A stretch of DNA of 64,000 bases from Nonomuraea roseoviolacea subsp. carminata (lineage in GTDB: Bacteria; Actinomycetota; Actinomycetes; Streptosporangiales; Streptosporangiaceae): positions 6,975,001 to 7,039,000 of the forward strand of contig NZ_JAMZEC010000001.1 of the NCBI RefSeq assembly GCF_024172185.1, read 5' to 3'. Shown here one piece after another: positions 1 to 64,000 of this stretch. The first letter of the stretch is position 1. Every line of letters starts with the position of its first letter. The notes under the pieces were generated by a model. That model saw nothing but the letters and a program-made list of their open reading frames with translations. It searched no databases and had not been told where the DNA came from. The position numbers and the translations under genes are program-made.

Positions 1-122
1 ACAAGCTCGGCTCCGGCAACCCCGGCGACGAGGGCAAGGCCCTGGGCGTCCAGTTCAAGCTGGTCTCCCCGCTGCCGGGCAACCTGGGCGCGATCGTCCA
101 GGTGACCCCGCCCAAGAAGTGA
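1..122 (+). CDS. C-terminal end of an unidentified protein (partial)
   Basis: An open frame enters from the left edge and ends at the TGA at 120-122. Only about 40 residues are visible. They are rich in Gly, Pro and Lys and end in Val-Gln-Val-Thr-Pro-Pro-Lys-Lys. Third positions are almost all G or C, so it looks coding. No domain can be recognised and no function is proposed. The start lies outside the window. Confidence 0.6.
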   Translation, partial: KLGSGNPGDEGKALGVQFKLVSPLPGNLGAIVQVTPPKK

Positions 123-184
123 TCTCCACGCGCTGATCCGCAGGGCCGCCGGGACACCCCCCGGCGGCCCTACGATTGGGCACT

Positions 185-1123
185 ATGAGCGAACTGCGCA
201 CCAAGGCCGAGCACACCGAGGCGATCCGCAAGGACCGCCGCGTGGCAGTGGTGATCAACACTCGCTCACGCCGCGGCCGGCGCCACTACGTCGAGGTCAT
301 CGAGCGGCTGCACCAGCTCGGCTTCGAGCCGCTGGCCGAGATCGGCGTCTACAACCCCAAGCGGCTGCGCGAGCTCCTCGACACCGCCCTGGCCACCCGC
401 CCCGACCTGCTCGTCGTCGGCGGCGGCGACGGCACGCTGTCCTCCGCCGTCCGCCACGTCGCCCACCGCGACGTCGCCCTCGGCGTGCTGCCGCTCGGCA
501 CCACCAACAACTTCGCCCGCAGCCTCGGCCTGCCGCTCGACCTCGCGGGCGCGATCCGGGTCTTCGAGACGGGCAAGGTCGCCGACATCGACCTCGGCAT
601 GGCCGACGACCGGCCCTTCGCCAACCTGGCCAGCTTCGGCGTCTCGGTCGAGGTGGCGGGCAAGGTCAAGCCGTGGCTCAAGCGGATCGTGGGCCGTCCC
701 GCGTACCCGCTCACGGCTCTCACCATCCTGCCGGGCCACCGGCCGTTCCGGGCGTACATCACCGTCGACGGCACGCGGCACGAGCTGCTCACCCACCAGC
801 TCAACATCGCCAACGGCCGCTTCCACGGCGGCTGGCAGGTCGCCAAGGACATCAGCATCGACAACGGCATGCTCGTGGCCTACCAGCTCGGGTCCGGCAA
901 GAAGCTGCGGCTGCTCGGCGAGACGCTGGCGCGCGCCACGACGGGCCGCTGGCGCAGCCTGGCCGGCGGGCCGTTCGTGGTGGGGCGCGAGATGCTGCTG
1001 GAGACGGACCCGCCGATGGCGGCGGACGTGGACGGCGAGGTACGCCTGCGCACGCCGATCCGGCTGCGGGTGGTGCCGAACGGGGTCCGCGTCATGGTCC
1101 CGTCCTCCTTCGAGGACCGCTGA
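185..1123 (+). CDS. Diacylglycerol kinase family lipid kinase (YegS/BmrU type)
   Basis: A 312-residue protein of the DAGK catalytic-domain family, which phosphorylates lipid hydroxyls with ATP. The sequence shows the Asn-Thr-Arg-Ser phosphate-binding start near residue 25, the family signature VVGGGDGTLS near residue 80, and LPLGTTNNFARSLGLP just after it. The C-terminal half is the beta-sandwich typical of YegS/BmrU proteins. The usual length is about 300 residues, so it is complete. ATG at 185 is preferred over an in-frame TTG at 176. The lipid substrate cannot be told from sequence. It appears to be a single-gene unit followed by a hairpin. Confidence 0.88.
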   Translation: MSELRTKAEHTEAIRKDRRVAVVINTRSRRGRRHYVEVIERLHQLGFEPLAEIGVYNPKRLRELLDTALATRPDLLVVGGGDGTLSSAVRHVAHRDVALGVLPLGTTNNFARSLGLPLDLAGAIRVFETGKVADIDLGMADDRPFANLASFGVSVEVAGKVKPWLKRIVGRPAYPLTALTILPGHRPFRAYITVDGTRHELLTHQLNIANGRFHGGWQVAKDISIDNGMLVAYQLGSGKKLRLLGETLARATTGRWRSLAGGPFVVGREMLLETDPPMAADVDGEVRLRTPIRLRVVPNGVRVMVPSSFEDR

Positions 1124-1148
1124 CCCCGTCGTACCTGCTGGAGGGGCT

Positions 1149-1180
1149 CGAAGCGCGGTCCTCACGGGGGGCGCGCTTCG
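1149..1180 (+). terminator. Probable terminator hairpin after the lipid kinase
   Basis: CGAAGCGCG at 1149-1157 and CGCGCTTCG at 1172-1180 form a perfect 9-bp inverted repeat around a 14-nt loop, 25 nt after the lipid kinase stop. There is no T run, as is common for actinomycete terminators. Function is inferred from position. Confidence 0.45.
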
Positions 1181-1525
1181 CGCGACGAGGCTCGGGCTGT
1201 GACAGCGGGGGAGCTGCGACGGCCGGCGGCGAACACGGCCGGATGCCCGCGAGTCGATCGTCGACCTGGCCCATGCGGTGATCGCCGAGCAGCATGGGAG
1301 GGCATGGCTGACCTGCCCGGCGCACGCCTTCGGGCCGCATCCGGCAGAGGCAGGCGGGCCGGCGCTCCGGACCTGCGAGGGCGGTGGCGGGCACGCGGTG
1401 GCGGCGGTCGGGGAGCTGGGGTGACGGGGCCAGACAGTGGGATTCGGGACCCTCGCTGAGGCGTGTCCGGATGTGACAGAACACCGTCATGGCGGCCACG
1501 TGCCGCCACCCGTGACAATGGACGC
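1181..1525. other. Intergenic region without a supported gene
   Basis: About 345 bases between the kinase hairpin and the GlxA-type regulator. Open frames here have no third-position bias and encode Arg/Gly/Ala-rich shadow sequence. Promoter elements for the downstream regulator presumably lie here, but I see no convincing -35/-10 pair or long repeat. Confidence 0.5.
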
Positions 1526-2500
1526 ATGCCCGCTCCACACCGTGTCGTCGTCGCCGTGTTCCCCGATGTCGATCTCCTCGACGTCACCGGGCCCGCGGAA
1601 GTGTTCGCGGTCGCGAACCGGGAGATGGCCGGGGGGACGCCCTACCAGGTGCTCCTGGCCGGGCCCGACGGCGGTCAGGTGCGGACCAGCGCCGGGGTCC
1701 GGCTCGCCACCGACCTGTCGGTCGACCAGGTCGGCGAGCGGGTGGACACGCTCGTGGTGCCCGGTGCGGTGGACGGCCGGGGCATGCCGGTGATCGATCC
1801 GGCCCTGGTCGGCTGGATCGGCGAGACCGCCCGGCACGCGGGCCGGGTCGCGTCGGTGTGCGTCGGCGCGCACCTGCTGGCCGCCGCCGGGCTGCTGTCG
1901 GGCCGGACGGCGACCACGCACTGGGCCACCGCCGACCGGCTGGCCGCCGAGCATCCCGACGTGACCGTGGACCCCGACCCGATCTACGTCCGGTCGGGGA
2001 ACGTCTGGACCGGCGCGGGCATCACCGCCTGCATGGACCTCGCGCTCGCCCTGGTCGCCGAGGACCACGGCGAACGGCTCGCCCTGGCGGTCGCCCGGCA
2101 ACTGGTGATGTACCTCAAGCGGCCGGGCGGGCAGAGCCAGTTCAGCGTCCCGCTGTGGCTGGCGCCGAGCGAGCGGCGCGACATCGACGAGCTGCGGGCG
2201 TGGATCACCGCGAACCTCGCCGCCGACCTGTCGGCGGCGGCCCTCGCGGAACGGATGTGTCTCAGCGAACGGCACTTCGCGCGGGTCTTCCGCAAGGAGA
2301 CCGGCGTCACCCCGGCCGCCTACGTGGAGGCGGCCCGGGTGGAGGCGGCGCGGCGGCTGCTGGAGGGCACCGACGAGCCGCTCGACCAGGTGGCCGCCGC
2401 GTGCGGGCTGGGCTCGGTGGAGACGCTGCACCGGGCGTTCCGGCGGCGGCTCGGCACCACCCCGGCGGCCTACCGGCGACGGTTCCGCACCGCCGCCTAG
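1526..2500 (+). CDS. GlxA-family transcriptional regulator (DJ-1/PfpI plus AraC HTH)
   Basis: A 324-residue two-domain regulator. Residues 1-190 form a DJ-1/PfpI-like amidotransferase domain, with a VCVGAHLLAAAGLL nucleophile-elbow stretch holding a Cys and TTHW further on. Residues 215-320 hold an AraC/XylS DNA-binding domain, with two helix-turn-helix units around LSERHFARVFRKETG and LDQVAAACGLGSVETLHRAFRRRLG. ATG at 1526 begins the conserved VVVAVFPDVDLLDVTGPAEVF strand. An upstream GTG would add 21 unconserved residues. The gene lies 86 nt before an isochorismatase-family gene on the same strand, a common pairing that suggests GlxA-type control of that hydrolase. The effector is unknown. 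Confidence 0.9.
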   Translation: MPAPHRVVVAVFPDVDLLDVTGPAEVFAVANREMAGGTPYQVLLAGPDGGQVRTSAGVRLATDLSVDQVGERVDTLVVPGAVDGRGMPVIDPALVGWIGETARHAGRVASVCVGAHLLAAAGLLSGRTATTHWATADRLAAEHPDVTVDPDPIYVRSGNVWTGAGITACMDLALALVAEDHGERLALAVARQLVMYLKRPGGQSQFSVPLWLAPSERRDIDELRAWITANLAADLSAAALAERMCLSERHFARVFRKETGVTPAAYVEAARVEAARRLLEGTDEPLDQVAAACGLGSVETLHRAFRRRLGTTPAAYRRRFRTAA

Positions 2501-2586
2501 CTTCTCTTCCCCGCACCGGCCGGCGGTTCACCCTGCCGGTTTTCCGGTAATTCTGGCTGGAATTAACGACAATTCAGGAGCACGAG

Positions 2587-3189
2587 ATGACTGTTTCGAC
2601 GACCCTGCGCGACGTGATCGGCCTGGAGGGCGCGTTGCCGGCGCTGTCCACCGGCACCCTGATCATGATCGACTTCCAGAACACCTACCGCACCGGCGTC
2701 ATGGCGCTCCCGGACGCCGACCGCGCCCTGGACGCCGCCGCCCGCCTGCTGGACCGGGCCCGCGCCGCGGGGACCCCCGTGGTGCACGTCGTCAACGACG
2801 GCGGCGAAGGCACCCTGTACGACATCCGCGCCGAGATCGGGCAGATCGCCACGGCCGTCACGCCCCGGGACGGCGAACCGGTCGTGGTGAAGCGGTTCCC
2901 GAACGCGTTCCACGAGACCGACCTGCCGGAGACGCTGCGCCGGCTGGGCGCCGGGCCGGACCTGGTGCTGGCGGGCTTCATGACCCACATGTGCGTGCAG
3001 TTCACCGCCCAGGGCGCGTTCAACCTCGGCTACCGGCCCACGGTCGTGGCCGAGGCGTGCGCGACCCGGCCGCTGGCGGGCCCGGGCGGCGCGCCGATCG
3101 CGGCCGATCTCCTGCACGCCGCCGCCCTGACCACGATCGGTGACCTGTTCGGCCGGGTAGCCACCCGCGTGGCCGACCTGCCCGCCTGA
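2587..3189 (+). CDS. Isochorismatase-family cysteine hydrolase
   Basis: A 200-residue cytosolic hydrolase of the isochorismatase-like fold. The family triad is visible: Asp29 in LIMIDFQNTY, Lys102 in VVVKRFPNAF and Cys136 in GFMTHMCVQFTAQ. Members cleave amide or vinyl-ether bonds (nicotinamidase, N-carbamoyl hydrolases, isochorismatase), and the sequence alone does not say which. The length is normal for stand-alone members. It lies just downstream of the GlxA-type regulator, probably its regulator. ATG at 2587 has GGAG upstream. A hairpin follows the stop. Confidence 0.88.
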   Translation: MTVSTTLRDVIGLEGALPALSTGTLIMIDFQNTYRTGVMALPDADRALDAAARLLDRARAAGTPVVHVVNDGGEGTLYDIRAEIGQIATAVTPRDGEPVVVKRFPNAFHETDLPETLRRLGAGPDLVLAGFMTHMCVQFTAQGAFNLGYRPTVVAEACATRPLAGPGGAPIAADLLHAAALTTIGDLFGRVATRVADLPA

Positions 3190-3197
3190 CCGGCCCC

Positions 3198-3231
3198 GTC
3201 CAGATCGCGGGTGCGCGCCCGCGACCTGGAC
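3198..3231. terminator. Bidirectional terminator hairpin
   Basis: GTCCAG plus TCGCGGG at 3198-3211 pairs with CCCGCGA plus CTGGAC at 3218-3231, with one A/C mismatch and a 6-nt loop. It fills the 46-nt gap between two convergent genes (isochorismatase, ending 3189, and the membrane protein, ending 3236), so it could end transcripts from both sides. Confidence 0.65.
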
Positions 3232-3235
3232 GAGG

Positions 3236-4108
3236 TCACTCGGTGCCCCGGCCCAAGGGTCCGAACGCCACGCCCTTGTCCCGCTTCAGGACCTGGTCCC
3301 CCGGGCCATACGCGGTGACCGTGACCGGTGGCGAGTCCAGGAGGGTGGGCGGCTCGCCGACGGCGTCCTTGCCGTCGTCGGGGTCCGGGATCAGTTTCCC
3401 CGGCACCCGGGCGATGAAGAAGCCGTTGGCCAGGCGCGCATCGGTACGCCGCCCGTCCGCCCAGTCGATCTCGACCCGCCGTACATCGGTGGTGACCCGG
3501 CCGACGACGATCCGGTAGATGTCGTCCTTCTCGGCCTGGTCCGGCCCCACCGTGTACGAGTGGTCATGGCTGGTGTACGCGTCCACCTGCAGGGGGCCCG
3601 GGAAGCCGGTCAGGCTGCCCGGAGCCTTGAACCCCCAGTACGTGAAGACGGCTCGCGGCTGGTTCTCCTTCTGCGTGGTCGGCGTGCACAGGACGAAACC
3701 GGACAGGCTGCCGACCAGAGCGGTGGACCCGCCCTTGTCCCGGTACTCCACCAGCTCCCGGAAGTCCTTGACCGTGCCGTACTGGGTCATCCGCCGGTTA
3801 CCGTCCATGTTGTGCACCGGACTTCCCTTGGGCATGCACTCCCGTACGCTCCGCAACTGCTCAGGGGTGTTGGCCGGCAGGTGTTCCACCCTCGCCGCGG
3901 CGACCTGGCCGGAGCCTCCGGACGTCATGACGAGCACCGAGGTGATCACCGAGGCGGCCGCGGCGAGCCCGGCGACCGACCATGACGCGCGCCGGCGCCG
4001 CACGGCGGCGTTGCGTGCCCGTGTGGCGTGGGCGAGCCCGTCGACGGGCCTGGCCTCGCCCGCCATGAGGCGCAGTTCCGCGGAGATCTGCTGTTCGTCG
4101 ATGGTCAT
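3236..4108 (-). CDS. Membrane protein, probable anti-sigma partner of the SigE-family sigma factor
   Basis: A 290-residue protein with a short cytoplasmic N-terminus (residues 1-40, ending in basic NAAVRRRRASW), one transmembrane helix at about residues 43-64, and an extracytoplasmic domain of about 225 residues. No domain is recognised outside. The topology and the 1-nt spacing after the sigma factor gene fit an anti-sigma factor. The N-terminus lacks a clear zinc-binding HxxxCxxC motif, so the role is inferred from context. The outer part has Cys residues near 'SVRECMPKG' and 'VLCTPT' that might form a disulfide. Confidence 0.6.
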   Translation of the reverse strand: MTIDEQQISAELRLMAGEARPVDGLAHATRARNAAVRRRRASWSVAGLAAAASVITSVLVMTSGGSGQVAAARVEHLPANTPEQLRSVRECMPKGSPVHNMDGNRRMTQYGTVKDFRELVEYRDKGGSTALVGSLSGFVLCTPTTQKENQPRAVFTYWGFKAPGSLTGFPGPLQVDAYTSHDHSYTVGPDQAEKDDIYRIVVGRVTTDVRRVEIDWADGRRTDARLANGFFIARVPGKLIPDPDDGKDAVGEPPTLLDSPPVTVTAYGPGDQVLKRDKGVAFGPLGRGTE

Positions 4109-4109
4109 C

Positions 4110-4610
4110 TCAGGCCTCCAGGGTGACGGTCGTGCCGAGCAGCTCGCGCAACCGGGCGATGGCTTGGTGGGTCTGGCTGCGCACGGTCCCCACCGAGCAG
4201 CCCATGATCTTGGCGGCCTCGGACTCCGAGAGGTCCTCGTAATAACGGAGCACCAGGACCGCCCTCTTGCGCGGCGGCAGGACCCGTAGCGCCTGGGCGA
4301 GGGTGATGCGCGTCTCGACCTCGTGAGTCCGGTCGTCCGTGGCCCGGTCCGGCGGGGTCAGCACCAGCCGTTCGCGGGACCAGCGCGGGCTTCGCCAGCG
4401 CCCGACCTGTTCGTGGTACATGACCTGGCGCGCGTACGCCTCCGGATTGTCGCGGATGCGCCGCCAGTGTCCCGCGGTCTTGGCCAGCGCCGTCTGGAGC
4501 AGGTCCTCGGCCGCGTGCTGATCGCTGGTCAGGAGGTAGGCGAACCTGATCAGCCTGTCGGAGCGGGCGGTGACGAAGTCGGTGAAGTCTCGCTGCTGCT
4601 CGGGGTTCAA
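4110..4610 (-). CDS. SigE-family (ECF) RNA polymerase sigma factor
   Basis: A 166-residue group 4 sigma factor. Region 2 lies at residues 8-75, with LIRFAYLLTSDQHAAEDLLQTAL and the WRRI promoter-melting stretch. Region 4 lies at residues 105-160, with LPPRKRAVLVLRYYEDLSE and the helix-turn-helix SESEAAKIMGCSVGTVRSQTHQA. The size matches the small actinobacterial SigE family. The start is TTG at 4610, preceded by GAGGAGAA at ideal distance. It is co-transcribed with the downstream membrane protein, which may hold it at the membrane until a signal arrives. Target promoters are unknown. Confidence 0.9.
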   Translation of the reverse strand: MNPEQQRDFTDFVTARSDRLIRFAYLLTSDQHAAEDLLQTALAKTAGHWRRIRDNPEAYARQVMYHEQVGRWRSPRWSRERLVLTPPDRATDDRTHEVETRITLAQALRVLPPRKRAVLVLRYYEDLSESEAAKIMGCSVGTVRSQTHQAIARLRELLGTTVTLEA

Positions 4611-4658
4611 AAGTTCTCCTCGGGTGTCACCTCCTTAGATGCGGTCGGGCCCGCGGAT

Positions 4659-5261
4659 CTATGGTGTGGCGCCGGAGGGCGGTTTCCCGACCCGGCGTGC
4701 CGGCCGCCCCGGCTCGTTCGCCGCCTGTTCCCTGGCCCAGGCCAGCAGCAGGTCGGACCTGCTCGGCGGCTCGCCGTCGGCCGTCTCCTGGTATCTGGCG
4801 GCGGCCTCAGGTCCGACGTCGACGGGCCAGACGGTGATCAGATACACCTCCGGGCAGACCTGCCGGTACGCCTCGTTGTTGCGGCTCCTGCCGCGGGCGT
4901 GGACCCGCATCCGGTAGCGGCCCGGCGCCTGCGGGGTGAGGCCGGGGAACCCCGGGGGAGGCTCGCCCATCAACCCGCACAGCACCGTCTCGCCGGTCAA
5001 CGTGATGAGGTCGATCTCCGTGCCCGCCTCCCACGCGCCGGGGGGAGGCGTGGGCGGGGTGGCCGTCGCGAGCTGGATCGTCACGTCGAGAAAGCCCGTG
5101 TGCACCCCCGTCCAGATCACCGCGAGCCCCGGCCGGGAGGAGGCCAGGTCGTCGAGTGAGTGGTCCGGATTGCCCTTGTCGAACGCGCGGTCGCCCACCG
5201 TGAGCTGGTGGTAGGAGACGAAGACCCGCTCCGCTCGTTCTGTGCGCACGATCTCGGCCAT
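4659..5261 (-). CDS. Uncharacterised protein
   Basis: A 200-residue soluble protein that I do not recognise. The coding signal is strong (G/C third positions throughout) and it starts at ATG 5261. Predicted features are beta-rich: FVSYHQLTVGD near residue 13, a GLAVIWTGVHTGFLDVTIQLA strand pair near residue 46, RYRMRVHARGRS near 118 and YLITVWPVDV near 141. The last 40 residues are basic and probably flexible. There is no signal peptide, membrane helix or catalytic motif. It lies 48 nt from the sigma factor start on the same strand, so the genes may share transcripts. Confidence 0.6.
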   Translation of the reverse strand: MAEIVRTERAERVFVSYHQLTVGDRAFDKGNPDHSLDDLASSRPGLAVIWTGVHTGFLDVTIQLATATPPTPPPGAWEAGTEIDLITLTGETVLCGLMGEPPPGFPGLTPQAPGRYRMRVHARGRSRNNEAYRQVCPEVYLITVWPVDVGPEAAARYQETADGEPPSRSDLLLAWAREQAANEPGRPARRVGKPPSGATP

Positions 5262-5570
5262 GGAGGTGATCGTAAGGCGCGATGATCATCTCATGTGCCT
5301 GTCGCGCCGACGCCTGACGGCCGTCGTCTCCGAAGCCGGCTATCGCGATGACGAACCGCTCGTCGCCGGGATACGGCCTCGTCCTTGGGCCGCATGCCCC
5401 TTGGCCTTGTAGAGCGGTTGCACCTCCGGGGCGAGCCTGTGGGAGCCGTCCAGCAGCCGCCGCGCCGCGAGCTGGTCCCGGCGCAGCAGCGTGACGACCT
5501 CGCGCAGCGGCGCCGGTTCGCAGAGCCCGTACGGGGTCTCGACCAGGCCAGTAGAGTGCCGCTCGATGAA
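5262..5570 (-). pseudogene. Possible decayed or frameshifted small gene
   Basis: On the minus strand the stretch from about 5570 to 5405 has strong coding-style third-position bias and reads LREVVTLLRRDQLAARRLLDGS followed by HRLAPEVQPLYKAKG. The bias is then lost in that frame, which ends at a TAG at 5340. A different frame from about 5390 to 5300 reads PGDERFVIAIAGFGDDGR with good codon bias. This pattern suggests one gene broken by an indel near 5395. Its 5' end overlaps the start of the divergent MazG-like gene. No family is recognised and the whole could still be antisense noise. Confidence 0.3.
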
Positions 5571-5913
5571 CCCCGATCGGACCAACACCCTCATCCACGC
5601 GTTGTCGGCCTGGATCGACCAGTCGCCCGACAACCTTCACCGTGACCCCGAGGCGCTGCTGTGGGGCAGGGTCGCCAAGGTCGCCGAGGAGGCGGGCGAG
5701 GCGATCAACGCCCTCGTCGGCGTCACCGGCCAGAACCCCCGCAAGGGCCGCTCCGCCACCCGGAAGGAGCTGGAGTACGAGCTGCTGGACGTGGCGTTGA
5801 CGGCCCTGACCGCCCTCGCGCACCTGCGCGCCGACGAGCCGGAACCGGCGGCCCTGCTCGACCTGCTCGCCGGGCACGCCGAAGCCGTCGCCCGGCGCGC
5901 CGGGCTCGCCTGA
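5566..5913 (+). CDS. MazG-like nucleotide pyrophosphohydrolase-fold protein
   Basis: A 115-residue all-alpha protein of the MazG/dUTPase-like superfamily, whose members hydrolyse nucleoside triphosphates using metal-bound acidic residues. The sequence shows VAKVAEEAGEAINALVG (the E-E-x-x-E helix, residues 34-50) and ELEYELLDVALTALTAL (the second acidic helix, E-x-x-D), in the right order and spacing. ATG at 5566 is chosen because the conserved region begins soon after. The substrate is unknown, but a house-cleaning role is plausible. It starts inside the possible remnant gene on the other strand. Confidence 0.75.
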   Translation: MNPDRTNTLIHALSAWIDQSPDNLHRDPEALLWGRVAKVAEEAGEAINALVGVTGQNPRKGRSATRKELEYELLDVALTALTALAHLRADEPEPAALLDLLAGHAEAVARRAGLA

Positions 5914-5977
5914 GCACCTCACCCCGAGCCACGGTTCGCCTGAGCGCCTCACCCGAGCCACGGTTCGCCTGAGCGCC

Positions 5978-6928
5978 TCACTCGGGGGCGGGCAGACCGT
6001 ACGTGACGCCGGTGAGGCGTTCGGACAGCCGCCACAGCCGCTGGGCCGTGACGACGTCGCGGATGGCGCGCTCGCGGCCGCGCGCCGTGGGCTCGCCCCG
6101 CAGTTGCAGGAACCCGTCGGGCACGATGTACCGGCCTCCGGGCAGGTCCGGGACCGTCGCCGCGAACAGGGACGTCTTGGCGCCCTCGGGCGTGGGGCGG
6201 AAGGCCGCGCGCACGAGCAGGCCGGTCAGGGTCGTGTACAGCCTTCCCCGCGCGCTGTTGGCGCCGCCGGTCAGCACGTTGGTACGGGTCAGTCCGGGCG
6301 CCACGGCCATGCTGCGCAGCGCCAGTCCCGCGGCGTCGGCCCGGCGCTGCAGCTCCATCGCGAAGTAGAGGTTCGCCCGCTTGGCCTGCACATAGGCGAA
6401 CGCCGCGCGGTAGCGCCGCTCGGCGTTGAGGTTGCCGAGGTCGAAGCGGGCGAAGCGCTGCCCCTCGCTGCTGACGGTGACCACGCGCGGGTCCGGCGCG
6501 GCGAGCAGGTGCGGCAGGAGCAGGCCGGTCAGCGCGAACGTGCCGAGGTGGTTGACGCCGAACTGCGACTCGAAGCCGTCCTCGGTCAGGGCGAACGGCA
6601 CCATGGCCACGCCGGCGTTGTTCACCAGCAGGTCGAGCCGGTCGTGGTCCCAGCCGGAGGCGAACTCCCGGATGGAGGCGAGACTGGCCAGATCCACGCG
6701 GCGCGTCTCCAGGCGGGCGCCCGGCGCCTCGGCCCGCATGCGGTCGAGCGCGGCCCGGCCGCGTCCCGGGTCGCGGCAGGCCAGGACGACGTGGGCGCCG
6801 CGGCGCGCCAGCTCTCGGGCCGTGACGTAGCCGATGCCGCTGTTCGCGCCGGTCACGACCGCCACCCGGCCGGACTGGTCGGCCATGTCGTCGAAGGTCC
6901 ACGGGGGACGAGGGGGACGGGCACGCAT
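5978..6928 (-). CDS. Short-chain dehydrogenase/reductase (retinol/protochlorophyllide-reductase-like)
   Basis: A 316-residue NAD(P)-dependent SDR. Seen in the sequence: the TGANSGIG nucleotide-binding loop near residue 23, DLASLASIREFASGW, LLVNNAGVAMVPFA near residue 98, the strand VTVSSEGQRF with the catalytic Ser, and the catalytic Y-x-x-x-K in YVQAKRANLYFA. ATG at 6928 is preferred; a longer frame would run over the operator. It is divergent from a TetR gene, and the first TetR-type operator lies 33 nt upstream of this start, so it is very likely the repressor's target. The substrate is unknown. Confidence 0.88.
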   Translation of the reverse strand: MRARPPRPPWTFDDMADQSGRVAVVTGANSGIGYVTARELARRGAHVVLACRDPGRGRAALDRMRAEAPGARLETRRVDLASLASIREFASGWDHDRLDLLVNNAGVAMVPFALTEDGFESQFGVNHLGTFALTGLLLPHLLAAPDPRVVTVSSEGQRFARFDLGNLNAERRYRAAFAYVQAKRANLYFAMELQRRADAAGLALRSMAVAPGLTRTNVLTGGANSARGRLYTTLTGLLVRAAFRPTPEGAKTSLFAATVPDLPGGRYIVPDGFLQLRGEPTARGRERAIRDVVTAQRLWRLSERLTGVTYGLPAPE

Positions 6929-6960
6929 GGTGAACACCTCGGGGGTCGCGGGGAAGCCGG

Positions 6961-6983
6961 TATCGCAACTTGGAGTTGCGATA
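6961..6983. promoter_or_regulatory. TetR-type operator O1 (perfect palindrome)
   Basis: TATCGCAACT, the three bases TGG, then AGTTGCGATA form a perfect 10-bp inverted repeat. It sits between the SDR and TetR genes, 33 nt from the SDR start. A second copy lies 49 bp away centre to centre. It is very probably bound by the adjacent TetR protein. Confidence 0.85.
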
Positions 6984-7009
6984 GATTCATCCTGCCCATC
7001 GTCCCCTCG

Positions 7010-7032
7010 TATCGCAACTTGGAGTTGCAATG
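7010..7032. promoter_or_regulatory. TetR-type operator O2 overlapping the tetR start codon
   Basis: The second copy of the operator: TATCGCAACT, TGG, then AGTTGCAATG, differing from O1 at only two positions of the right arm. Its last three bases are the ATG of the TetR gene, and its centre supplies the GGAG (7021-7024) that acts as ribosome binding site. Repressor binding here would directly block its own gene. Confidence 0.85.
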
Positions 7033-7662
7033 GAGTCTTCCCGTTCCACGGCCCGGCCCGTCGGCCGCGGCGCCAAGGTGCGCGCGGCGGTCCACGCCGC
7101 CACGCTCGCCGAGCTCGTGGACAAGGGGTACGCGGCGCTGACCGTCGAAGGCGTCGCCCAGCGGGCCGGGGTCCACAAGACGACGGTGTACCGGCGCTGG
7201 AAGGACCGCGAGAGCCTGCTCGTCGACGCCCTCGCCGAGCACCTGGCGGCGGACGTGCCCGTCCCCGACACCGGGACGGTCGAGGACGACCTGCGGGCGC
7301 TGGCCCGCTCGCTCGTCCAGTCGTACACCAGCCCGACCGGGCGGGCCGTCCTGGCCGCCATGTTCACCGGAGCGGCCCATCTGCCGGAGATCGCCGCCGC
7401 GGGCGGTCACGTCTTCCGCGACCGGCTGACCAGGGCCGAGCCGGTGGTGCGGCGTGCCGTCGAGCGGGGCGAACTGCCCGTGGGCACCGACCCGGGCGAG
7501 GTCCTCAGGACTCTCGCCGCGCCGGTCTACCTGCGGCTGCTCGTCACGGGCGACCCGGTGGACGAGACCACCGCCGACCAGGCCGCCCGGGTGACGCTCG
7601 CCGCCGCGCGGGCCGGCGCCTTCGCGCCGCCCGACGCCGACGCCGACGCCGCAGCGCCGTAA
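7030..7662 (+). CDS. TetR/AcrR-family transcriptional regulator
   Basis: A 210-residue repressor. The N-terminal helix-turn-helix spans residues 15-60, with VEGVAQRAGVHKTTVYRRWKDRESLLVDAL as recognition region. The C-terminal part (residues 75-200) is a helical ligand-binding domain with FTGAAHLPEIAAAGGHVFRDRL. It is divergent from the SDR gene, and two copies of a 23-bp palindrome lie between them, one overlapping its own start. Autoregulation and SDR control are the obvious reading. The ligand may be the SDR substrate, which is an inference. Confidence 0.9.
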   Translation: MESSRSTARPVGRGAKVRAAVHAATLAELVDKGYAALTVEGVAQRAGVHKTTVYRRWKDRESLLVDALAEHLAADVPVPDTGTVEDDLRALARSLVQSYTSPTGRAVLAAMFTGAAHLPEIAAAGGHVFRDRLTRAEPVVRRAVERGELPVGTDPGEVLRTLAAPVYLRLLVTGDPVDETTADQAARVTLAAARAGAFAPPDADADAAAP

Positions 7663-7707
7663 GTGATTGCTTACGCCGCGACGAGGCACGAGCTGTACAG
7701 TGAAATC

Positions 7708-7875
7708 ATGAACCCTCCGGGATCGTGGTGCGAGCGGCCCGAGCCGCAGGCTCCCTCGTGCGAGCTCCCGTCGCCGTGGAGCGAGCCGAAGCGACCGGCC
7801 GGCTGGTGCGAGACTCCCCAGTCGCCGGTCGTGTCCCTCCTCGGCCACCTGCTGAAGGCCGCGGCCAGGCGCTGA
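7708..7875 (+). CDS. Possible small protein with Trp-Cys/Ser-Glu-Pro repeats
   Basis: A 55-codon open frame starting at ATG 7708. It has three imperfect repeats, WCERPEP, WSEPKRP and WCETPQSP, a fourth CELPSP unit, then a helical basic tail VVSLLGHLLKAAARR. Third positions are G/C-rich. No ribosome binding site is convincing, and upstream is only a short GTAAG/CTTAC inverted repeat at 7660-7675. It could be a small peptide gene or chance. The nearest gene upstream is the TetR regulator (stop at 7662). No function is proposed. Confidence 0.35.
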   Translation: MNPPGSWCERPEPQAPSCELPSPWSEPKRPAGWCETPQSPVVSLLGHLLKAAARR

Positions 7876-8046
7876 CGGTCTGCGGGCCGTAGCCGAGCGC
7901 TGACGGCCCGTCGGGACGGCGGGGCCGCTGTCGATCGTCCGCGGCCCCGCGATCAGCCGTGCCGTCGTCCGCGGTGGTGCGCCAGCCCCGGGATAGAAGG
8001 GCGATTCGGTGGGTAGGCGCCTTCCTCGTCAGAGGGAGGCGACGAC

Positions 8047-8427
8047 GTGAACGAGACCCACAGACTGGTCAACGACCTGTCCGATCAGGTCACCCGGCTC
8101 GTCAAGGACGAACTGCGCCTGGCCCGGCTGGAACTGACCGAGAAGGGCAGGCACGCCGGGTTCGGCGCGGGCCTGTTCGGCGCCGCGGGCATGCTCGCGT
8201 TCCTCGGCGGCGCGGCGCTGGTCGCCGCGGTCGCGCTGCTCCTGGCGCTGGTCATGCCGGCGTGGGCGGCCACCGCGGTGGTGGCGGGCGCGCTGTTCGT
8301 CATCGCGGCCGTCGTCGGCCTGATCGGCAAGAAGCAGGTGGAACGGGCCAAACCTCCGGTGCCCAGCGAGGCCATCGAGAGCATGAAGACCGACATCGAC
8401 GTGGTCAAGGGGAGTGTGCGGCGATGA
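8047..8427 (+). CDS. Actinobacterial holin-superfamily III-like membrane protein (DUF1469)
   Basis: A 126-residue integral membrane protein of the DUF1469/Phage_holin_3_6 family. An amphipathic N-terminal helix (LVNDLSDQVTRLVKDELRLARLEL) is followed by two transmembrane segments at about residues 45-67 and 73-97, the second ending in GLIGKKQVERAKP. The family is named after phage holins but is common in actinomycete chromosomes next to DUF3618 and YihY genes, exactly as here. A general membrane role is more likely than lysis. GTG start at 8047. The stop overlaps the next start (ATGA). Confidence 0.8.
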   Translation: MNETHRLVNDLSDQVTRLVKDELRLARLELTEKGRHAGFGAGLFGAAGMLAFLGGAALVAAVALLLALVMPAWAATAVVAGALFVIAAVVGLIGKKQVERAKPPVPSEAIESMKTDIDVVKGSVRR

Positions 8428-9257
8428 GCGAGACGGACCCCGGATACAGCGAGCAGCACGCCGGGAACGTCGGCGCCCACAGGGTGACCGTGGGCATGCC
8501 GACCGACGAGGAGTCGATCAACGTGCCGCAGACCCGGGCGGGCGCGGCGGAGAACGCGCTCAAGGCCGAGGCGGACCGGACGGAGCACGAGAGGTTCGAT
8601 CCGGAGCCCCTGGTGCGGGACGACCGTACGGCGGCTGTGGAGGAACGCGAGGGTGAGGCCCGCTCCCAGGGCCCCCAGCAGGTGACGGCCGAGGCCAGGC
8701 ACGGGGCCGGGCCGGGCGCGAGCACCGCCGCCGGCACGGGCCGGGCGGCCGGCGCCGGACACGCGCGCGAGGCGCGGCCGGCGCGTCATGGCGGTGGCGG
8801 TGAGGACGACGAGGAGGAACAAGTGCGCAGACGCATCGAGGAGACCCGCGGGCAGCTCGGCCAGACGGTGGCCGAGCTGGCGCAGAAGGCGGACGTGAAG
8901 CACCGCGCCGGTGAGATGGCCGGCAGCGCCAAGGCCAGGGCCGGCGAGATGGCCGGCACGGTCTCGCACAAGGCGGGGGAAGTCGCGGGCACGGTCTCGC
9001 ACAAGGCCGGCGAGATGGCGGGCACGGTCTCGCACAAGGCCGGCGAGGTCACGGGCACGGTCTCGCACAAGGCCGGCGAGATGGCGGGCACGGTCACGGA
9101 GAAGGTCCGCGAGGTGACGCCCGACCAGGTCAAGGACATGGCCGACAAGGTCACCACGCAGGCCAGGAGGCGGCCGGCGCTGCTCGTGCTGGCCGCGGCC
9201 GGCACGGTGGCCGTGTTCGTGCTGCGCCGCGCCATGAGGCGCACCAGGCACAGGTGA
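8424..9257 (+). CDS. DUF3618 protein with 11-residue AGEMAGTVSHK repeats
   Basis: A 277-residue protein that overlaps its neighbours on both sides (ATGA and GTGA junctions). Residues 1-130 are charged and disordered. Residues 132-160 match the DUF3618 core (VRRRIEETRGQLGQTVAELAQKAD). Then come six 11-residue units of the AGE(M/V)AGTVSHK type at residues 162-227, predicted helical and amphipathic like LEA/apolipoprotein repeats. A C-terminal membrane helix (PALLVLAAAGTVAVFVLRRAM) precedes a basic tail. It probably lies on the cytoplasmic face of the membrane with the holin-like and YihY partners. Biochemical role unknown. Confidence 0.75.
   Translation: MSETDPGYSEQHAGNVGAHRVTVGMPTDEESINVPQTRAGAAENALKAEADRTEHERFDPEPLVRDDRTAAVEEREGEARSQGPQQVTAEARHGAGPGASTAAGTGRAAGAGHAREARPARHGGGGEDDEEEQVRRRIEETRGQLGQTVAELAQKADVKHRAGEMAGSAKARAGEMAGTVSHKAGEVAGTVSHKAGEMAGTVSHKAGEVTGTVSHKAGEMAGTVTEKVREVTPDQVKDMADKVTTQARRRPALLVLAAAGTVAVFVLRRAMRRTRHR
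8907..9104 (+). repeat. Six tandem 33-bp units coding 11-residue repeats
   Basis: Six in-frame 33-bp units inside the DUF3618 gene. The inner four are nearly identical at DNA level (GCCGGCGAGATGGCGGGCAC and variants) and the outer two have diverged. Unit number may vary between strains through slippage or recombination. Confidence 0.85.
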
Positions 9258-10252
9258 GCGGCAAGGACCAGCAGGCGCCTCGGGCACAGCTGAGCGCCAC
9301 GGAAGGACAGGCCGGACGGGGCGTCCCCGAGCGCCCCGCCGACTTTCCGCGCAGGGCGTGGTGGAGCGTGCTGAAGCGCACGTTCATCGAGTTCAAGGAC
9401 GACAACGTCCAGGACCTCGCCGCCGCCCTCACCTACTACGCGGTGCTGTCGATCTTCCCGGCGATGATCGTGCTGGTGTCGCTGTTCGGGCTGCTCGGCC
9501 GGGACGACACGGCGGTGATCGTCGGGCACCTCGCGGTGCTGGCCCCCGCGGAGGTGCGCGACCTGCTCCAGCAGGGGGTCGCGGGCGTGCAGCGGGTGGG
9601 GTCGGCGAGCGTGTTCGCCCTCGTCGGCTTGGCCGTCGCCCTGTGGTCGGCCTCCGGGTACATCGCGGCCTTCATCCGGGCCTGCAACGCCATCTACGAC
9701 ATCGAGGAGGGCCGGCCGTTCTGGAAGACGACCCCGCTCCGGATCGGCCTGACCGTCCTCGTGACCGTGCTGCTCGCCGTCGGCGCGATCGCGGTGACGC
9801 TCACCGGCCGCCTCGCCGACGTGGCGGGCCGGGCGCTGGGCCTGGGCGGCGTGGTGGTGACCACCTGGAACATCGCCAAGTGGCCCGTCCTGGCGCTGAT
9901 CGCGGCCGGCCTGATCATGGTGCTCTACTGGGCGGCGCCCAACGTGCGCCAGCCGGGCGTGCGCTGGATCAGCCCCGGCGGGCTGCTGGCGGTCGTCCTG
10001 TGGGTGGTCGTCTCGGCCGGGTTCGCCCTGTACGCGAGCCACTTCGGCTCCTACAACAAGACGTACGGCACCCTCGCCGCGGTCGTGGTGTTCCTCATCT
10101 GGCTGTGGCTGTCGAACATGGCGTTGCTGTTCGGCGCGGAGCTCGACGCCGAGCTGATGAGGGAGCGCGCCATCGCCGAGGGAAGCCCGGTGGAACGCGA
10201 GCCGTACGCCGAGCCGCGGGACGAGCCGAAGGCCGATAATCTGCCTGAGTGA
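9254..10252 (+). CDS. YihY/BrkB-family inner membrane protein
   Basis: A 332-residue polytopic membrane protein of the YihY/virulence factor BrkB family. The sequence shows the family start FKDDNVQDLAAALTYYAVLSIFPAMIVLVSLFGLLG near residue 50, then five more hydrophobic segments, including ISPGGLLAVVLWVVVSAGFALY, and the conserved SYNKTYGTLAAVVVFLIWLWLSNMALLFGAELDAE near residue 260. The cytoplasmic C-terminus is acidic and Pro/Glu-rich. The true function of the family is unresolved; the old RNase BN label is wrong. GTG start at 9254 overlaps the DUF3618 stop, showing translational coupling. Confidence 0.88.
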   Translation: MSGKDQQAPRAQLSATEGQAGRGVPERPADFPRRAWWSVLKRTFIEFKDDNVQDLAAALTYYAVLSIFPAMIVLVSLFGLLGRDDTAVIVGHLAVLAPAEVRDLLQQGVAGVQRVGSASVFALVGLAVALWSASGYIAAFIRACNAIYDIEEGRPFWKTTPLRIGLTVLVTVLLAVGAIAVTLTGRLADVAGRALGLGGVVVTTWNIAKWPVLALIAAGLIMVLYWAAPNVRQPGVRWISPGGLLAVVLWVVVSAGFALYASHFGSYNKTYGTLAAVVVFLIWLWLSNMALLFGAELDAELMRERAIAEGSPVEREPYAEPRDEPKADNLPE

Positions 10253-10677
10253 GGCGTCGGCGAGCAGGTATCGCGTCCGTGCTGCTGATCGCCGCCGTGA
10301 CCGCCGGATGCGGCGGCGGGGCGGCGGTCAGCGATCTCGGCGTGGTCGTCAAGGGCGCCAAGGGCGCCACCGTCCCGGTCGAGCTGCGCTCCGGCCAGCG
10401 CTTCTCGCTGGCGGTGCCGGACGACCGGTCCGCGGGCGACAGCTGGACCCTGGAGGCGCTGCCCGACGCCACGGTCGCCTCGTTCATCAGCAAGGAGGCG
10501 CGGCGCGACGACGCGCGGGGCGTCACCTACTTCGTCTTCAACGCCAAGCGGCCCGGCACCAGCACCATCAGGCTGTACGACTGCTGGCGCTGCGGCGGCG
10601 CGACGACGCCCCCGACCGAGGAGAGCCGCCTGCGGTCCGGCGAGGCGATCTTCGACCTGACCGTGTCCCCGCGCTGA
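10249..10677 (+). CDS. Probable lipoprotein with chagasin-like (inhibitor I42) domain
   Basis: A 142-residue secreted protein. Residues 1-20 are a lipoprotein signal with lipobox AVTAG-Cys21. The mature part (residues 45-140) resembles the chagasin/I42 fold: SGQRFSLAVPDD, SAGDSWTL where the family has an N-P-T-T-G-Y-x-W loop, YFVFNAKRPGTSTIRL and a final strand EAIFDLTVSP. The usual RPW loop is replaced by a CWRC pair that may form a disulfide. Family members inhibit papain-like cysteine proteases, but the altered loops make that uncertain here. GTG start overlaps the YihY stop. Confidence 0.55.
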   Translation: MRRRRAGIASVLLIAAVTAGCGGGAAVSDLGVVVKGAKGATVPVELRSGQRFSLAVPDDRSAGDSWTLEALPDATVASFISKEARRDDARGVTYFVFNAKRPGTSTIRLYDCWRCGGATTPPTEESRLRSGEAIFDLTVSPR

Positions 10678-10733
10678 GCCGGTGACACGAACCGTCCTTG
10701 ATCGAAACGATTCGGGTCGGGCAGGCTGCGAGG

Positions 10734-11483
10734 ATGGACTACGGCAGGGACTTCGTACGGGTGCGCGCCGCGGCGGACGGCACCGAGACGATCTCGTGGT
10801 GGACCGGCGACGTGTACGGCTGGCGGCGCGACGACGGCCCCCACCACCTGTTCGGCTTCGAGGGTCTCAACGTCGCCCGCGCCGAGCGCGACGACAGCGG
10901 CGGCTGGCGGCTGCTGACCCGCGAGGCCGCCGCCTACCTCGACCCGGTCACCCGGGAGGTCCTCACCACCTGGGACAACCCGTTCACCGGCGCGGCCGTC
11001 GAGGTGATGCACGTCTTCAACGACCCGGTCAACCAGCCGCTCGGCGACCGGCCCGTGCCGTTCACCCGGGTCGGCGACCAGGTGGTCCACCACGTGGACG
11101 TGCGCCTGGCCTATCCGTCGCCGCTGCCGGTCGCCGACTTCCCCGACCACTCGGCGGGCGACACGTACCGGGCGATGGAGCTGTTCCAGTTCTTCTCCCG
11201 CGCCGCCGACCTGGACGCGGGCGCGCCGGACGTGCCGAGCCACTTCTCCTGGTGCCGGGTGTCGCCGTGGCTGCCGTGGATGGCGATGGGGCAGCGGGAG
11301 GGGGCGCTGGTCTACCACTGCCGGGGCGGCAAGGTGAGCGAGGTGCCCGAGTGGCTGGCCGGCTTCGCCGGGGAGCGGTTCCTGCGCGCGCCCGAGACCT
11401 GGTCGGCGCCGAACATGACGAGCTGGACCGCCTTCCGCGACCGCCCCCGCGCAGGCGGCGACGAGAGCCGGGCCGCCGGGTAG
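10734..11483 (+). CDS. DUF1838 family protein
   Basis: A 249-residue protein that looks like the DUF1838 family, whose biochemical role is unknown. Conserved-looking blocks are SWWTGDVYGWRRDD, HHLFGFEGLNVARAE, TREAAAYLDPVTREVLTTWDNPFTG, VMHVFNDPVNQP and, later, HFSWCRVSPWLPWMAMGQREG with aromatic and Trp-rich strands. ATG at 10734 is the most likely start, although no good ribosome binding site is seen. A TTG at 10698 is an alternative. No signal peptide is visible. It is followed closely by a HIT hydrolase gene. Confidence 0.7.
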   Translation: MDYGRDFVRVRAAADGTETISWWTGDVYGWRRDDGPHHLFGFEGLNVARAERDDSGGWRLLTREAAAYLDPVTREVLTTWDNPFTGAAVEVMHVFNDPVNQPLGDRPVPFTRVGDQVVHHVDVRLAYPSPLPVADFPDHSAGDTYRAMELFQFFSRAADLDAGAPDVPSHFSWCRVSPWLPWMAMGQREGALVYHCRGGKVSEVPEWLAGFAGERFLRAPETWSAPNMTSWTAFRDRPRAGGDESRAAG

Positions 11484-11492
11484 GGTCGGCCG

Positions 11493-11933
11493 GTGAGCAC
11501 CGACCTGTTCTGCGAGATCGTCGCGGGGGAGCGGCCCGCGTTCGTCGTCCACGCCGACGAGGTGGCCGTCTCCTTCCTCGACGCGCGTCCGGTGTTCAAG
11601 GGCCACGTGCTGGTGGTGCCCCGGCGGCACGTCGAGACGCTCGCCGACCTGCCCGGCGCCGACGTGGGGCCGTTCTTCGCGCGGGTCCAGGCCGTGGCCC
11701 GCGCCGTGGAGGAGGCCCTGCAGGCCGCCGGCACGTTCGTCGCGATGAACAACCACGTCAGCCAGAGCGTGCCGCACCTGCACGTCCACGTGGTGCCGCG
11801 CAACCGCAAGGACGGCCTGCGCGGCTTCTTCTGGCCGCGCACGACGTACGACTCCGACGACGAGGCCCGCGCGTACGCCGCCCTGATAGCGAAGGCCCTC
11901 GCCCCCGGACAGGCCGCGGACGCCGCCGAGTAG
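11493..11933 (+). CDS. HIT-family nucleotide hydrolase/transferase
   Basis: A 146-residue histidine triad protein. The HIT motif reads SQSVPHLHVHVVPR (H-phi-H-phi-H-phi-phi), preceded by GHVLVVPRRHVETLADLP and NNHVSQ, as in Hint/HIT-like hydrolases of nucleoside phosphoramidates and dinucleotides. The length is typical. GTG start at 11493, 9 nt after the previous stop. It is probably a general metabolic house-cleaner. No specific substrate can be assigned. Confidence 0.88.
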   Translation: MSTDLFCEIVAGERPAFVVHADEVAVSFLDARPVFKGHVLVVPRRHVETLADLPGADVGPFFARVQAVARAVEEALQAAGTFVAMNNHVSQSVPHLHVHVVPRNRKDGLRGFFWPRTTYDSDDEARAYAALIAKALAPGQAADAAE

Positions 11934-11944
11934 GCTCGCGCGGT

Positions 11945-13123
11945 GTGGAGTACCTCGTCGGCGTCGCCGTGGCGGCCGGGCTCGTGGGCGTGCCCGCGCT
12001 CGTGCTCTGGCGGGTCATGCGCGGCCGCCGGGAGCTGGGCACCAGCCCGGCCGAGCGGGCCACGTTCGAGACGCTGCACACGGCCTCCCTCGCCGGCCCG
12101 CCGCTGCGGGCCGGGCTGACCGCCGACGGCGCCGAGCGGGCCTCGCGGCACCTGCGGGCGCTGCTCGGCTCCTCCGCCCTCGCCATCACCGACGGCGAGC
12201 GGCTGCTGGTGTACGACGGCGCGGGCGAGCACCACGCCGGCCAGGCGTTCGAGCAGGCGCGGGCGACGCTGAAGGACGGCCGCACGCAGGTGCTGGCCGT
12301 GGACTGCGAGCTGCTGGAGTGCCCCGTCCGGCACGCCGTGGTGGTGCCGCTCACCACCGACGACCGGGTCGTCGGCACGCTGGCCGCCTACGGCCCGCAC
12401 GCCTCGGCGGGCCTGGTCAAGGCCGCCCAGGAGGTGGCCGGCTGGGTCGACTCGCAGCTCGAACTGGCCGAGCTGGACCGTTCGCGCACGCTGCTCATGG
12501 AGGCCGAGGTGCGGGCGCTGCGCGCGCAGATCTCGCCGCACTTCATCTACAACTCGCTGACCACCATCGCCTCGTTCGTGCGCACCGACCCCGAGCGGGC
12601 GCGCGAGCTGCTGCTGGAGTTCGCGGACTTCACCCGCTACTCCTTCCGGCGGCACGGCGAGTTCACCACGCTGGCCGAGGAGCTGCGCTCGATCGACCGC
12701 TACCTCACCCTCGAACGCGCCCGCTTCGGCGACCAGCTCCGGGTGACCCTGCGCATCGCCCCCGAGGTGCTGCCCGTGGCCGTGCCGTTCCTGTGCCTGC
12801 AGCCGCTGGTCGAGAACGCCGTCCGCCACGGCCTGGAGAGCCGTAACGGCGTCGGCCGCATCATCATCGTGGCTGAGGACGGCGGCGCCGAATGCCGCAT
12901 CAGCGTCGAGGACGACGGCCTCGGCATGGAGCCCGACCGGCTGCGCCGCATCCTCGCCGGTGAGATCGCCCCGTCGGGCGGCGTGGGGCTGGCCAACGTG
13001 GACGAGCGGCTGCGCCAGGTCTACGGCGACGAGTACGGGCTGGTGGTGGAGACCGGCGAGGGAGCGGGCACGAAGGTCAACGTCAGGTTGCCGAAGTATC
13101 ACCCGGGCGTCTCGGCCCGTTGA
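11945..13123 (+). CDS. LytS-type sensor histidine kinase
   Basis: A 392-residue kinase. It has one N-terminal transmembrane helix (residues 1-25), a GAF-like domain of about 110 residues (LRALLGSSALAITDGERLLVYDG to VVGTLAAYGP), then the LytS His_kinase domain. In the latter, RAQISPHFIYNSLTTIASFVRTDPERA carries the phospho-acceptor His199. The ATPase domain follows, with LQPLVENAVRHGLE (N box) and VEDDGLGM (G1 box). The start is GTG at 11945, just after the HIT gene. The LytTR regulator gene follows at once, so they form a cognate pair. Signal unknown; GAF domains bind small molecules. Confidence 0.88.
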   Translation: MEYLVGVAVAAGLVGVPALVLWRVMRGRRELGTSPAERATFETLHTASLAGPPLRAGLTADGAERASRHLRALLGSSALAITDGERLLVYDGAGEHHAGQAFEQARATLKDGRTQVLAVDCELLECPVRHAVVVPLTTDDRVVGTLAAYGPHASAGLVKAAQEVAGWVDSQLELAELDRSRTLLMEAEVRALRAQISPHFIYNSLTTIASFVRTDPERARELLLEFADFTRYSFRRHGEFTTLAEELRSIDRYLTLERARFGDQLRVTLRIAPEVLPVAVPFLCLQPLVENAVRHGLESRNGVGRIIIVAEDGGAECRISVEDDGLGMEPDRLRRILAGEIAPSGGVGLANVDERLRQVYGDEYGLVVETGEGAGTKVNVRLPKYHPGVSAR

Positions 13124-13135
13124 CCGCGCCGGTGG

Positions 13136-13906
13136 ATGTCGGTTTCATCCATGTCTATGGCGCAACTCAGGGTCCTCGCGGTCGATGACGAGCTGCCCGC
13201 GCTGGAGGACCTGTCGTACCTGCTGCGCGCCGACCCCCGCATCGGCGAGGTGGCGACCGCCCGTGACGGCGCCGCGGCCCTGCGGCTGCTGGACCGCGCC
13301 ATCGCCGAGGGCCGGCCGATCGACGCGGTGTTCCTCGACATCCGGATGCGCGGGCTCGACGGCGTCGTGCTGGGGCGGCTGCTGTCGCGCTTCGCCAACC
13401 CGCCGCGCGTGGTGTTCGTGACCGCGTACGAGGAGCACGCCATCGAGGCGTTCGAGATCAAGGCTGAGGACTACCTGCTCAAGCCGGTGCGGCCGGAACG
13501 GCTGGCCGAGGCGATCCGGCGGGTCGCGGTCTCGGCGGAGACGCCGGTCGAGGGCGGCGAGTCCGACACGATCCCGGTCGAGCTGGGCGGCGTGACCCGG
13601 TTCGTCTCCAGCGCCGACGTCGTCTACGTGGAGGCGCACGGCGACTACGCCCGCCTGCACACGCCCACCGGCAGCCACCTGGTGCGCATCCCGCTGGCCA
13701 CGCTGGAGGAGCGCTGGGCCTCGGCGGGGTTCGTCCGCGTGCACCGCAGCCACCTGGTGGCGGTCAAGCACATCGAGGAGCTGCACATCGACTCCGGGCG
13801 CTGCACGGTCCGGGTGGGGGAGACCGAGATCCCGGTCAGCCGCCGCCACACGCGCGAGCTGCGCGACCTGCTCGTCCGCCGCGCCCGGAGAGGCCGCCCC
13901 GAATGA
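13136..13906 (+). CDS. LytTR-family response regulator
   Basis: A 256-residue regulator partnered with the LytS-type kinase just upstream. The receiver domain (residues 10-130) has DDE acidic residues in VLAVDDELPALEDL, phospho-acceptor Asp68 in AVFLDIRMRGLDG, VTAYEEHAIEAFEIKAEDYLLKPVRP with the conserved Lys. The LytTR DNA-binding domain (residues 150-250) has YVEAHGDYARLHT and FVRVHRSHLVAVKHIEEL. The start could be ATG 13136, 13151 or 13157, none with a strong ribosome site. Its stop overlaps the DUF485-like gene, so it probably controls the transporter that follows. Confidence 0.9.
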   Translation: MSVSSMSMAQLRVLAVDDELPALEDLSYLLRADPRIGEVATARDGAAALRLLDRAIAEGRPIDAVFLDIRMRGLDGVVLGRLLSRFANPPRVVFVTAYEEHAIEAFEIKAEDYLLKPVRPERLAEAIRRVAVSAETPVEGGESDTIPVELGGVTRFVSSADVVYVEAHGDYARLHTPTGSHLVRIPLATLEERWASAGFVRVHRSHLVAVKHIEELHIDSGRCTVRVGETEIPVSRRHTRELRDLLVRRARRGRPE

Positions 13907-14361
13907 GCCGTCACCCCGCGGAGGGCGCCCCGCACGAGCCGCCGCGCCCGCAGAGGACCCCCCGCATGAGCCGCCGCGCCCAGAGGCCGCCGGACGAGCC
14001 GCCGCGGCGGGTGGCCGTGACCAGCCCGCGGACCGCCGCCGCGCGCCGCCCCCGCTACCCGGCGACCCGGGAGATCGACGAGCAGACCCACCTCGGCGAG
14101 GTCTACATGCGCTCGCTGCTGCGCACCCAGTTCCGGCTGGCGATGTTCGTCTGCACCGTGCTGGGCTGCGTGGTGTGCGGGCTGCCGCTGCTGTTCCTGC
14201 TGATCCCGCGGCTGCGCGAGGCCGAGCTGCTCGGCGTCCCCCTGCCGTGGGCGGTGCTGGCCGGTCTCATCTACCCGGCGTTCGTGATCGGCGCCTGGCT
14301 GTACGTGCGCCAGGCCGAGCGCAACGAGCGCCATTTCGCCGACCTGGTCGAGCGCCCGTGA
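13903..14361 (+). CDS. DUF485-like two-helix membrane protein linked to a symporter
   Basis: A 152-residue protein overlapping both neighbours (ATGA at 13903, GTGA at 14358). The first 65 residues are Pro/Arg-rich and disordered, unlike the 109-residue homologue at 22670. The rest has the family layout: FRLAMFVCTVLGCVVCGLPLLFLLIP as helix one, VLAGLIYPAFVIGAWLYVRQAERNERHF as helix two and basic end. DUF485 proteins accompany acetate/carboxylate symporters and are thought to be small accessory subunits. Confidence 0.75.
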   Translation: MSRHPAEGAPHEPPRPQRTPRMSRRAQRPPDEPPRRVAVTSPRTAAARRPRYPATREIDEQTHLGEVYMRSLLRTQFRLAMFVCTVLGCVVCGLPLLFLLIPRLREAELLGVPLPWAVLAGLIYPAFVIGAWLYVRQAERNERHFADLVERP

Positions 14362-15845
14362 GTCTCACCGCCGTGCTGATCGTCGTCGTGGCGGCGGTGC
14401 TCATCGGCGCGTTCGGCATCCGCGTCTCGCGCACCACCTCCGACTTCTACGTCGCCTCCCGCACGGTCAGCCCGCTCTGGAACGCCTCCGCCATCGGCGG
14501 CGAGTACCTGTCGGCCGCCTCCTTCCTGGGCGTGGCCGGGCTGGTCCTGTCGTTCGGCGCCGACATGCTGTGGCTGCCGGTGGGGTGGACCGGCGGCTAC
14601 CTCGTGCTGCTCGTGCTGGTCTCGGCCCCGCTGCGCCGCTCGGGGGCGTACACGCTGCCGGACTTCGCCGAGGCGCGGCTGGAGTCGATGACCGTGCGCC
14701 GGGCCGCGAGCGTGCTCGTCGTGCTCATCGGCTGGCTGTACCTGATGCCGCAGTTCCAGAGCGCCGGCCTGGTGCTGCGGGAGATCACCGGGGCGCCGCG
14801 GTGGGCGGGCGGGCTGCTCGTGGCGCTGGTCGTCGCGGTCAACGTGCTGTCCGGCGGCATGCGGTCGATCACCTTCGTGCAGGCGTTCCAGTACTGGCTG
14901 AAGCTGACGGCGCTGGCCGTGCCGCTGGTGTTCCTGCTCATGGCGTGGCGGGCCGGCGGCGCGCCCGGGCTGAGCCCGCAGGACGCCGCCACCTGGCAGG
15001 TGCCGCTGGCCGGCGGCAAGGAGTACGCGCTGTACTCGACGTACTCGCTGATCCTGGCCACGTTCCTCGGCACCATGGGCCTGCCGCACGTGCTGGTGCG
15101 CTTCTACACCAACCCCGACGGGCGGGCCGCGCGCCGCACCACGCTCGTCGTGCTGTCGCTGCTCGGCGCGTTCTACCTGCTGCCCGCCCTGTACGGCTGG
15201 CTCGGCCGGCTGTACGCGCCCGACCTGGTCCGCACCGACGCCGTCGTGCTCACCCTGCCCGGCCGGATGGTCGGCGGCACGCTCGGCGACCTGCTGACCG
15301 CGCTGGTCACGGCCGGGGCGTTCGCCGCGTTCCTGTCCACCTCGTCCGGCCTGACCGTGTCGGTGGCCGGGGTCATCGCGCAGGACCTGCTCAAGGGCGG
15401 GGTGCGCTCGTTCAGGATCGCGACGCTCATGGCGGTCGCCGTGCCCCTCGGGCTGGCGCTCCAGGCCCGGGCGCTGCCGGTGGCGGACGTGGTGGGGCTG
15501 GCGTTCGCGGTGGCCGCGTCGTCGTTCTGCCCGCTGCTGGTGCTCGGCATCTGGTGGCGGCGGCTCAGCACCGCGGGCGCGCTCGCGGGGCTGTTCGTGG
15601 GCGGCGGGCTGGCCTGCGCGGCGGTGCTCGTCACCATCGTCGGCGGCCCGTACGAGGGGCCCGCGAACGCGCTGCTCGCCCAGCCGGCGGCCTGGACGGT
15701 GCCGATCGCGTTTGTGGTGATGGTCGCCGTGTCGTTCCTGACGCCGCACCGGGTGCCGCCGGGCGTGGCCCGGACGATGGTGCGCCTGCACACGCCCGAG
15801 GACCTGAACCTGGACCGCGGCGACTGGCGGCCCCGCTCCTCCTGA
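14358..15845 (+). CDS. Sodium:solute symporter (SSS family, carboxylate-type)
   Basis: A 495-residue symporter with about 13 transmembrane helices. Family features are SDFYVASRTVSPLWNASAIGGEYLSAASFLGVAG (residues 23-56, the sodium and substrate region), GLPHVLVRFYTNPDGRAARRT and LSTSSGLTVSVAGVIAQDLL. It resembles ActP/MctP-type monocarboxylate transporters. GTG start at 14358 overlaps the DUF485-like gene. The four-gene order kinase, LytTR regulator, DUF485, symporter suggests substrate-sensed uptake of an organic acid such as acetate, pyruvate or lactate. The exact substrate is not visible. Confidence 0.88.
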   Translation: MSLTAVLIVVVAAVLIGAFGIRVSRTTSDFYVASRTVSPLWNASAIGGEYLSAASFLGVAGLVLSFGADMLWLPVGWTGGYLVLLVLVSAPLRRSGAYTLPDFAEARLESMTVRRAASVLVVLIGWLYLMPQFQSAGLVLREITGAPRWAGGLLVALVVAVNVLSGGMRSITFVQAFQYWLKLTALAVPLVFLLMAWRAGGAPGLSPQDAATWQVPLAGGKEYALYSTYSLILATFLGTMGLPHVLVRFYTNPDGRAARRTTLVVLSLLGAFYLLPALYGWLGRLYAPDLVRTDAVVLTLPGRMVGGTLGDLLTALVTAGAFAAFLSTSSGLTVSVAGVIAQDLLKGGVRSFRIATLMAVAVPLGLALQARALPVADVVGLAFAVAASSFCPLLVLGIWWRRLSTAGALAGLFVGGGLACAAVLVTIVGGPYEGPANALLAQPAAWTVPIAFVVMVAVSFLTPHRVPPGVARTMVRLHTPEDLNLDRGDWRPRSS

Positions 15846-15925
15846 CCCGCGCCCGGGAATGCGGGGCGGGGGCCGGGTGTTGAGGCGGGCATCCGGTTGA
15901 AGTTTCAATCAAATGGAGGTGGGAC

Positions 15926-16915
15926 ATGCCCGCCATCACCGCCGACACCCTGACCCTGCCCCGCGTCGCCGTACCCGACCCGGCCCTCGCCGGACGGCGT
16001 CCCGTGCGGTCGGTGACGACCGCGCCCAGCGGGTTCGAGGGCGAGGGCTTCCCGGTGCGCCGCGCGTTCGCCGGGGTGCCGCAGTCGCTGCTGGACCCGT
16101 TCATCCACATGGACCAGATGGGCGAGGTCGAGTACGCGCCCGGCGAGCCCAAGGGCACCCCCTGGCACCCGCACCGCGGCTTCGAGACCGTCACCTACAT
16201 CCTCGACGGCGTCTTCGAGCACCAGGACTCGCACGGCGGCGGCGGCACGATCACCGACGGCGACACCCAGTGGATGACCGCCGGGTCCGGGCTGCTGCAC
16301 ATCGAGAAGCCCCCGGAGCACCTCGTGGTCTCGGGCGGGCTGTTCCACGGCGTCCAGCTCTGGGTCAACCTGCCCCGCGCCCACAAGTTCCACCTGCCCC
16401 GCTACCAGGACATCCGCGGCCGCCAGGCGGCGCTGCTCGCCTCGCCCGACGGCGGCGCGCTGATGCGCGTCATCGCCGGTGACCTGGACGGGCACGCCGG
16501 CCCGGGCGTCACGTTCACCCCGATCACGATGGTGCACGCGACCGTGAGCCCCGGTGCGCGGCTGGAGGTGCCGTGGAACCCCGGGTACAACGCCCTCGCG
16601 TACGTGCTGGCGGGCCAGGGCTTCGCCGGGCCCGAGCGCAGGCCGGTCCGGAAGGGGCAGCTCGCCGTCTTCGGCCCGGGCGGCGCGCTCACCGTCGAGG
16701 CCGCCACGGCGCAGCCGCAGGCCGAGCCGAACCTGGAGGTGCTGCTGCTCGGCGGGCAGCCCATCCGGGAGCCGGTCGTCCACTACGGCCCCTTCGTGAT
16801 GAACACCCGCGCCGAGATCATCCAGGCGATGGAGGACTACCAGGCCGGCCGCCTGGGCGTCGTCCCCGCCGACCGCGTCCCGCACGCCGACGGGCCCGTC
16901 CCGGGAGAGGAGTGA
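15926..16915 (+). CDS. Pirin family protein
   Basis: A 329-residue bicupin. The N-terminal pirin domain has the metal site residues in HMDQMGEVEYAPGEPKGTPWHPHRGFETVTYILDG (the His-x-His plus a later His) and GDTQWMTAGSGLLHIEKPPE. The C-terminal pirin_C domain ends with LLLGGQPIREPVVHYGPFVMNTRAEIIQAMEDYQAGRLG. The family includes quercetinases and regulators of metabolism, and the role here is undefined. ATG at 15926 has GGAGGTGGG upstream. A TPR gene follows after 1 nt, so the two are co-transcribed. Confidence 0.92.
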   Translation: MPAITADTLTLPRVAVPDPALAGRRPVRSVTTAPSGFEGEGFPVRRAFAGVPQSLLDPFIHMDQMGEVEYAPGEPKGTPWHPHRGFETVTYILDGVFEHQDSHGGGGTITDGDTQWMTAGSGLLHIEKPPEHLVVSGGLFHGVQLWVNLPRAHKFHLPRYQDIRGRQAALLASPDGGALMRVIAGDLDGHAGPGVTFTPITMVHATVSPGARLEVPWNPGYNALAYVLAGQGFAGPERRPVRKGQLAVFGPGGALTVEAATAQPQAEPNLEVLLLGGQPIREPVVHYGPFVMNTRAEIIQAMEDYQAGRLGVVPADRVPHADGPVPGEE

Positions 16916-16916
16916 C

Positions 16917-17246
16917 ATGCCGATCGAGAGGATCGACGAGCTGGCCGAGGAGTACGAGCGCGGCCGTCTGTTCTTCGACTCGAAGGACTACATCGGGGCC
17001 GCCCGCATCCTGGCCGAGGTGGTGGCGGCGGCGCCGGACAACCTGGGCGCCCGGCTGCTGCTGGCCCGCGCGTACTACCACTCGGCCCAGCTCGGCCGGG
17101 CCGAGGCCCAGCTCCGGCTGATCCTGGAGCGCGACCCGGCCGAGGAGTACGCGTGCCTGCTGCTCGGCCGCACGCTCCAGCGCCAGCACCGGGCGAAGGA
17201 CGCCGAGCCGTACCTGCGCCTGCACGCCGCGATGACCGGCGCCTGA
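16917..17246 (+). CDS. Small tetratricopeptide-repeat protein
   Basis: A 109-residue all-helical protein with about 2.5 TPR-like units: LFFDSKDYIGAARILAEVVAAAP, ARLLLARAYYHSAQLGRAEAQLRLILERDP and YACLLLGRTLQRQHRAKDAEPYLRL. There is no signal or membrane segment, so it is cytosolic. Such single-domain TPR proteins act as protein-binding adaptors. Its partner may be the pirin protein encoded 1 nt upstream, which is an inference from operon structure. Confidence 0.8.
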   Translation: MPIERIDELAEEYERGRLFFDSKDYIGAARILAEVVAAAPDNLGARLLLARAYYHSAQLGRAEAQLRLILERDPAEEYACLLLGRTLQRQHRAKDAEPYLRLHAAMTGA

Positions 17247-17281
17247 CCGGCCCGCGACGACCGGCCCGCGGTGACCGGCGG

Positions 17282-17327
17282 GAGCGCCCCGGCCCCCCGA
17301 CGGTCAGCGGGCCGGCGGGGGGCGCTC
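17282..17327. terminator. Possible terminator between convergent genes
   Basis: GAGCGCCCC at 17282-17290 and GGGGCGCTC at 17319-17327 are a perfect 9-bp inverted repeat separated by 28 very GC-rich bases that can fold further. It straddles the end of the LacI gene and lies 35 nt after the TPR gene stop. Moderate support only. Confidence 0.35.
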
Positions 17328-18302
17328 GCCGGAGCCGCGGGCGACCAGCTCGACCGGGACCTTGACCCGGCGCGGCGTGTCCGAAGGGCTCAGCAGCAGG
17401 TCCACCGCGCTGCGCCCCAGCCGGGTCACGTCGTAGCGCACCACCGTCACCCCCGGGTCGAACACGTCCGCCAGCGCGAAGTCGTCGAACCCCACGTACG
17501 CCGGGCGCTCGGGCCGCTCGCGCAGCGCCTGGATGATGCCGGTCGCCGCCCGGTTGTTGGTGGCGAAGAACGCCGTGGGCGGGTCGTCCAGCCCCAGCAG
17601 CCGGGTCACCTCGTGCCCGGCCCGCCACGGGTCGAAGACTCCCCGCACCACCAGCGACTCGTCCACCTCCACCCCGGCCTCCCGCAGCGCGGACCGGTAG
17701 CCGGTGGCGCGGGCGTGGACCGAGCTGAGCGCCTCGTCGTCGGAGATCAGCGCGACGCGCCGGTGACCGCGCGCCAGCAGGTGCTCGGTCGCCATCCGCC
17801 CGCCCCGGACGTCGTCCAGCAGCACCACGTCGGCGTCCTCCAGCCCGCGCGGCACCCGGTCCACGAACACCGTGGTCAGCCCGCCGTGCTCGGCCAGCCA
17901 GCCGTGGTCGGCGCCCGAGGGCACGATGATCAGCGCGTCCACGCCCCGGGCGTACATGGACTCCACCAGCATCCGCTCCCGCTCCGGCCGCTCCTCGTAG
18001 GAGCCGAAGACCACGAGCGCCTCGTGGTCCGCCGCCGACGCCTCGACCGACTTGGCGAGCCGGGAGTAGAACTCGTTGGAGATGTTCTCCATGATCAGCC
18101 CGATGGTCAGCATCGTGGCGCCGCGGGCCAGGCGGGCGGCGGCCTCGTTGCGGCGGAAGCCGAGCGCGCTGATGGCCTCCTGCACCCTGCGCTGGAGGAC
18201 GGGGCTGACGTGCGGCTCCTGGTTGACCACCCGGGAGACGGTCTTGAGACTGACGCCGGCCTTGCGGGCCACGTCCTCCATGGTGGGTTTACGCGCGGTC
18301 AT
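17304..18302 (-). CDS. LacI-family transcriptional regulator
   Basis: A 332-residue repressor. The N-terminal HTH reads TMEDVARKAGVSLKTVSRVVNQEPHVSP, including the hinge-proximal helix RVQEAISALGFRRNEAAARLA. The C-terminal periplasmic-binding-protein-like sensor domain has TMLTIGLIMENISNEFYSRL, DALIIVPSGADHGWL and RPAYVGFDDFALADVFDPGVTVVRYD. The start codon is only 14 nt from that of the divergent PLP enzyme gene, so any shared promoter must overlap coding sequence. The sugar ABC importer genes downstream of that enzyme are probable targets, with a sugar as inducer. Confidence 0.9.
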   Translation of the reverse strand: MTARKPTMEDVARKAGVSLKTVSRVVNQEPHVSPVLQRRVQEAISALGFRRNEAAARLARGATMLTIGLIMENISNEFYSRLAKSVEASAADHEALVVFGSYEERPERERMLVESMYARGVDALIIVPSGADHGWLAEHGGLTTVFVDRVPRGLEDADVVLLDDVRGGRMATEHLLARGHRRVALISDDEALSSVHARATGYRSALREAGVEVDESLVVRGVFDPWRAGHEVTRLLGLDDPPTAFFATNNRAATGIIQALRERPERPAYVGFDDFALADVFDPGVTVVRYDVTRLGRSAVDLLLSPSDTPRRVKVPVELVARGSGERPPPAR

Positions 18303-18316
18303 ACTACTGTGCCCCC

Positions 18317-19480
18317 ATGGACGATGAATGGATCTGTGGCCGGCTGGGCGAGGACGAACCGTGGATGCTGGGCGCGGTCAACCCGCCGGTGTTCGAGAAC
18401 TCGCTGTTCACCTTCGCCAGCGCCGGCGAGCTGGGCGAGGCCATCAAGGACGAGGACGAGCGCTACGTCTACTGGCGCGGCACCAACCCGACCGTGGACC
18501 TCGCGCAGCGCAAGCTGGCGGCGCTGGAGCGGGCCGAGCGGGCCAAGTGCTTCGCCTCCGGGATGGGCGCCATCGCGGCGACGATCTCGTCGCTGGTGTC
18601 GGCCGGCGACCACGTGCTGGTGCTGGGCGCGGTCTACGGGCCGACCACCCAGTTCCTGCGTTACCTGGAGAAGTTCGGCGTCACGCATACGCACGTCGAC
18701 GATCTCGCCAGTGGTGACAGCGCTATCAGTGAGAGCACCCGTCTACTGTACTTCGAGTCGCCCTCCTACATGCGCTACGAGATCTTCGACATTTCCGCCG
18801 TGACGGCGTGGGCGGCCGAGCGCGGCCTGGTGACGGTGATGGACAACACCTGGTCCACCCCGATCTTCCAGAAGCCGCTCACCATGGGCGTCGACCTGGT
18901 GATCCACTCGCTGTCCAAGTACGTGGGCGGCCACAGCGACCTCGTCGGCGGCGTGGTGGCCGGGCCGTCGCGGCTGATCAGGCCGCTCGCGCTGACCGAG
19001 TACCAGCTCTACGGCGCCGCCATGTCCCCGCACGACGCCGCCAAGGTGATCAAGGGGCTGCGCACGCTGCCCGTGCGGATGCCCGCCCACCAGGAGCGCG
19101 GGCTGGCGGTGGCGCGCTTCCTCGACGACCACCCGGCCGTGCGGCGCGTCAACCACCCCGGGCTGCCCTCGCACCCGGGCCACGCGCTGGCCGCGCGGCA
19201 GATGGCGGGCTTCTCCAGCGTGTTCAGCCTGGAGCTCGACACCGAGTCGCGCGAGGAGGCCGGGGCCTTCATCGACCGGCTGCGGCACTTCCGCGTCGGG
19301 GTGTCGTGGGGCGGCTTCGAGAGCCTGGTCAACGCGCCGGCGCTGTCGGTCGAGGAGAGCGTGCGGGCCACCATGGGCATCCCCGTCGGGCTGGTGCGGC
19401 TGTCGGTGGGTCTGGAGCCGGCCGACACATTGATCAAGGACCTGGGGGTGGCGCTGGAGGGGGTCGGTCGCCTAGCGTGA
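18317..19480 (+). CDS. Trans-sulfuration family PLP-dependent lyase/synthase (Cys/Met metabolism)
   Basis: A 387-residue enzyme of the cystathionine gamma-synthase/beta-lyase family (fold type I). The PLP-binding lysine is Lys201 in VIHSLSKYVGGHSDLVGG. Other family blocks are YWRGTNPTVDLAQRKLAALERAE near residue 52, FASGMGAIAATISSLVSAGDHVL, VTVMDNTWSTPIFQKPLTMGVD and the C-terminal GIPVGLVRLSVGLEPADTLIKDL. It may be a cystathionine beta-lyase or a C-S lyase with another substrate. It is unusual to find it between a LacI gene and a sugar importer. The 43-nt gap to the binding protein gene suggests one transcript. Confidence 0.85.
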   Translation: MDDEWICGRLGEDEPWMLGAVNPPVFENSLFTFASAGELGEAIKDEDERYVYWRGTNPTVDLAQRKLAALERAERAKCFASGMGAIAATISSLVSAGDHVLVLGAVYGPTTQFLRYLEKFGVTHTHVDDLASGDSAISESTRLLYFESPSYMRYEIFDISAVTAWAAERGLVTVMDNTWSTPIFQKPLTMGVDLVIHSLSKYVGGHSDLVGGVVAGPSRLIRPLALTEYQLYGAAMSPHDAAKVIKGLRTLPVRMPAHQERGLAVARFLDDHPAVRRVNHPGLPSHPGHALAARQMAGFSSVFSLELDTESREEAGAFIDRLRHFRVGVSWGGFESLVNAPALSVEESVRATMGIPVGLVRLSVGLEPADTLIKDLGVALEGVGRLA

Positions 19481-19523
19481 CCTGCACGCTGACAGCGCTG
19501 TCTCATCCCGTGCGGAGGCACCG

Positions 19524-20786
19524 ATGAAATCCCCCCTTCTGCCCGCTTCGTCCGCAGCCATGGCCGTGACCCTCCTCCTCGCGGGCTGCGGCTCCGGCTC
19601 CTCCTCGGGGGAGGTGAAGCTGCGCATGATCGAGAGCCTGACCAGCCCCGAGCGGACCAAGCTGATCAAGACCTTGATCGACGGCTTCGAGAAGGCGAAC
19701 CCGGGCGTGGAGGTGGAGCTCGTCTCGCCCCCGCTGGACAGCGCCGATCAGAAGATCACCCAGATCCTGCAGACGAAGAAGGACCTGGACGTGCTGGAGG
19801 TCCGCGACCACACGGCCAAGTCCTTCTCCAACAACGGCTGGCTGGCCGAGCTGCCCACCACGCAGTGGGCCGGCTGGTCCGACCTGACCGAGCTGGCTCA
19901 GAAGAAGGCCGTGGAGGTCGGCGGCAAGGCCTACCTCTACCCGTACGGCTTCTACCAGCGCACGCTGTTCTACCGCACCGACTGGGGCCTCGCCCAGCCG
20001 CCGAAGACCTGGCAGGAGCTGTACGAGGCCGGCCGGAAGATGACCTCCGGCGACCGGTTCGGCTACTCCTTCCGGGGCGGCAAGGGCGGCGCCGACTACG
20101 CGGTCATGATGATCAGCGCGTACGACGGGGAGGCCCTCGACCCGCAGAAGTCGTTCTTCCTCAAGGACAAGCGGACGATCTTCTCGACCCCCGAGGCCGC
20201 CCAGGCCCTCGACCTGTACGTGAAGATCTTCAAGGAGGCGTCGCCGCCCGACTCGGTCTCCTGGGGCTACCCCGAGATGGTCCAGGGCTTCACCTCCGGC
20301 GTCACCGGCATGCTCATCCAGGACCCGGAGGTCATCAAGACGGTCCAGGAGAGCGCGGTCAAGGCGTGGTCCACGGCCCCCATCCCGAAGGGCCCGTCGG
20401 GCTACGCCTTCCAGCCGGTCGGCTACGCCGGCTGGGGCGTCACCTCCTTCAGCAAGCACCAGAAGGAGGCCGTCAAGCTCGTGCAGTACCTGTCGGAGGC
20501 CCAGCAGAGCATCGCCTTCGCCAAGGGCAACTCCCTCATCCCGATCTCCAGGCAGGCGCAGAGCGACCCGCAGTTCTCGCAAGGGGCGTGGAAGGCGTAC
20601 CTGGAGGCGCAGCAGGACCCGAAGCAGGTCATCACGGTCCGGCCGGTCGACTACCCGGGCTGGAGCCAGTTCATCGCCGACTCCGACCGTGACGTCCAGG
20701 CGCTCATCACCGGCAAGAAGACCGTGGCCGAGGTGCTGAAGGCGTGGGACGCGTTCTGGGCGGACCAGGCGAAGAAGGTCTCGTGA
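19524..20786 (+). CDS. Sugar ABC transporter substrate-binding lipoprotein
   Basis: A 420-residue extracellular solute-binding protein, family 1. A lipoprotein signal ends at the lipobox LLLAG-Cys22. The mature protein has EKANPGVEVELVSPPLD, LDVLEVRDHTAKSFSNNGWLAELP, YLYPYGFYQRTLFYRTDWGLAQPP and SGVTGMLIQDPEVIK, as in maltose/multi-sugar binding proteins. It delivers substrate to the two permeases that follow with overlapping starts. The ATPase gene is missing here; actinomycetes often share one MsiK-type ATPase among many such importers. LacI control is likely. Confidence 0.9.
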   Translation: MKSPLLPASSAAMAVTLLLAGCGSGSSSGEVKLRMIESLTSPERTKLIKTLIDGFEKANPGVEVELVSPPLDSADQKITQILQTKKDLDVLEVRDHTAKSFSNNGWLAELPTTQWAGWSDLTELAQKKAVEVGGKAYLYPYGFYQRTLFYRTDWGLAQPPKTWQELYEAGRKMTSGDRFGYSFRGGKGGADYAVMMISAYDGEALDPQKSFFLKDKRTIFSTPEAAQALDLYVKIFKEASPPDSVSWGYPEMVQGFTSGVTGMLIQDPEVIKTVQESAVKAWSTAPIPKGPSGYAFQPVGYAGWGVTSFSKHQKEAVKLVQYLSEAQQSIAFAKGNSLIPISRQAQSDPQFSQGAWKAYLEAQQDPKQVITVRPVDYPGWSQFIADSDRDVQALITGKKTVAEVLKAWDAFWADQAKKVS

Positions 20787-21691
20787 GCCGGGCCGCACAG
20801 GCCGCCCGTCCCGCCTTCACCGGGCGCAAGGCCAGGTTCGTCGCGCTGTGCCTGCTGCCGGGCGCGGTGTTCGTGCTGCTGTTCACCTACTACCCGATGA
20901 TCCGCGGCGCGGTCATCGCCTTCCAGCGCTACAACCTGTTCGACATCACCTCGACGCCGTTCGTCGGGCTGGACAACTTCCGGGCGGTGCTGGCGGAGGA
21001 CCGGTTCTGGACGGCGCTGCGCAACACCGGCACCTGGGTGGCGGTGTCGCTGTTCTTCCAGTTCTTCCTCGGGTTCGGGCTGGCGCTGCTGCTGCGCCGG
21101 CACTTCCGGGGCCGCGGGCTCTACCAGGCGTGGGTGTTCTTCCCGTGGGCGATGTCCGGCTTCCTCATCGGGCTGCTGTGGCGGTGGATGTTCAACGGGC
21201 AGTTCGGCGTGGTCAACGACCTGCTGCTGAAGGCCGGGATCATCGACGAGCGGATCGGGTTCCTGGCCACCCCGGGCTGGGCGATGACGTCGGTGATCGT
21301 GGCCAACGTCTGGTACGGCGTGACGTTCTTCGCCATCATGATCATGGCCGCGCTGCAGTCGGTGCCGGCCGAGCTGTACGAGGCGGCCTCGGTCGACGGC
21401 GCCTCCCGGCTGCGGCAGTTCTGGCACGTGACGCTGCCGCACATCCGCCCCACGCTGGCCCTGATCGTGCTGCTGCGGATCATCTGGATCCTCAACTTCC
21501 CCGACCTCATCTACGCGATGACCGGCGGCGGCCCGGCGGGCGGCACCGACATCATCACCACGTTCCTCATCCAGCAGGTCATCGGCGGCGACTACGGCCG
21601 CGCCGGGGCGGTCGGGATGCTCGTCCTCGGCCTGCTGCTCGCCTTCAGCGTCTTCTACCTGAACGCCACCCGATTCGAGAGGTCCCGATGA
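20783..21691 (+). CDS. Sugar ABC transporter permease (MalF type)
   Basis: A 302-residue permease with six predicted transmembrane helices. The EAA cytoplasmic loop is visible as ELYEAASVDGASRLRQFWHVTLPHIRP near residue 195, which docks the ATPase. The first helix is FVALCLLPGAVFVLLFTYYPMIRG. GTG at 20783 overlaps the binding protein stop (GTGA). It forms a heterodimer with the next permease. Confidence 0.9.
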   Translation: MSRAAQAARPAFTGRKARFVALCLLPGAVFVLLFTYYPMIRGAVIAFQRYNLFDITSTPFVGLDNFRAVLAEDRFWTALRNTGTWVAVSLFFQFFLGFGLALLLRRHFRGRGLYQAWVFFPWAMSGFLIGLLWRWMFNGQFGVVNDLLLKAGIIDERIGFLATPGWAMTSVIVANVWYGVTFFAIMIMAALQSVPAELYEAASVDGASRLRQFWHVTLPHIRPTLALIVLLRIIWILNFPDLIYAMTGGGPAGGTDIITTFLIQQVIGGDYGRAGAVGMLVLGLLLAFSVFYLNATRFERSR

Positions 21692-22503
21692 GACGCCTGG
21701 CCAAGGGGACCGTGCTGGCCGTCTGGCTGCTGATCACGCTGTTCCCGCTGTACTGGATCACCGTCACCTCGCTCAAGCCCAAGGCGGAGATCTTCTCCAT
21801 GCCGCTGCGGTACTGGCCGGGCGAGGTGACCTTCGAGCACTACGCCGACCTGTTCTCCTTCGCCGACTTCGGCGCGTACCTGCTCAACAGCCTGCTCGTC
21901 TCGCTGGCCGCGGCGGCGGCCGTCACCGTGATCGGGGTGCTCGGCGGCTACACGCTGGCGCGCTTCTCCTTCCCCGGCCGGGGCGCGCTGATGCTGGCGT
22001 TCCTGGTCACGCAGATGATCCCGCTGTTCATCGCGCTCGGGCCGCTCTACCTGCTGATGTCCGACCTCGGCCTGCTCAACCACCTGGCGGGCCTCATGGT
22101 CGTGTACGTCGCCATGCTGGTGCCGTTCGCCACGATCATCATGCGCGGCTTCTACGAGCGGATCCCGGTGGCGCTGGAGGAGGCGGCGCAGGTGGACGGC
22201 GCCTCCCGGCTGGCGGCGATGGTGCGCGTGGTGATCCCGGTCATGCTGCCGGGCATCGCGGCCACGTTCATCTTCGCGTTCGTGCAGTGCTGGAACGAGC
22301 TGTTCCTGGCCATCACGTTCATCGACAGCGAGGACGCCAAGACGATCCCGGTGGCCATGAACTCCTTCATCACCCAGTACGACATCGACTGGGGGTCGAT
22401 GGCCGCGGCGACCGTGGTGTCGGTGATCCCGACGCTGGTGCTCTTCGCCGTGATCCGGCGCTACATCGTGGAGGGGCTCACCGCGGGCGCCGTCAAGGGG
22501 TGA
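21688..22503 (+). CDS. Sugar ABC transporter permease (MalG type)
   Basis: A 271-residue permease with six transmembrane helices. The EAA loop reads ALEEAAQVDGASRLAAMVRVVIPVMLPG near residue 165. The start has the usual LFPLYWITVTSLKPKAEIF. ATG at 21688 overlaps the stop of the partner permease. No ATP-binding gene follows, so the importer probably uses a shared ATPase encoded elsewhere. Confidence 0.9.
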   Translation: MRRLAKGTVLAVWLLITLFPLYWITVTSLKPKAEIFSMPLRYWPGEVTFEHYADLFSFADFGAYLLNSLLVSLAAAAAVTVIGVLGGYTLARFSFPGRGALMLAFLVTQMIPLFIALGPLYLLMSDLGLLNHLAGLMVVYVAMLVPFATIIMRGFYERIPVALEEAAQVDGASRLAAMVRVVIPVMLPGIAATFIFAFVQCWNELFLAITFIDSEDAKTIPVAMNSFITQYDIDWGSMAAATVVSVIPTLVLFAVIRRYIVEGLTAGAVKG

Positions 22504-22602
22504 GCCCGGGAGGCGACCGTTCGTCGCGCGAATGGGACCTTTCACCGCAAGCGCCGCACGGTTGGCCGCCATGCCGCGGCGGCTCGCCGAACGACCCCCT
22601 GT

Positions 22603-22668
22603 GAGACCTCCACTACGGATAGGTTGCGCTCTTACGGTGTGCGTGATCCGCATCACAGTGGAGGTCTC
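22603..22668 (+). promoter_or_regulatory. 12-bp inverted repeat covering the DUF485 ribosome binding site
   Basis: GAGACCTCCACT at 22603-22614 and AGTGGAGGTCTC at 22657-22668 are perfect complements separated by 42 nt. The right arm contains the GGAGG of the DUF485 gene (start 22670). If the transcript begins upstream of the left arm, the stem would hide the ribosome binding site. If the promoter lies between the arms, the repeat would instead be a DNA operator. Confidence 0.6.
22642..22657. promoter_or_regulatory. CRP-like site upstream of the DUF485/actP operon
   Basis: CGTGA, six bases, then TCACA matches the CRP consensus TGTGA-N6-TCACA with one mismatch. The core GTGAT/ATCAC is a perfect dyad. 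It is placed 13 nt before the GTG start of the DUF485 gene. Acetate permease genes are CRP-controlled in other bacteria, so a catabolite or cAMP response is plausible. The location so close to the start would suit repression or a very short leader. Confidence 0.5.
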
Positions 22669-22669
22669 C

Positions 22670-22999
22670 GTGACGACTCAAGAACATGACGCGTCCGTTT
22701 ATGAGCAGGTGCAGACGAGCAGCGAGTTCCAGGACCTGAAGCGGCGCTTCCGCCGCTGGACGTTCCCGATGACGGTGGCGTTCCTGTCCTGGTACCTGCT
22801 GTACGTCGTGCTGTCCGGCTTCGCCCGCGGCTTCATGGGCATCAAGTTGTTCGGCAACGTCAACGTCGCCCTGGTCCTCGGCCTGCTCCAGTTCGTGTCG
22901 ACGTTCTGGATCGCCTGGGCGTACGCGCGGCACGCCGACAGGAAACTCGACCCGATCGCCGACAAGCTCCGCCACGAGGTCGAGGAGAAGACCCGATGA
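22670..22999 (+). CDS. DUF485 accessory protein of the ActP-type symporter
   Basis: A 109-residue membrane protein with the family layout: a soluble start ending FQDLKRRFRRWTFPMTVAFLSWYLLYVVLSGFA (helix one) and NVALVLGLLQFVSTFWIAWAYARHADRKLDPIAD (helix two plus conserved tail). It corresponds to E. coli YjcH. GTG start at 22670 with GGAGG at 22660-22664. The stop overlaps the symporter start (ATGA), showing coupling. Confidence 0.9.
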   Translation: MTTQEHDASVYEQVQTSSEFQDLKRRFRRWTFPMTVAFLSWYLLYVVLSGFARGFMGIKLFGNVNVALVLGLLQFVSTFWIAWAYARHADRKLDPIADKLRHEVEEKTR

Positions 23000-24606
23000 G
23001 TTCCACAGCGCTCGCCACGACCCTTTTCCTGGCCTTCGTCGCGCTGACCCTCGGCATCACGTTCTGGGCCAGCCGCCAGACCAAGACGGCCGCCGACTAC
23101 TACGCGGGCGGCCGCTCCTTCAGCGGCGCGCAGAACGGCCTGGCGATCGGCGGCGACTACATGTCGGCCGCCTCCTTCCTCGGCATCGCCGGCATCATCG
23201 CCCTGTCCGGGTACGACGGGTTCCTGTACTCCATCGGCTTCCTCGTGGCCTGGCTGGTGGCGCTGCTGCTGGTCGCCGAGCTGATGCGCAACTCCGGCAA
23301 GTTCACCATGGCCGACGTGCTGGCCTTCCGCATGAGCCCGCGCCCGGTCCGCACCGCCGCCGGAGTCTCCACGATCACGGTGAGCATCTTCTACCTGCTC
23401 GCCCAGATGGTCGGCGCGGGCGCCCTGGTCGGCCTGCTGCTCGGCATCACCTCGCCGTCCGGCAAGGCGCTGACGATCGTCGGCGTCGGCGCCCTCATGA
23501 TCGTGTACGTGGTGTTCGGCGGCATGAAGGGCACCACCTGGGTGCAGATCGTCAAGGCCGTGCTGCTCATGGGCGGCGCCGCGCTGATCACGATCCTCGT
23601 CCTCGGCCACTTCGGCTTCAACCTGTCGTCGCTGCTCGGCGAGGCCGCCACCCAGAGCGGCAAGGGCGGCAACTTCCTCATCCCCGGCCTGAAGTACGGC
23701 ACCGAGGCCCAGGGCCTGGCCGGCAAGATCGACCTGATCAGCCTCGGCCTCGCCCTGGTGCTGGGCACGGCCGGCCTGCCGCACATCCTCATCCGCTTCT
23801 ACACCGTGCCCACCGCCAAGGACGCCCGCAAGTCCGTGCTGTGGGGCATCGGCATCATCGGCGTGTTCTACCTGCTCACGCTCGTCCTCGGCTTCGGCGC
23901 CGCCGCCCTGGTCGGCAGCAAGGCCATCGCCGCCGCCGACAAGGCGGGCAACACCGCCGCGCCCCTGCTGGCCAAGGCCGTCGGCGAGACGTTCCTCGGC
24001 GAGGTGGGCGGCACCATCCTGCTCGCGCTCATCGGCGCCGTCGCCTTCGCCACGATCCTGGCCGTCGTCGCGGGCCTCACGCTCGCCTCCTCCTCCAGCT
24101 TCGCCCACGACCTGTACGCGCACGTCTTCAAGCGCGGCAACGTCTCCGAGCGGGAGGAGGTGCTGGTGGCCCGCATCTCCGCGTTCGTCATCGGCGCCGT
24201 CTCGATCGGCCTGGGCATCCTGGCGCAGGGACAGAACGTCGCCTTCCTGGTGGCGCTGGCCTTCGCCGTCGCCGCCTCCGGCAACCTGCCGGCCATCCTC
24301 TACAGCCTGTTCTGGAAGAGGTTCAACACCGCCGGCGCGGTCAGCGCCATCTACGGCGGCCTGGTGTCCGCGCTCATCCTGGTGATCTTCTCGCCGGTGG
24401 TGTCCGGGTCGCCGACCGCGCTGTTCAAGGACGCCGACTTCGCCTGGTTCCCGCTCAGCAACCCGGGCATCATCTCGATCCCGCTCGGCTTCCTGTGCGG
24501 CTGGCTCGGCACCGTGCTGAGCAAGGAGCACAACGCCGCCAAGTACGCCGAGATCGAGGTCCGCTCGCTCACCGGCGTCGGCGCCGAGAAGGCCGCCGAG
24601 CACTGA
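22996..24606 (+). CDS. actP: Cation/acetate symporter (ActP type)
   Basis: A 536-residue SSS-family symporter with about 13 helices. Signature parts are TAADYYAGGRSFSGAQNGLAIGGDYMSAASFLGIAG near residue 35, GMKGTTWVQIVKAVLLMGG, GTAGLPHILIRFYTVPTAKDARKSV near residue 258 and LASSSSFAHDLYAHVF. It is longer and closer to E. coli ActP than the symporter at 14358. It takes up acetate and similar short carboxylates with sodium or protons. It is in an operon with DUF485 and followed by a strong terminator. Confidence 0.9.
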   Translation: MSSTALATTLFLAFVALTLGITFWASRQTKTAADYYAGGRSFSGAQNGLAIGGDYMSAASFLGIAGIIALSGYDGFLYSIGFLVAWLVALLLVAELMRNSGKFTMADVLAFRMSPRPVRTAAGVSTITVSIFYLLAQMVGAGALVGLLLGITSPSGKALTIVGVGALMIVYVVFGGMKGTTWVQIVKAVLLMGGAALITILVLGHFGFNLSSLLGEAATQSGKGGNFLIPGLKYGTEAQGLAGKIDLISLGLALVLGTAGLPHILIRFYTVPTAKDARKSVLWGIGIIGVFYLLTLVLGFGAAALVGSKAIAAADKAGNTAAPLLAKAVGETFLGEVGGTILLALIGAVAFATILAVVAGLTLASSSSFAHDLYAHVFKRGNVSEREEVLVARISAFVIGAVSIGLGILAQGQNVAFLVALAFAVAASGNLPAILYSLFWKRFNTAGAVSAIYGGLVSALILVIFSPVVSGSPTALFKDADFAWFPLSNPGIISIPLGFLCGWLGTVLSKEHNAAKYAEIEVRSLTGVGAEKAAEH

Positions 24607-24622
24607 CCCCACGCGAGACCAC

Positions 24623-24652
24623 GCGGGGCCCGGCCGACCGGCCGGGCCCCGC
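24623..24652. terminator. Strong hairpin terminator between convergent operons
   Basis: GCGGGGCCCGGCC and GGCCGGGCCCCGC form a perfect 13-bp stem with a GACC loop. It lies 17 nt after the actP stop and 18 nt from the end of the opposing conservon GTPase gene, so it can serve both directions. No T run. Confidence 0.8.
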
Positions 24653-24669
24653 GCCGTGTCCGGGTGCCG

Positions 24670-25257
24670 TCAGGTGCCGACGGGCTCGGCGCGCAGCCGG
24701 GCCGAGTGCTTCACCAGCGTGATGAGCACCTCCCGGCTGGAGTCGCGCTTGCGCGCGTCGCACATCACGATCGGGATCGACGGGTCGAGCTGCAACGCCA
24801 TGCGCACCTCGTCCAGCTCGAACGTCTGCGCCCCCTCGAAGCAGTTGACCGCCACCACGAACGGCGTGCCGCGCCGCTCGAAGTAGTCCACCGACGGGAA
24901 GCAGTCGGCCAGGCGCCGGGTGTCGGCCAGGATCACCGCGCCCAGCGCCCCCTCGGCCAGCTCGTCCCAGACGAACCAGAACCGCTCCTGGCCGGGCGTT
25001 CCGAACAGGTACAGGACGTAGTCGTTGGACAGCGTGATCCGGCCGAAGTCCATGGCCACGGTCGTGGTCCGCTTGGCCTCCACCGCGGAGATGTCGTCGA
25101 CGCCGACGCCGCGGTCGGTCAGGACCTCCTCGGTCCGCAGCGGCCGGGTCTCGGACACCGCTCCCACCATCGTCGTCTTGCCGGCGCCGAAGCCACCGGC
25201 GATCAGGATCTTGATCGCCGTGGGAAGGCGCGGGCGCTCAGAGCGACCGAAGACCAT
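24670..25257 (-). CDS. cvnD: Conservon small GTPase-like protein (CvnD)
   Basis: A 195-residue P-loop protein. Seen: the Walker A IKILIAGGFGAGKTTMVGAVSE at residues 15-36, GTPGQERFWFVWDELAEGALGAVILADTR (the G3 region), and FVVAVNCFEG, where NKxD is replaced by NCFE. It is the last gene of the cvnABCD set in the usual order, overlapping cvnC by 20 nt. CvnD proteins bind and hydrolyse GTP and work with the other three at the membrane in a signalling complex that affects development and antibiotics in Streptomyces. Confidence 0.92.
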   Translation of the reverse strand: MVFGRSERPRLPTAIKILIAGGFGAGKTTMVGAVSETRPLRTEEVLTDRGVGVDDISAVEAKRTTTVAMDFGRITLSNDYVLYLFGTPGQERFWFVWDELAEGALGAVILADTRRLADCFPSVDYFERRGTPFVVAVNCFEGAQTFELDEVRMALQLDPSIPIVMCDARKRDSSREVLITLVKHSARLRAEPVGT

Positions 25258-25615
25258 CGAGCACCGCCCTGTACATCCTCACGTCACGCATGTCCACCTC
25301 GGATTGCGGTTCCTGGGCCGAGACGAGCTCCCTGTCGAAGAGATCGCCGAGCAGCACGCGGATCGTTCCCGCGGGCAGGTTCAGATGTGCGGCGATCTCC
25401 GCCACCGACTTCGGTTCGCGGCAGAGCTGCAGGATGCGCAGGTGCTCGGGGTCGAGCCCCGCGTCCGGACCCGGCAGCGGCCCCACCGCGAGCGCCATCG
25501 AGATCAGGTCGAACCGGCCGTGCGCGGGCCGGGTGCGGCCACGCGTCACCACGTAGGGCCGGATGATCTCCGGATCGACCCAGTGCTCCTCGACGGGATC
25601 GTCCGGGGGAGTCAC
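25238..25615 (-). CDS. cvnC: DUF742 protein (CvnC)
   Basis: A 125-residue protein with the DUF742 fold. The sequence has IIRPYVVTRGRTRPAHGRFDLISMALAV and a winged-helix-like part, LDPEHLRILQLCREPKSVAEIAAHLNLPAGTIRVLLGDLFDRELV. The start is GTG at 25615, overlapping the cvnB stop. CvnC proteins connect the GTPase to the other conservon members. It may bind DNA through the HTH-like region, but that is not established. Confidence 0.9.
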   Translation of the reverse strand: MTPPDDPVEEHWVDPEIIRPYVVTRGRTRPAHGRFDLISMALAVGPLPGPDAGLDPEHLRILQLCREPKSVAEIAAHLNLPAGTIRVLLGDLFDRELVSAQEPQSEVDMRDVRMYRAVLDGLRSL

Positions 25616-26031
25616 CTGTCGCTCCCGGCCACGGCCTCGCCGGCGCGCGCGGGCGAGGTCAGGTACTGGCCGACCCGCGCCACCAGCATCGCCATCTCGT
25701 ACGCGACCAGGCCGATGTCGGCGTTGCGCGTGCACAGGACCGCCAGGCAGGCCCGCTCGCCGGCGTTGGTGACGATGAGGAACTGCGACTTCCACTCCAC
25801 CACCGTCTGCCGGATCGCGCCGCCCTCCACGCGCTCGGAGACGCCCTTGGCCAGGCTCTGCAGCCCGGACGCGACGGCGGACAGGTGCTCGCCGTCGGTC
25901 CGCTCCAGCGCCGCCGAGGAGGCCATGAGCAGCCCGTCCGAGGAGAGCACGATCGCGTGCTCCGCCTCGGGGATGCGCCCGATCAGGTCGTCGAGCAGCC
26001 AGTTGAGGTCCGTGCCGGAACTCGGTGTCAC
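25612..26031 (-). CDS. cvnB: Roadblock/LC7 domain protein (CvnB)
   Basis: A 139-residue protein of the roadblock/LC7 family, with LNWLLDDLIGRIPEAEHAIVLSSDGLLMASS and EWKSQFLIVTNAGERACLAVLCTRNADIGLVAYEMAML. In conservons this partner acts as a GTPase-activating or adaptor subunit for CvnD, by analogy with MglB. GTG start at 26031 overlaps the cvnA stop. Confidence 0.92.
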   Translation of the reverse strand: MTPSSGTDLNWLLDDLIGRIPEAEHAIVLSSDGLLMASSAALERTDGEHLSAVASGLQSLAKGVSERVEGGAIRQTVVEWKSQFLIVTNAGERACLAVLCTRNADIGLVAYEMAMLVARVGQYLTSPARAGEAVAGSDR

Positions 26032-28427
26032 GTGTCGCCTCCCGGTCGCTGCTCGCCCATGAGTCGGGCCGCATCGGACCTGCCCAGGCGAGTGCCCGAC
26101 TGCAGGGATCCCATCATCGCCCGGATCTCCTCCGGGGAGCGTTCGTCATCGTCGTGCTCCTCCGCCGCCCGCGCGGGCGGCGGCTCGTCCTTCAGGGCGG
26201 GCGCCAGGTTCGCCTGGGGCACCCGCAGGGGCAGGCCGCCGGGCGTGAACGCCGGCGCGGACGGCCCGTCCGCGACCGGCGGCTCGGGCGCCCGGTCCGG
26301 CTCTGGTGGTGGCTGCTCCATCTCCGGCCTCCGATGGTTCGGGACCCTGCGTGGGCGGCCGAGGTCGGCCGGCTCCCTCGGTTCGGGGAGGTCGGTCAGC
26401 TCGTCCGGCTCCAGCGTCAGCGCCCTGCGGTTCGAGGCGACCTTGAGCGTGCGGACGTTCTCGCCGTTCACCGGCCGCGGCGCGGTGGCCAGGCCGGTCT
26501 GCCGGCGCGGCAGCGTGGCCGGCAGGTCCTCGGGCGGCTTCGGGGTGTCGTCCGCCTGCACGAGCTCCTGCGGCAGCAGCACGACGACCGTCGTGCCGCC
26601 GTACGGGGACGCCTTCAGCACCACCTGGATGCCGTGGCGCTCGGCCAGCCGGCTGACCACGTAGAGGCCGAGCCGGGCCGTGCCGGTGATGCGGAACTCG
26701 GGCGGGTCGGCGATGCGCTCGTTGGCCGACACCAGGTCCTCGGGCTTCATGCCCAGGCCCCGGTCCTCGACCTCGATCACGTACCCGTTGGCCACGAGCT
26801 GGCCGCTGACCTGGACCGTCGTGTACGGCGGCGAGAACGACACCGCGTTCTCGATCACCTCGGCGAGCAGGTGGATGACGTCGCCGACGGCCCGGCCGAC
26901 GAGCACCACCTCGCCCATGGGGGCGATGGTGACGCGCGTGTAGTCCTCGACCTCGGCCAGGGCGCCGCGGACCACGTCCACCATCGGCACGGACCGCCGC
27001 CACGTGCGGGCGGGGGAGGAGCCGGACAGGACGATGAGGTTCTCGGCGTTGCGCCGCATGCGGATCGCCAGGTGGTCCAGCCGGAAGAGCTCCTTCAGCT
27101 CCTCCGGGTCGGTCTCGCGGCGCTCCATCACGTCGAGGACGGTGAGCTGCCGGTGGACCAGGCCCTGCGTGCGGCGGGCCAGGCTGAGCAGGATGTCGCG
27201 GATGCTGCGGCGCAGCTCGGCCTGCTCGGCGGCGACCCGCAGTGCGGTCTGCTGCACGGTGTTGAACGCCTGGCCGACCTGGCCGACCTCGTCGTCGCCG
27301 AACTTCAGGGCCGGCGCCTCGACGTCCACGTTGACGCTCTCGCCGCGGCCGATGCGGTCCACGACGCCGGGCAGCCGCTCGTCGGCCAGCTCGTGCGCCG
27401 CGTCGCGCAGCCTCTGGAGCTGGGCGAGGAGCTGGCGGGTCGTGGAGATCGACAGGGCGATCGAGGCGACGACCGCGATGAGGCCGAGGCCGCCGGCCAG
27501 CACCAGGCGGATGATGACGCCGATGCTGACGGGCGTGGCCCGCTCGACCACGCGGTCGCCCGCGCCGATGACGAAGGTGTTGAACTCCGCCAGCGCGCGC
27601 TCCGTGGCCGAGGCCCACTGCTCGGCGCCGAACGGGATGCCGTCGCGGCCGCCGCCGTACTCGGCGACCAGGGTCTCCAGGTTGTGCAGGCGGACGATGC
27701 CGTTGCTCAGCATGAGCGCGTCGTAGCCGGGGCGCTCGGAGTCGGGCAGGTCGATGGCGGCCTGCTCGGTCATGACGTGCCAGGCGCCCACGGTCTCGGT
27801 GAACTTCGTCTTCTCATCGACGCTCAGCCGCCCCTGGGCGATCGCGCCGGCCAGCATCGCGTCCTCGCGGGAGAGCAGCTCGCGCGCCTTGCTGAGCATC
27901 GCCAGCGTGCGGACGTCCTTGGCGATGCCCTGGTCGTCGACCGCGCCGATGAGGCTGTACATGCCGTAGAAGGAGTCGATGATCTCGTCGTACGTGGTGG
28001 CGGCCTGGGCGCGGGTGAGCTGGCCGGCGTCCACGGTCTGCCGGATGCTGTCGAGGCCCTCCAGGCGCTTGAACGTTTTATTCAGACGGTCGATGCCGTC
28101 GTCGTCCAGCGCCCAGTCCACGATCCACGCCTGCGCGGCGGTCGTGAAGGCGGCCCGCGCCTTGTCGGCCGCCTGACGCTCGGCCTTGAGGTCCTGCCGG
28201 GTGCGCGTGGAGGGGTTGCCGAGGCGGATCATCGTCATCCGCCGCTCACGCTGCAGCTCCACGAGCAGCGGCTCGCTCGGGTCGATCACGCTGGCGTCGA
28301 TCTGCGACACCCACAGCAGGTTGACGCCGTCACGCAGGGTGACCCACGCCGCGAAGGCCCAGAGCGCTGTCAGGGAAAGGAGCAACGCCGTGACCTTGGT
28401 CCGCAGACGTGAATTGCGGGGGCGCAT
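26028..28427 (-). CDS. cvnA: Conservon sensor kinase-like protein with nitrate-sensing domain (CvnA)
   Basis: A 799-residue membrane protein. A first transmembrane helix (KVTALLLSLTALWAFAAWVTL) precedes an extracytoplasmic helical NIT-type sensor of about 290 residues. A second helix (IGVIIRLVLAGGLGLIAVVASIALSI) leads into HAMP, a helical segment and a GHKL ATPase domain (LAEVIENAVSFSPP as N box, VEDRGLGMKPEDL, GLYVVSRLAERHGIQV). The dimerisation part has RTQGLVHRQLTVLDVMERRE in place of a classical H box, as in other CvnA proteins. The C-terminal 200 residues are Pro-rich. It heads the cvnABCD operon. Confidence 0.92.
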   Translation of the reverse strand: MRPRNSRLRTKVTALLLSLTALWAFAAWVTLRDGVNLLWVSQIDASVIDPSEPLLVELQRERRMTMIRLGNPSTRTRQDLKAERQAADKARAAFTTAAQAWIVDWALDDDGIDRLNKTFKRLEGLDSIRQTVDAGQLTRAQAATTYDEIIDSFYGMYSLIGAVDDQGIAKDVRTLAMLSKARELLSREDAMLAGAIAQGRLSVDEKTKFTETVGAWHVMTEQAAIDLPDSERPGYDALMLSNGIVRLHNLETLVAEYGGGRDGIPFGAEQWASATERALAEFNTFVIGAGDRVVERATPVSIGVIIRLVLAGGLGLIAVVASIALSISTTRQLLAQLQRLRDAAHELADERLPGVVDRIGRGESVNVDVEAPALKFGDDEVGQVGQAFNTVQQTALRVAAEQAELRRSIRDILLSLARRTQGLVHRQLTVLDVMERRETDPEELKELFRLDHLAIRMRRNAENLIVLSGSSPARTWRRSVPMVDVVRGALAEVEDYTRVTIAPMGEVVLVGRAVGDVIHLLAEVIENAVSFSPPYTTVQVSGQLVANGYVIEVEDRGLGMKPEDLVSANERIADPPEFRITGTARLGLYVVSRLAERHGIQVVLKASPYGGTTVVVLLPQELVQADDTPKPPEDLPATLPRRQTGLATAPRPVNGENVRTLKVASNRRALTLEPDELTDLPEPREPADLGRPRRVPNHRRPEMEQPPPEPDRAPEPPVADGPSAPAFTPGGLPLRVPQANLAPALKDEPPPARAAEEHDDDERSPEEIRAMMGSLQSGTRLGRSDAARLMGEQRPGGDT

Positions 28428-28580
28428 AGTACCTACCCTGCGAAGTCATTCGAATGGCTGACGACCAGGACGTGCCGTGGCATACCAGCGCTGACAATGT
28501 CGGGACCTTAGCAAGGGCCTGATCATGGCTCAAGTTACCGGGGTGATTTGAACCCACTTATCCGTTCTTGTCGGAACTTT

Positions 28581-28610
28581 TTGTCAATTATCAATACGCC
28601 CAGCTAGGCT
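28581..28610 (+). promoter_or_regulatory. Leaderless promoter of the class I terpene synthase
   Basis: TTGTCA at 28581-28586, an 18-nt spacer and TAGGCT at 28605-28610. The GTG start is at 28618, 7 nt after the -10 box, where transcription would begin, so the mRNA is probably leaderless. There is no ribosome binding site. The -35 region follows a GTTC/GAAC short inverted repeat that may be a regulator site. Confidence 0.65.
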
Positions 28611-28617
28611 GCGCCGC

Positions 28618-29676
28618 GTGACCGGCACGGACCCTCAGGCGTACTTCGGCATTCGCAACGAGCTGGCCGACAAGCTGCTCCGGGGCGCGGACCAGCTCGC
28701 GGGCGTGCCGGCGGAGAGCAGGGCGCGCGTCCTGCGCGCCGCCCTCGACGCCGTGCCGGAGGCCGCCGGGCCGCTGCGCGCGTACCCCGCCCTGTACGCG
28801 GACGGGGAGAGCTCGGCCAGCCGGCTCGCGTTCAGCTGCCTGTCGGCGGCGGCGACGTTCCCCGGCGCGCCGCGCGGCACGATCGCGGAGCTGGGGGCGC
28901 TGACGGCCGTCCTGTTCGCGGTGGACGACCTCGCCGACGGGGTCGCGGACGGCCTCTCGACCGGCTTCGGCGCCTTCTTCTCCCTCCTGCCGGCGGCGCT
29001 CGCCGGCCCCTCCGCGGACCCCGGCCCCTCCGCGGACCCTGGCTTCTCCTCGGGCCCCGGCGCGGGCGCGGGGACGGTAGGGGAGGTGCTGGGCGCCTGG
29101 CGGGGCTGGGCCGCCCGCTTCCGCGCCCACGCCGGCGGGCACACCGAGGCGCTCGCGGGGCAGCTGCGGCTCGCGGGCGCCGCCATGGCCCGCGAGCGCG
29201 CCTGGTCGGCCGGGCGCGAGCCGTGGCCCTCGTACGACGACTACCTCGCCAACGGCAGGATCACCATCCTCTACCCCACCTGGTGGGCCGCCGCCCTCGT
29301 CCTGTGCGGCCCGCGTCCCGTCCGGTGGGAGACCGTCGAACGGGCCACGCTCCTCGGCGCGTCCTGCGTGCGGCTGGCCAACGACATCAGGACGTTCGAA
29401 CGGGAGAAGGCTGAGGGCAAGCCGAACTCCATCGGCATCCTCCAGCGGAGCGGCGCCACGGCCGAGGAGGCCGTGACCCGGGTGGCGGCCCACATCGGCG
29501 AGCTGGAGGCCGCCTTCCACGCCGCGCTGGCGGAGCTGCCGGAGGAGCTGGCGGGCATCGCCGAGGGCCAGCGCCGCAGCGTCGCCTTCAACGGCCGCTG
29601 GTACCTGGCCCGCGACACGCACGCGTACACGGTGGGCGAGCTGACGGCCGACACCGCCGCGCACCGCGCCCGCTGA
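28618..29676 (+). CDS. Class I terpene synthase
   Basis: A 352-residue all-alpha terpene synthase. The aspartate-rich metal motif is DDLAD (Asp103, Asp104, Asp107). The NSE triad is Asn255-Asp256-x-x-Thr259-x-x-x-Glu263 in NDIRTFEREKAEGKPNS. YLANGRITILYPTWWAAALVL resembles the helix lining the pocket in bacterial diterpene synthases. An unusual Gly/Pro/Ser insert (residues 129-152, ADPGPSADPGFSSGPGAG) interrupts the fold, probably as a loop. Length is near normal. With a class II cyclase gene ending 10 nt away, the enzyme probably ionises a bicyclic or linear prenyl diphosphate. Confidence 0.85.
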   Translation: MTGTDPQAYFGIRNELADKLLRGADQLAGVPAESRARVLRAALDAVPEAAGPLRAYPALYADGESSASRLAFSCLSAAATFPGAPRGTIAELGALTAVLFAVDDLADGVADGLSTGFGAFFSLLPAALAGPSADPGPSADPGFSSGPGAGAGTVGEVLGAWRGWAARFRAHAGGHTEALAGQLRLAGAAMARERAWSAGREPWPSYDDYLANGRITILYPTWWAAALVLCGPRPVRWETVERATLLGASCVRLANDIRTFEREKAEGKPNSIGILQRSGATAEEAVTRVAAHIGELEAAFHAALAELPEELAGIAEGQRRSVAFNGRWYLARDTHAYTVGELTADTAAHRAR

Positions 29677-29686
29677 CCACCGGCGT

Positions 29687-31498
29687 TCAGCGGCTCCCGC
29701 CGGACTCCGGCAACCGCGTCCCGGCCAGGTGGACGGCGGCGAGCACCGCCGCGCGGACCACCGCCACCGGCGTGTAGAGGTCCTTGTCGTGCCAGAGCGG
29801 CGGATGGCCGCCGCCCGCGCGGCCCACCAGGTACGCGTGCCCCAGCGCCGCGGCCCGCGCGCACCGCGGGTCGTCCCGCCGGCGCGTCATGAGCAGCACC
29901 TGCAGACCGTACGCCGTCTCCTCGGCCGTGCCCTCCCAGCGGCCCCAGGAGCCGTCCGGACGCTGCGTCGCCAGCACCCACTCGACGGCCGCCCGCACCG
30001 CCCCGGCCGACGCCTCGCCGCCGTGCTCGTCCAGCGCCAGCGCGCAGCCGGCCGTGGCGTAGTAGGGGGAGGCGTGCCAGCGGTCGCTCCAGCTCCCGTC
30101 CGGCCGCTGCCGGTCGCGGATCCAGGCCGCCACCTCGCCCATCGGGCGCCGGTAACGGGCGGCGGCCCCGGGGCGCCGGGCGGCGTACGCGCCGAAGGCG
30201 TCGAGGACGTGCGCGTTCACGGTGACCGAGCTGCCCTGCTCGCCGGGCCAGGTGGCGAAGTGCGTCCCGGTGTGGAAGACCCACAGGCTCGCCGGCTCGT
30301 ACGGCACGCCGAGCAGCGCCAGCGCGTACAGGGCCACGGACGTCGTGTCGGCGTCGGCGGGCAGCCCGGAGCCGGCGGGTGTGCCGGCGGGGCCGATGGC
30401 CGCCCTGAGGTCCGCGACCATCTCCGGCGGCGCCTCCACCGGCACGCCCGCCCGCAGCAGCCAGCTCAGCACCCAGCCGCGCTCGAACACCGTGATCGGC
30501 AGCCCGACGGGCACGGGACCGCCGTGACGGCGCACGACGGCCTCCAGATGTCCCCGCGCCGCCCCTTCCAGGCACCGCGACTCCGGGCCGCCGGGCTCGC
30601 CGTCCGTGGCGTCAGGGCGAGGGGCGCGCCGGCCCAGCCAGGCGGCGGTGGCGGCGGGGGAGGCGCCCACGGTCCCTATCTCGGTGGGTTGGACGGATCG
30701 GGTCCCCGCGGCGGACGGGCCCGCGATCTCCAGGGCGTGCGGCAGCTTCGCCGGGAGCTTCGCGCCCGACTCCAGCGCCGCCCGGATCAGGCGCGTCCCG
30801 TCGTGCCCCATGCCGGCGGGCAGCGGCAGCGGCCCGTACGCGTCCAGCCCGCTCTCCCGGGCGGCCGGTCCCGCGAGGCGTTCGTTGATGAGGGCGACGA
30901 GTGAGGGGACGATGTGCTCGACGGCCGGCGTGTCCGGAAGCCCGCCGGGCCCGGCCTCGGCCAGCTCGCCCAGCCGGCGGGTCAGCGCGCGCAGACCTCG
31001 CCGCGCCGCCTCCGTGATCTCCTCGGGAGTCGCCGGGGCCACGGCGTCCGCCCCGGCCCCGGCGTCAGTGTCGGTGCCGGTGCCGGTGCCGGTGCCGGGC
31101 TCGGCGTCGGTGTCGGCCTCCGGTTCGGCGCCCGGCCGCGATCGGCCGGGCGGCAGGAGCGACAGGAGGGCCTCCGTGGCGCTCAGCGTGGGCACGAGCC
31201 CGTAGCCGTCGGGCGCGCCCCACGACCCGTCCGCGTTCCGCGCGCCGAGCAGGTACGCGATCCGCTCCCCGTGCCCGGTCAGCCAGGGCGCGAGCGCGAC
31301 CACCCGGCCGGTCTCGTACACCGAGGGCGAGACCTGCCCCCACGGCCGCAGCATCATCCCGGCCACCAGCTCGCCCGCCGCCCGGGCGACATCCTCCGCC
31401 GCGCCGGTCACCGCGCCGGTCACCGCGCCGGTCGCCGTGTCGAGGGTCGTGCCGGTCGTCGTGTCGCTCTCGTCGGGGGAGAGCTCGCCGACGCTCAC
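29687..31498 (-). CDS. Class II terpene cyclase (copalyl/drimenyl diphosphate synthase-like) with DxDTT motif
   Basis: A 603-residue enzyme with the two alpha/alpha barrels of the class II cyclase family. Family features: ADGSWG near residue 90, LPHALE near 252, GTVGASPAATAAWLG near 275, and QRPDGSW repeats near 480 and 530. The catalytic acid motif, normally DxDD, reads D382-A-D384-T-T, a DxDTT form that I recall from bacterial drimenyl diphosphate synthases. An Asp/Gly/Thr-repeat insert lies at residues 125-155. It overlaps the P450 stop-start (GTGA), so the two are co-transcribed. Substrate C15 versus C20 is open. Confidence 0.85.
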   Translation of the reverse strand: MSVGELSPDESDTTTGTTLDTATGAVTGAVTGAAEDVARAAGELVAGMMLRPWGQVSPSVYETGRVVALAPWLTGHGERIAYLLGARNADGSWGAPDGYGLVPTLSATEALLSLLPPGRSRPGAEPEADTDAEPGTGTGTGTDTDAGAGADAVAPATPEEITEAARRGLRALTRRLGELAEAGPGGLPDTPAVEHIVPSLVALINERLAGPAARESGLDAYGPLPLPAGMGHDGTRLIRAALESGAKLPAKLPHALEIAGPSAAGTRSVQPTEIGTVGASPAATAAWLGRRAPRPDATDGEPGGPESRCLEGAARGHLEAVVRRHGGPVPVGLPITVFERGWVLSWLLRAGVPVEAPPEMVADLRAAIGPAGTPAGSGLPADADTTSVALYALALLGVPYEPASLWVFHTGTHFATWPGEQGSSVTVNAHVLDAFGAYAARRPGAAARYRRPMGEVAAWIRDRQRPDGSWSDRWHASPYYATAGCALALDEHGGEASAGAVRAAVEWVLATQRPDGSWGRWEGTAEETAYGLQVLLMTRRRDDPRCARAAALGHAYLVGRAGGGHPPLWHDKDLYTPVAVVRAAVLAAVHLAGTRLPESGGSR

Positions 31499-32979
31499 GC
31501 GCCGTCACCCGCCCCCATCGGCCACATCCAGTCGTGCGCGCCGCCCACGCCGATGGCGGGAGCCGCCACGGGGGGCCGCCACGCGTCGGGCTCCTCGTCC
31601 GTCCCGGACGGCAGCAGCCTCAGGAGCAACGCCTCCTTGGGCCGTACCGACGCGCCCGGCACGAGCGTGAAGCGCTGCGGGTTCGTCAGCACCGGCCGGT
31701 ACCTGGCGAGCAGCCCGGCCACCACGAGCGCCGCCTGGAGATGGAACAGGTGCTGCCCCAGGCACACGTGCGGCCCCGCGCCGAACGGGACATAGGCGTA
31801 GCGATGCCGCCGCTGCTCACGCTCGGGCGCCCAGCGCTCCGGGTCGAACTCCAGCGGCCGTTCCCAGAACTCCTCCAGCCGGTGGGTCGTGTACGGGCTG
31901 ACCAGCACCTGCGAGCCCGCCTTGACCGGGACACCGCCGATCTCCGTGTCGGCCACGACCTGCCGCGGGATGATCCAGCCCGGCGGGTGGACGCGCAGCA
32001 GCTCCTGGAGCACCATCCGCAGGTACGGCAGCTCCTGGACGTGCGACGGCCGCACCGGGCCGTCGCCCACGACCCACTCGATCTCGTCGCGCAGCCGCGC
32101 GTTCACCTCGGGGTGGTCGTGCAGCAGCGTCCACAGCCAGGTCAGCGCCATGGCCGTGGTCTCCGAGGCGGCGCCGTAGATGCTGACCAGGTCGTCGCGC
32201 ACCTGCCGCAGGTCGGCCGCGCCGTCCTCGCGCATCCGCGCCCTGATCAGCGCCGAGACCAGCTCGTCCGGCCGCCCGCCGTCGTCGCCGTCCGGCGCGT
32301 CCTCCGCGCGGGCCTCCTCGATCAGCGGGTACACGATGTCGTCGATCCGCTGAGCGGCGGCCAGGAACGCGCGGTCCCCGGGCACGCGCATCGAGTACGG
32401 CACGAACGGGAACAGCAGGCGGAACCCGATGGACGTCGCGCAGGTGGCGAACTCCGGCAGCAGCCGTTCGCCCACCTCCCGCGAGATGCGCCCGCCGAAC
32501 AGCACCTTGATGACGGTCTGGTTGGTGATCGTGGTCATCAGGTGGGCGGCGTCCACGAGCCGGCCGGTGCGCGCATCGCGCTCCAGCTCGCCGACGTGCC
32601 CGGCGACCACCTCGGCCATGTCCTCGGCGAGCGAGGCGACGCGGCGGGCGGTGAACAGCGGCTGGAGGATCCGCCTGCTGGACGCCCACCCCTCGCCGTC
32701 GCCGAGGATGCTGCGCCCGGTGACCCGGCGCAGCGGCCGCCAGAACATGCCCTCGCGCGCGAAGTTCGACCACTGCGTCTTCAGCACCTGCTGGACGTGG
32801 TCGGGATGGGAGACCAGGTACGGCCGGAACGGGCCGATGTCGAGCCGGACGATCCGGCCACCGGCGTCGGTGCCCATCCGGGCCAGCTCGGCGACGGGGT
32901 CCTTCATGAGCCGCGGTACGGCACGGTAGAAGGGAAGGACTCGGGGCTTGGTCACGGTGGGGTCCGTGGCAAGCGGCAT
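31495..32979 (-). CDS. Cytochrome P450, probable terpenoid oxidase
   Basis: A 494-residue P450. Seen: the I-helix YGAASETTAMALTW with Glu-Thr-Thr, the K-helix ExxR in LQELLRVHPPG, the PERW meander region, and the haem loop FGAGPHVCLGQ with the ligand Cys406. Start ATG at 32979 follows GAGGCGGGGAA at good distance. Upstream in-frame starts (ATG 33033, TTG 33081) would add up to 34 unconserved residues. It has no membrane anchor. It overlaps the cyclase gene, so it probably oxidises the product of the cyclase and synthase. Redox partners are not encoded here. Confidence 0.88.
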   Translation of the reverse strand: MPLATDPTVTKPRVLPFYRAVPRLMKDPVAELARMGTDAGGRIVRLDIGPFRPYLVSHPDHVQQVLKTQWSNFAREGMFWRPLRRVTGRSILGDGEGWASSRRILQPLFTARRVASLAEDMAEVVAGHVGELERDARTGRLVDAAHLMTTITNQTVIKVLFGGRISREVGERLLPEFATCATSIGFRLLFPFVPYSMRVPGDRAFLAAAQRIDDIVYPLIEEARAEDAPDGDDGGRPDELVSALIRARMREDGAADLRQVRDDLVSIYGAASETTAMALTWLWTLLHDHPEVNARLRDEIEWVVGDGPVRPSHVQELPYLRMVLQELLRVHPPGWIIPRQVVADTEIGGVPVKAGSQVLVSPYTTHRLEEFWERPLEFDPERWAPEREQRRHRYAYVPFGAGPHVCLGQHLFHLQAALVVAGLLARYRPVLTNPQRFTLVPGASVRPKEALLLRLLPSGTDEEPDAWRPPVAAPAIGVGGAHDWMWPMGAGDGA

Positions 32980-33056
32980 GTCGATGTTCCCCGCCTCTGT
33001 CCGGATATGCGGCTGATGGCTCTCAAGCAACATGCGCCCAGGAAGCGCGCTTTTCT

Positions 33057-33075
33057 GACTTTGGTCACTAAAGTC
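33057..33075. promoter_or_regulatory. Candidate operator before the P450/cyclase operon
   Basis: GACTTT, seven bases and AAAGTC form a perfect 6-bp inverted repeat, in the upstream region of the P450 gene. On the minus strand TTGATC and GATACT with a 17-nt spacer lie just upstream, which could be its promoter. The repeat would then be at the start of the transcript. A protein to bind it is not identified. Confidence 0.4.
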
Positions 33076-33171
33076 CGTCAAGTATCACATGATCATTGTC
33101 GCTGATCAAGGCTGGATAACGGGCCCGGTTTTCCGGATGTCCGTAACGGGCTCCTCACGCAGGGTGGCCGG

Positions 33172-34101
33172 TCAGGGGCGGGAGGCCTCGTCGAGCAGGC
33201 GCAGCTCGTCGGCGTCCAGCTTGAGGGCGGCGGCCTCCAGCAGCGGACGGAGCTGCCCGACGTCGCGGGCGCTGGCGATCGGCGCCGTGACCGTGGGCTG
33301 CGCGGCCAGCCAGGCCAGCGCCACCGACGCGGGCTCCACCCCGTGCGCCGAGGCCACCCGTACGAGCGCCTCGATCGTGCGCGGGCCGTGCTCCGTGTCC
33401 AGGTACTCGCGCGCCCGCTCGGCCCTGGGGCTGTCGATCGTGACCCCGGGGCGGTACTTCCCGGTCAGGAAGCCGCGCGCGAGCGACGACCACGGCGTGC
33501 TGGACAGCCCCTCACGGGCCACCACGTCCCGCAGCTCGCCCTCGTAGCCGCGCTCGACCAGGTTGTAGTGCTGCTGAAGCGCCACGTAGCGGGCCAGGCC
33601 CGCGTCGTCGGAGACCTTCAGCGCCTCGGCCAGCCGATCGGCCTCGTAGTTGGAGGCGCCGATGTGCCGGACCTTGCCCTCGCGCACCAGCGCGTCGAAC
33701 GCGCCGAGCGTGTCGGCGAGCGGCGTGTCCCGGTCGTCCACGTGCGCCCAGTAGAGGTCGATGTAGTCGGTGCCCAGCCGCCGCAGCGACCCCTCGACCG
33801 CCGTGCGGATGGTGTCCGGGGCCAGCCCGCGCACGCCCTCCAGCATGCCGACCTTGGTGGCCAGCACGATCGACTCGCGATTGCCGCGCTCCCGCAGCCA
33901 CTCGCCGATGATGAGCTCGGAGGTGGGCTCCCCGGTGGCCCAGTGGGGGTAGACGTCGGCGGTGTCGATGAAGTTGCCGCCGCCCTCGACGTACGCGTCG
34001 AGGACCGCGAACGCGTCCTGCTTGCCGGCGGTCCAGCCGAAGACGTTGGTGCCGAGCGCTATGGGGAAGACGGACAGATCCGTATGGCCGATCACTCTCA
34101 T
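33172..34101 (-). CDS. Aldo/keto reductase (AKR)
   Basis: A 309-residue TIM-barrel NADPH oxidoreductase. The catalytic tetrad can be traced: Asp and Tyr in NFIDTADVYPHW, Lys in IVLATKVGMLEG and His in DLYWAHVDDRDT. The C-terminal cofactor part reads TVTAPIASARDVGQLRPLLEAA. ATG at 34101 is chosen because the conserved start (GHTDLSVFPIALGTNVFGW) follows at once. It reduces aldehydes or ketones; the substrate is unknown. It is divergent from a TetR gene and lies beside the terpenoid locus, so a role in tailoring is possible but unproven. Confidence 0.9.
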   Translation of the reverse strand: MRVIGHTDLSVFPIALGTNVFGWTAGKQDAFAVLDAYVEGGGNFIDTADVYPHWATGEPTSELIIGEWLRERGNRESIVLATKVGMLEGVRGLAPDTIRTAVEGSLRRLGTDYIDLYWAHVDDRDTPLADTLGAFDALVREGKVRHIGASNYEADRLAEALKVSDDAGLARYVALQQHYNLVERGYEGELRDVVAREGLSSTPWSSLARGFLTGKYRPGVTIDSPRAERAREYLDTEHGPRTIEALVRVASAHGVEPASVALAWLAAQPTVTAPIASARDVGQLRPLLEAAALKLDADELRLLDEASRP

Positions 34102-34285
34102 CGGGCCAGTATTTCGCCCCCTCCGTAAACGCTCTCCACGCACCCCCGTAAACCCCGGACCGGACGGACCGAACCACCGCCGCAACCACCGCCGCGACCA
34201 CGGGCGCGACCGTCGCCAGGGGCGGCAGAGCGGTCTCGCCGTGACGGGATGGCGGGCCGGAACCGGCGGAGGCTAAGGTTCGGCT

Positions 34286-34831
34286 GTGGTGAACGGTGAC
34301 GCGCGGACGCGCATCCTGGACGCGGCGGAGGAGCTGTTCGCCGGAGGCGGCTACGAGGCCACTCCCACCTCCGTCATCGCCCGGCTGGCCCAGGTGCCGA
34401 AGGGGCTCGTCTTCCACTACTTCCCGCGCAAGATCGACGTGCTCGTCGCCCTCGTCGACGAGCGGACGCTCGTGGAGGAGGGCCGTGACGTCGACGCCGT
34501 CCCCGGCGATCCGGCCGGCACGCTGTCCCGGCTGGCGCGGGGGCTGCCGCTGCGGGCCTCACCGGCGATGCGCCGGATCCTGTTCCGCGAGGCCGACACC
34601 CACGGGTCCGTACGCGACCGGCTCGGCCGCCTCAACGGGGAGCTGATCCGGCGCGCCCGCTTCGCCCTGGAGCTGGCGCTGCCGGGGGCGCGGGGCGACG
34701 CCGCGCGACTGGAGGTGGCGGCGGCCACGTTCGCCGCCGTCCTGCTCTACCAGGAGACCCTCTGCCAGCTCACCGGCCACCAGCTCGACCCCGACGCCGT
34801 CGCCGAGCTCATCGCCCACTCCCTCGCGTAG
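34286..34831 (+). CDS. TetR-family transcriptional regulator
   Basis: A 181-residue repressor. The HTH is at residues 10-50: ILDAAEELFAGGGYEATPTSVIARLAQVPKGLVFHYFPRKIDVL. The C-terminal helical domain has LYQETLCQLTGHQLDPDAVAEL. The start may be GTG 34286 or 34289; a TAAGGT hexamer at 34274-34279 lies 6 nt before, so a leaderless transcript is possible. It is divergent from the aldo/keto reductase gene and probably controls it. Two CCGTAAAC copies lie in between at 34123 and 34146. Confidence 0.88.
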   Translation: MVNGDARTRILDAAEELFAGGGYEATPTSVIARLAQVPKGLVFHYFPRKIDVLVALVDERTLVEEGRDVDAVPGDPAGTLSRLARGLPLRASPAMRRILFREADTHGSVRDRLGRLNGELIRRARFALELALPGARGDAARLEVAAATFAAVLLYQETLCQLTGHQLDPDAVAELIAHSLA

Positions 34832-34900
34832 CGGCTCGCCCACCCGGCGGCCTCCCTCGCCCTGCGGCCGGTGATCGGCCGGCGGCCGGCGGGCGGCCGG

Positions 34901-35740
34901 TCAGGCGCGGAGGAAGGTCAGGATGGGTTCGGTCTGGCCGAAGATCAGGTGTCCCACCCCGGGCAGGAGCCGCACGGTCGCCTGGGGGACGCACCGGCGG
35001 ACGCGCTCGGCGGTCCCGGCGGAGTCGATCATGGCGTCACGGTCGCCGACCGTCACCAGCATCGGCATGGTCAGACGGCGAAGCGCCTCGTCGGTGAACG
35101 TGGGCAGGCGCGCCGTGCGCGGCTTGAACTGCGTGAAGGTCAGGACCAGGTCGTCGAGGACGGATGCGTCCCGCACCTTCTCCAGGCCCGCGACCGTCCG
35201 CGCCGACCGGCGTACGCCCCGGCGCCCGAACACGCTGAGCAGGACGGCCTTGAGGAGCCAGGCCGACCTGGTTCTGCCCACGCCGCCTGGGCACAGCAGA
35301 GCCAGGCGCGTCACCCGGTCGGGCCGGCGGATGGCGTAGTCCAGGGCCATCCAGCCGCCGAGGGAGACGCCGACGACCGGGGCGGCGGTGATGCCGAGGG
35401 CGTCCAGCACCTCGTCCAGCCACAGGGCGTAGGCGTCGGAGTCGAGGGGCGGGCGGGAGGGCGCGCTCAGGCCGGGTTCGCCGATGAGATCGACGGCGTG
35501 GACGCGGAAGTGCCGCGACCAGGAGGCGACGTCGCTCCGCCACATCATGGCGTTGCCCCCCGAGCCGTGCAGCAGGACCACGGGGGAGGCGTTTTCAGGG
35601 CCGGAGGCGACGACGAAGGTCTCGCCCTGACGGGTGGGGACGTGGATGTGGTCGGCGGGAACCGGCCAGGTGCGCAGTCCCTCCCGGTAGCGGCGCCGGA
35701 TCTCACTCGCGCCTGCGGGGGACTTGTAGATCGTGCTCAT
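34901..35740 (-). CDS. Alpha/beta hydrolase
   Basis: A 279-residue hydrolase. The oxyanion region is VVLLHGSGGNAMMW, the nucleophile elbow VVGVSLGGWMALDYAIRRP carries the Ser, the acid is in LVTVGDRDAMIDS and the His in LLPGVGHLIFG. This is a complete triad in a typical length. The lid region is helical. It is soluble with no signal. A 37-bp dyad lies 29 nt upstream of its start. The substrate is unknown. Confidence 0.9.
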   Translation of the reverse strand: MSTIYKSPAGASEIRRRYREGLRTWPVPADHIHVPTRQGETFVVASGPENASPVVLLHGSGGNAMMWRSDVASWSRHFRVHAVDLIGEPGLSAPSRPPLDSDAYALWLDEVLDALGITAAPVVGVSLGGWMALDYAIRRPDRVTRLALLCPGGVGRTRSAWLLKAVLLSVFGRRGVRRSARTVAGLEKVRDASVLDDLVLTFTQFKPRTARLPTFTDEALRRLTMPMLVTVGDRDAMIDSAGTAERVRRCVPQATVRLLPGVGHLIFGQTEPILTFLRA

Positions 35741-35768
35741 GCGAGCATGCCGTTGTCGTACACCTCTT

Positions 35769-35805
35769 TACCCTAACACTCCCTATGAGAGGGAAGCTAA
35801 GGGTA
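35769..35805. promoter_or_regulatory. Dyad element upstream of the alpha/beta hydrolase
   Basis: TACCCT, then CCCT, a 5-nt centre, AGGG and AGGGTA form an imperfect 37-bp dyad, placed 29-65 nt upstream of the hydrolase start and 16 nt after the wax-ester synthase stop. It could be an operator for the hydrolase promoter or a terminator for whatever is transcribed from the right. The sequence does not decide. Confidence 0.4.
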
Positions 35806-35820
35806 TTTCGGGGAGTGAGC

Positions 35821-37449
35821 TCACGCGCGGTCGAGGTTCAGCAGCTCGTCGAGCGCGGTGCGCAGGTGGCCGAGCAGCTCCCACACGTCGTCCACCCGCT
35901 CGGGGCAGGCGACGACGCCGAAGTCGAGCATGCCGTCGTACGAGAAGCACGTGATGTTGAGCCCGCCGCCCACGTCGCTCACCACCGACAGCGGGTAGTA
36001 CGACAGCACCCGCCCGCCGCACAGGTACAGCGGGAACTGCGGGCCCGGCACGTTGCTGACGATGATGTTGACCGGCGGGAAGGCCACCGACGCCAGCCGG
36101 AAGAGCGCCGGCGTGGCCAGGGCCGTGACCGGGACGGGCAGCACCGAGCACAGGTCCTCCAGCCAGGAGGCCGGCGCCTGGGCGAACCTGCGCTTGGCCG
36201 CGCGCATCGCCGCCCCCGTGGCGCGCAGGCGTTCGCGGGAGCCGGCCACGTTCGTGGGGAGCGGGGCCACCATCGCGGAGATGCGGTTGCCCACGCCCTC
36301 ACGCGCGCCGCCCGCGCGCACGGCGACGGGGACGGCGGCGACCAGCGGCTCCTCGGGCAGCGCGTCCCGCTCGACCAGCCACGCCCGCAGGGCCGAGGCG
36401 CACAGCGTCATGACGACGTCGTTGACGCTGATGCCGTTCGCCTTGGCCACGCTCTTGACGTCCTTGAGCGGCACCGAGCCGAACGACACGCGCCGCTCGG
36501 CGCTGACCGGGCCGTTGAACGGGGTGCGCGGGGCGGCCAGCCGCGGCACCTCGGGACGCTCGTGCCGGTCGCCGCTGACGAGCCTGGCCGTACGGGCGAT
36601 CAGGCCGGCGCCGGGCAGCGTGGAGACCAGCGGGATGGCGTCGAGGTCGGCGGCGGCGCGGACCACGGAGCGCAGCGCGAGGAGGGGCTGCGTGGCGTTC
36701 CGCACGGCTGCCCCGGCGAGCATCCGCACCAGCCCGGGCTCGTCGTCGGAGTTCTGCGCGGCGCTCGTGGTGTGGGTCTCGGCGGAGGCGGCACTCGCCT
36801 CGGCGGCGACGGCGTCCGCCCTGGCGGCGACGGCGCTCGCCTCGGCGGTGATGGCGTTCGCCCCTGTGGCGGCGGCGCTCGCGTCGGTGGAGCCGGCGGT
36901 CCGGCCGCGCGGTCCGGCGGGGGCGCGCAGGGGGACGACCGTGGCCCCGGCTCGGGACGCGGGCGCGCGGCGGTCGCCCGGCGCGAGGTCGAGCAGGGCG
37001 GCGAGCGTCTCCGCCCCGGTGACGCCGTCGATGGCCGCGTGGTGCACCTTCGTGTAGACCGCGACCAGGCCGCCCGCCAGCCCGCGGATGAGGTGCATCT
37101 CCCACAGCGGGTGCGCCCGGTCGAGCCGCCGGGCGTGGATCCGCGCCACCTCCTCGGCGAGCCGCCGCTGGTCGCCCGGCTCCGGCAGCACGGTCTCGAA
37201 CAGGTGGTTCCCGATGTCGAACGCGGGATCCGCCGCCCAGTACGGAAGGTCGAGGCCGAACGGCACCGTGACGAGCCGGAGGCTGAGAGCGGGCGACAGG
37301 TGGGCGCGTTCGAGCAGCAGAGCCGCCAGCGCGTCACGGGTGACCGCGCCGTCCGCCGGGTCGAGGATCGCCAGCCCGGCCACGTGCGCGGTGGTGGTCG
37401 CGGACTCGACGTTGAGGAACTGCGCGTCGAGTGCGGTCAGCTGGCGCAT
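35821..37449 (-). CDS. Wax ester synthase/diacylglycerol acyltransferase (WS/DGAT)
   Basis: A 542-residue acyltransferase that makes triacylglycerol or wax esters from acyl-CoA. The catalytic H-H-x-x-x-D-G motif is KVHHAAIDGVTG (His136, His137, Asp141). The C-terminal domain has NGISVNDVVMTLCASALRAWL and NIIVSNVPGPQFPLYLCGGRVLSYYPLS, both typical. It is about 80 residues longer than the usual 460. The surplus is an Ala/Thr/Glu-rich insert at about residues 185-255, with AEASAVAARADAVAAEASAA repeats, probably a linker or coiled coil. It is likely involved in storage lipid formation. Confidence 0.92.
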   Translation of the reverse strand: MRQLTALDAQFLNVESATTTAHVAGLAILDPADGAVTRDALAALLLERAHLSPALSLRLVTVPFGLDLPYWAADPAFDIGNHLFETVLPEPGDQRRLAEEVARIHARRLDRAHPLWEMHLIRGLAGGLVAVYTKVHHAAIDGVTGAETLAALLDLAPGDRRAPASRAGATVVPLRAPAGPRGRTAGSTDASAAATGANAITAEASAVAARADAVAAEASAASAETHTTSAAQNSDDEPGLVRMLAGAAVRNATQPLLALRSVVRAAADLDAIPLVSTLPGAGLIARTARLVSGDRHERPEVPRLAAPRTPFNGPVSAERRVSFGSVPLKDVKSVAKANGISVNDVVMTLCASALRAWLVERDALPEEPLVAAVPVAVRAGGAREGVGNRISAMVAPLPTNVAGSRERLRATGAAMRAAKRRFAQAPASWLEDLCSVLPVPVTALATPALFRLASVAFPPVNIIVSNVPGPQFPLYLCGGRVLSYYPLSVVSDVGGGLNITCFSYDGMLDFGVVACPERVDDVWELLGHLRTALDELLNLDRA

Positions 37450-37591
37450 CTCATCTCCTCATGGTCTCGTGCGGTCAGCATCACACGGACCGATTTCGGA
37501 TGGGTTTCCGCGCGAGTCTTTCAGATGAATTCACCGTACCCGGCCGGGTGAATGGGGAATGCGCAGCTCACCCGGGTTCCGTGACATTTTC

Positions 37592-38638
37592 CTATCCGCT
37601 GACAACGTGAATGGGATGGCGCACGACGGCGTCGAAGTGGTAGCCGAAGGGGTGACGGGGAGTGATCAGCGGCTGCGTCGCCCCGGTCTCGTCGGTCGCG
37701 CGGGCCATGAGGACGTGCCGCCCGGGGGTGCGGGGCGCCCACTGGATGTGCCACGGCAACCAGGCTCCGACCAGGCGACGGCCGTGGTGCTCGGCCTGGC
37801 GCCAGGTGCGCCCGCCGTCGAGGCTCACCTCCACGCGGGTGATCCGGCCGCGTCCCGACCATGACCGACCGTGCAGGACGTGCGGGACGCCGAGGGGCAG
37901 CGCGGCGTCCCAGGCGAGCTCGAAAGCGCTCTTGACCGGCTGGGTGGTGATATCGGGGTAAAAAAGGGTGTTCCAGGGGGTGAAGATCTCCTTGGTGGCC
38001 ACCTCAAGATCGCCGAGCCATTTGATCGACGCTATTCCCGCCCACCCCGGAACCACGAGCCGCGCCGGAAATCCATGATCGGGCGGAAGCGGCTCGCCGT
38101 TCATCTCGTAGGCGACGATCACGTCGTCCATGGCCTTGCCGGCGGGCAGCGGCCGGCGTACCCGGCCGTGGTCCTCGAACGGCGCGTCGAGGCCGCGCGC
38201 CACCACGTCCACCGCGTCGGGCCGCACGCCGGCCTGCCGCAGCAGGTACGACAACGGGACGCCCCGCCAGCGCGCCACGCCGATCGCGCCGAGCCCCCAC
38301 TGCGCCCCGGGGACCGGTTCGTGCTGCTGGATGTCGTAGAGGCTCCGGCCGTTCCCGGCGCACTCGATCGCGGTGTCGATGGTCCGCGCGGGCATGGCCA
38401 GCAGTTGCGGGTACGTGTACGAGCCGGGACATCGCACGCCGGGGCCGTGGATCCGCAGCCGCCAGGTGGCGGCGTCGATGAGCGGGGTAGAAGTGTGGTT
38501 GCGCACGAAGAAGCGGTCGTTGGGGGTGTGGTAGCCGACGCCGGCCATGGCTTCCCAGCGCATCTCGGCGTTGCCGTCGTGCAGGCGGAACAGGTGGTCC
38601 GGGAGGGGCTTGACGATCGTGGTCACGGCCTGCTTCAC
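37592..38638 (-). CDS. Sulfite-oxidase-like molybdopterin enzyme
   Basis: A 348-residue enzyme with the oxidoreductase molybdopterin-binding domain (residues 35-215) and a Mo-co dimerisation domain (residues 225-340). The molybdenum ligand is Cys93 in DTAIECAGNGRSLYD. FPARLVVPGWAGIASIKWLGDLEVA is the conserved end of the cofactor domain, with VEVSLDGGRTWRQAE from the Ig-like C-terminal part. It has no signal peptide or haem domain, so it is cytoplasmic or exported by a partner. It may oxidise sulfite or reduce sulfoxides. ATG at 38638. Confidence 0.9.
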   Translation of the reverse strand: MKQAVTTIVKPLPDHLFRLHDGNAEMRWEAMAGVGYHTPNDRFFVRNHTSTPLIDAATWRLRIHGPGVRCPGSYTYPQLLAMPARTIDTAIECAGNGRSLYDIQQHEPVPGAQWGLGAIGVARWRGVPLSYLLRQAGVRPDAVDVVARGLDAPFEDHGRVRRPLPAGKAMDDVIVAYEMNGEPLPPDHGFPARLVVPGWAGIASIKWLGDLEVATKEIFTPWNTLFYPDITTQPVKSAFELAWDAALPLGVPHVLHGRSWSGRGRITRVEVSLDGGRTWRQAEHHGRRLVGAWLPWHIQWAPRTPGRHVLMARATDETGATQPLITPRHPFGYHFDAVVRHPIHVVSG

Positions 38639-38914
38639 GGGGCACCACCTCCGCTGTCTTTATTTCCTACTGGGAAACCATGTAATCACAGTCGGCGTTC
38701 CCGTTCCATGTGCCGTTCCGCAAGGAATCCCCAGCCGTTCCGCGAGTAACCGTCAAGGACGCCTGCCGTGAGGGGTGGTCGGGAGGCGGCGCGGCGCGGC
38801 CGGGACGTCAGCCGGTCGCGGGACGGCGTGGCCGGGGCGTCGGCCGGTCTCGCGCCGGTCGCGGCGGGACGTCAGCCGGTCGGGCCGGTCAGGGCGGGGC
38901 GCCGGCCCGCCCAG
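38639..38914. other. Intergenic low-complexity region without a gene
   Basis: The 276 bases upstream of the sulfite-oxidase-like gene. The first 100 contain its promoter region, of ordinary composition. From 38760 on the sequence is a G/C-only, loosely repetitive mixture of GTCAGCCGGTC and GGCCGGTC words that merges into the regular 25-bp repeats. Open frames across it have no codon bias and only Gly/Arg/Ala-rich translations. Confidence 0.6.
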
Positions 38915-39014
38915 CCGGTCGTGGTGAGGGGCCGTCCGGCCGGTCGTGGTGAGGTGCCGTCCGGCCGATCGTGGTGAGGGGCCGTCCGGCCGGTCGTGGC
39001 GAGGTGTCAGCCGG
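38915..39014. repeat. Four tandem 25-bp repeats overlapping the end of a tetR gene
   Basis: Four direct 25-bp units begin with CCGGTCGTGGTGAGG and end with CCGTCCGG. Units 1-3 (38915-38939, 38940-38964, 38965-38989) differ at one or two bases and unit 4 (38990-39014) has diverged. Unit 4 includes the stop codon of the TetR gene, so the array probably grew from the gene's 3' end by slippage. Confidence 0.8.
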
Positions 39015-39564
39015 CCAGGCCCGTCATGGCGAGGTGCAGCAGGCGCCGCGCCATCTCCGGCCGCCCCGGCGACTGCTCGCCCGCCCACGCCGTGCCCGCC
39101 GCCAGCGCCAGCAGCTCCTCGACCGTCACGTCCGCCCGTACGGCCCCCTCGGCCTGGGCCTTCTCGAGGAGGCGGGCGCCCGCCTCGCGCATCGCCGCGC
39201 AGGAGGCGTGCAGCTCCGACCCCTCGTCCCGCAGCGCCGTCATGACCGACTCCGGCAGCCCCCGGTACGTCGCCGACCCGGCCGCCACCTCCTCCAGCCA
39301 GGTGAGCAGCGCCTCGCGCGGCGACGGCTCGGCGAGCAGCCCGGAGGCGCGCCGCCCGAGCGCGTCGAAGCGCTCGCGCATGAGCGCCTGCAGCAGCGCC
39401 TCGCGCGTGGGGAAGTGCCGGTAGAGCGTGCCGATCCCGACGCCGGCGCGGCGGGCGATGTCGCGCAGTGACGCCTCGGTGCCGTGTTCGGCGAAGGCCG
39501 CGCGGGCGGCGGCGAGGAGCTGGTCGTGGTTGTGGCGGGCGTCCGCGCGTAGCGCCTCGGGCAC
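39007..39564 (-). CDS. TetR-family transcriptional regulator
   Basis: A 185-residue repressor starting at GTG 39564 with GGAGAG upstream. The HTH is clear: LLAAARAAFAEHGTEASLRDIARRAGVGIGTLYRHFPTREALLQALM. The C-terminal SCO4008-type helical domain has LLTWLEEVAAGSATYRGLPESVMTALRDEG. It is divergent from an NmrA-like gene. The shared 87-nt region contains two palindromes of one type over that gene's promoter, so it very likely represses both genes. The 3' end has grown into tandem repeats. Confidence 0.92.
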   Translation of the reverse strand: MPEALRADARHNHDQLLAAARAAFAEHGTEASLRDIARRAGVGIGTLYRHFPTREALLQALMRERFDALGRRASGLLAEPSPREALLTWLEEVAAGSATYRGLPESVMTALRDEGSELHASCAAMREAGARLLEKAQAEGAVRADVTVEELLALAAGTAWAGEQSPGRPEMARRLLHLAMTGLAG

Positions 39565-39584
39565 GGCAGGACTCTCCTTCGCGG

Positions 39585-39613
39585 TTGACAATCGGAGCAG
39601 TGCTCCGTATGTT
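39585..39613 (+). promoter_or_regulatory. Sigma-70-type promoter of the NmrA-like gene
   Basis: TTGACA at 39585-39590, a 17-nt spacer and TATGTT at 39608-39613, an excellent match for a housekeeping promoter. The first operator fills the spacer between the -35 and -10 boxes. Confidence 0.8.
39593..39607. promoter_or_regulatory. TetR operator 1 in the promoter spacer
   Basis: CGGAGCA-G-TGCTCCG, a perfect 7-bp inverted repeat lying exactly between the -35 and -10 boxes of the NmrA-like gene. Bound protein would exclude RNA polymerase. Confidence 0.8.
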
Positions 39614-39614
39614 C

Positions 39615-39629
39615 CGGAGCATCGCTCCG
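39615..39629. promoter_or_regulatory. TetR operator 2 downstream of the -10 box
   Basis: CGGAGC-ATC-GCTCCG, sharing the CGGAGC/GCTCCG arms with operator 1. Its centre lies 22 bp from that of operator 1, two helical turns, so two dimers could bind on the same face. Confidence 0.8.
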
Positions 39630-39651
39630 AATAATCTACCAAGGAGAGACG

Positions 39652-40533
39652 ATGACCGAACGGACCGTGCTCGTCACCGGTGCCACCGGCCAGCAGGGCG
39701 GCGCCACCGCCCGCGCGCTGCTGACCGCGGGCTGGCACGTCAGGGCTCTGGTACGCGACCCGGGCGCCCCGGCCGCCCGACGGCTGGCGGAGGCGGGCGC
39801 CGAGATCGTGCCCGGCGACATGGGCGACCGCGACTCGCTGGCGGAGGCGGTGCGCGGCGCCCACGGGGTGTTCAGCGTGCAGCCGGCCGCGGGGCCGCCG
39901 CACGGCGTCGCGGAGGAGGTGCGGCTCGGCGTCAACGTGGCCGACGCCGCGCACGCGGCCGGCGTGCGGCACCTCGTCTACGCCTCCGTCGGCGGCGCCG
40001 ACCGCGACTCCGGGATCTCGCACTGGAACACCAAGTGGGAGATCGAGCAGCACATCCGCGCGCTGGGCGTGCCCGCCACGATCCTGCGTCCCGTCATGTT
40101 CATGGAGAACCACGCCCGGCCGCACTACGGCGTGACCGGCGACGCGGCCCTCGTCCGCGTCATCCCGCCCAGGGCGACGGTCCAGCTCATCGCCGTCACG
40201 GACATCGGCGCGTTCGCCGCGCTCGCCTTCGCCGACCCGGACCGGTACGTGGGGAAGGCGCTGGAACTGGCGGGCGACGAGCTGTCCCGCGACGCGCTGG
40301 TGGCCGCCATCGGCCGCGCCACGGGCCGTCCTGTCGACGTCGAGCCCATCCCGGCCGAGCGGCGCGCGGCTCTCGGGCTCGGTGCGGCCGACATGGAGGC
40401 GGTGGACTCGTTCGGGGGGTGGCGGGCCGACATCCCGGCGCTGCGGGCGCTGCACCCGGGGCTCATGGACTTCGAGACGTGGCTGGAGCGTGAGGGCAAG
40501 GCCCAGTTCGACGCCCTGTTCGCGGCATCCTGA
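39652..40533 (+). CDS. NmrA-like NAD(P)-binding protein (atypical SDR)
   Basis: A 293-residue Rossmann-fold protein. The N-terminal TVLVTGATGQQGGATARALL loop binds NAD(P), followed by VRALVRDPGAPAARRLAEAGAEIVPGDMGDRDSL, HLVYASVGGADRD and ATILRPVMFMENHA, as in NmrA/HSCARG redox sensors and quinone-reductase-like proteins. No Y-x-x-x-K catalytic pair is clear. ATG at 39652 has AAGGAGAG upstream. The divergent TetR repressor with two operators controls it. It may sense or detoxify the TetR ligand. Confidence 0.88.
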   Translation: MTERTVLVTGATGQQGGATARALLTAGWHVRALVRDPGAPAARRLAEAGAEIVPGDMGDRDSLAEAVRGAHGVFSVQPAAGPPHGVAEEVRLGVNVADAAHAAGVRHLVYASVGGADRDSGISHWNTKWEIEQHIRALGVPATILRPVMFMENHARPHYGVTGDAALVRVIPPRATVQLIAVTDIGAFAALAFADPDRYVGKALELAGDELSRDALVAAIGRATGRPVDVEPIPAERRAALGLGAADMEAVDSFGGWRADIPALRALHPGLMDFETWLEREGKAQFDALFAAS

Positions 40534-40577
40534 CCCGGCCGCCGGGATCCTCGGGAAGCCCATCATGGCCGCCGCAC

Positions 40578-40615
40578 TGATACATCAAGCAAGATGCATC
40601 ATTCTTGATGTATCA
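40578..40615. promoter_or_regulatory. Perfect 12-bp inverted repeat upstream of an alpha/beta hydrolase
   Basis: TGATACATCAAG at 40578-40589 and CTTGATGTATCA at 40604-40615 are exact complements around 14 bases that themselves contain the palindrome GATGCATC. A further related word, GATGTGTC, follows at 40621. The AT-rich cluster of GATNNATC words stands out from the GC-rich surroundings. It is probably a regulator site or promoter region for the gene starting at 40681. No cognate regulator gene is adjacent. Confidence 0.65.
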
Positions 40616-40680
40616 AAATAGATGTGTCATGATCGAGGTCATCGGGGCGGCGCACCGCCCCCGGCCCGAGAGGACATCCC

Positions 40681-41514
40681 ATGGACACCGCCGTCACGAC
40701 GGGCACGCTGCGCGTGCCGGGCGCCACCCTCTACTACGAGGTCCAGGGCTCCGGCCCGCTGCTGCTGATCTCCCAGAGCGGGGAGGGCGACGCCCGGCGC
40801 AGCGCCGACCTGGTCGACCGGCTGGTCGCCGACCACACCGTCGTCACCTACGACCGCCGCGGCCTGTCCCGCAGCACGCTGGACGACCCCGACCAGGGCG
40901 TGACCATCGCCGAGCACGCCGACGACGTGCACCGCCTCCTGGCGCAGCTCACGGACCAGCCGGCGCTCATGCTCGGCTGCAGCCTCGGCGCCTCGATCGG
41001 CCTGCACCTGGCCGTCGACCACCCCGACCAGATCAGCCTGCTCGTCGCCCACGAGCCCGTCACGCCCCGGCTCCTCCCAGCCGATCAGCGCGCCCACCAC
41101 GAACGCGAGCTGGAGCAGATCCAGGACGTCTACCGGCGCGAGGGCCTGCCCGCCGCGTTCAAACTGATCGCCGAGGTGCTGGGCATCGACCCCGCCCACC
41201 CGGACGCCGAGCCCGGCGTCACCCCGCAGCCGCTGACCCCCCAGCGGGTGGCCAACTTCCGCTTCTTCATCGAGCGCGACTTCACCGCCGTCATCCGCGA
41301 CACCCTCGACGTCGCCGCGCTCAAGAACACCGGCACGCGCGTCGTCCCCGTGACCGGCCGCACCACTCCGCGCGGCGTCTTCGACCACAAGTGCGCCGCC
41401 GCGCTGGCCGGCCTGTTCGGCACGGAGCTCCGCGAGTTCCCCGGCGGCCACAACGGCAACACCACCCACCCCAGCGCGTACGCGGCCACCCTGCGCGCGG
41501 TCCTCGCGAGCTGA
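40681..41514 (+). CDS. Alpha/beta hydrolase
   Basis: A 277-residue hydrolase. The sheet starts at LYYEVQGSGPLLLISQSGEGDA; VVTYDRRGLSRS follows, then the nucleophile elbow ALMLGCSLGASIGLHLAVDHP with Ser in C-S-L-G. The catalytic His is probably in EFPGGHNGNTTHP. The oxyanion turn reads SQSGEG rather than HG. Related actinobacterial genes often follow TetR- or MarR-type operators. ATG at 40681 is 66 nt after the large palindrome. The substrate is unknown. Confidence 0.85.
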   Translation: MDTAVTTGTLRVPGATLYYEVQGSGPLLLISQSGEGDARRSADLVDRLVADHTVVTYDRRGLSRSTLDDPDQGVTIAEHADDVHRLLAQLTDQPALMLGCSLGASIGLHLAVDHPDQISLLVAHEPVTPRLLPADQRAHHERELEQIQDVYRREGLPAAFKLIAEVLGIDPAHPDAEPGVTPQPLTPQRVANFRFFIERDFTAVIRDTLDVAALKNTGTRVVPVTGRTTPRGVFDHKCAAALAGLFGTELREFPGGHNGNTTHPSAYAATLRAVLAS

Positions 41515-41587
41515 CGCCGGGCCCCCCCGGATTGCGAGCTGTCGGCGGCTTGGGCAGCATGGTCGATCACCCCGACGAAAGGCGATC

Positions 41588-42565
41588 ATGGCCCGCTCGT
41601 TCCTGCAGCCTGACGACGTGCGCGACCTGGTGGCGGAACAGTTCGGCACCGGCCGGCGGCTGACCGCGCTGGACCGGCTGACCGGCGGCACCAAGAAGGG
41701 CGTCTACCGGCTCCGTCTGGACGACGGGACGACCGTGATCCTCTACGTCTGGGCAAGCGGCGAGAACTACTGGCCGCCCTCGCCGGCCGTCCCGGACGAC
41801 CCGTTCACCGACGCCTCGGGCGCGGAGCTGTACGCCGTCAGCCAGTCGGTCCTCGCCGCCGCGGGCGTGCGGACCCCACGGCTGCTGGCTCTCGACCGCG
41901 GTGGCCGCCACCTCGACGCCGACGTCGCCTTGGTCGAGGACGTCGGCGCGGTGACGCTCGAGGCGTTGATGGAGCACGACCCGGCCGCGGCCGCCGAGCC
42001 GCTGTCGATGCTCGGTGACGCCCTGCGACGCATGCACACCACGCTCGGCCCGGAATACGGCAAGCTCGTCGCTGTCACCCGCGGCGAGGCGTCCCGGACC
42101 CGACGCGCCGAGGACGTCGTCGTGGACCGGGCGCTCGGCCACCTCGACGCCGTGGCGACCCGCGACGCCCGGCTGGGCGCGGCGTATGACCGGATCGCCG
42201 GACACGTCCACCGGCTCCGTGGCGCGGTCACGGCACGCGAGCGATACGCGCTGGTGCACGGCGAGCTCGGACCGGACCACGTACTCGTCACGCCCGCGGG
42301 CGAACCCGTCGTGATCGACGTCGAGGGCCTGACGTACTTCGACGTCGAGTGGGAGCACGCCTGGCTCCAGATGCGCTTCGGCGCCGCGTACCCGGCGCTG
42401 CGTCCGGTCGATCTCGACCCGCACCGGTTGGAGCTCTACCGGTACGCGCAGGTGCTCTCGCTGATCGAGGGCCCGCTGCGGATCGCGGACACCGACTTCC
42501 CCGACCGGCAGTGGATGCTGGACCTGGCCGAATGGAACATCACCAAGGTGCTCGCCGTCGCCTGA
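41588..42565 (+). CDS. Aminoglycoside-phosphotransferase-fold kinase
   Basis: A 325-residue protein of the APH/choline kinase fold. N-lobe: LTGGTKKGVYRLRLDDGTTVILYVWA. Catalytic loop: YALVHGELGPDHVLVTPAG, where the usual H-G-D-x-x-x-x-N is H-G-E-L-G-P-D-H. The metal site is VVIDVEGLTYFDVEWEHAWL. Replacement of the catalytic Asp by Glu and of Asn by His makes activity uncertain, though several actinomycete homologues share this. It could be a small-molecule kinase or an inactive relative. Not safe to call antibiotic resistance. Confidence 0.75.
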   Translation: MARSFLQPDDVRDLVAEQFGTGRRLTALDRLTGGTKKGVYRLRLDDGTTVILYVWASGENYWPPSPAVPDDPFTDASGAELYAVSQSVLAAAGVRTPRLLALDRGGRHLDADVALVEDVGAVTLEALMEHDPAAAAEPLSMLGDALRRMHTTLGPEYGKLVAVTRGEASRTRRAEDVVVDRALGHLDAVATRDARLGAAYDRIAGHVHRLRGAVTARERYALVHGELGPDHVLVTPAGEPVVIDVEGLTYFDVEWEHAWLQMRFGAAYPALRPVDLDPHRLELYRYAQVLSLIEGPLRIADTDFPDRQWMLDLAEWNITKVLAVA

Positions 42566-42682
42566 CGACCGCGAACAGGTCCACCCCGCTGCCCGCCGTC
42601 TCGCGGCTGAGGCCGGCCCGGATCCCGCGCTGAGATCCGACCGCGCCCGGCGCTGACAGGAGCGACTGATCCAACGGATCGG

Positions 42683-44428
42683 CTAGGAAGGGTGGCCGAG
42701 GGAGCGGCGGGCGGTCCGTGCCAGGGTGGCCGGGTCCGGGACGGTGAGGACGGCGGCGATGTGGGCGTCGGGCCGGACCAGCCACACCTCGCCCGGCCTG
42801 GCCTCCAGCGCCTTGCGCACGTCTCCGGCCGGGTCGATCTCCTCCACCGCCACCACCGTGACCGGCGCCCGCACCGCGTCCCGCGCCGCCGCCGTGAGCG
42901 TCTCGCGGTCGCAGCCCTCGGTGAGCAGGACGAGCAGCCCGTCGCGGCAGAGCTGCCGCAACCTGGTCACCTCCGGCCGTCCCGGGACGGAGATCGGCGC
43001 GTCGGGCACGATGACGCCGGGCACCGGGGCCGGCGACTCTCCTCGGGGTGGGCGCCCGGTGAAGGCGCGTCCGGGCGCGGGGGTGGTCAGCGGCGAGTCG
43101 AGATACCAGAACGGCTCCGCGAACCGCCCCGAGTCCACCGCCGCCACCGCGCCCCCGTCCCCACCGGCGTCCGGACGCCGTTCAGTGTCACGCCGGCCGG
43201 CGTCGCGCCCGTCCACGTGGTGCCGGTCCGCGTGGCGCCCGTCCGCGTGGTGCCGGTCCTCGTCGCGCCCGTCTCCGTCGTGCCCCTCCTCGCCGCTGCC
43301 CGGGCGGGCCCGGGCGGCGCGTTCGAGGATCTCGCGGCGGCGGGCCCGGCCCTCCTCCGTGCGCGGCGCCAGGAAACGCATCGTCGCCCCTGTCACCTCA
43401 AGGTTCTCCAGCGCCGCCGCCCGCCGTTCCAGCTCGTACGTCTCCAGCAGCTCCTCCGGCGCCCACCCGTGCCGGACGAACGCGACCTTCCAAGCGGCGT
43501 TCTCCGCGTCCGGCACCCCCGAGTTGAGCCCCCGGGCCCCGAACGGCGCCACCAGGTGCGCGCAGTCGCCCGCCAGCAGCACCCGGCCGACCCGCATCCG
43601 CCCCGCCACCCGCGCGTGGAAGCGGTACACGGTCCGCCACAGCAGCTCGTACGGCCGTTCGCCCACGATCATCCGGATCCGCCGGTCGAGCCCGCCCGAC
43701 GCCTCCTCGGCCGCGAGGTCGAAATCCGGCGGCACCTGCCAGTCGATGCGGTACGTCGAGCCGGGGCACGGGTGGATGAGCACCTGACGGCCGGGGTTCC
43801 ACGCGGGGTCGAAGTGGAAGCGCCGCTCCCGCTCCCAGCCGGGCAGGTCGGCCCGGACGTCGCAGATCAGGAACCGCTCGTCGAACGTCTCCCCGTCGAA
43901 CGACACCCCCAGCGCGTCCCGGACGGCGCCGCCGTGGGCGCCCGCGCAGACGATCGCGTGCGAGCCCCGCACCTCGGCGCCGTCCGCGCACCGCACCGTG
44001 ACGCCGCCCGCGTCCTCGGTGAACGCGACCGCCTCGTGTCCCCACCGCACGTCGATGAGCGGCGTCGCGGCGATCCGCTCGTCCAGCAGTTCCTCGGTAC
44101 GCGCCTGCGAGATGTTCACGAACGGCGGCAGCGGCGAGCGGCCCGGGTCGAAGCTCCACGCGAACAGCTCGCGGCCGCGGTAGTAGGTGCGCGCGGTGGT
44201 CCAGGTCAGCCCCTCGGCGGTGATGTCCGCGCAGCCGGCCGCCTCCCACACGTCGAGCACGTCCCGCTGCTGGCAGATCGACCTCGACCCGGCGGGGACG
44301 CGGCCACGCTGCCGGTCGAGGACCACGACGGGCAGCCCCCAGCGAGCCAGCAGCAGCGCCGCCGTCTGCCCCACCGGCCCGGCCCCGACCACGACGACGG
44401 GCAGCGACGCAGCCTCCCCTTCCGACAT
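42683..44428 (-). CDS. FAD-dependent aromatic-ring monooxygenase (PheA/MhpA type)
   Basis: A 581-residue flavin hydroxylase, starting at ATG 44428, just before the dinucleotide-binding motif VVVVGAGPVGQTAALLLARWGLPVVVLDRQ. The second FAD motif is RVLLAGDCAHLVAPFGARGLNSG. The C-terminal thioredoxin-like domain ends near FLGHPS. An earlier ATG at 44788 would add 120 repeat-rich residues with poor codon bias. An insert of about 60 residues (43200-43320) is rich in His, Asp, Arg and Gly. It lies downstream of an MBL-fold gene and probably hydroxylates a phenolic substrate. Which one is unknown. Confidence 0.85.
   Translation of the reverse strand: MSEGEAASLPVVVVGAGPVGQTAALLLARWGLPVVVLDRQRGRVPAGSRSICQQRDVLDVWEAAGCADITAEGLTWTTARTYYRGRELFAWSFDPGRSPLPPFVNISQARTEELLDERIAATPLIDVRWGHEAVAFTEDAGGVTVRCADGAEVRGSHAIVCAGAHGGAVRDALGVSFDGETFDERFLICDVRADLPGWERERRFHFDPAWNPGRQVLIHPCPGSTYRIDWQVPPDFDLAAEEASGGLDRRIRMIVGERPYELLWRTVYRFHARVAGRMRVGRVLLAGDCAHLVAPFGARGLNSGVPDAENAAWKVAFVRHGWAPEELLETYELERRAAALENLEVTGATMRFLAPRTEEGRARRREILERAARARPGSGEEGHDGDGRDEDRHHADGRHADRHHVDGRDAGRRDTERRPDAGGDGGAVAAVDSGRFAEPFWYLDSPLTTPAPGRAFTGRPPRGESPAPVPGVIVPDAPISVPGRPEVTRLRQLCRDGLLVLLTEGCDRETLTAAARDAVRAPVTVVAVEEIDPAGDVRKALEARPGEVWLVRPDAHIAAVLTVPDPATLARTARRSLGHPS
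43200..43289 (-). repeat. Three 30-bp tandem units coding an Asp/Arg/His-rich insert
   Basis: Three 30-bp units (43200-43229, 43230-43259, 43260-43289) with about 80 percent identity. On the coding strand they give ten-residue repeats such as D-R-H-H-A-D-G-R-H-A. They lie between the FAD domain and the C-terminal domain, so they form a flexible, possibly metal-binding, loop. Confidence 0.7.
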
Positions 44429-44456
44429 GACCCCGATCGGCGTCGCTCCCGCTCCC

Positions 44457-44582
44457 GGCGCCGACCTCGCGCCCGCACGGGGCGTCGCTCCCGCTTCTGA
44501 TACCGACCTCGCGCCCGCCTGGGGCGTCGCTCCCGCTTCTGGCGCCGACCTCGCGCCCGCACGGGGCGTCGCCCCCGCCTCC
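44457..44582 (-). repeat. Three 42-bp tandem units upstream of the monooxygenase
   Basis: Units at 44457-44498, 44499-44540 and 44541-44582 are nearly identical. Read in frame with the monooxygenase they give 14-residue repeats (E-A-G-A-T-P-R-A-G-A-R-S-A-P). They may be the 5' leader of the gene or a real N-terminal extension. The mixed third-position usage around them argues for the former. Confidence 0.75.
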
Positions 44583-44794
44583 GCCTTCGTCTTCGCCGCG
44601 TCCGGCTTCATCCCCACCCCTGCCTTCGCCGCTCCCACGGTGTGTCCGGGGTCTCGGTCACCTCCGAACCGGCTGCAGCCACCTCCGCCACCGGACGCCT
44701 CCGAAGCTTCGGGGATCCGCGCCCGACCCCGGCGACGCCGTCGTGGGGCGTGGGGCGCGTCGTCGGGGAGCGGCTCGTCGTCCGGCATGACCGC

Positions 44795-45757
44795 TCAGCC
44801 CTGGAGGAGGTCCCAGACCTCGCGGTCGCGGGCCGCCGTCCAGATGCGCGGCCGTTCGACACCGGACAGCTCGTCCCACAGCCGCGAGACGTCGAACGGC
44901 AGACAGTGCTCGAAGATCGGCCACCCGCCGAACCGGGGCGCGAGCCGCTCGTGCACCGCCTCGAACGCCTGCTTGAGCGTGCCGCCCGCGTCGCGCACCG
45001 CACCCACCTCCCGGATCATGACCTCCAGGAACATCCGCGTCTGCGCGATGGCCGCGTCCACCGCCTCCCGCCCGCGGGCGACCGCGCCGCGGCCGCCGAC
45101 CAGCGTCTCGGCCCCGAGCTCCGCGATGCGGTCGAGCGTGCCGGCGGCCCAGTCGCGGTGGAAGGCGTCGCCGGTGTAGAGGGCGGCCTGGGACTCCACC
45201 AGGTCGCCGGCGAACAGGATGCGCCGCTCCGGCAGCCAGGCCACCAGGTCGCCCTCGGTGTGGCCGCGCCCGCAGTGCCAGAGCACCAGGTCGCCGCGCC
45301 CGCCGCCGAGGTCGATCGTGAGCCGGTCGGAGAAGGTCAGCGTCGGCCACGTCAGGCCCGGGATGCTGTCCGGCTCCTTGAACAGGCGCGGCATCCGCCC
45401 GAACTCCGACTCCCAGTCCTCCCGGCCGCGCTCGGCGATCAGCTCCCGCGTCTTGTCGTGCGCCACGACGACGTCGGCGTCGAACGCGCTCGCGCCCAGC
45501 ACCCGTACGGCGTGGTAGTGCGACAGCACGAGGTAGCGCACCGGCTTGCGGGTGTGCTCGCGCAGCCGGGCCAGCCATTCGCGCGCCGCCACCGGCGTGG
45601 CCAGCGCCTCGAAGCAGACGAGGAAGTCCTCGCCCTCGATCGCGCCGGCGTTGGGATCGCCCTCGGCGGTGAACGCGTACACGCCGTCCGCGAGCACGTC
45701 CAGGGTCTGCCGCTGGTCGGCCAGGTCGGCCGACGAGGCGAACGCCTTCGCCGTCAT
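44795..45757 (-). CDS. MBL-fold hydrolase-like protein with altered HxHxDH motif
   Basis: A 320-residue metallo-beta-lactamase-fold protein. The first metal motif is LSHYHAVRVLGA, so H-x-H is present but the D-H pair is replaced by V-R. The next His region is CGRGHTEGDLVAWLPERRILFAGDLVE, with the second-site His and Asp. The N-terminus ADGVYAFTAEGDPNAG is typical of glyoxalase-II-like members. This HYHAVR subgroup is also found elsewhere in bacteria and may bind a single metal. It lies immediately upstream of the FAD monooxygenase gene, perhaps as a ring-opening or lactone hydrolysis partner (inference). Confidence 0.8.
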   Translation of the reverse strand: MTAKAFASSADLADQRQTLDVLADGVYAFTAEGDPNAGAIEGEDFLVCFEALATPVAAREWLARLREHTRKPVRYLVLSHYHAVRVLGASAFDADVVVAHDKTRELIAERGREDWESEFGRMPRLFKEPDSIPGLTWPTLTFSDRLTIDLGGGRGDLVLWHCGRGHTEGDLVAWLPERRILFAGDLVESQAALYTGDAFHRDWAAGTLDRIAELGAETLVGGRGAVARGREAVDAAIAQTRMFLEVMIREVGAVRDAGGTLKQAFEAVHERLAPRFGGWPIFEHCLPFDVSRLWDELSGVERPRIWTAARDREVWDLLQG

Positions 45758-45861
45758 GCGCCCTCCCGATGCCGGGGGATCGACAGGACCGGCTCGCCCC
45801 CGCGGGGAAGAGCCGGGTCGTCTTCACCTTACGCCGCGACGCGCCGTGAACCCGGGAGCCT

Positions 45862-45897
45862 GGGGAGCTCGGGGAGCTCGGGGAGCTCGGGGAGCCC
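45862..45897. repeat. Four 9-bp direct repeats (GGGGAGCTC)
   Basis: Four head-to-tail units, three identical GGGGAGCTC and one GGGGAGCCC, in the gap between polX and the MBL-fold gene. It is a simple microsatellite-like array with no gene. It might affect expression of neither, since it lies after the polX stop on the minus strand and 105 nt upstream of the MBL gene start. Confidence 0.7.
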
Positions 45898-45914
45898 GGC
45901 GGGCCCGGCGGGTG

Positions 45915-47597
45915 TCAGGGCCGCAGGAACGCCCGCAGCCGTTCCAGCGGCCAGGTGTTGACCACGTCGTCGGTGGTGAGCCAGGCCCGTTGCGCGATGC
46001 CGACGCCGTAGCGCTGGTGAGCCAGGTGGGGGATCGCGTGGGAGTCGCTGTCGATGGAGAACTTCACGCCGTGGTGCTTGGCCAGCCGCACCAGGTCGGC
46101 CGGCAGGTCGGAACGGTCGGGATAGGAGTCGATCTCCATGACCGTGCCCGTGCGGGCGGCGGCGCGGAACACGGCGTCCCAGTCGGCGTCGACCGGGTCG
46201 CGCTTGCCGATCTTGCGGGTGGTCGGGTGCCCGATGATGTCGACGTACGGGTTCTCGCAGGCGGCGATGAAGCGGCGGGTCATCTCGTCGCGCGGCATGC
46301 CGAAGTGGGAGTGGACGGAGGCCACGCACACGTCGAACTCGCGCAGCACCTCAGCGGGCCAGTCGACCGAGCCGTCGGGCGCGATGTTGAGCTCGGTGCC
46401 GTGCAGCAGCCGCATGCCCGGATGGCGCTCCTGGAGCTTGGCCAGCCGCTCGCGCTGCTCCAGGGCCTTGTCCAGCGTCATGCGCTGCATGGCCAGGTCG
46501 GGCGCGTGGTCGGTGACCGCGTAGTAGGAGTAGCCGCGCGCCTCGGCGGCGGCCACCATGTCCTCCAGCGAGGCGATGCCGTCGGTCAGGTCGGTGTGGG
46601 TGTGCAGGTCGCCCCGCAGGTCCTCCAGGCGCACCGGCTCGGGCAGCTCGCCGCGCAGCGCCGCGCGCACCTCGCCGCCGTCCTCGCGCATGGGCGGCGG
46701 GACGTACTGCATGCCGAGCGCGGCGTAGATGTCCTCCTCGGTCTCGGCGGCGATCACCCGCTCGCCCTCGAACAGGCCGTACTCCGACAGCTTCCAGCCC
46801 TTCTTGACCGCCAGCTCGCGGACCGCGACGTTGTGCTCCTTGGAGCCCGTGAAGTACTGCAGGGCGGCGCCCCACGAGGCCGCGGGCACCACCCGCAGGT
46901 CGACCTGGACGCCTGAGGTGGTGCGGATCGACGTCTTCTTGTCGCCGGCGGCGATCACCTCCGCGACGTACGGCTGCGCCCGGAACGACTCCATGATCGA
47001 CTCGGGCGCCACGGCGAGGATGTCGATGTCGCCGATCGTGTCCTTCATGCGGCGCAGCGACCCGGCGTAGGCGATCCGCTCGGCCGTCAACGACGCCATC
47101 ACCTGCTCGGCCAGCGACATGGCGACGCCGATGTGGACCCGGCGACCGGCCTGTTCGAGCTGCTGGACGCCCTTGGCGAGGTTGGCCAGGGTCTTGGCGC
47201 CGAGGCCCTTGACGCCGTCGAGCCGGCCCGCCGCGATCGCCTCGCCCAGCGCGCCGGGGGAGTCGATGCCGAAGTCCTCGAACAGCATGATCGCGGTCTT
47301 CGGGCCCAGCGACGGCACCCGCGTCAGCCGCAGCACGCCCTCGGGGACCCGGCCGCGCAGGTCGTCGAGCTGCCGGAAGCTCCCGCGCTGGAGGAACTCC
47401 TCCATCTTCTTCGCGATCGCCTCGCCCACGCCCGGGACGGAGCGCACGTCGACGGCCGAGATGTCCTCGGGGAAGCCGGCGATGGCCTTGGCGGCCTTCT
47501 GGTAACTGCGCACCCGGAAGGCGTCGCCGCCCGTCAGCGCGAACAGCTCGGCGTACTCCTGCAGCGCAGCCGCCGCTTCCTCGTTAGCACGTGCCAT
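45915..47597 (-). CDS. polX: DNA polymerase X family protein (PolX) with PHP domain
   Basis: A 560-residue protein. The N-terminal HhH and pol beta-like domain (residues 1-315) has LQEYAELFALTGGDAFRVRSYQKAA and VPGVGEAIAKKMEEFL. The nucleotidyltransferase stretch, with acidic residues in RRMKDTIGDIDILAVAP, follows. The C-terminal PHP domain (residues 330-560) has DLRGDLHTHTDLTDGIASLEDMV, HSHFGMPRDEM and SIDSDSHAIPHLAHQRYGV, metal ligands for 3'-5' exonuclease or AP endonuclease activity. It is a base-excision repair enzyme in other bacteria. ATG at 47597. Complete length. Confidence 0.92.
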   Translation of the reverse strand: MARANEEAAAALQEYAELFALTGGDAFRVRSYQKAAKAIAGFPEDISAVDVRSVPGVGEAIAKKMEEFLQRGSFRQLDDLRGRVPEGVLRLTRVPSLGPKTAIMLFEDFGIDSPGALGEAIAAGRLDGVKGLGAKTLANLAKGVQQLEQAGRRVHIGVAMSLAEQVMASLTAERIAYAGSLRRMKDTIGDIDILAVAPESIMESFRAQPYVAEVIAAGDKKTSIRTTSGVQVDLRVVPAASWGAALQYFTGSKEHNVAVRELAVKKGWKLSEYGLFEGERVIAAETEEDIYAALGMQYVPPPMREDGGEVRAALRGELPEPVRLEDLRGDLHTHTDLTDGIASLEDMVAAAEARGYSYYAVTDHAPDLAMQRMTLDKALEQRERLAKLQERHPGMRLLHGTELNIAPDGSVDWPAEVLREFDVCVASVHSHFGMPRDEMTRRFIAACENPYVDIIGHPTTRKIGKRDPVDADWDAVFRAAARTGTVMEIDSYPDRSDLPADLVRLAKHHGVKFSIDSDSHAIPHLAHQRYGVGIAQRAWLTTDDVVNTWPLERLRAFLRP

Positions 47598-47756
47598 GGC
47601 CAAAGCTTAGAAGCCGCCACCGACACTTCCCGCCCCGCCCGCGCGGGAGCCGCCGGGCGGCTGGGAGTGCGCTGGGTGCCTGCTGTGAGCGGTCTGTGAG
47701 CGAGGGGCTTGAGGGTGGGGACGTCCGCGTCACCTACCACCCGGAGGAACGGGTCA

Positions 47757-49103
47757 ATGTCGCCACGTGTACTACTTTTTGCTGATCGTGTTCTTCCGGA
47801 TCGTGCGGTGCGGCCGCGCGGGGCGCGCATGGTCGTCATGGTTGCGGCGGTGGCTGCCGTCGGCCTGGCGGTGACGGCCGGTGCGTCCGCCGCCGGCGAG
47901 CAGCGCACCGAGCAGCGCACCGAGCAGCGCATCGAACAGAGCGCCGACCTGCGCGCCGACCTGCGCGCCGAGCAGCGTGCTGAGCTGCGGCGGCTGGCGC
48001 GCGAGCTGGTGGACGCCGGGGCGCCCGGCGTGATCGTACGGGTGGACGACGGCCGCGGCACGCCGGTCGAGATCGCCGAACAGGCCCCCTGGACCAGGCC
48101 GGACCACCTGCTCAAGGCGGGCGACGAGTACCGGATGGGGTCCAACACCAAGACCATGATGGCCACGCTCGCGCTGCGACTGGTCGCCGAGGGCAGGCTC
48201 GCCCTGACCGACCCGGTGGAGAAGTGGCTGCCGGGCAAGGTCCCCGGCGGTGCGGCGATCACGTTGCGCATGCTGCTCAACCACACCAGCGGCCTGTACG
48301 ACTACACCGAGGACCCCGCGATCCGGCCGTCGTTCCTCGGCGCGGACCGCCGGCGATGGACCTCGGCGCGGCTGCTCGCCCTGGGCGTGAAGCACGCTCC
48401 GCTGTTCCCGCCGGGGACGCGATGGTCGTACAGCAACACCAACTACGCCGCGGTCGGCGCCGTCCTGGAGCAGGCCACCGGGACGAGCCTGGCCGACCTG
48501 GTCCGGGACCGGATCGCCCGGCCGCTCGGCCTCCAGCACACCTACTACGCCACCGGCCCCGCCTGGCGCGGCCCCTACGCCCGCGGCTACGAACCGGACG
48601 CCGCCCACATGCCGCCGCGCGTGCCGGCCGCGTTCCGGAACGTCGCGGGGCCGCGCCATCACGGGCACGTGGACGTCTCCGGCAACGACCCCGGGTGGGG
48701 TGGTGCGGCGGGGGCGGTGGTGTCCACGGCGGGGGACTGGTCGCGCTTCTCCCGGGCGCTGATGTCCGGCCGGCTGCTGCCCGCCGCCCAGCTCGCGCAG
48801 CTGCGCACCACCGTGCCGGTGGACCCGGAGCGGCCGGACGGGCCCGGATACGGGCTCGGCGTCCAGACCGCCATTCATCCGTGCGGCACGTTCTGGGGGC
48901 ACGACGGCGGCATGCCCGGCTACCTCACCGCCAACCTCACCGACCGCACCGGCGGCCGGACGGCGAGCGTTCTCGTGACGACGGAGTTCTGGTCCGAGTT
49001 CGGGGCCGACCCGAAGATCGCCAAGGCTGCCGGGGCGCTGCAGACCGCCGCGATCTGCGCCATGTTCGGCAAGCCCGCACCGACCGCGGCTCACTTCAGG
49101 TGA
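47757..49103 (+). CDS. Secreted serine hydrolase, beta-lactamase/D-Ala-D-Ala carboxypeptidase family
   Basis: A 448-residue class C beta-lactamase-family protein. A basic start and hydrophobic stretch (MVVMVAAVAAVGLAVTAGASA) form a signal or membrane anchor. A short charged repeat EQRTEQRTEQRIEQ/ADLRADLRAEQRAEL follows, then the catalytic domain. The Ser-x-x-Lys motif is SNTK in RMGSNTKTMMATLALRL, Tyr-x-Asn is in RWSYSNTNYAAVG and the third motif is HDG in WGHDGGMPGY. It may act on cell-wall peptides. ATG at 47757 has GGAGG before it. The end overlaps the convergent SARP gene by 13 bases. Confidence 0.88.
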   Translation: MSPRVLLFADRVLPDRAVRPRGARMVVMVAAVAAVGLAVTAGASAAGEQRTEQRTEQRIEQSADLRADLRAEQRAELRRLARELVDAGAPGVIVRVDDGRGTPVEIAEQAPWTRPDHLLKAGDEYRMGSNTKTMMATLALRLVAEGRLALTDPVEKWLPGKVPGGAAITLRMLLNHTSGLYDYTEDPAIRPSFLGADRRRWTSARLLALGVKHAPLFPPGTRWSYSNTNYAAVGAVLEQATGTSLADLVRDRIARPLGLQHTYYATGPAWRGPYARGYEPDAAHMPPRVPAAFRNVAGPRHHGHVDVSGNDPGWGGAAGAVVSTAGDWSRFSRALMSGRLLPAAQLAQLRTTVPVDPERPDGPGYGLGVQTAIHPCGTFWGHDGGMPGYLTANLTDRTGGRTASVLVTTEFWSEFGADPKIAKAAGALQTAAICAMFGKPAPTAAHFR

Positions 49104-52100
49104 CCGGTGCGGTGGGCTCCGGGGACGGTGATGGTCGCGGACACCAGGGCTTCGGCCTCGGCCCGCGACATCGCCGCACCCGCGGCCCGCGCGGACGCGA
49201 AGCCGGCGGCGCCGAGGGCGTCGGTGGCCCGTTGCGCGATCACGAGCGCGTCGGCGTCGCCGGGGTCGTCCCAGCCTCGCAGCGCGCCGGCGGCCCCGAG
49301 CAGTCGTCCCGCCTGCTCCGCCCGCCCACGGGCCAGCTCGGTCGCGGCGGCCGCGACCGCTACCGAGGCCGCGACCGGCGTGTGCCAGGTGAGCGTCAGG
49401 CGCACCGCCGGGTGGTCGAGCCGGCGCAGCGCCTCGTCCGGTGAGCCGTCGGCGGCGTCCGCATGGGCGAGCACGCTCAGCAGCAACGCGGTCAGGTGCG
49501 GGGTGGACCGGCCGGGTGACGCCTCGGTCAGGCCGGTCCGGGGCGTGTTCGCGGGCCGCGCCCGGCCGCCCGGCCCGCCACTCCAGCCGTGCCAGGCCGA
49601 GCCGGACCTGGACCAGCGACTCCGCCGACCCGGTCCGCCCGGCCTGGTCGAGCAGGTCCGACAGCCGTCGCCGCCCGCCGTCCACGTCTCCTGCTCGGGC
49701 CAGGTGCAGGGCGGCCGCCACCTCGTTCTCCATCGTGTGCTCGGCCATGCCGAGCTCCTGGAAACAGCGGGTGGCCCGCTCGGCCGGCTCGGGCGCGCCT
49801 CTACCGGGTTCACCCGACCGCAGCAGCGCCGACTGCAGGGTGCTCAGCGTGGTCGCCAGGCCCCATCGTTCGCCCACCTCCTCGAAGCCGGTCAGCGCCC
49901 GCCTCAGCACGTGTGTCGCCTCGGCGGCGTGCCCGGTGTTCATGGCCAGCACGCCTTGGAGCAGCAACGACAGCGACCGGCTCCACGTATCGGCCGACCC
50001 GTCCGGCGAGCCGAACGCGTGCGGGTGGGGCGACTCCTCCTGGGAGTCGAGGACGTTCTGTTCGGCTCGATCGCGGCCCGCGCCTATGGCGAGCGCCAAC
50101 CGGGCCATCTCCACCACGGGATGGCTGCCGGGAACCGCGTGGTCCAGCGCCTCCCGGATGCGGTCGAAGGCCGCTCGCGCCTCCTCCGGACGGCTGATGA
50201 CCTCGGTCGTGGCGAGGGCGTGCGCGGCGAGCACCAGCGCGCGTGACCGCGGTTCGGACGGACCGCGTACCTGGAGAATCCGGCCGAGCAGGTCCAGCGA
50301 CTCCGGCGGGTGGTCCCGCAGGAACCAGAACCAGCACAGCGCGGCCCCGAAGCGGACCGCCAGGCCCGCGTCGCCGGACTCGACCGTCCAGCGGATCGCG
50401 GCCGACAGGTTGTCCCGTTCCGCGGACAGGCGGGCCAGCCAGCGCAGTTGGTCTGACGTGCGCAGGTGCGGGTCGGCGGTCTCGGCCAGCCGTAGGAAGA
50501 ACCTGGCGTGCCGCGCGCGTACGGCGTCGACCTCGTCGCGCTGGGCCAGCCGTGCGAGGCCGTACTCCCGGATGGTCTCCAGCATGCGGTAGCGCGGCTC
50601 TACCGGGTCGGCGGGCTCCACCGGGTGCAACAGGGACTTGTCGGCCAGCGCCGCCAGCAGCTCCCGGACGTCTCCCGGTCTGCTGGTCGCCTCCGTCGCG
50701 GGTGCGGTGCAGCCGTCCCATCCGCCGATCGCCGCCGCCGCGTCCTCCGTGAAGCCGCCGGGTACGACCGACAGCCGTTCCAGCAGCATCCGATCCTCGC
50801 CGTCGAGCAGGTCCCAGCTCCAGGACACCGCCGCGTCCAGGGTCCTGTGCCGTGGCAGCGCGGTGCGGCTGCCGCCGGTGAGCAGCCGGAACCGGTCGTC
50901 CAGCCGGGCCGCGACCGCCTCGACCGGCAGGGTGCGCAGGCGCGCCGCGGCCAGTTCGATCGCCAGCGGCAGGCCGTCCAGGCGGCGGCAGATCTCCACC
51001 GCCGCCGCGAGCGCGGTGCCCTCCAGCGCGAAGTCCGGTCGCACCGCGGCGGCCCGGTCACGAAACAGCCGGACCGCCGCGGCCCGCTCGGCCGTCGCCC
51101 CCGGTTCGGGCAGCTCCAGCGGGAGCACCGGGTGCAGGGTCTCGCCGTCGATCCGCAGCGGCTCCCGGCTGGTGGCCAGCACACGGAGGCGCGGGCAGCG
51201 GCCGAGCAGGGCCGCGGCGAGCCTCGCGGCGGCCTCGATCACGTGCTCGCAGTTGTCCAGCACCAGCACCAGCTCGTCGTCCGCGAGCGTCTCGGCCAGG
51301 TGGTCCACGGCCGCCCCGGGGGTGACGGGCCGCGCGGGGACGCCGTGCTCGCGCGCCCGTAACAGGTCGAGCACCACGCGGGGCACGTCCTCGGCGCCGG
51401 CCGGTGCCAGCGGGACGAACCACACCCCGCCGGACGGCGTCAGCCGCCGGCAGACGGCGCCGGCCAGCCGGGTCTTGCCCGCTCCCGCGGGCCCGACCAG
51501 CGTGACCAGCCGGACCCGGCCGAGCAGGCCGGTCACGCGGCGGACGTCGTCGTCGCGGCCGACGAAGCTGGTGAGCGGGACGTCCAGGTTGCCGTGCGTG
51601 CGGCGGGGGAGCCGGGGGCGTTCGCGGAGCTCGCCGCGCAGCACCGCCAGGTGGGCCTCCTGGAGCCGCGGTCCGGGGTCGCTGCCGAAGCTGTCCGCCA
51701 GCAGGCCGCGGATCCGCTCGTACGCGGCCAGCGCCTCGGCGCCGCGCCCGTTCAGCGCCAGGGCTCGGACGAGCTGGGCGTGCAGCCGTTCGCGCAACGG
51801 GTGCGCGGCGGCCAGGGACTCCAGCTCGGCCACCAGGTCGGGGTCGGCGCCCAGCGCGAGGTCGGCCTCGACCCGGTCCTCCAGGGCGGACAGGCGGGCC
51901 CGTTCGAGCCGTTCGGCGTCGGCGGCGGCGAAGGGCGCCTCGCGCACGTCCGCGAGGGCCGGTCCGCGCCACAGGCCCAGGGCCTCGCGCAGGGTGGCGG
52001 CGGCCTCCGCGGGCCGGGACAGGGCGAGCGCGCGCCGGCCCGCGCGGGCCAGCCGCTCGAATCGGACGGCGTCCACCGCCTCCGGCTCGACGGCCAGCCG

Positions 52101-52433
52101 GTATCCGGCCGGGCCCGAGGTGAGCAGCCCGGGGTCGCCCAGAACGCCCCGCAGCCGGGACGCCAGCGACTGCAACGCGTGCAGGTGGCCGGCCGGCTCG
52201 GTCTCACCCCACAGCGCTTCCACCAGGGTCGCCGGCTGGACGGACCGCCCGGCGTCGAGCGCCAGGCGGGCCAGCAACGCCCGCAGCCGCGCGCCGCCGA
52301 CCCGCGCAGGGCCGGCGGCGGCAGCAGTGGCACTGGCAGCGGCGCTGGCGCTGGAGGTTTCCAGCGTCAGGGGACCGAGGATGCCGACCCGCACCCGTCC
52401 GCCGTCGCCGCCCGGCCCGCTCGCGTCCGTCAT
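49091..52433 (-). pseudogene. SARP-family (AfsR-like) regulator interrupted by a one-base frameshift
   Basis: Starts at ATG 52433. Residues 1-255 are an OmpR-like DNA-binding and BTAD region (VRVGILGPLTLE, LALDAGRSVQPATLVEALWG, LHALQSLASRLRGVLGD). An NB-ARC ATPase follows, with LVTLVGPAGAGKTRLAGAVCRRL, LVLVLDNCEHV and RLRVLATSREPLRI, then helical TPR-like parts. Near 49541 the reading frame leaves normal sequence. The remainder continues in another frame to 49091 (TPHLTALLLSVLAHADAADG and SRAEAEALVSATITVPG). Removing one C from the run at 49540-49543 joins them. Either a genuine inactivation or a sequencing error. SARPs usually activate secondary metabolism. Confidence 0.75.
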
Positions 52434-52508
52434 GGCCCCGGAGTCTGTCAGACGCCGTTGCCGGCTCGGCGGCGGGCGCGCGTCACCACCAGGGACCGTC
52501 ACAAGCCG

Positions 52509-53477
<969 letters not shown>

Positions 53478-53541
53478 GCGCTCAACCCTATGACGGACAT
53501 GTTTCTGCAGAATTGCGGCCCCGTGGTGTCCGAACCAGGCC

Positions 53542-54843
53542 ATGTTCTTTACAGGCGCCGATCAATCGGGTCGATTAGAGAGAGGGGCGGACCGGGCGTC
53601 AGGCGGGGGGCGGGTGTACGGCACAGGGAACGGGTTCGCGTCCCGGTTGCGCTCGGCGGTCGTCACTCCCATGTCCCCGTTGGTGCTGGGCCGGGTCGTG
53701 CTGACGGCGGGGCTGGCGGGCGTGACCGCGCCGGTCCAGGCCGCGCTCTCGGCGGGCGGGTTCGCGGCGGGGAGGCTCCCGGCGGGAGAGGCGGTGGCGG
53801 GCGGGCCGGGATGGGCGCTCGCCGGGGCGGCGGCGCTGCTGGCGCTGCTGGCCGTGCACGCGCGGTTCCTGCTCGGGGTGCTGGCGCGCCGCGAGGGCGG
53901 GTGGTGGCTGGTCGGGGCGCAGGCGTGGCTGACGTACCTGCCGATGCCGTGGTACGGCGCGGCGTGGACGCCGGTGTGCGGGCTGCTGTCGGGCGCGCTG
54001 CTCGTCGTCGCGTACCGGATCCGGTCGTCGGCGCTGGTGGCGCTCGCGGTGGCGTGCGGCCCGGTGCTGCTGTGGGCGCCGCCGGGCGCCCTGGACCACA
54101 CCGGCTGGGCGGTGGCGGCGCCGGCGCTGGGGCTGGCCGAGTACGCCGTGGTGACGCTCGCGGCGCGGGCGCACTGGCTGGCCGGCGCGCGCAACGACGT
54201 CATCGAACGGGCGGTCGCGCTGGAGCGCCGCCGGTTCACCCGCGACCTGCACGACCTGGTGGGACACCGGCTGGCGGTCCTGGTGCTGAAGGCGCAGCTC
54301 GTGGAGCGGCTGGTGCGGGAGGGCGATCCCAAGGCGCGGACGGAGGCGGGGGAGACGCTGGAGCTGCTGCGCGTCCTCGCCTCGGACGTGCGCGCCGTCG
54401 CCCACGGCGCGGGGCACGCGTCGCTGGAGAGCGAGCTGGCGTCGGCGCGCGCCCTGCTGGAGTCGGTGGGGGTGCGCTGTGACGTACGGGTGTCGTGCCG
54501 TGAGATGCCGGGGGAGGTGTCCGAGGCGCTCGTGCACGTGCTGCGCGAGGGGGTGACGAACATCCTGCGGCACGCGGCGGCGCGGCGGTGCGTGATCAGG
54601 CTGGACGAGCAGGACCGGCTGATCCGGCTGTCGATGAGGAACGACGGCGTCCGCCCGGGACGGCGCCGGGACGGCGACGGCGGGCACGTTCGCCGGGACG
54701 GCGACGATGGGCACGGGTTGATGAATCTCACGGAGCGGGTCGCGCTGCTCGGCGGGTGGCTGGAGACGGAGACCAGAGGCGGTGAATTCGCTTTCTCGGC
54801 TTTCGTTCCGCGGGCCCATCGTGACCGTTTAACCAGCGTTTGA
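53542..54843 (+). CDS. NarL-type sensor histidine kinase next to the lanthipeptide genes
   Basis: A 433-residue kinase. About six hydrophobic segments (residues 45-210) form a membrane sensor. The HisKA_3 domain reads RRFTRDLHDLVGHRLAVLVLKAQL with His237 as acceptor. The ATPase domain has HVLREGVTNILRHAAARRCVIRL and GDDGHGLMNLTERVALLGG. No regulator gene is adjacent on the left; the nearest is the LuxR-type regulator at the right end of the cluster. The start is uncertain: ATG 53542 or one of several later codons. It may sense an envelope cue and switch on lanthipeptide production. Confidence 0.82.
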   Translation: MFFTGADQSGRLERGADRASGGGRVYGTGNGFASRLRSAVVTPMSPLVLGRVVLTAGLAGVTAPVQAALSAGGFAAGRLPAGEAVAGGPGWALAGAAALLALLAVHARFLLGVLARREGGWWLVGAQAWLTYLPMPWYGAAWTPVCGLLSGALLVVAYRIRSSALVALAVACGPVLLWAPPGALDHTGWAVAAPALGLAEYAVVTLAARAHWLAGARNDVIERAVALERRRFTRDLHDLVGHRLAVLVLKAQLVERLVREGDPKARTEAGETLELLRVLASDVRAVAHGAGHASLESELASARALLESVGVRCDVRVSCREMPGEVSEALVHVLREGVTNILRHAAARRCVIRLDEQDRLIRLSMRNDGVRPGRRRDGDGGHVRRDGDDGHGLMNLTERVALLGGWLETETRGGEFAFSAFVPRAHRDRLTSV

Positions 54844-54960
54844 TGAGGAACGCACATATGTAATTATATTTCACACAATTTAGCGGTTTAACGTGTTACT
54901 AGCCGCAAACCCACCCGGAGCGCCAATCTTTACTCCAGACCGCACCGGGAGGGGCGCCAG
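54844..54960 (+). promoter_or_regulatory. AT-rich promoter region of the lanthipeptide operon
   Basis: The 117 bases between the kinase and lanKC. From 54850 to 54900 GC content falls to around a third, in strong contrast with both sides. It contains the perfect palindrome ACATATGT at 54854-54861. I see no standard -35/-10 pair with correct spacing, which fits a promoter that needs an activator. A GGGAGGGG ribosome site precedes lanKC. Confidence 0.5.
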
Positions 54961-57624
54961 ATGGACCAGTATGAGCTGTACTGCCTGGCAGACAGCCATT
55001 TCTACGACACACTCGGCCACACCGCGGCCGAGGAGTCGGGCTTCTCCATCCTGCGCCGGCCGCTCCCCGAGGGCTGGGCCCACGAGGTGACCGGCACCTG
55101 GTGCTATTACGCCGCCACCGGCCAGCCGCCGCTGCCCCGCCAAGGCTGGAAGATCCACGTCTCCGCCCGCCGCGACGACGCCGAACGGGCCATCGCCGCC
55201 GTGTGGGAATACTGCGTCCCCCGCGGAATCGCCTTCAAGTTCCTGCGCGGCCCGGCCGTTCACGTGATGGTCAATTCCAAGGCCGCCTCCCGCGCCTCCA
55301 GCGGGAAACTCGTCACCATATACCCGCGTGACGAGGCGCAGCTCGAACTCGCCCTCAAGGAGCTCCACGAACTCCTGCGCGGCGTCAAGGGCCCGTACGT
55401 CCTCAGCGACCTGCGCTACGGCGAGGGCCCGCTCTACGTCCGTTACGGCGGTTTCGCCGAACGGCACTGCCTGTCGGGCGGGGGCGAGCGGGTGCTGGCC
55501 GTCGAGGACGGCGACGGCCGGCTCGTGCCCGACGTGCGCGGGGCCACGTTCACCGTGCCGCCGTGGACGACCCTGCCCGCCTTCCTGGAGCCCCACCTGG
55601 CCGCCCGCAACGCGGTCACGACGACCGGCCTGCCGTACGAGATCGAGCAGGTCCTGCACTTCTCCAACGGCGGCGGCGTCTACCTGGCCCGCCACCGCGC
55701 CACCGGCGAGCGGCTGGTACTGAAGGAGGCGCGCCCGCACGCCGGCCTCGACGCCGCCGGGCGCGACGCGGTCACCCGGCTCGCCCACGAGCGCGACGTA
55801 CTGGAACGCCTGGCCGGCCTCGACGCGGCGCCCGCGCTGCGCGACCACTTCACGCTCGGCGAGCACCACTTCATCGTGACCGAGTTCGTGGACGGCACGC
55901 CGCTCCAGCGCCGCCTCGTCCACCGCTACCCGCTGACGCGGGCCACCTGCGGGCCCGACGACGTCGCCGCGTACACCCGCTGGGCGCTCGCCACGCTCCA
56001 CCAGGTGGAGGAGGCCGTCGAGGCGCTGCACGCGCGCGGCGTCGTCTTCGGCGACCTGCACCCCGACAACGTGCTGCTCACCGACGGCGGGCGCGTGGTG
56101 CTGATCGACTACGAGGTCGCCACGCTCGTCGGCGACGGCGCGCGCTCCGCGCTGGCCCACCCCGCGTTCGCCGCGCCGCCGGACCGGCAGGGGGTGGACG
56201 TCGACAGGTACGCGATGGCATGCCTGCGGTTCGGGCTGTTCGCCCCGCAGTGCACGATCATGCTGCCGCTGCACCGCGCCAAGATCCACCAGCTCGCCGA
56301 GCTGGTCGCCGAGCACTTCCCGGGAACGGCGGACATGGCCCGCGCCGCCGCGGCCACCATCGCCGGGCCCGGAGGGCCCGCCGCTGCCCGCCCCGAGGTG
56401 GCTACCCTCGCCGGCCCCGGGGTGCCCGCCACCGCCCGCCCCGACGTGGCCGCCGTCGCGCGCCCCGCGGTCCCGTCCGCTGACGTCGCGGACCGCCTGC
56501 CCGTGCCGGGGTTCGCGCCCTGGCCCGATCTGCGCGACGCGATGTGCCGGGCCATCACCGCCTCCGCCACCCCCGAACGCGACGACCGGCTCTTCCCCGG
56601 CGACGTCGCCCAGTTCCGCCCCGGCGGCGGGCTCAACCTCGCCCACGGCGCCGCCGGCGTCCTGCTCGCGCTCACGGCCACCGGCGCCGGCCGGTTCCCC
56701 GCGTACGAGGAATGGCTGCGCGAACGGGCGCTGCGGCCCGCCCAGGGGTCGGGGCTCGGCCTGTACGACGGGCTGCACGGCGTCGCGTACGTCCTCGACC
56801 GGCTGGGACGCCGCGAGGACGCCCTCGACCTGGCCTCCGCCTGCTTACGCGAGCGATGGGAGGGGCTGGAGTCCGCCCTCCACTCCGGACTGTCCGGGAT
56901 CGGGCTGAGCCTCCTGCACCTCGGCGACCCCGACCTGACCCGGGCCGCGCTGCGCGCCGCCGACATCTGCGCCGACCGGCTCGGCGGCCCCGCCGACGTC
57001 CCCGAGACCAGCGGCGGCGACAACCCCCGCGCCGGCCTCATGCACGGCTCCAGCGGCCCCGCCCTGCTCTTCCTGCACGCCTACGAGCACACCGGCGACA
57101 CCGCGCTGCTCGACCTGGCCGCCACCGCGCTCCGGCAGGACCTGCGCCGCTGCGCCACCGCCCAGGACGGCTCCCTCCAGGTGAACCAGGGCTGGCGGCT
57201 TCTTCCGTACCTCGACGAGGGATCGGCGGGCATCGCCCTCGTCCTCGCCCGCTACCTCGGCCACCGCGACGACCCCGAGCTCGCCGAGGCGCTGCCCCGG
57301 CTGCGGCGGGCCGGCCACGCCGGCTACTACGTCCAGCCCGGGCTGTTCACCGGACGGGCCGGCATCGTCGCCGCCCTCCCGGAGGGCGACCCCGACACCG
57401 ATCGCCTCGTCAAGGGGCTGCGCTGGCACGCGCTGCCGTTCGCTGGCGGCCTCGCCTTCCCCGGCGACCAGCTGCTGCGGCTGTCGATGGACTTCGCGAC
57501 GGGCACCGCGGGTGTCCTGTTCGCGCTCGGCTCGGTGCTGGGCGACACGCCCACGCACCTGCCCTTCCTGGAGCCGGCCCCGCAGGGACGGCCCCACCAC
57601 CCCGACACGCGGAAGGAGGTGTGA
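54961..57624 (+). CDS. lanKC: Class III lanthionine synthetase LanKC
   Basis: An 887-residue three-domain enzyme. Residues 1-210 are the phospho-Ser/Thr lyase domain. Residues 220-440 form a kinase (Lys255 in LVLKEARP; GDLHPDN with Asp365; LIDYE with Asp383 in place of DFG). A Pro/Ala repeat linker (residues 455-520) leads into the LanC-like cyclase (LYDGLHGVAYVL, GLMHGSSGPALLFLH near 694, GLFTGRAGIVAAL). The Cys/Cys/His zinc ligands of class I, II and IV cyclases are missing, which marks class III. ATG 54961 follows GGGAGG. The stop is 3 nt before lanA, which carries two ring motifs. Confidence 0.93.
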   Translation: MDQYELYCLADSHFYDTLGHTAAEESGFSILRRPLPEGWAHEVTGTWCYYAATGQPPLPRQGWKIHVSARRDDAERAIAAVWEYCVPRGIAFKFLRGPAVHVMVNSKAASRASSGKLVTIYPRDEAQLELALKELHELLRGVKGPYVLSDLRYGEGPLYVRYGGFAERHCLSGGGERVLAVEDGDGRLVPDVRGATFTVPPWTTLPAFLEPHLAARNAVTTTGLPYEIEQVLHFSNGGGVYLARHRATGERLVLKEARPHAGLDAAGRDAVTRLAHERDVLERLAGLDAAPALRDHFTLGEHHFIVTEFVDGTPLQRRLVHRYPLTRATCGPDDVAAYTRWALATLHQVEEAVEALHARGVVFGDLHPDNVLLTDGGRVVLIDYEVATLVGDGARSALAHPAFAAPPDRQGVDVDRYAMACLRFGLFAPQCTIMLPLHRAKIHQLAELVAEHFPGTADMARAAAATIAGPGGPAAARPEVATLAGPGVPATARPDVAAVARPAVPSADVADRLPVPGFAPWPDLRDAMCRAITASATPERDDRLFPGDVAQFRPGGGLNLAHGAAGVLLALTATGAGRFPAYEEWLRERALRPAQGSGLGLYDGLHGVAYVLDRLGRREDALDLASACLRERWEGLESALHSGLSGIGLSLLHLGDPDLTRAALRAADICADRLGGPADVPETSGGDNPRAGLMHGSSGPALLFLHAYEHTGDTALLDLAATALRQDLRRCATAQDGSLQVNQGWRLLPYLDEGSAGIALVLARYLGHRDDPELAEALPRLRRAGHAGYYVQPGLFTGRAGIVAALPEGDPDTDRLVKGLRWHALPFAGGLAFPGDQLLRLSMDFATGTAGVLFALGSVLGDTPTHLPFLEPAPQGRPHHPDTRKEV

Positions 57625-57627
57625 ACC

Positions 57628-57759
57628 ATGGTGCTTCTCGACCTGCAGGGCCTCGAGTCCCCGGCGAGCAGCGACGTCGCCAGCGGCGGCTCCACGCTCA
57701 CCGTGCTGGGCTGCCACTCCGGCGCTCCCAGCAACCTGAGCGTCGCGGTCTGCCACTGA
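57628..57759 (+). CDS. lanA: Class III lanthipeptide precursor peptide (LanA), 43 residues
   Basis: A 43-residue peptide with GGAGG at 57615-57619, starting 3 nt after lanKC. The leader has the L-x-L-Q recognition motif (L4-D5-L6-Q7) and an acidic residue (E10). The core (from about residue 20) has two class III ring motifs: S22-x-x-T25-x-x-x-C29 and S35-x-x-S38-x-x-x-C42, each Cys followed by His. This matches the S-x-x-S/T-x(2-5)-C consensus for labionin or lanthionine, as in SapB and labyrinthopeptin. Pro12 in the leader is a candidate cut site for the adjacent peptidase; Pro34 lies between the rings. Confidence 0.9.
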   Translation: MVLLDLQGLESPASSDVASGGSTLTVLGCHSGAPSNLSVAVCH

Positions 57760-57769
57760 CCCGCGACAT

Positions 57770-57813
57770 CGGTGATCCCCGCGCCGCCGCTCTCGTCGGC
57801 GCGGGGATCACCG
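57770..57813 (+). terminator. 17-bp perfect hairpin after lanA (partial terminator)
   Basis: Seventeen bases at 57770-57786 (CGGTGATCCCCGCGCCG) pair exactly with 57797-57813 around a 10-nt loop, followed by TTTTT at 57823-57827. It starts 10 nt after the lanA stop and 46 nt before the first transporter gene. A leaky terminator or RNA stabiliser here would raise precursor mRNA above transporter mRNA, a usual arrangement in lanthipeptide operons. Confidence 0.8.
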
Positions 57814-57859
57814 GCATTCCGGTTTTTCGAGACTTTCGAGGTTTCCGAGGGAGGCGGGG

Positions 57860-59788
57860 GTGCGGGCCGGAGACCGGCTGGTGATGGACGCGGTACGGCG
57901 CGGCGGGTCATGGCCCGTGGTGCTGGCCGTCACGGCCGTCGCCGGGGCCGCCGCCGAGCTGGCCCTGCCGTACGCGGCGGGCCGCACCGTCGACGCCCTC
58001 ACCGGATCGCTCGCGGGCGGGACCACGGCTTCTTCCGACGGCGTTCTCACCGGGCTCATGGAAGCTTTCGCGGGCCGCGCCGGGGGCTGGCTGGTCGCCT
58101 GCGTCGCGCTCGTCGCGTGCGTCATGCTGTGCGAGAGCGTCGGCGTGTGGGCGCGCGGCGCGAGCGGCGCCCGCGCCGCGGCCCTGCTCCGGCTCCGGGT
58201 GCTGCGCCACGTGCTCGGCGCCGGGCCCGCCGCCACCCGCCGCTTCCCCGAGGGTGAGCTGGCCACCCGGGCCGGGCTCAACGCCGAGGAGGCGGGCCGC
58301 GCCCCGGAGACGGTCACCGGCGCGCTCGCGCTGCTCGTCCCGACGGCCGGCGCGCTCGTCGCGCTCACCCTCATCCACCCCGTCCTCACCGTCGCCCTGG
58401 CCGCCGGGATCGTCCTCGTGCTGTTGGTGCTGCGCGGGTTCCTCCGTACGACGACGGCCATCGCGGGCGGGTACCAGGAGGCGCAGGGCGAGATCGCCGC
58501 CCGGCTCGTCGGCGCCCTGGACGGCGCCCGCACCATCGCGGCGGCGGGCACCGCCGGCCGCGAGGCCGACCGCGTCCTCGCGCCCCTGGAGAAGTTGCGC
58601 CGGCACGGCCTGGCCCTGTGGCGGGCGAACGCCTCGGCCGGTGTCCGCGCCGGGCTGGTCGTGCCGCTGGCCGAGGTGGCGGTGCTGGCGGCGGGCGGGC
58701 TTCTGCTGGCCTCGGGCGAGCTGACGGTGGGGGAGCTGTACGCGGCGGCGAGGTACGCGGTGCTGGGGTCGGCGCTCAGCACGGGGCTGGGACTGGCCGG
58801 GGCGCTGGCCCGGGCCCGCTCGGCTGGCGCCCGCCTGGCCGACCTCCTCGCGATCCCGCGTCCCGCTCACGGCTCCCGCTCTCCCGCCGGTCCGCCCACC
58901 GCCTCCGCCGCTTCGGACGGGAGGACGCCTTCGGACGGGGAGACGCTGCCGTTGGGCGGCGTGCTGGACGGGGGGTCGGGCACGCTGGAGTTCCGCGGGG
59001 TTGCGGCGCACGGGCTCTCGGTCGGGGACCTCGTCATCCCCGGCGGGTCGGTGACGGCGGTCGTGGGACGCTCGGGCTCGGGCAAGTCGCTGCTCACCGC
59101 GCTGGCGGCCCGCCTGCTCGACCCCGAGCGCGGGACGATCCTCCTGGACGGCGTGCCGCTGCCCGAACTCTCGCACGACGCGCTGCGGCGCGCGATCGGC
59201 TGCGCCTTCGACCGGCCCGTGCTGGTCGGCGACACCATCGGCGACGCCATCGCCCTCGGCCTCCCTGGCGCGGCGCCGGATGCCGCGACGTCCGAAGCCC
59301 CGGGCGCGGCGCCGGGGGCCGTCGTGGCGGCGGCAGCGGCGGCCAGGGCCGACGGTTTCGTGCGGCGGCTGCCCCAGGGGTACGCCACCCCCATCCCCGA
59401 CGCGCCCCTGTCCGGCGGCGAACGGCAGCGGATCGGCCTGGCCCGCGCCTTCGCCCAGGCCGGACGCCTGCTCGTCCTGGACGACGCCACCAGCAGCCTC
59501 GACACCGTCACCGAACGCCAGGTGGGCCGGGCCCTCACCGCCGACCCCGCCGGCCGCACCCGCCTGATCGCCGCGCACCGCGTCGCCACGGCCGCCCGCG
59601 CGAGCCTGGTCGTCTGGCTGGACGACGGCACCGTACGCGCCACGGGAACCCACGCCGACCTCTGGCACGACCCGTCGTACCGCGCGGTCTTCCAGGACCC
59701 GGCCCCCGACCAGGAGACCCCGGAGGTCCACGAGGCTCCCGAGAACCAGATCCCCCGGCGGGCGGTCGTCCAGGAGAAGACCCCATGA
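57860..59788 (+). CDS. ABC exporter half-transporter 1 of the lanthipeptide cluster
   Basis: A 642-residue protein with an N-terminal membrane domain of about six helices (residues 15-310) and a C-terminal ATPase. Walker A is GRSGSGKS (Lys409), the signature LSGGERQRIGLARAFA and Walker B LLVLDDATSSLD. A Pro/Ser-rich linker joins the domains. GTG at 57860 has GGGAGGCGGGG upstream. It overlaps the second half-transporter by 4 nt; the two likely form a heterodimer like RamA/RamB. No peptidase C39 domain is present, so the leader is removed by another enzyme. Confidence 0.9.
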   Translation: MRAGDRLVMDAVRRGGSWPVVLAVTAVAGAAAELALPYAAGRTVDALTGSLAGGTTASSDGVLTGLMEAFAGRAGGWLVACVALVACVMLCESVGVWARGASGARAAALLRLRVLRHVLGAGPAATRRFPEGELATRAGLNAEEAGRAPETVTGALALLVPTAGALVALTLIHPVLTVALAAGIVLVLLVLRGFLRTTTAIAGGYQEAQGEIAARLVGALDGARTIAAAGTAGREADRVLAPLEKLRRHGLALWRANASAGVRAGLVVPLAEVAVLAAGGLLLASGELTVGELYAAARYAVLGSALSTGLGLAGALARARSAGARLADLLAIPRPAHGSRSPAGPPTASAASDGRTPSDGETLPLGGVLDGGSGTLEFRGVAAHGLSVGDLVIPGGSVTAVVGRSGSGKSLLTALAARLLDPERGTILLDGVPLPELSHDALRRAIGCAFDRPVLVGDTIGDAIALGLPGAAPDAATSEAPGAAPGAVVAAAAAARADGFVRRLPQGYATPIPDAPLSGGERQRIGLARAFAQAGRLLVLDDATSSLDTVTERQVGRALTADPAGRTRLIAAHRVATAARASLVVWLDDGTVRATGTHADLWHDPSYRAVFQDPAPDQETPEVHEAPENQIPRRAVVQEKTP

Positions 59789-61497
59789 CCGCCGCGCGCC
59801 GCGGCACCGCGACCGCGCCCCTCCGGCGGGCGTTGCGACGGCACCCCTCCCAGCTCGCCCGCATCGCCGCCTGGTCGGCCCTGGAGGCCGTGCCCGCGTT
59901 CCTCATCGGGCACGCCGTGGCCCGCGCCATCGAGGACGGCTTCGCGGCGGGCCGCCCCGGCACCGGCCTGGCGTGGCTGGCCGCGCTCGGCGCGGCGTGG
60001 CTGGTCGCCGCCGTCGCCGCGCGCCAGATCGTGCTCGCCGTGGCCGCCGTCGCCGAACCGTTCCGCGACGACCTGCTCGCCGTCGTCGTCCACGGCGCCG
60101 TACGCCGGGCCGCCGCCACGGCCGGCGCGCGGCGGGACAGCGCCGCCGTCACCCGCGCCGGACTCCAGGTCGAGCTGGCCAGGGACGCGTTCGCGGCGGT
60201 GGTGACGACGGTCAGGGGATTCTTGTTCACCGTGGTCAGCGTCGTGCTCGGCCTGCTCACGCTGGCGCCGGGCGCGGCGGCGCTGGTGCTGCCGCCGTTC
60301 GCCGCCGGGCTGGGACTGTTCCTGGCGTCGCTGCCGGCGCTGGCGCGCAGGCAGCGCGCGTTCCTGATGGCCGACGAGCGGCTCGCCGAGGCGACGACCG
60401 CCACGATGGGCGGGCTGCGCGACATCGCCGCCTGCGGCGCGGAGCGGCGGGAGGGCGACCGGCTGGCGGCGCGCGTCGCGGAACAGGCCGCGGCGGCGCG
60501 CGCCCTGGCCCGCGTCACGGCGGTCCGCACGGCCGCGCTGGCCGTGGGCGGGTGGCTGCCCGTCCTGCTGCTCCTCGCCGGGACGCCGTGGCTGCTGCGC
60601 GGCGGGGCCGGCGCGGGCGTCGTGGTGGGCGCGCTGGCGTACGTCACCCAGTCGCTCGCGCCCGCGCTCGGCGGGCTCGTGCAGGGCCTCGGCGTCAGCG
60701 GCGTGCGGCTGGCGGCGACGCTGGACCGCATCGCCGCCTCGGGAGCGGACGAGGAACCGCCGGTCCCGCGGCTGCGGCCCGCGGGCGCGGAGGTCCGGCT
60801 GAGCGGGGTCACGTTCGCGTACGGGCCGCACGCGCGGCCGGTCGTGGCGGACCTCGACCTGCGCGTCCCGGAAGGGGAGCACCTGGCGGTGGTCGGGCCC
60901 AGCGGGGCGGGCAAGTCCACGCTGGCGGCCCTCGTCAGCGGCCTGCTGCGGCCCGGCGCGGGGGAGGCGCTGATCGGCGGGGTCCCGGCCGCGTGCGCGG
61001 ACCCGTCCGCCCGGGTCCTCATCCCCCAGGAGGCGTACGTCTTCCGCGGCACCCTCCGCGACAACCTCACGTACCTGGCGCCGGAAGGAGTCCCGGAAGA
61101 GGATCTGGGCCGGGCCGTGGCGGCGCTCGGGGCGGAGGACCTGGTGGAGGCGGCCGGCGGGTACGACGCGCCGCTCGACCCCGCCGCCCTGTCCGCCGGG
61201 CGGCGTCAGCTCGTCGCCCTCGTCCGCGCCTACCTGTCGCCCGCCCGCCTCGTCGTCCTCGACGAGGCCACGTCCTGCCTCGACCCGGCCGCCGAGGCGC
61301 GGGTGGAGCGGGCCTTCGCCCGGCGCGGCGGCACGCTCGTCGTGGTCGCGCACCGCATCACCTCCGCGCGGCGCGCCGGCCGCGTCCTGCTCATGGACGG
61401 GCCGGACGTGCGCACCGGCACGCACGACGAGCTCGTCCGCACCGCCCCCCTGTACGCCGACCTGGTCGGCCACTGGCAACCGGAGCCCGTTTCATGA
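59785..61497 (+). CDS. ABC exporter half-transporter 2 of the lanthipeptide cluster
   Basis: A 570-residue half-transporter. Six helices lie in residues 25-310 and the ATPase has Walker A GPSGAGKS, an unusual signature LSAGRRQLVALVRAYL where LSGGQ is expected, and Walker B LVVLDEATSCLD. The altered signature suggests one weak ATP site in the heterodimer, as seen in many asymmetric exporters. ATG 59785 overlaps the first half-transporter; its own stop overlaps the prolyl oligopeptidase (ATGA), so the whole set is coupled. Confidence 0.9.
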   Translation: MTAARRGTATAPLRRALRRHPSQLARIAAWSALEAVPAFLIGHAVARAIEDGFAAGRPGTGLAWLAALGAAWLVAAVAARQIVLAVAAVAEPFRDDLLAVVVHGAVRRAAATAGARRDSAAVTRAGLQVELARDAFAAVVTTVRGFLFTVVSVVLGLLTLAPGAAALVLPPFAAGLGLFLASLPALARRQRAFLMADERLAEATTATMGGLRDIAACGAERREGDRLAARVAEQAAAARALARVTAVRTAALAVGGWLPVLLLLAGTPWLLRGGAGAGVVVGALAYVTQSLAPALGGLVQGLGVSGVRLAATLDRIAASGADEEPPVPRLRPAGAEVRLSGVTFAYGPHARPVVADLDLRVPEGEHLAVVGPSGAGKSTLAALVSGLLRPGAGEALIGGVPAACADPSARVLIPQEAYVFRGTLRDNLTYLAPEGVPEEDLGRAVAALGAEDLVEAAGGYDAPLDPAALSAGRRQLVALVRAYLSPARLVVLDEATSCLDPAAEARVERAFARRGGTLVVVAHRITSARRAGRVLLMDGPDVRTGTHDELVRTAPLYADLVGHWQPEPVS

Positions 61498-63485
61498 AAT
61501 ATCCGGACGCGCCGCGTCTGCCGCACATCGACCACCTCCACGGCCACGAGGTCGCCGACCCGTACCGCTGGCTGGAGGACCCCGCCACCTCCGGAACCCG
61601 CGCCTGGCAGCAGGCCCAGGACCGGCTGTGGCGCGAGCACGCCGCCGCGCTGCCGCTGCGCGACCGGTTCGAGGCGCGCCTGATGGAGCTGAGCGCCGCC
61701 GGCCTGGTCACGCCGCCGCTGTGGCGCGGCGGGCGCCGCTTCCACCTGGCCCAGTCCGCGGGGCAGGAGCACCCGGTGCTGCACCTCGACGGCGTGCCGG
61801 TCCTCGACCCGTCGGCGCTCGACCCGTCGGGCCTGACCACGCTCGACGGCTGGCAGCCGGACCACGACGGCCGCCTGCTCGCCTACCAGGTGTCCCGGCG
61901 CGGCGACGAGCGCGCCGACCTGCTCGTCCTCGACCTGGACACCGGCCGGCCGGTGGACGGCCCGATCGGCGGCTGCCGCTACTCGCCGGTCGCGTGGCTG
62001 CCCGGCGGCGACGCCTTCTACTACGTCCGCTTCCGCCGCGGCGTCTACCTGCACCGCCTCGGCGACCCGGCCGACGTGGAGGTGTTCACGCGGGGCGCCG
62101 TCGCGTACGGGCTGCAGACCAGCGGCGACGGCCGGTGGCTGACCATCACCGCGGGCACCCGGGCGGGCAACGGCGCCTGGCTGGCCGACCTGTCCGCCGG
62201 CGACCCCGCCCGGCTCGACCCGCGCCCCGTCCACGAAGCGGGACGCGAGCGGGACGCCCGCACCGAGGCGGCCGTCGGCCCCGACGGCCGCCTCTACGTC
62301 CTGACCGACCAGGACGCCCCGCGCCGCAGGCTCTGCGTCGCCGACCCGGCGGAACCGTCGGCGTGGAAGGAGCTGATCCCGGAGGACGGGGCGGCGGTGC
62401 TGGGCGCGTTCACCGTCCTGGACGGCGACCGGCTGCTCGTCGCCCGCACCCGCCACGCCGTCGGCGAGATCGGCGTCCACGACGCGGCCACGGGGGAGCG
62501 GCTGGCGGAGGTGCCCCTGCCGGGCAGCGGCACCGTCACCGCCCTGACCGCGCGTCCGGACGGCGGCCACGAGGCGTGGTTCGGCTACACCGACGCCGTG
62601 ACCCCCGCCGAGGTGTGGCGCTACGACGCCCGCGACGGCGCCGCGACCCGCTGGGCGACCGCGCCCGGGCACGTGCCGTTCACGGAGGTGGAGAGCCGGC
62701 ACGTCGAGTACACCTCCGCCGACGGCACGCGCGTGCGCATGGTGGTCTCCGCCCTGCCCGGCCGTGACGGGCCGCGGCCGGCGATCCTCACCGGGTACGG
62801 CGGGTTCGGGGTGCCGCTCACGCCCGCGTACGCCGCCGACTCGCGCGCCTGGGTGGAGGCGGGCGGCGTCCTCGCCGTGGCGCAGCTGCGCGGGGGCGGC
62901 GAGGAGGGGGAGTCCTGGCACCGCGACGGCATGCTGGGCCGCAAGCAGAACGTCTTCGCCGACTTCGAGGCCGCCGCCGAGAAGCTGGTCGCCGACGGCT
63001 GGACGGAGCCGGGCCGCCTGGCGGCCTGGGGCGAGTCGAACGGCGGCCTGCTCGTCGGCGCCGCCCTGACCCGCCGCCCCGACCTGTTCGCCGCCGTCAT
63101 CTGCTCGGCCGGGCTGCTCGACATGGTCCGCTACGAACGCTCCGGCCTCGGCGCCTCCTGGGCGACGGAGTACGGCACGGCCGCCGACCCGGAGCAGCTC
63201 GCCTGGCTGCTCGGCTACTCGCCCTACCACCACGTCCGCGAGGGGGTCGCGTACCCGGCGACGCTCTTCACGGTCTCGGGCGGCGACTCGCGGGTGGACC
63301 CGATGCACGCCCGCAAGATGTGCGCGGCCCTCCAGGCGGCGACGACGGGGGAGGGGCCGGTGCTGCTGCGCCACGACCCCGACGTCGGCCACGGCGCCCG
63401 CGCGGTCAGCCGCTCGGTCGCGCTCGCCGCCGACGTCCTCGCCTTCGCCGCCGCCCACACCGGCCTCACTCCGACGACCGACTGA
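61494..63485 (+). CDS. Prolyl oligopeptidase, probable lanthipeptide leader peptidase
   Basis: A 663-residue S9A-type peptidase. The N-terminal part begins with the family HGHEVADPYRWLEDP and forms a beta-propeller (residues 80-390). The hydrolase domain has the triad Ser515 in GESNGGLL, Asp598 in GGDSRV and His633 in DVGHGAR. YGGFGVPLTP and GGGEEGESWHRDG are conserved. It is fused by overlap to the exporter genes. A prolyl oligopeptidase in class III clusters (FlaP of Kribbella) removes the leader after Pro, which fits Pro12 of the LanA here. No signal peptide, so it acts in the cytoplasm. Confidence 0.9.
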   Translation: MKYPDAPRLPHIDHLHGHEVADPYRWLEDPATSGTRAWQQAQDRLWREHAAALPLRDRFEARLMELSAAGLVTPPLWRGGRRFHLAQSAGQEHPVLHLDGVPVLDPSALDPSGLTTLDGWQPDHDGRLLAYQVSRRGDERADLLVLDLDTGRPVDGPIGGCRYSPVAWLPGGDAFYYVRFRRGVYLHRLGDPADVEVFTRGAVAYGLQTSGDGRWLTITAGTRAGNGAWLADLSAGDPARLDPRPVHEAGRERDARTEAAVGPDGRLYVLTDQDAPRRRLCVADPAEPSAWKELIPEDGAAVLGAFTVLDGDRLLVARTRHAVGEIGVHDAATGERLAEVPLPGSGTVTALTARPDGGHEAWFGYTDAVTPAEVWRYDARDGAATRWATAPGHVPFTEVESRHVEYTSADGTRVRMVVSALPGRDGPRPAILTGYGGFGVPLTPAYAADSRAWVEAGGVLAVAQLRGGGEEGESWHRDGMLGRKQNVFADFEAAAEKLVADGWTEPGRLAAWGESNGGLLVGAALTRRPDLFAAVICSAGLLDMVRYERSGLGASWATEYGTAADPEQLAWLLGYSPYHHVREGVAYPATLFTVSGGDSRVDPMHARKMCAALQAATTGEGPVLLRHDPDVGHGARAVSRSVALAADVLAFAAAHTGLTPTTD

Positions 63486-63495
63486 GCCGGAAGGG

Positions 63496-64000
63496 TCAGA
63501 TCCAGCCGGACTCGCGGGCGATGCGGATCGCGTCGATGCGGCTGCGGGCGCCGAGCTTGGAGGTGGTGCGGTGCAGGTAGTTGCGGACCGTTCCCTCCGA
63601 CAGGAACAGCGAGGCCGCGATCTCCGCCACCGGGGCGCCCTCGGCCGCCGCACCGATCACGTCGAGCTCCCGGGGCGTCAGCGGGGGCTCCAGCGGTCTC
63701 ATCGCGGCGATGGCCAGCTCGGAGTCGATGACCCGCTCGCCGGCGGCCACCCGGCGGATGGCGTCGGCGAGCTGGTGCGGCGGCGCGTCCTTGGCCATGA
63801 AGCCGCGCACGTGCACGTCCAGCGCCCGCCGCAGCAGGCCGGGCGTGCCGACGCCGGTCAGGATGAGGACGCCGCAGTGCGGCAGCTCCTCGTGCAGCTC
63901 CCCGGCCGCCTCCAGGCCGTCCTTGCCGGGCAGGGAGACGTCGATGACGGCCACGTCGGCCCCGGAGGAGCGGGCGGCGGGGACGATCCTGTCCCCCCGG
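63496..64000 (-). CDS. NarL/LuxR-family response regulator (partial, N-terminus outside window)
   Basis: About 168 residues visible. Receiver remnant: VAVIDVSLPGKDGLEAAGEL with the phospho-acceptor Asp, LILTGVGTPGLLRRALD, and FMAKDAPPHQLADAIRRVAAG with the conserved Lys. The C-terminal LuxR HTH is LTPRELDVIGAAAEGAPVAEIAASLFLSEGTVRNYLHRTTSKLGARSRIDAIR. The gene runs convergent to the peptidase with 10 nt between stops. It may pair with the sensor kinase at 53542, or with a kinase beyond the edge. RamR, activator of SapB, is of the same type. Confidence 0.9.
   Translation of the reverse strand, partial: RGDRIVPAARSSGADVAVIDVSLPGKDGLEAAGELHEELPHCGVLILTGVGTPGLLRRALDVHVRGFMAKDAPPHQLADAIRRVAAGERVIDSELAIAAMRPLEPPLTPRELDVIGAAAEGAPVAEIAASLFLSEGTVRNYLHRTTSKLGARSRIDAIRIARESGWI

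What the first reader, a model, noticed from the sequence alone, without database searches (positions are those of the whole stretch)
57628..57759. Hidden 43-residue class III lanthipeptide precursor with two S-x-x-S/T-x-x-x-C rings
A small gene squeezed between lanKC and the exporters has an ideal ribosome site, a short leader with L-D-L-Q, and two evenly built ring motifs (S22/T25/C29 and S35/S38/C42) separated by a short hinge with Pro34. Each Cys is followed by His, which I do not recall from SapB, labyrinthopeptin or NAI-112. Thr25 in ring one would give a methyl-labionin or methyl-lanthionine. It fits the class III consensus but the core looks new.
Basis: partly seen in the sequence, partly recalled or inferred. 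Interest (0 to 1): 0.92.

Follow-up and report, generated by a model that had tools for sequence, protein, structure and literature searches.

The report
Nonomuraea flavipeptin-type SapB-family lanthipeptide precursor
The small gene is real, but it is an ordinary member of a large known family of ring-bearing peptides (SapB/AmfS class III lanthipeptides), of the kind made together with a proline-cutting protease, and close versions of it occur in many related soil bacteria.

Summary
The 43-residue gene at 57628-57759 is real. It passes the curated cut-offs of Pfam RamS (44.4 against 24.3 bits) and NCBIfam SapB/AmfS (45.7 against 25), is full-length in 34 of 54 held genomes of its genus, Nonomuraea, and evolves under purifying selection (pN/pS 0.19). 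'The core looks new' is not supported: 80 distinct precursors share its layout (S-x-L-T-xxx-C-xxxx-P-S-x-x-S-xxx-C-H), also in Kribbella, the genus of flavipeptin, whose POP FlaP is reported to cut after leader Pro(-12). The C-terminal Cys-His is invariant in that group; His after the first Cys is frequent mainly in Nonomuraea. Best reading: LanKC closes two rings, the POP cuts after leader Pro12, other proteases trim, and the exporters release a SapB-like hydrophobic peptide; ring chemistry, cut site and role are inferred. Hinge Pro34 tracks the POP almost perfectly (27 both, 17 neither, 1 hinge alone among 45 decidable new loci), but that is one gain and one joint loss on the tree, shared with the C-terminal His, so it does not show a cut there.

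The parts
53542..54843 (+). Histidine kinase (433 aa) directly upstream of lanKC
   Evidence: Pfam HisKA_3 E 3.4e-12 and HATPase_c E 7.7e-6; a homolog lies at the same place in the genus loci read. That it belongs to the system is inferred from position.
54961..57624 (+). lanKC, class III lanthionine synthetase (887 aa): RamC N-terminal, kinase and LanC-like domains
   Evidence: NCBIfam NF038151 1067.9 bits, cut-off 575; Pfam RamC_N, Pkinase, LANC_like
57611..57619 (+). Ribosome-binding site GGAAGGAGG of lanA, 8 bases before the ATG
   Evidence: Read; GGAGGTG in 30 of 30 genus loci
57628..57759 (+). lanA, 43-aa precursor: leader with LLDLQ and Pro12, ring motif 1 S22/T25/C29, hinge Pro34, ring motif 2 S35/S38/C42, C-terminal His43
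   Evidence: Pfam PF19402 and NCBIfam NF033212 over cut-off; 34 of 54 genus genomes; pN/pS 0.19 over 31 distinct genus sequences
57661..57663 (+). Codon of leader Pro12, the inferred POP cut site (10 residues before ring-1 Ser)
   Evidence: Present in 56 of 56 and 27 of 27 POP-bearing loci, but also in 27 of 48 and 13 of 18 without POP; Pro(-12) is the reported FlaP site (PMC10885120 passage)
57727..57729 (+). Codon of hinge Pro34, directly before ring-2 Ser35
   Evidence: Tracks the POP gene in 56 of 56 and 27 of 27 POP-bearing loci; without POP 0 of 48 and 1 of 18
57770..57813 (+). Hairpin (17-bp perfect stem, 10-base loop) between lanA and the exporter genes; probably a partial terminator or mRNA-stability element
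   Evidence: -46 kcal/mol, z -5.1; stem of 10 bp or more within 100 bases of lanA in 31 of 34 genus loci, shuffles reached 9 at most. Role inferred.
57860..59788 (+). ABC exporter 1 (642 aa), no peptidase domain listed
   Evidence: Pfam ABC_membrane E 3.5e-17 and ABC_tran E 6.2e-20, no C39 peptidase at E 0.1
59785..61497 (+). ABC exporter 2 (570 aa), no peptidase domain listed
   Evidence: Pfam ABC_tran E 3.6e-19 (no ABC_membrane match at E 0.1); NCBIfam exporter models over residues 25-561
61494..63485 (+). Prolyl oligopeptidase (POP, S9 family, 663 aa), FlaP-like; Ser515, Asp598, His633
   Evidence: Pfam Peptidase_S9_N and Peptidase_S9; solved prolyl endopeptidases, best E 7.3e-119; the three residues kept in 14 of 14 aligned relatives
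63496..64000 (-). LuxR-type response regulator (201 aa in L063; runs past the window end), like the regulator beside SapB-type clusters
   Evidence: Pfam GerE and Response_reg; homologs beside many of the other lanKC loci, 38-48% identical in the Streptomyces-family loci

Best explanation
The gene is lanA of a flavipeptin-type SapB/AmfS class III lanthipeptide operon of Nonomuraea. LanKC binds the leader (LLDLQ), phosphorylates and eliminates Ser22, Thr25, Ser35 and Ser38, and closes two rings on Cys29 and Cys42 (labionin/methyl-labionin or lanthionine, undecided). The POP of the operon then removes the first part of the leader by cutting after Pro12, other proteases trim residues 13 to about 21, and the ABC pair, which has no peptidase domain, exports a hydrophobic two-ring peptide. 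By family it most likely acts as a surface-active morphogen for aerial growth. Shown here: gene family, operon, conservation, POP with intact triad, kinship with the Kribbella precursors. Inferred: ring chemistry, cut site, trimming, export and role.
For: Family models over cut-off. Operon and POP. Close relatives in 34 of 54 genus genomes and in many other genera. 37 of 38 genomes of the Kribbella antiqua genus carry the same precursor type, with the leader Pro at -12 from ring-1 Ser in 24 of 31 loci read, which fits the FlaP site Pro(-12) in PMC10885120 (passage). Purifying selection, strongest in residues 1-12 (pN 0.028).
Against: FlaA's letters were not seen, so the tie to flavipeptin rests on genus, POP and the Pro(-12) spacing. 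Here the Pro stands at -10, not -12. The leader Pro is not specific to POP clusters (27 of 48 and 13 of 18 POP-less loci have it), while hinge Pro and C-terminal His are closer markers. PMC5719810 (passages) reports Brevibacterium clusters with weak flaP homologs of which only one of six precursors has a leader Pro. No expression, mass or activity data exist here; the morphogen role is by family alone.
Confidence: 0.8

Rival explanations
1. The POP cuts (also) after hinge Pro34, so that one precursor gives two one-ring peptides: an upper piece ending at Pro34 and the nonapeptide SNLSVAVCH with ring 2.
For: Hinge Pro occurs with POP in 56 of 56 and 27 of 27 POP-bearing loci and without POP in only 0 of 48 and 1 of 18, whereas the leader Pro is common without POP. 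POP and hinge Pro were lost together in Planomonospora sp. ID67723.
Against: The reported FlaP cut is at the leader Pro (PMC10885120 passage), although 31 of 31 Kribbella-genus precursors read carry the hinge Pro; the original FlaP paper was not available. Only two independent contrasts exist on the tree, p 0.5. The C-terminal Cys-His has nearly the same distribution, and in the one joint loss leader Pro and Cys-His are gone as well.
Confidence: 0.08
2. The POP acts at leader Pro12, and the hinge Pro is a structural turn between the rings that the POP or LanKC of this lineage has come to depend on, without being cut.
For: FlaP is reported to prefer the fully ringed substrate (PMC10885120 passage), so it must sense the core; hinge Pro is in 80 of 80 distinct precursors of the group, by its definition, and ring 2 reads SNLS in 76 of 80.
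Against: No direct test; co-inheritance in a single clade explains the same pattern.
Confidence: 0.35
3. The invariant C-terminal His is a crosslink or metal-binding residue, as in noursin (histidinobutyrine, copper).
For: C-terminal His in 80 of 80 distinct hinge-type precursors; the noursin cluster also has LanKC, a precursor and an S9 peptidase (PMC10206099 section 6).
Against: In noursin the His lies inside the ring, three residues after the Thr and four before the Cys; here both His follow the Cys. Residue 23 is Thr in 67 of 80 distinct precursors, Ser or Gly in the rest. NorKC enzymes form a group apart from RamC; this LanKC falls among RamC-type enzymes, though NorKC itself was not in the tree.
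Confidence: 0.03

Closest known systems
Flavipeptin (FlaA with the prolyl oligopeptidase FlaP, Kribbella flavida)
   Same: Class III, POP in the cluster, leader Pro; precursors of the Kribbella genus share the core layout, hinge Pro and C-terminal Cys-His; LanKC and POP of Kribbella loci are about 59-61% and 48-60% identical to the window's.
   Different: Leader Pro at -10 instead of -12; POP follows the two exporters (3.5-4.4 kb after lanKC in the Nonomuraea and relatives read) instead of following lanA directly (0.2-0.5 kb in Kribbella); His30 after the first Cys. FlaA's own letters were not seen.
SapB / AmfS (ramCSAB-ramR, amfTSAB-amfR of Streptomyces)
   Same: Pfam RamS and NCBIfam SapB/AmfS over cut-off, LanKC, LxLQ leader, two ring motifs, two ABC exporters, LuxR-type regulator.
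   Different: POP in the cluster, hinge Pro and C-terminal Cys-His; Streptomyces-family loci read have none of the three in this form. LanKC about 46-50% identical to theirs.
Durhapeptin and rochsin (labionin-type morphogens of Streptomyces)
   Same: Two S-x-x-S-x-x-x-C motifs, LLDLQ leader, hydrophobic core (PMC13380574, sections read).
   Different: No POP or hinge Pro mentioned for durhapeptin in the parts read; transporter with a cleavage site is proposed there.
Noursin (NorA/NorKC/NorP)
   Same: Class III with an S9 peptidase in the cluster; a His matters for the product (PMC10206099).
   Different: One Cys, His inside the ring, enzyme group distinct from RamC.

Membership tests
SapB/AmfS-family class III lanthipeptide | Precursor matches the curated family model over its cut-off | tested here: met
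   PF19402 44.4 bits (cut-off 24.3), NF033212 45.7 bits (cut-off 25)
SapB/AmfS-family class III lanthipeptide | Class III synthetase LanKC beside the precursor gene | tested here: met
   NF038151 1067.9 bits, cut-off 575, 3 bases upstream of the ribosome-site/start region
SapB/AmfS-family class III lanthipeptide | LxLQ leader motif and two S-x-x-S/T-x-x-x-C motifs | tested here: met
   L4-D5-L6-Q7, S22/T25/C29, S35/S38/C42
SapB/AmfS-family class III lanthipeptide | ram-like neighbourhood: ABC exporter pair and LuxR-type response regulator | tested here: met
SapB/AmfS-family class III lanthipeptide | Mature product with two thioether rings and morphogenetic activity | not testable with these tools
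   Needs mass spectrometry and a growth assay
Flavipeptin type (FlaP-processed) | POP gene in the cluster with intact catalytic residues | tested here: met
   61494-63485; Ser515, Asp598, His633; 14 of 14 relatives
Flavipeptin type (FlaP-processed) | Leader Pro at -12 from the core | tested here: inconclusive
   Leader Pro present, but at -10 here; -12 in 24 of 31 Kribbella-genus loci
Flavipeptin type (FlaP-processed) | Sequence kinship with FlaA itself | tested here: inconclusive
   Same type in 37 of 38 genomes of the Kribbella antiqua genus, but K. flavida's letters were not identified
Flavipeptin type (FlaP-processed) | POP cuts only the ringed precursor, after the leader Pro | not testable with these tools
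   Needs purified enzyme
Noursin type (LanKC-Hbt) | His inside the Cys ring, three residues after a Thr | tested here: not met
   Both His follow the ring Cys
Noursin type (LanKC-Hbt) | LanKC in the separate NorKC group | tested here: inconclusive
   Window LanKC lies among RamC-type enzymes; NorKC was not in the tree
Labyrinthopeptin / NAI-112 (labionin lanthipeptides) | Labionin or methyl-labionin crosslinks | not testable with these tools
   Cannot be predicted from sequence (PMC13380574)

The most novel reading that the evidence does not exclude
The POP cuts between the two rings after the hinge proline, so that a SapB-family precursor is split into two one-ring peptides; hinge proline and protease were gained together and lost together.
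Probability: 0.08. Interest if true: 0.6.

Novelty: new member of a known kind. Interest (0 to 1): 0.27.

Why it matters
It is one more cluster of a known, widespread family, so its worth is mainly in annotation. It shows POP-bearing, flavipeptin-type SapB-family clusters in Nonomuraea and many Streptosporangiaceae, beyond the four genera named in the passage of PMC8960859 that I read (Kribbella, Streptomyces, Amycolatopsis, Jiangella), and although PMC7268733 (passage) says that actinobacterial class III clusters usually hold no protease. The hinge-Pro/POP link gives one cheap, sharp test of where this protease cuts.

Tried and rejected
Chance ORF: rejected (family models, conservation, purifying selection). 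New core: rejected. Leader Pro as the POP-specific mark: rejected, because many POP-less relatives keep it. Hinge Pro as proof of a POP cut: not accepted, since the tree gives two contrasts only and the C-terminal His is distributed almost the same way. Histidinobutyrine as in noursin: position does not fit. FlaA of K. flavida: its paper and a review are not held. Print: searched for Nonomuraea with lanthipeptide and SapB, Streptosporangi- with lanthipeptide and prolyl oligopeptidase, and Nonomuraea with labionin; they listed 4, 0 and 2 papers, none with a title on this subject; those papers were not opened. Structure prediction was not used.

Results against the hinge link and rows left out: L263 (Streptomyces scabichelini) fits the hinge pattern without POP and lies outside the clade (LanKC 53%). 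L142 has a weak partial POP match (48% over 261 aa) and a one-ring precursor; it counts as POP without hinge and as no POP under the 400-aa rule. In the one joint loss (L161 = L205) leader Pro and Cys-His are gone too. 17 of 121 exploratory loci and 5 of 50 new ones were not counted (no precursor found or contig too short). 30 of 80 named loci were the same loci as in the exploratory set and were left out of the independent count. The hinge pattern was chosen after seeing the exploratory set, whose loci I picked by hand from hit lists. The tree used 102 of 121 loci, that used 101 of 171 (Nonomuraea thinned; LanKC under 55% identity left out except chosen outgroups).

Full report
WHAT IS THERE. 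The frame 57628-57759 encodes MVLLDLQGLESPASSDVASGGSTLTVLGCHSGAPSNLSVAVCH, with S22/T25/C29, S35/S38/C42, Pro34 and His after each Cys as described, and GGAAGGAGG ending 8 bases before the ATG. It passes the curated cut-offs of Pfam RamS (44.4 bits against 24.3) and NCBIfam SapB/AmfS (45.7 against 25). The own genome holds one RamS match, and 137 of 250 genomes searched in its family hold at least one. In the genus 34 of 54 held genomes have a full-length match; the same 34 have a close lanKC, so the cluster comes and goes as a unit. Over 31 distinct genus sequences mean pN is 0.07 and mean pS 0.38, ratio 0.19.

SURROUNDINGS. A histidine kinase (53542-54843), lanKC (54961-57624; NF038151 1067.9 bits, cut-off 575), lanA, two ABC exporters (57860-59788 and 59785-61497; no peptidase domain listed) and a prolyl oligopeptidase, POP (61494-63485), follow one another on the + strand; a LuxR-type response regulator lies behind on the - strand. 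The POP matches solved prolyl endopeptidases (best E 7.3e-119) and keeps Ser515, Asp598 and His633 in 14 of 14 aligned relatives. Between lanA and the exporters stands a hairpin with a 17-bp stem (-46 kcal/mol, z -5.1); 31 of 34 genus loci have a perfect stem of at least 10 bp within 100 bases after lanA, while mononucleotide shuffles (10 per locus) reached 9 at most.

RELATIVES. The nearest named record is Nonomuraea montanisoli (LanKC 93%, identical precursor); it is the same locus as G029, a genome of the window's own genus, so the genus is Nonomuraea. The same precursor type is found in Streptosporangium, Microtetraspora, Planomonospora, Herbidospora, Acrocarpospora, Actinomadura, Actinocorallia, Jiangella, Labedaea, Nocardioides, Microlunatus and Kribbella. 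Among hinge-type loci of both sets (L263 left out) there are 109 precursors at 89 loci, 80 distinct; all 80 end in Cys-His and have S-x-L-T and S-x-x-S ring motifs with Pro directly before ring 2 (the hinge Pro is part of the selection, the Cys-His is not). The residue after the first Cys is His in 22 of 80 distinct precursors and in 28 of 34 genus loci. The core layout is thus not new.

FLAVIPEPTIN. The review PMC10885120 (passages read) says that FlaP, a POP in the flavipeptin cluster, cuts after Pro(-12) and only efficiently when the rings are in place. PMC8960859 (passages) names Kribbella, Streptomyces, Amycolatopsis and Jiangella as genera with FlaP-like proteases. In the genus of Kribbella antiqua 37 of 38 genomes have a match to the precursor type, and in 24 of 31 loci read the leader Pro stands 12 residues before ring-1 Ser; 12 of 12 named Kribbella loci have the POP. 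I conclude, without having seen FlaA's letters, that flavipeptin is of this type and that the window holds its Nonomuraea relative. In the window the leader Pro stands 10 residues before ring-1 Ser.

HINGE PROLINE AND POP. In the exploratory set 56 loci have both POP and hinge Pro and 48 have neither by the stricter rule; by the looser rule one of these, L142, has a POP match without the hinge; 17 of 121 could not be decided. I wrote the prediction down and then ran the named scan. Of 80 named loci 52 have both, 22 neither, 1 the hinge alone, 5 undecidable. Thirty were already in the first set; of the 50 new ones 27 have both, 17 neither, 1 the hinge alone (L263), 5 undecidable. The leader Pro is in 56 of 56 and 27 of 27 POP-bearing loci but also in 27 of 48 and 13 of 18 without POP. 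The C-terminal Cys-His is in 56 of 56 and 27 of 27 with POP and in 3 of 48 and 1 of 18 without. On the LanKC trees the hinge/POP loci are one clade, beside a POP-less clade with C[TV]PHENSS cores, with a single joint loss in Planomonospora sp. ID67723, where leader Pro and Cys-His are gone too. POP and hinge Pro need two changes each, leader Pro six; two independent contrasts, both concordant, p 0.5. The link is real but cannot say which residue the protease needs.

MECHANISM. Most likely LanKC closes two rings, the POP cuts after Pro12, further proteases trim, and the ABC pair exports a hydrophobic peptide with a SapB-like role. Ring chemistry, cut site and role are inferred. PMC13380574 (abstract, Introduction, Discussion and part 1 of 2 of the Results read) reports four dehydrations for the S26T variant of a two-motif relative, and says that lanthionine against labionin is hard to predict from the synthetase. 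A hinge cut giving two one-ring peptides is not excluded, but the FlaP passage names only the leader cut although 31 of 31 Kribbella-genus precursors read carry the hinge Pro. PMC5719810 (passages) tells of Brevibacterium clusters with weak flaP homologs where only one of six precursors has a leader Pro, so POP and leader Pro need not go together everywhere.

OTHER IDEAS WEIGHED. Noursin (PMC10206099: abstract, passages and sections 6, 12, 13 read) also has an S9 peptidase and a functional His, but its His lies inside the ring and its enzyme group is apart from RamC. Here both His follow the Cys, and residue 23 is Thr in 67 of 80 distinct precursors.

VERDICT. A real gene of an ordinary, well-recognised kind: a new member of the flavipeptin type of SapB/AmfS class III lanthipeptides.

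Noticed in passing
L161 and L205 (same locus, Planomonospora sp. ID67723): Inside the hinge/POP clade this locus has lost POP, hinge Pro, leader Pro and C-terminal Cys-His at once; its precursor reads MALLDLQALESATKGGPDSTVSLLLCSHHDSTLSAVC and its LanKC runs on past the usual KEV end.
   Followed up: partly
window 57770-57813 and the same place in genus loci L063-L096: Strong hairpin between lanA and the exporters with differing stem sequences among species, perhaps a partial terminator.
   Followed up: partly
L103, L153, L156, L200 and others: Several tandem lanA copies per cluster in relatives, up to four in Streptosporangium subroseum (L200), while the Nonomuraea loci L063-L096 show one each.
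   Followed up: no
L180 (G199) and L181 (G064), downstream of lanKC: Two lanKC loci each followed by five different small precursors with FVLDLQ/YVLNLQ-like leaders; the last of each array has several ring motifs.
   Followed up: no
L139, L140, L210, L211 and other Jiangella and Kribbella loci: POP directly follows lanA (0.2-0.5 kb after lanKC), whereas in Streptosporangiaceae it follows the two exporters (3.5-4.4 kb), so POP stays linked through a gene-order change.
   Followed up: no
L266-L280 (Kribbella-genus genomes): The 45-aa precursor is letter-for-letter identical to the query in 15 of 38 genomes of the genus, a very strong conservation for a lanthipeptide.
   Followed up: no
L142 (G429) near the lanKC: Distant lanKC (38%) with a one-ring precursor MYVLALQELDEEIVVDAPFSSISYFACH, Pro just before the core and a partial POP-like match 4.6 kb away.
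   Followed up: no
window 47772-52502, minus strand: A 1576-aa BTAD/AAA regulator (SARP-like) upstream of the cluster, beyond an aldo/keto reductase (52509-53543, minus); no link to the cluster was tested.
   Followed up: no
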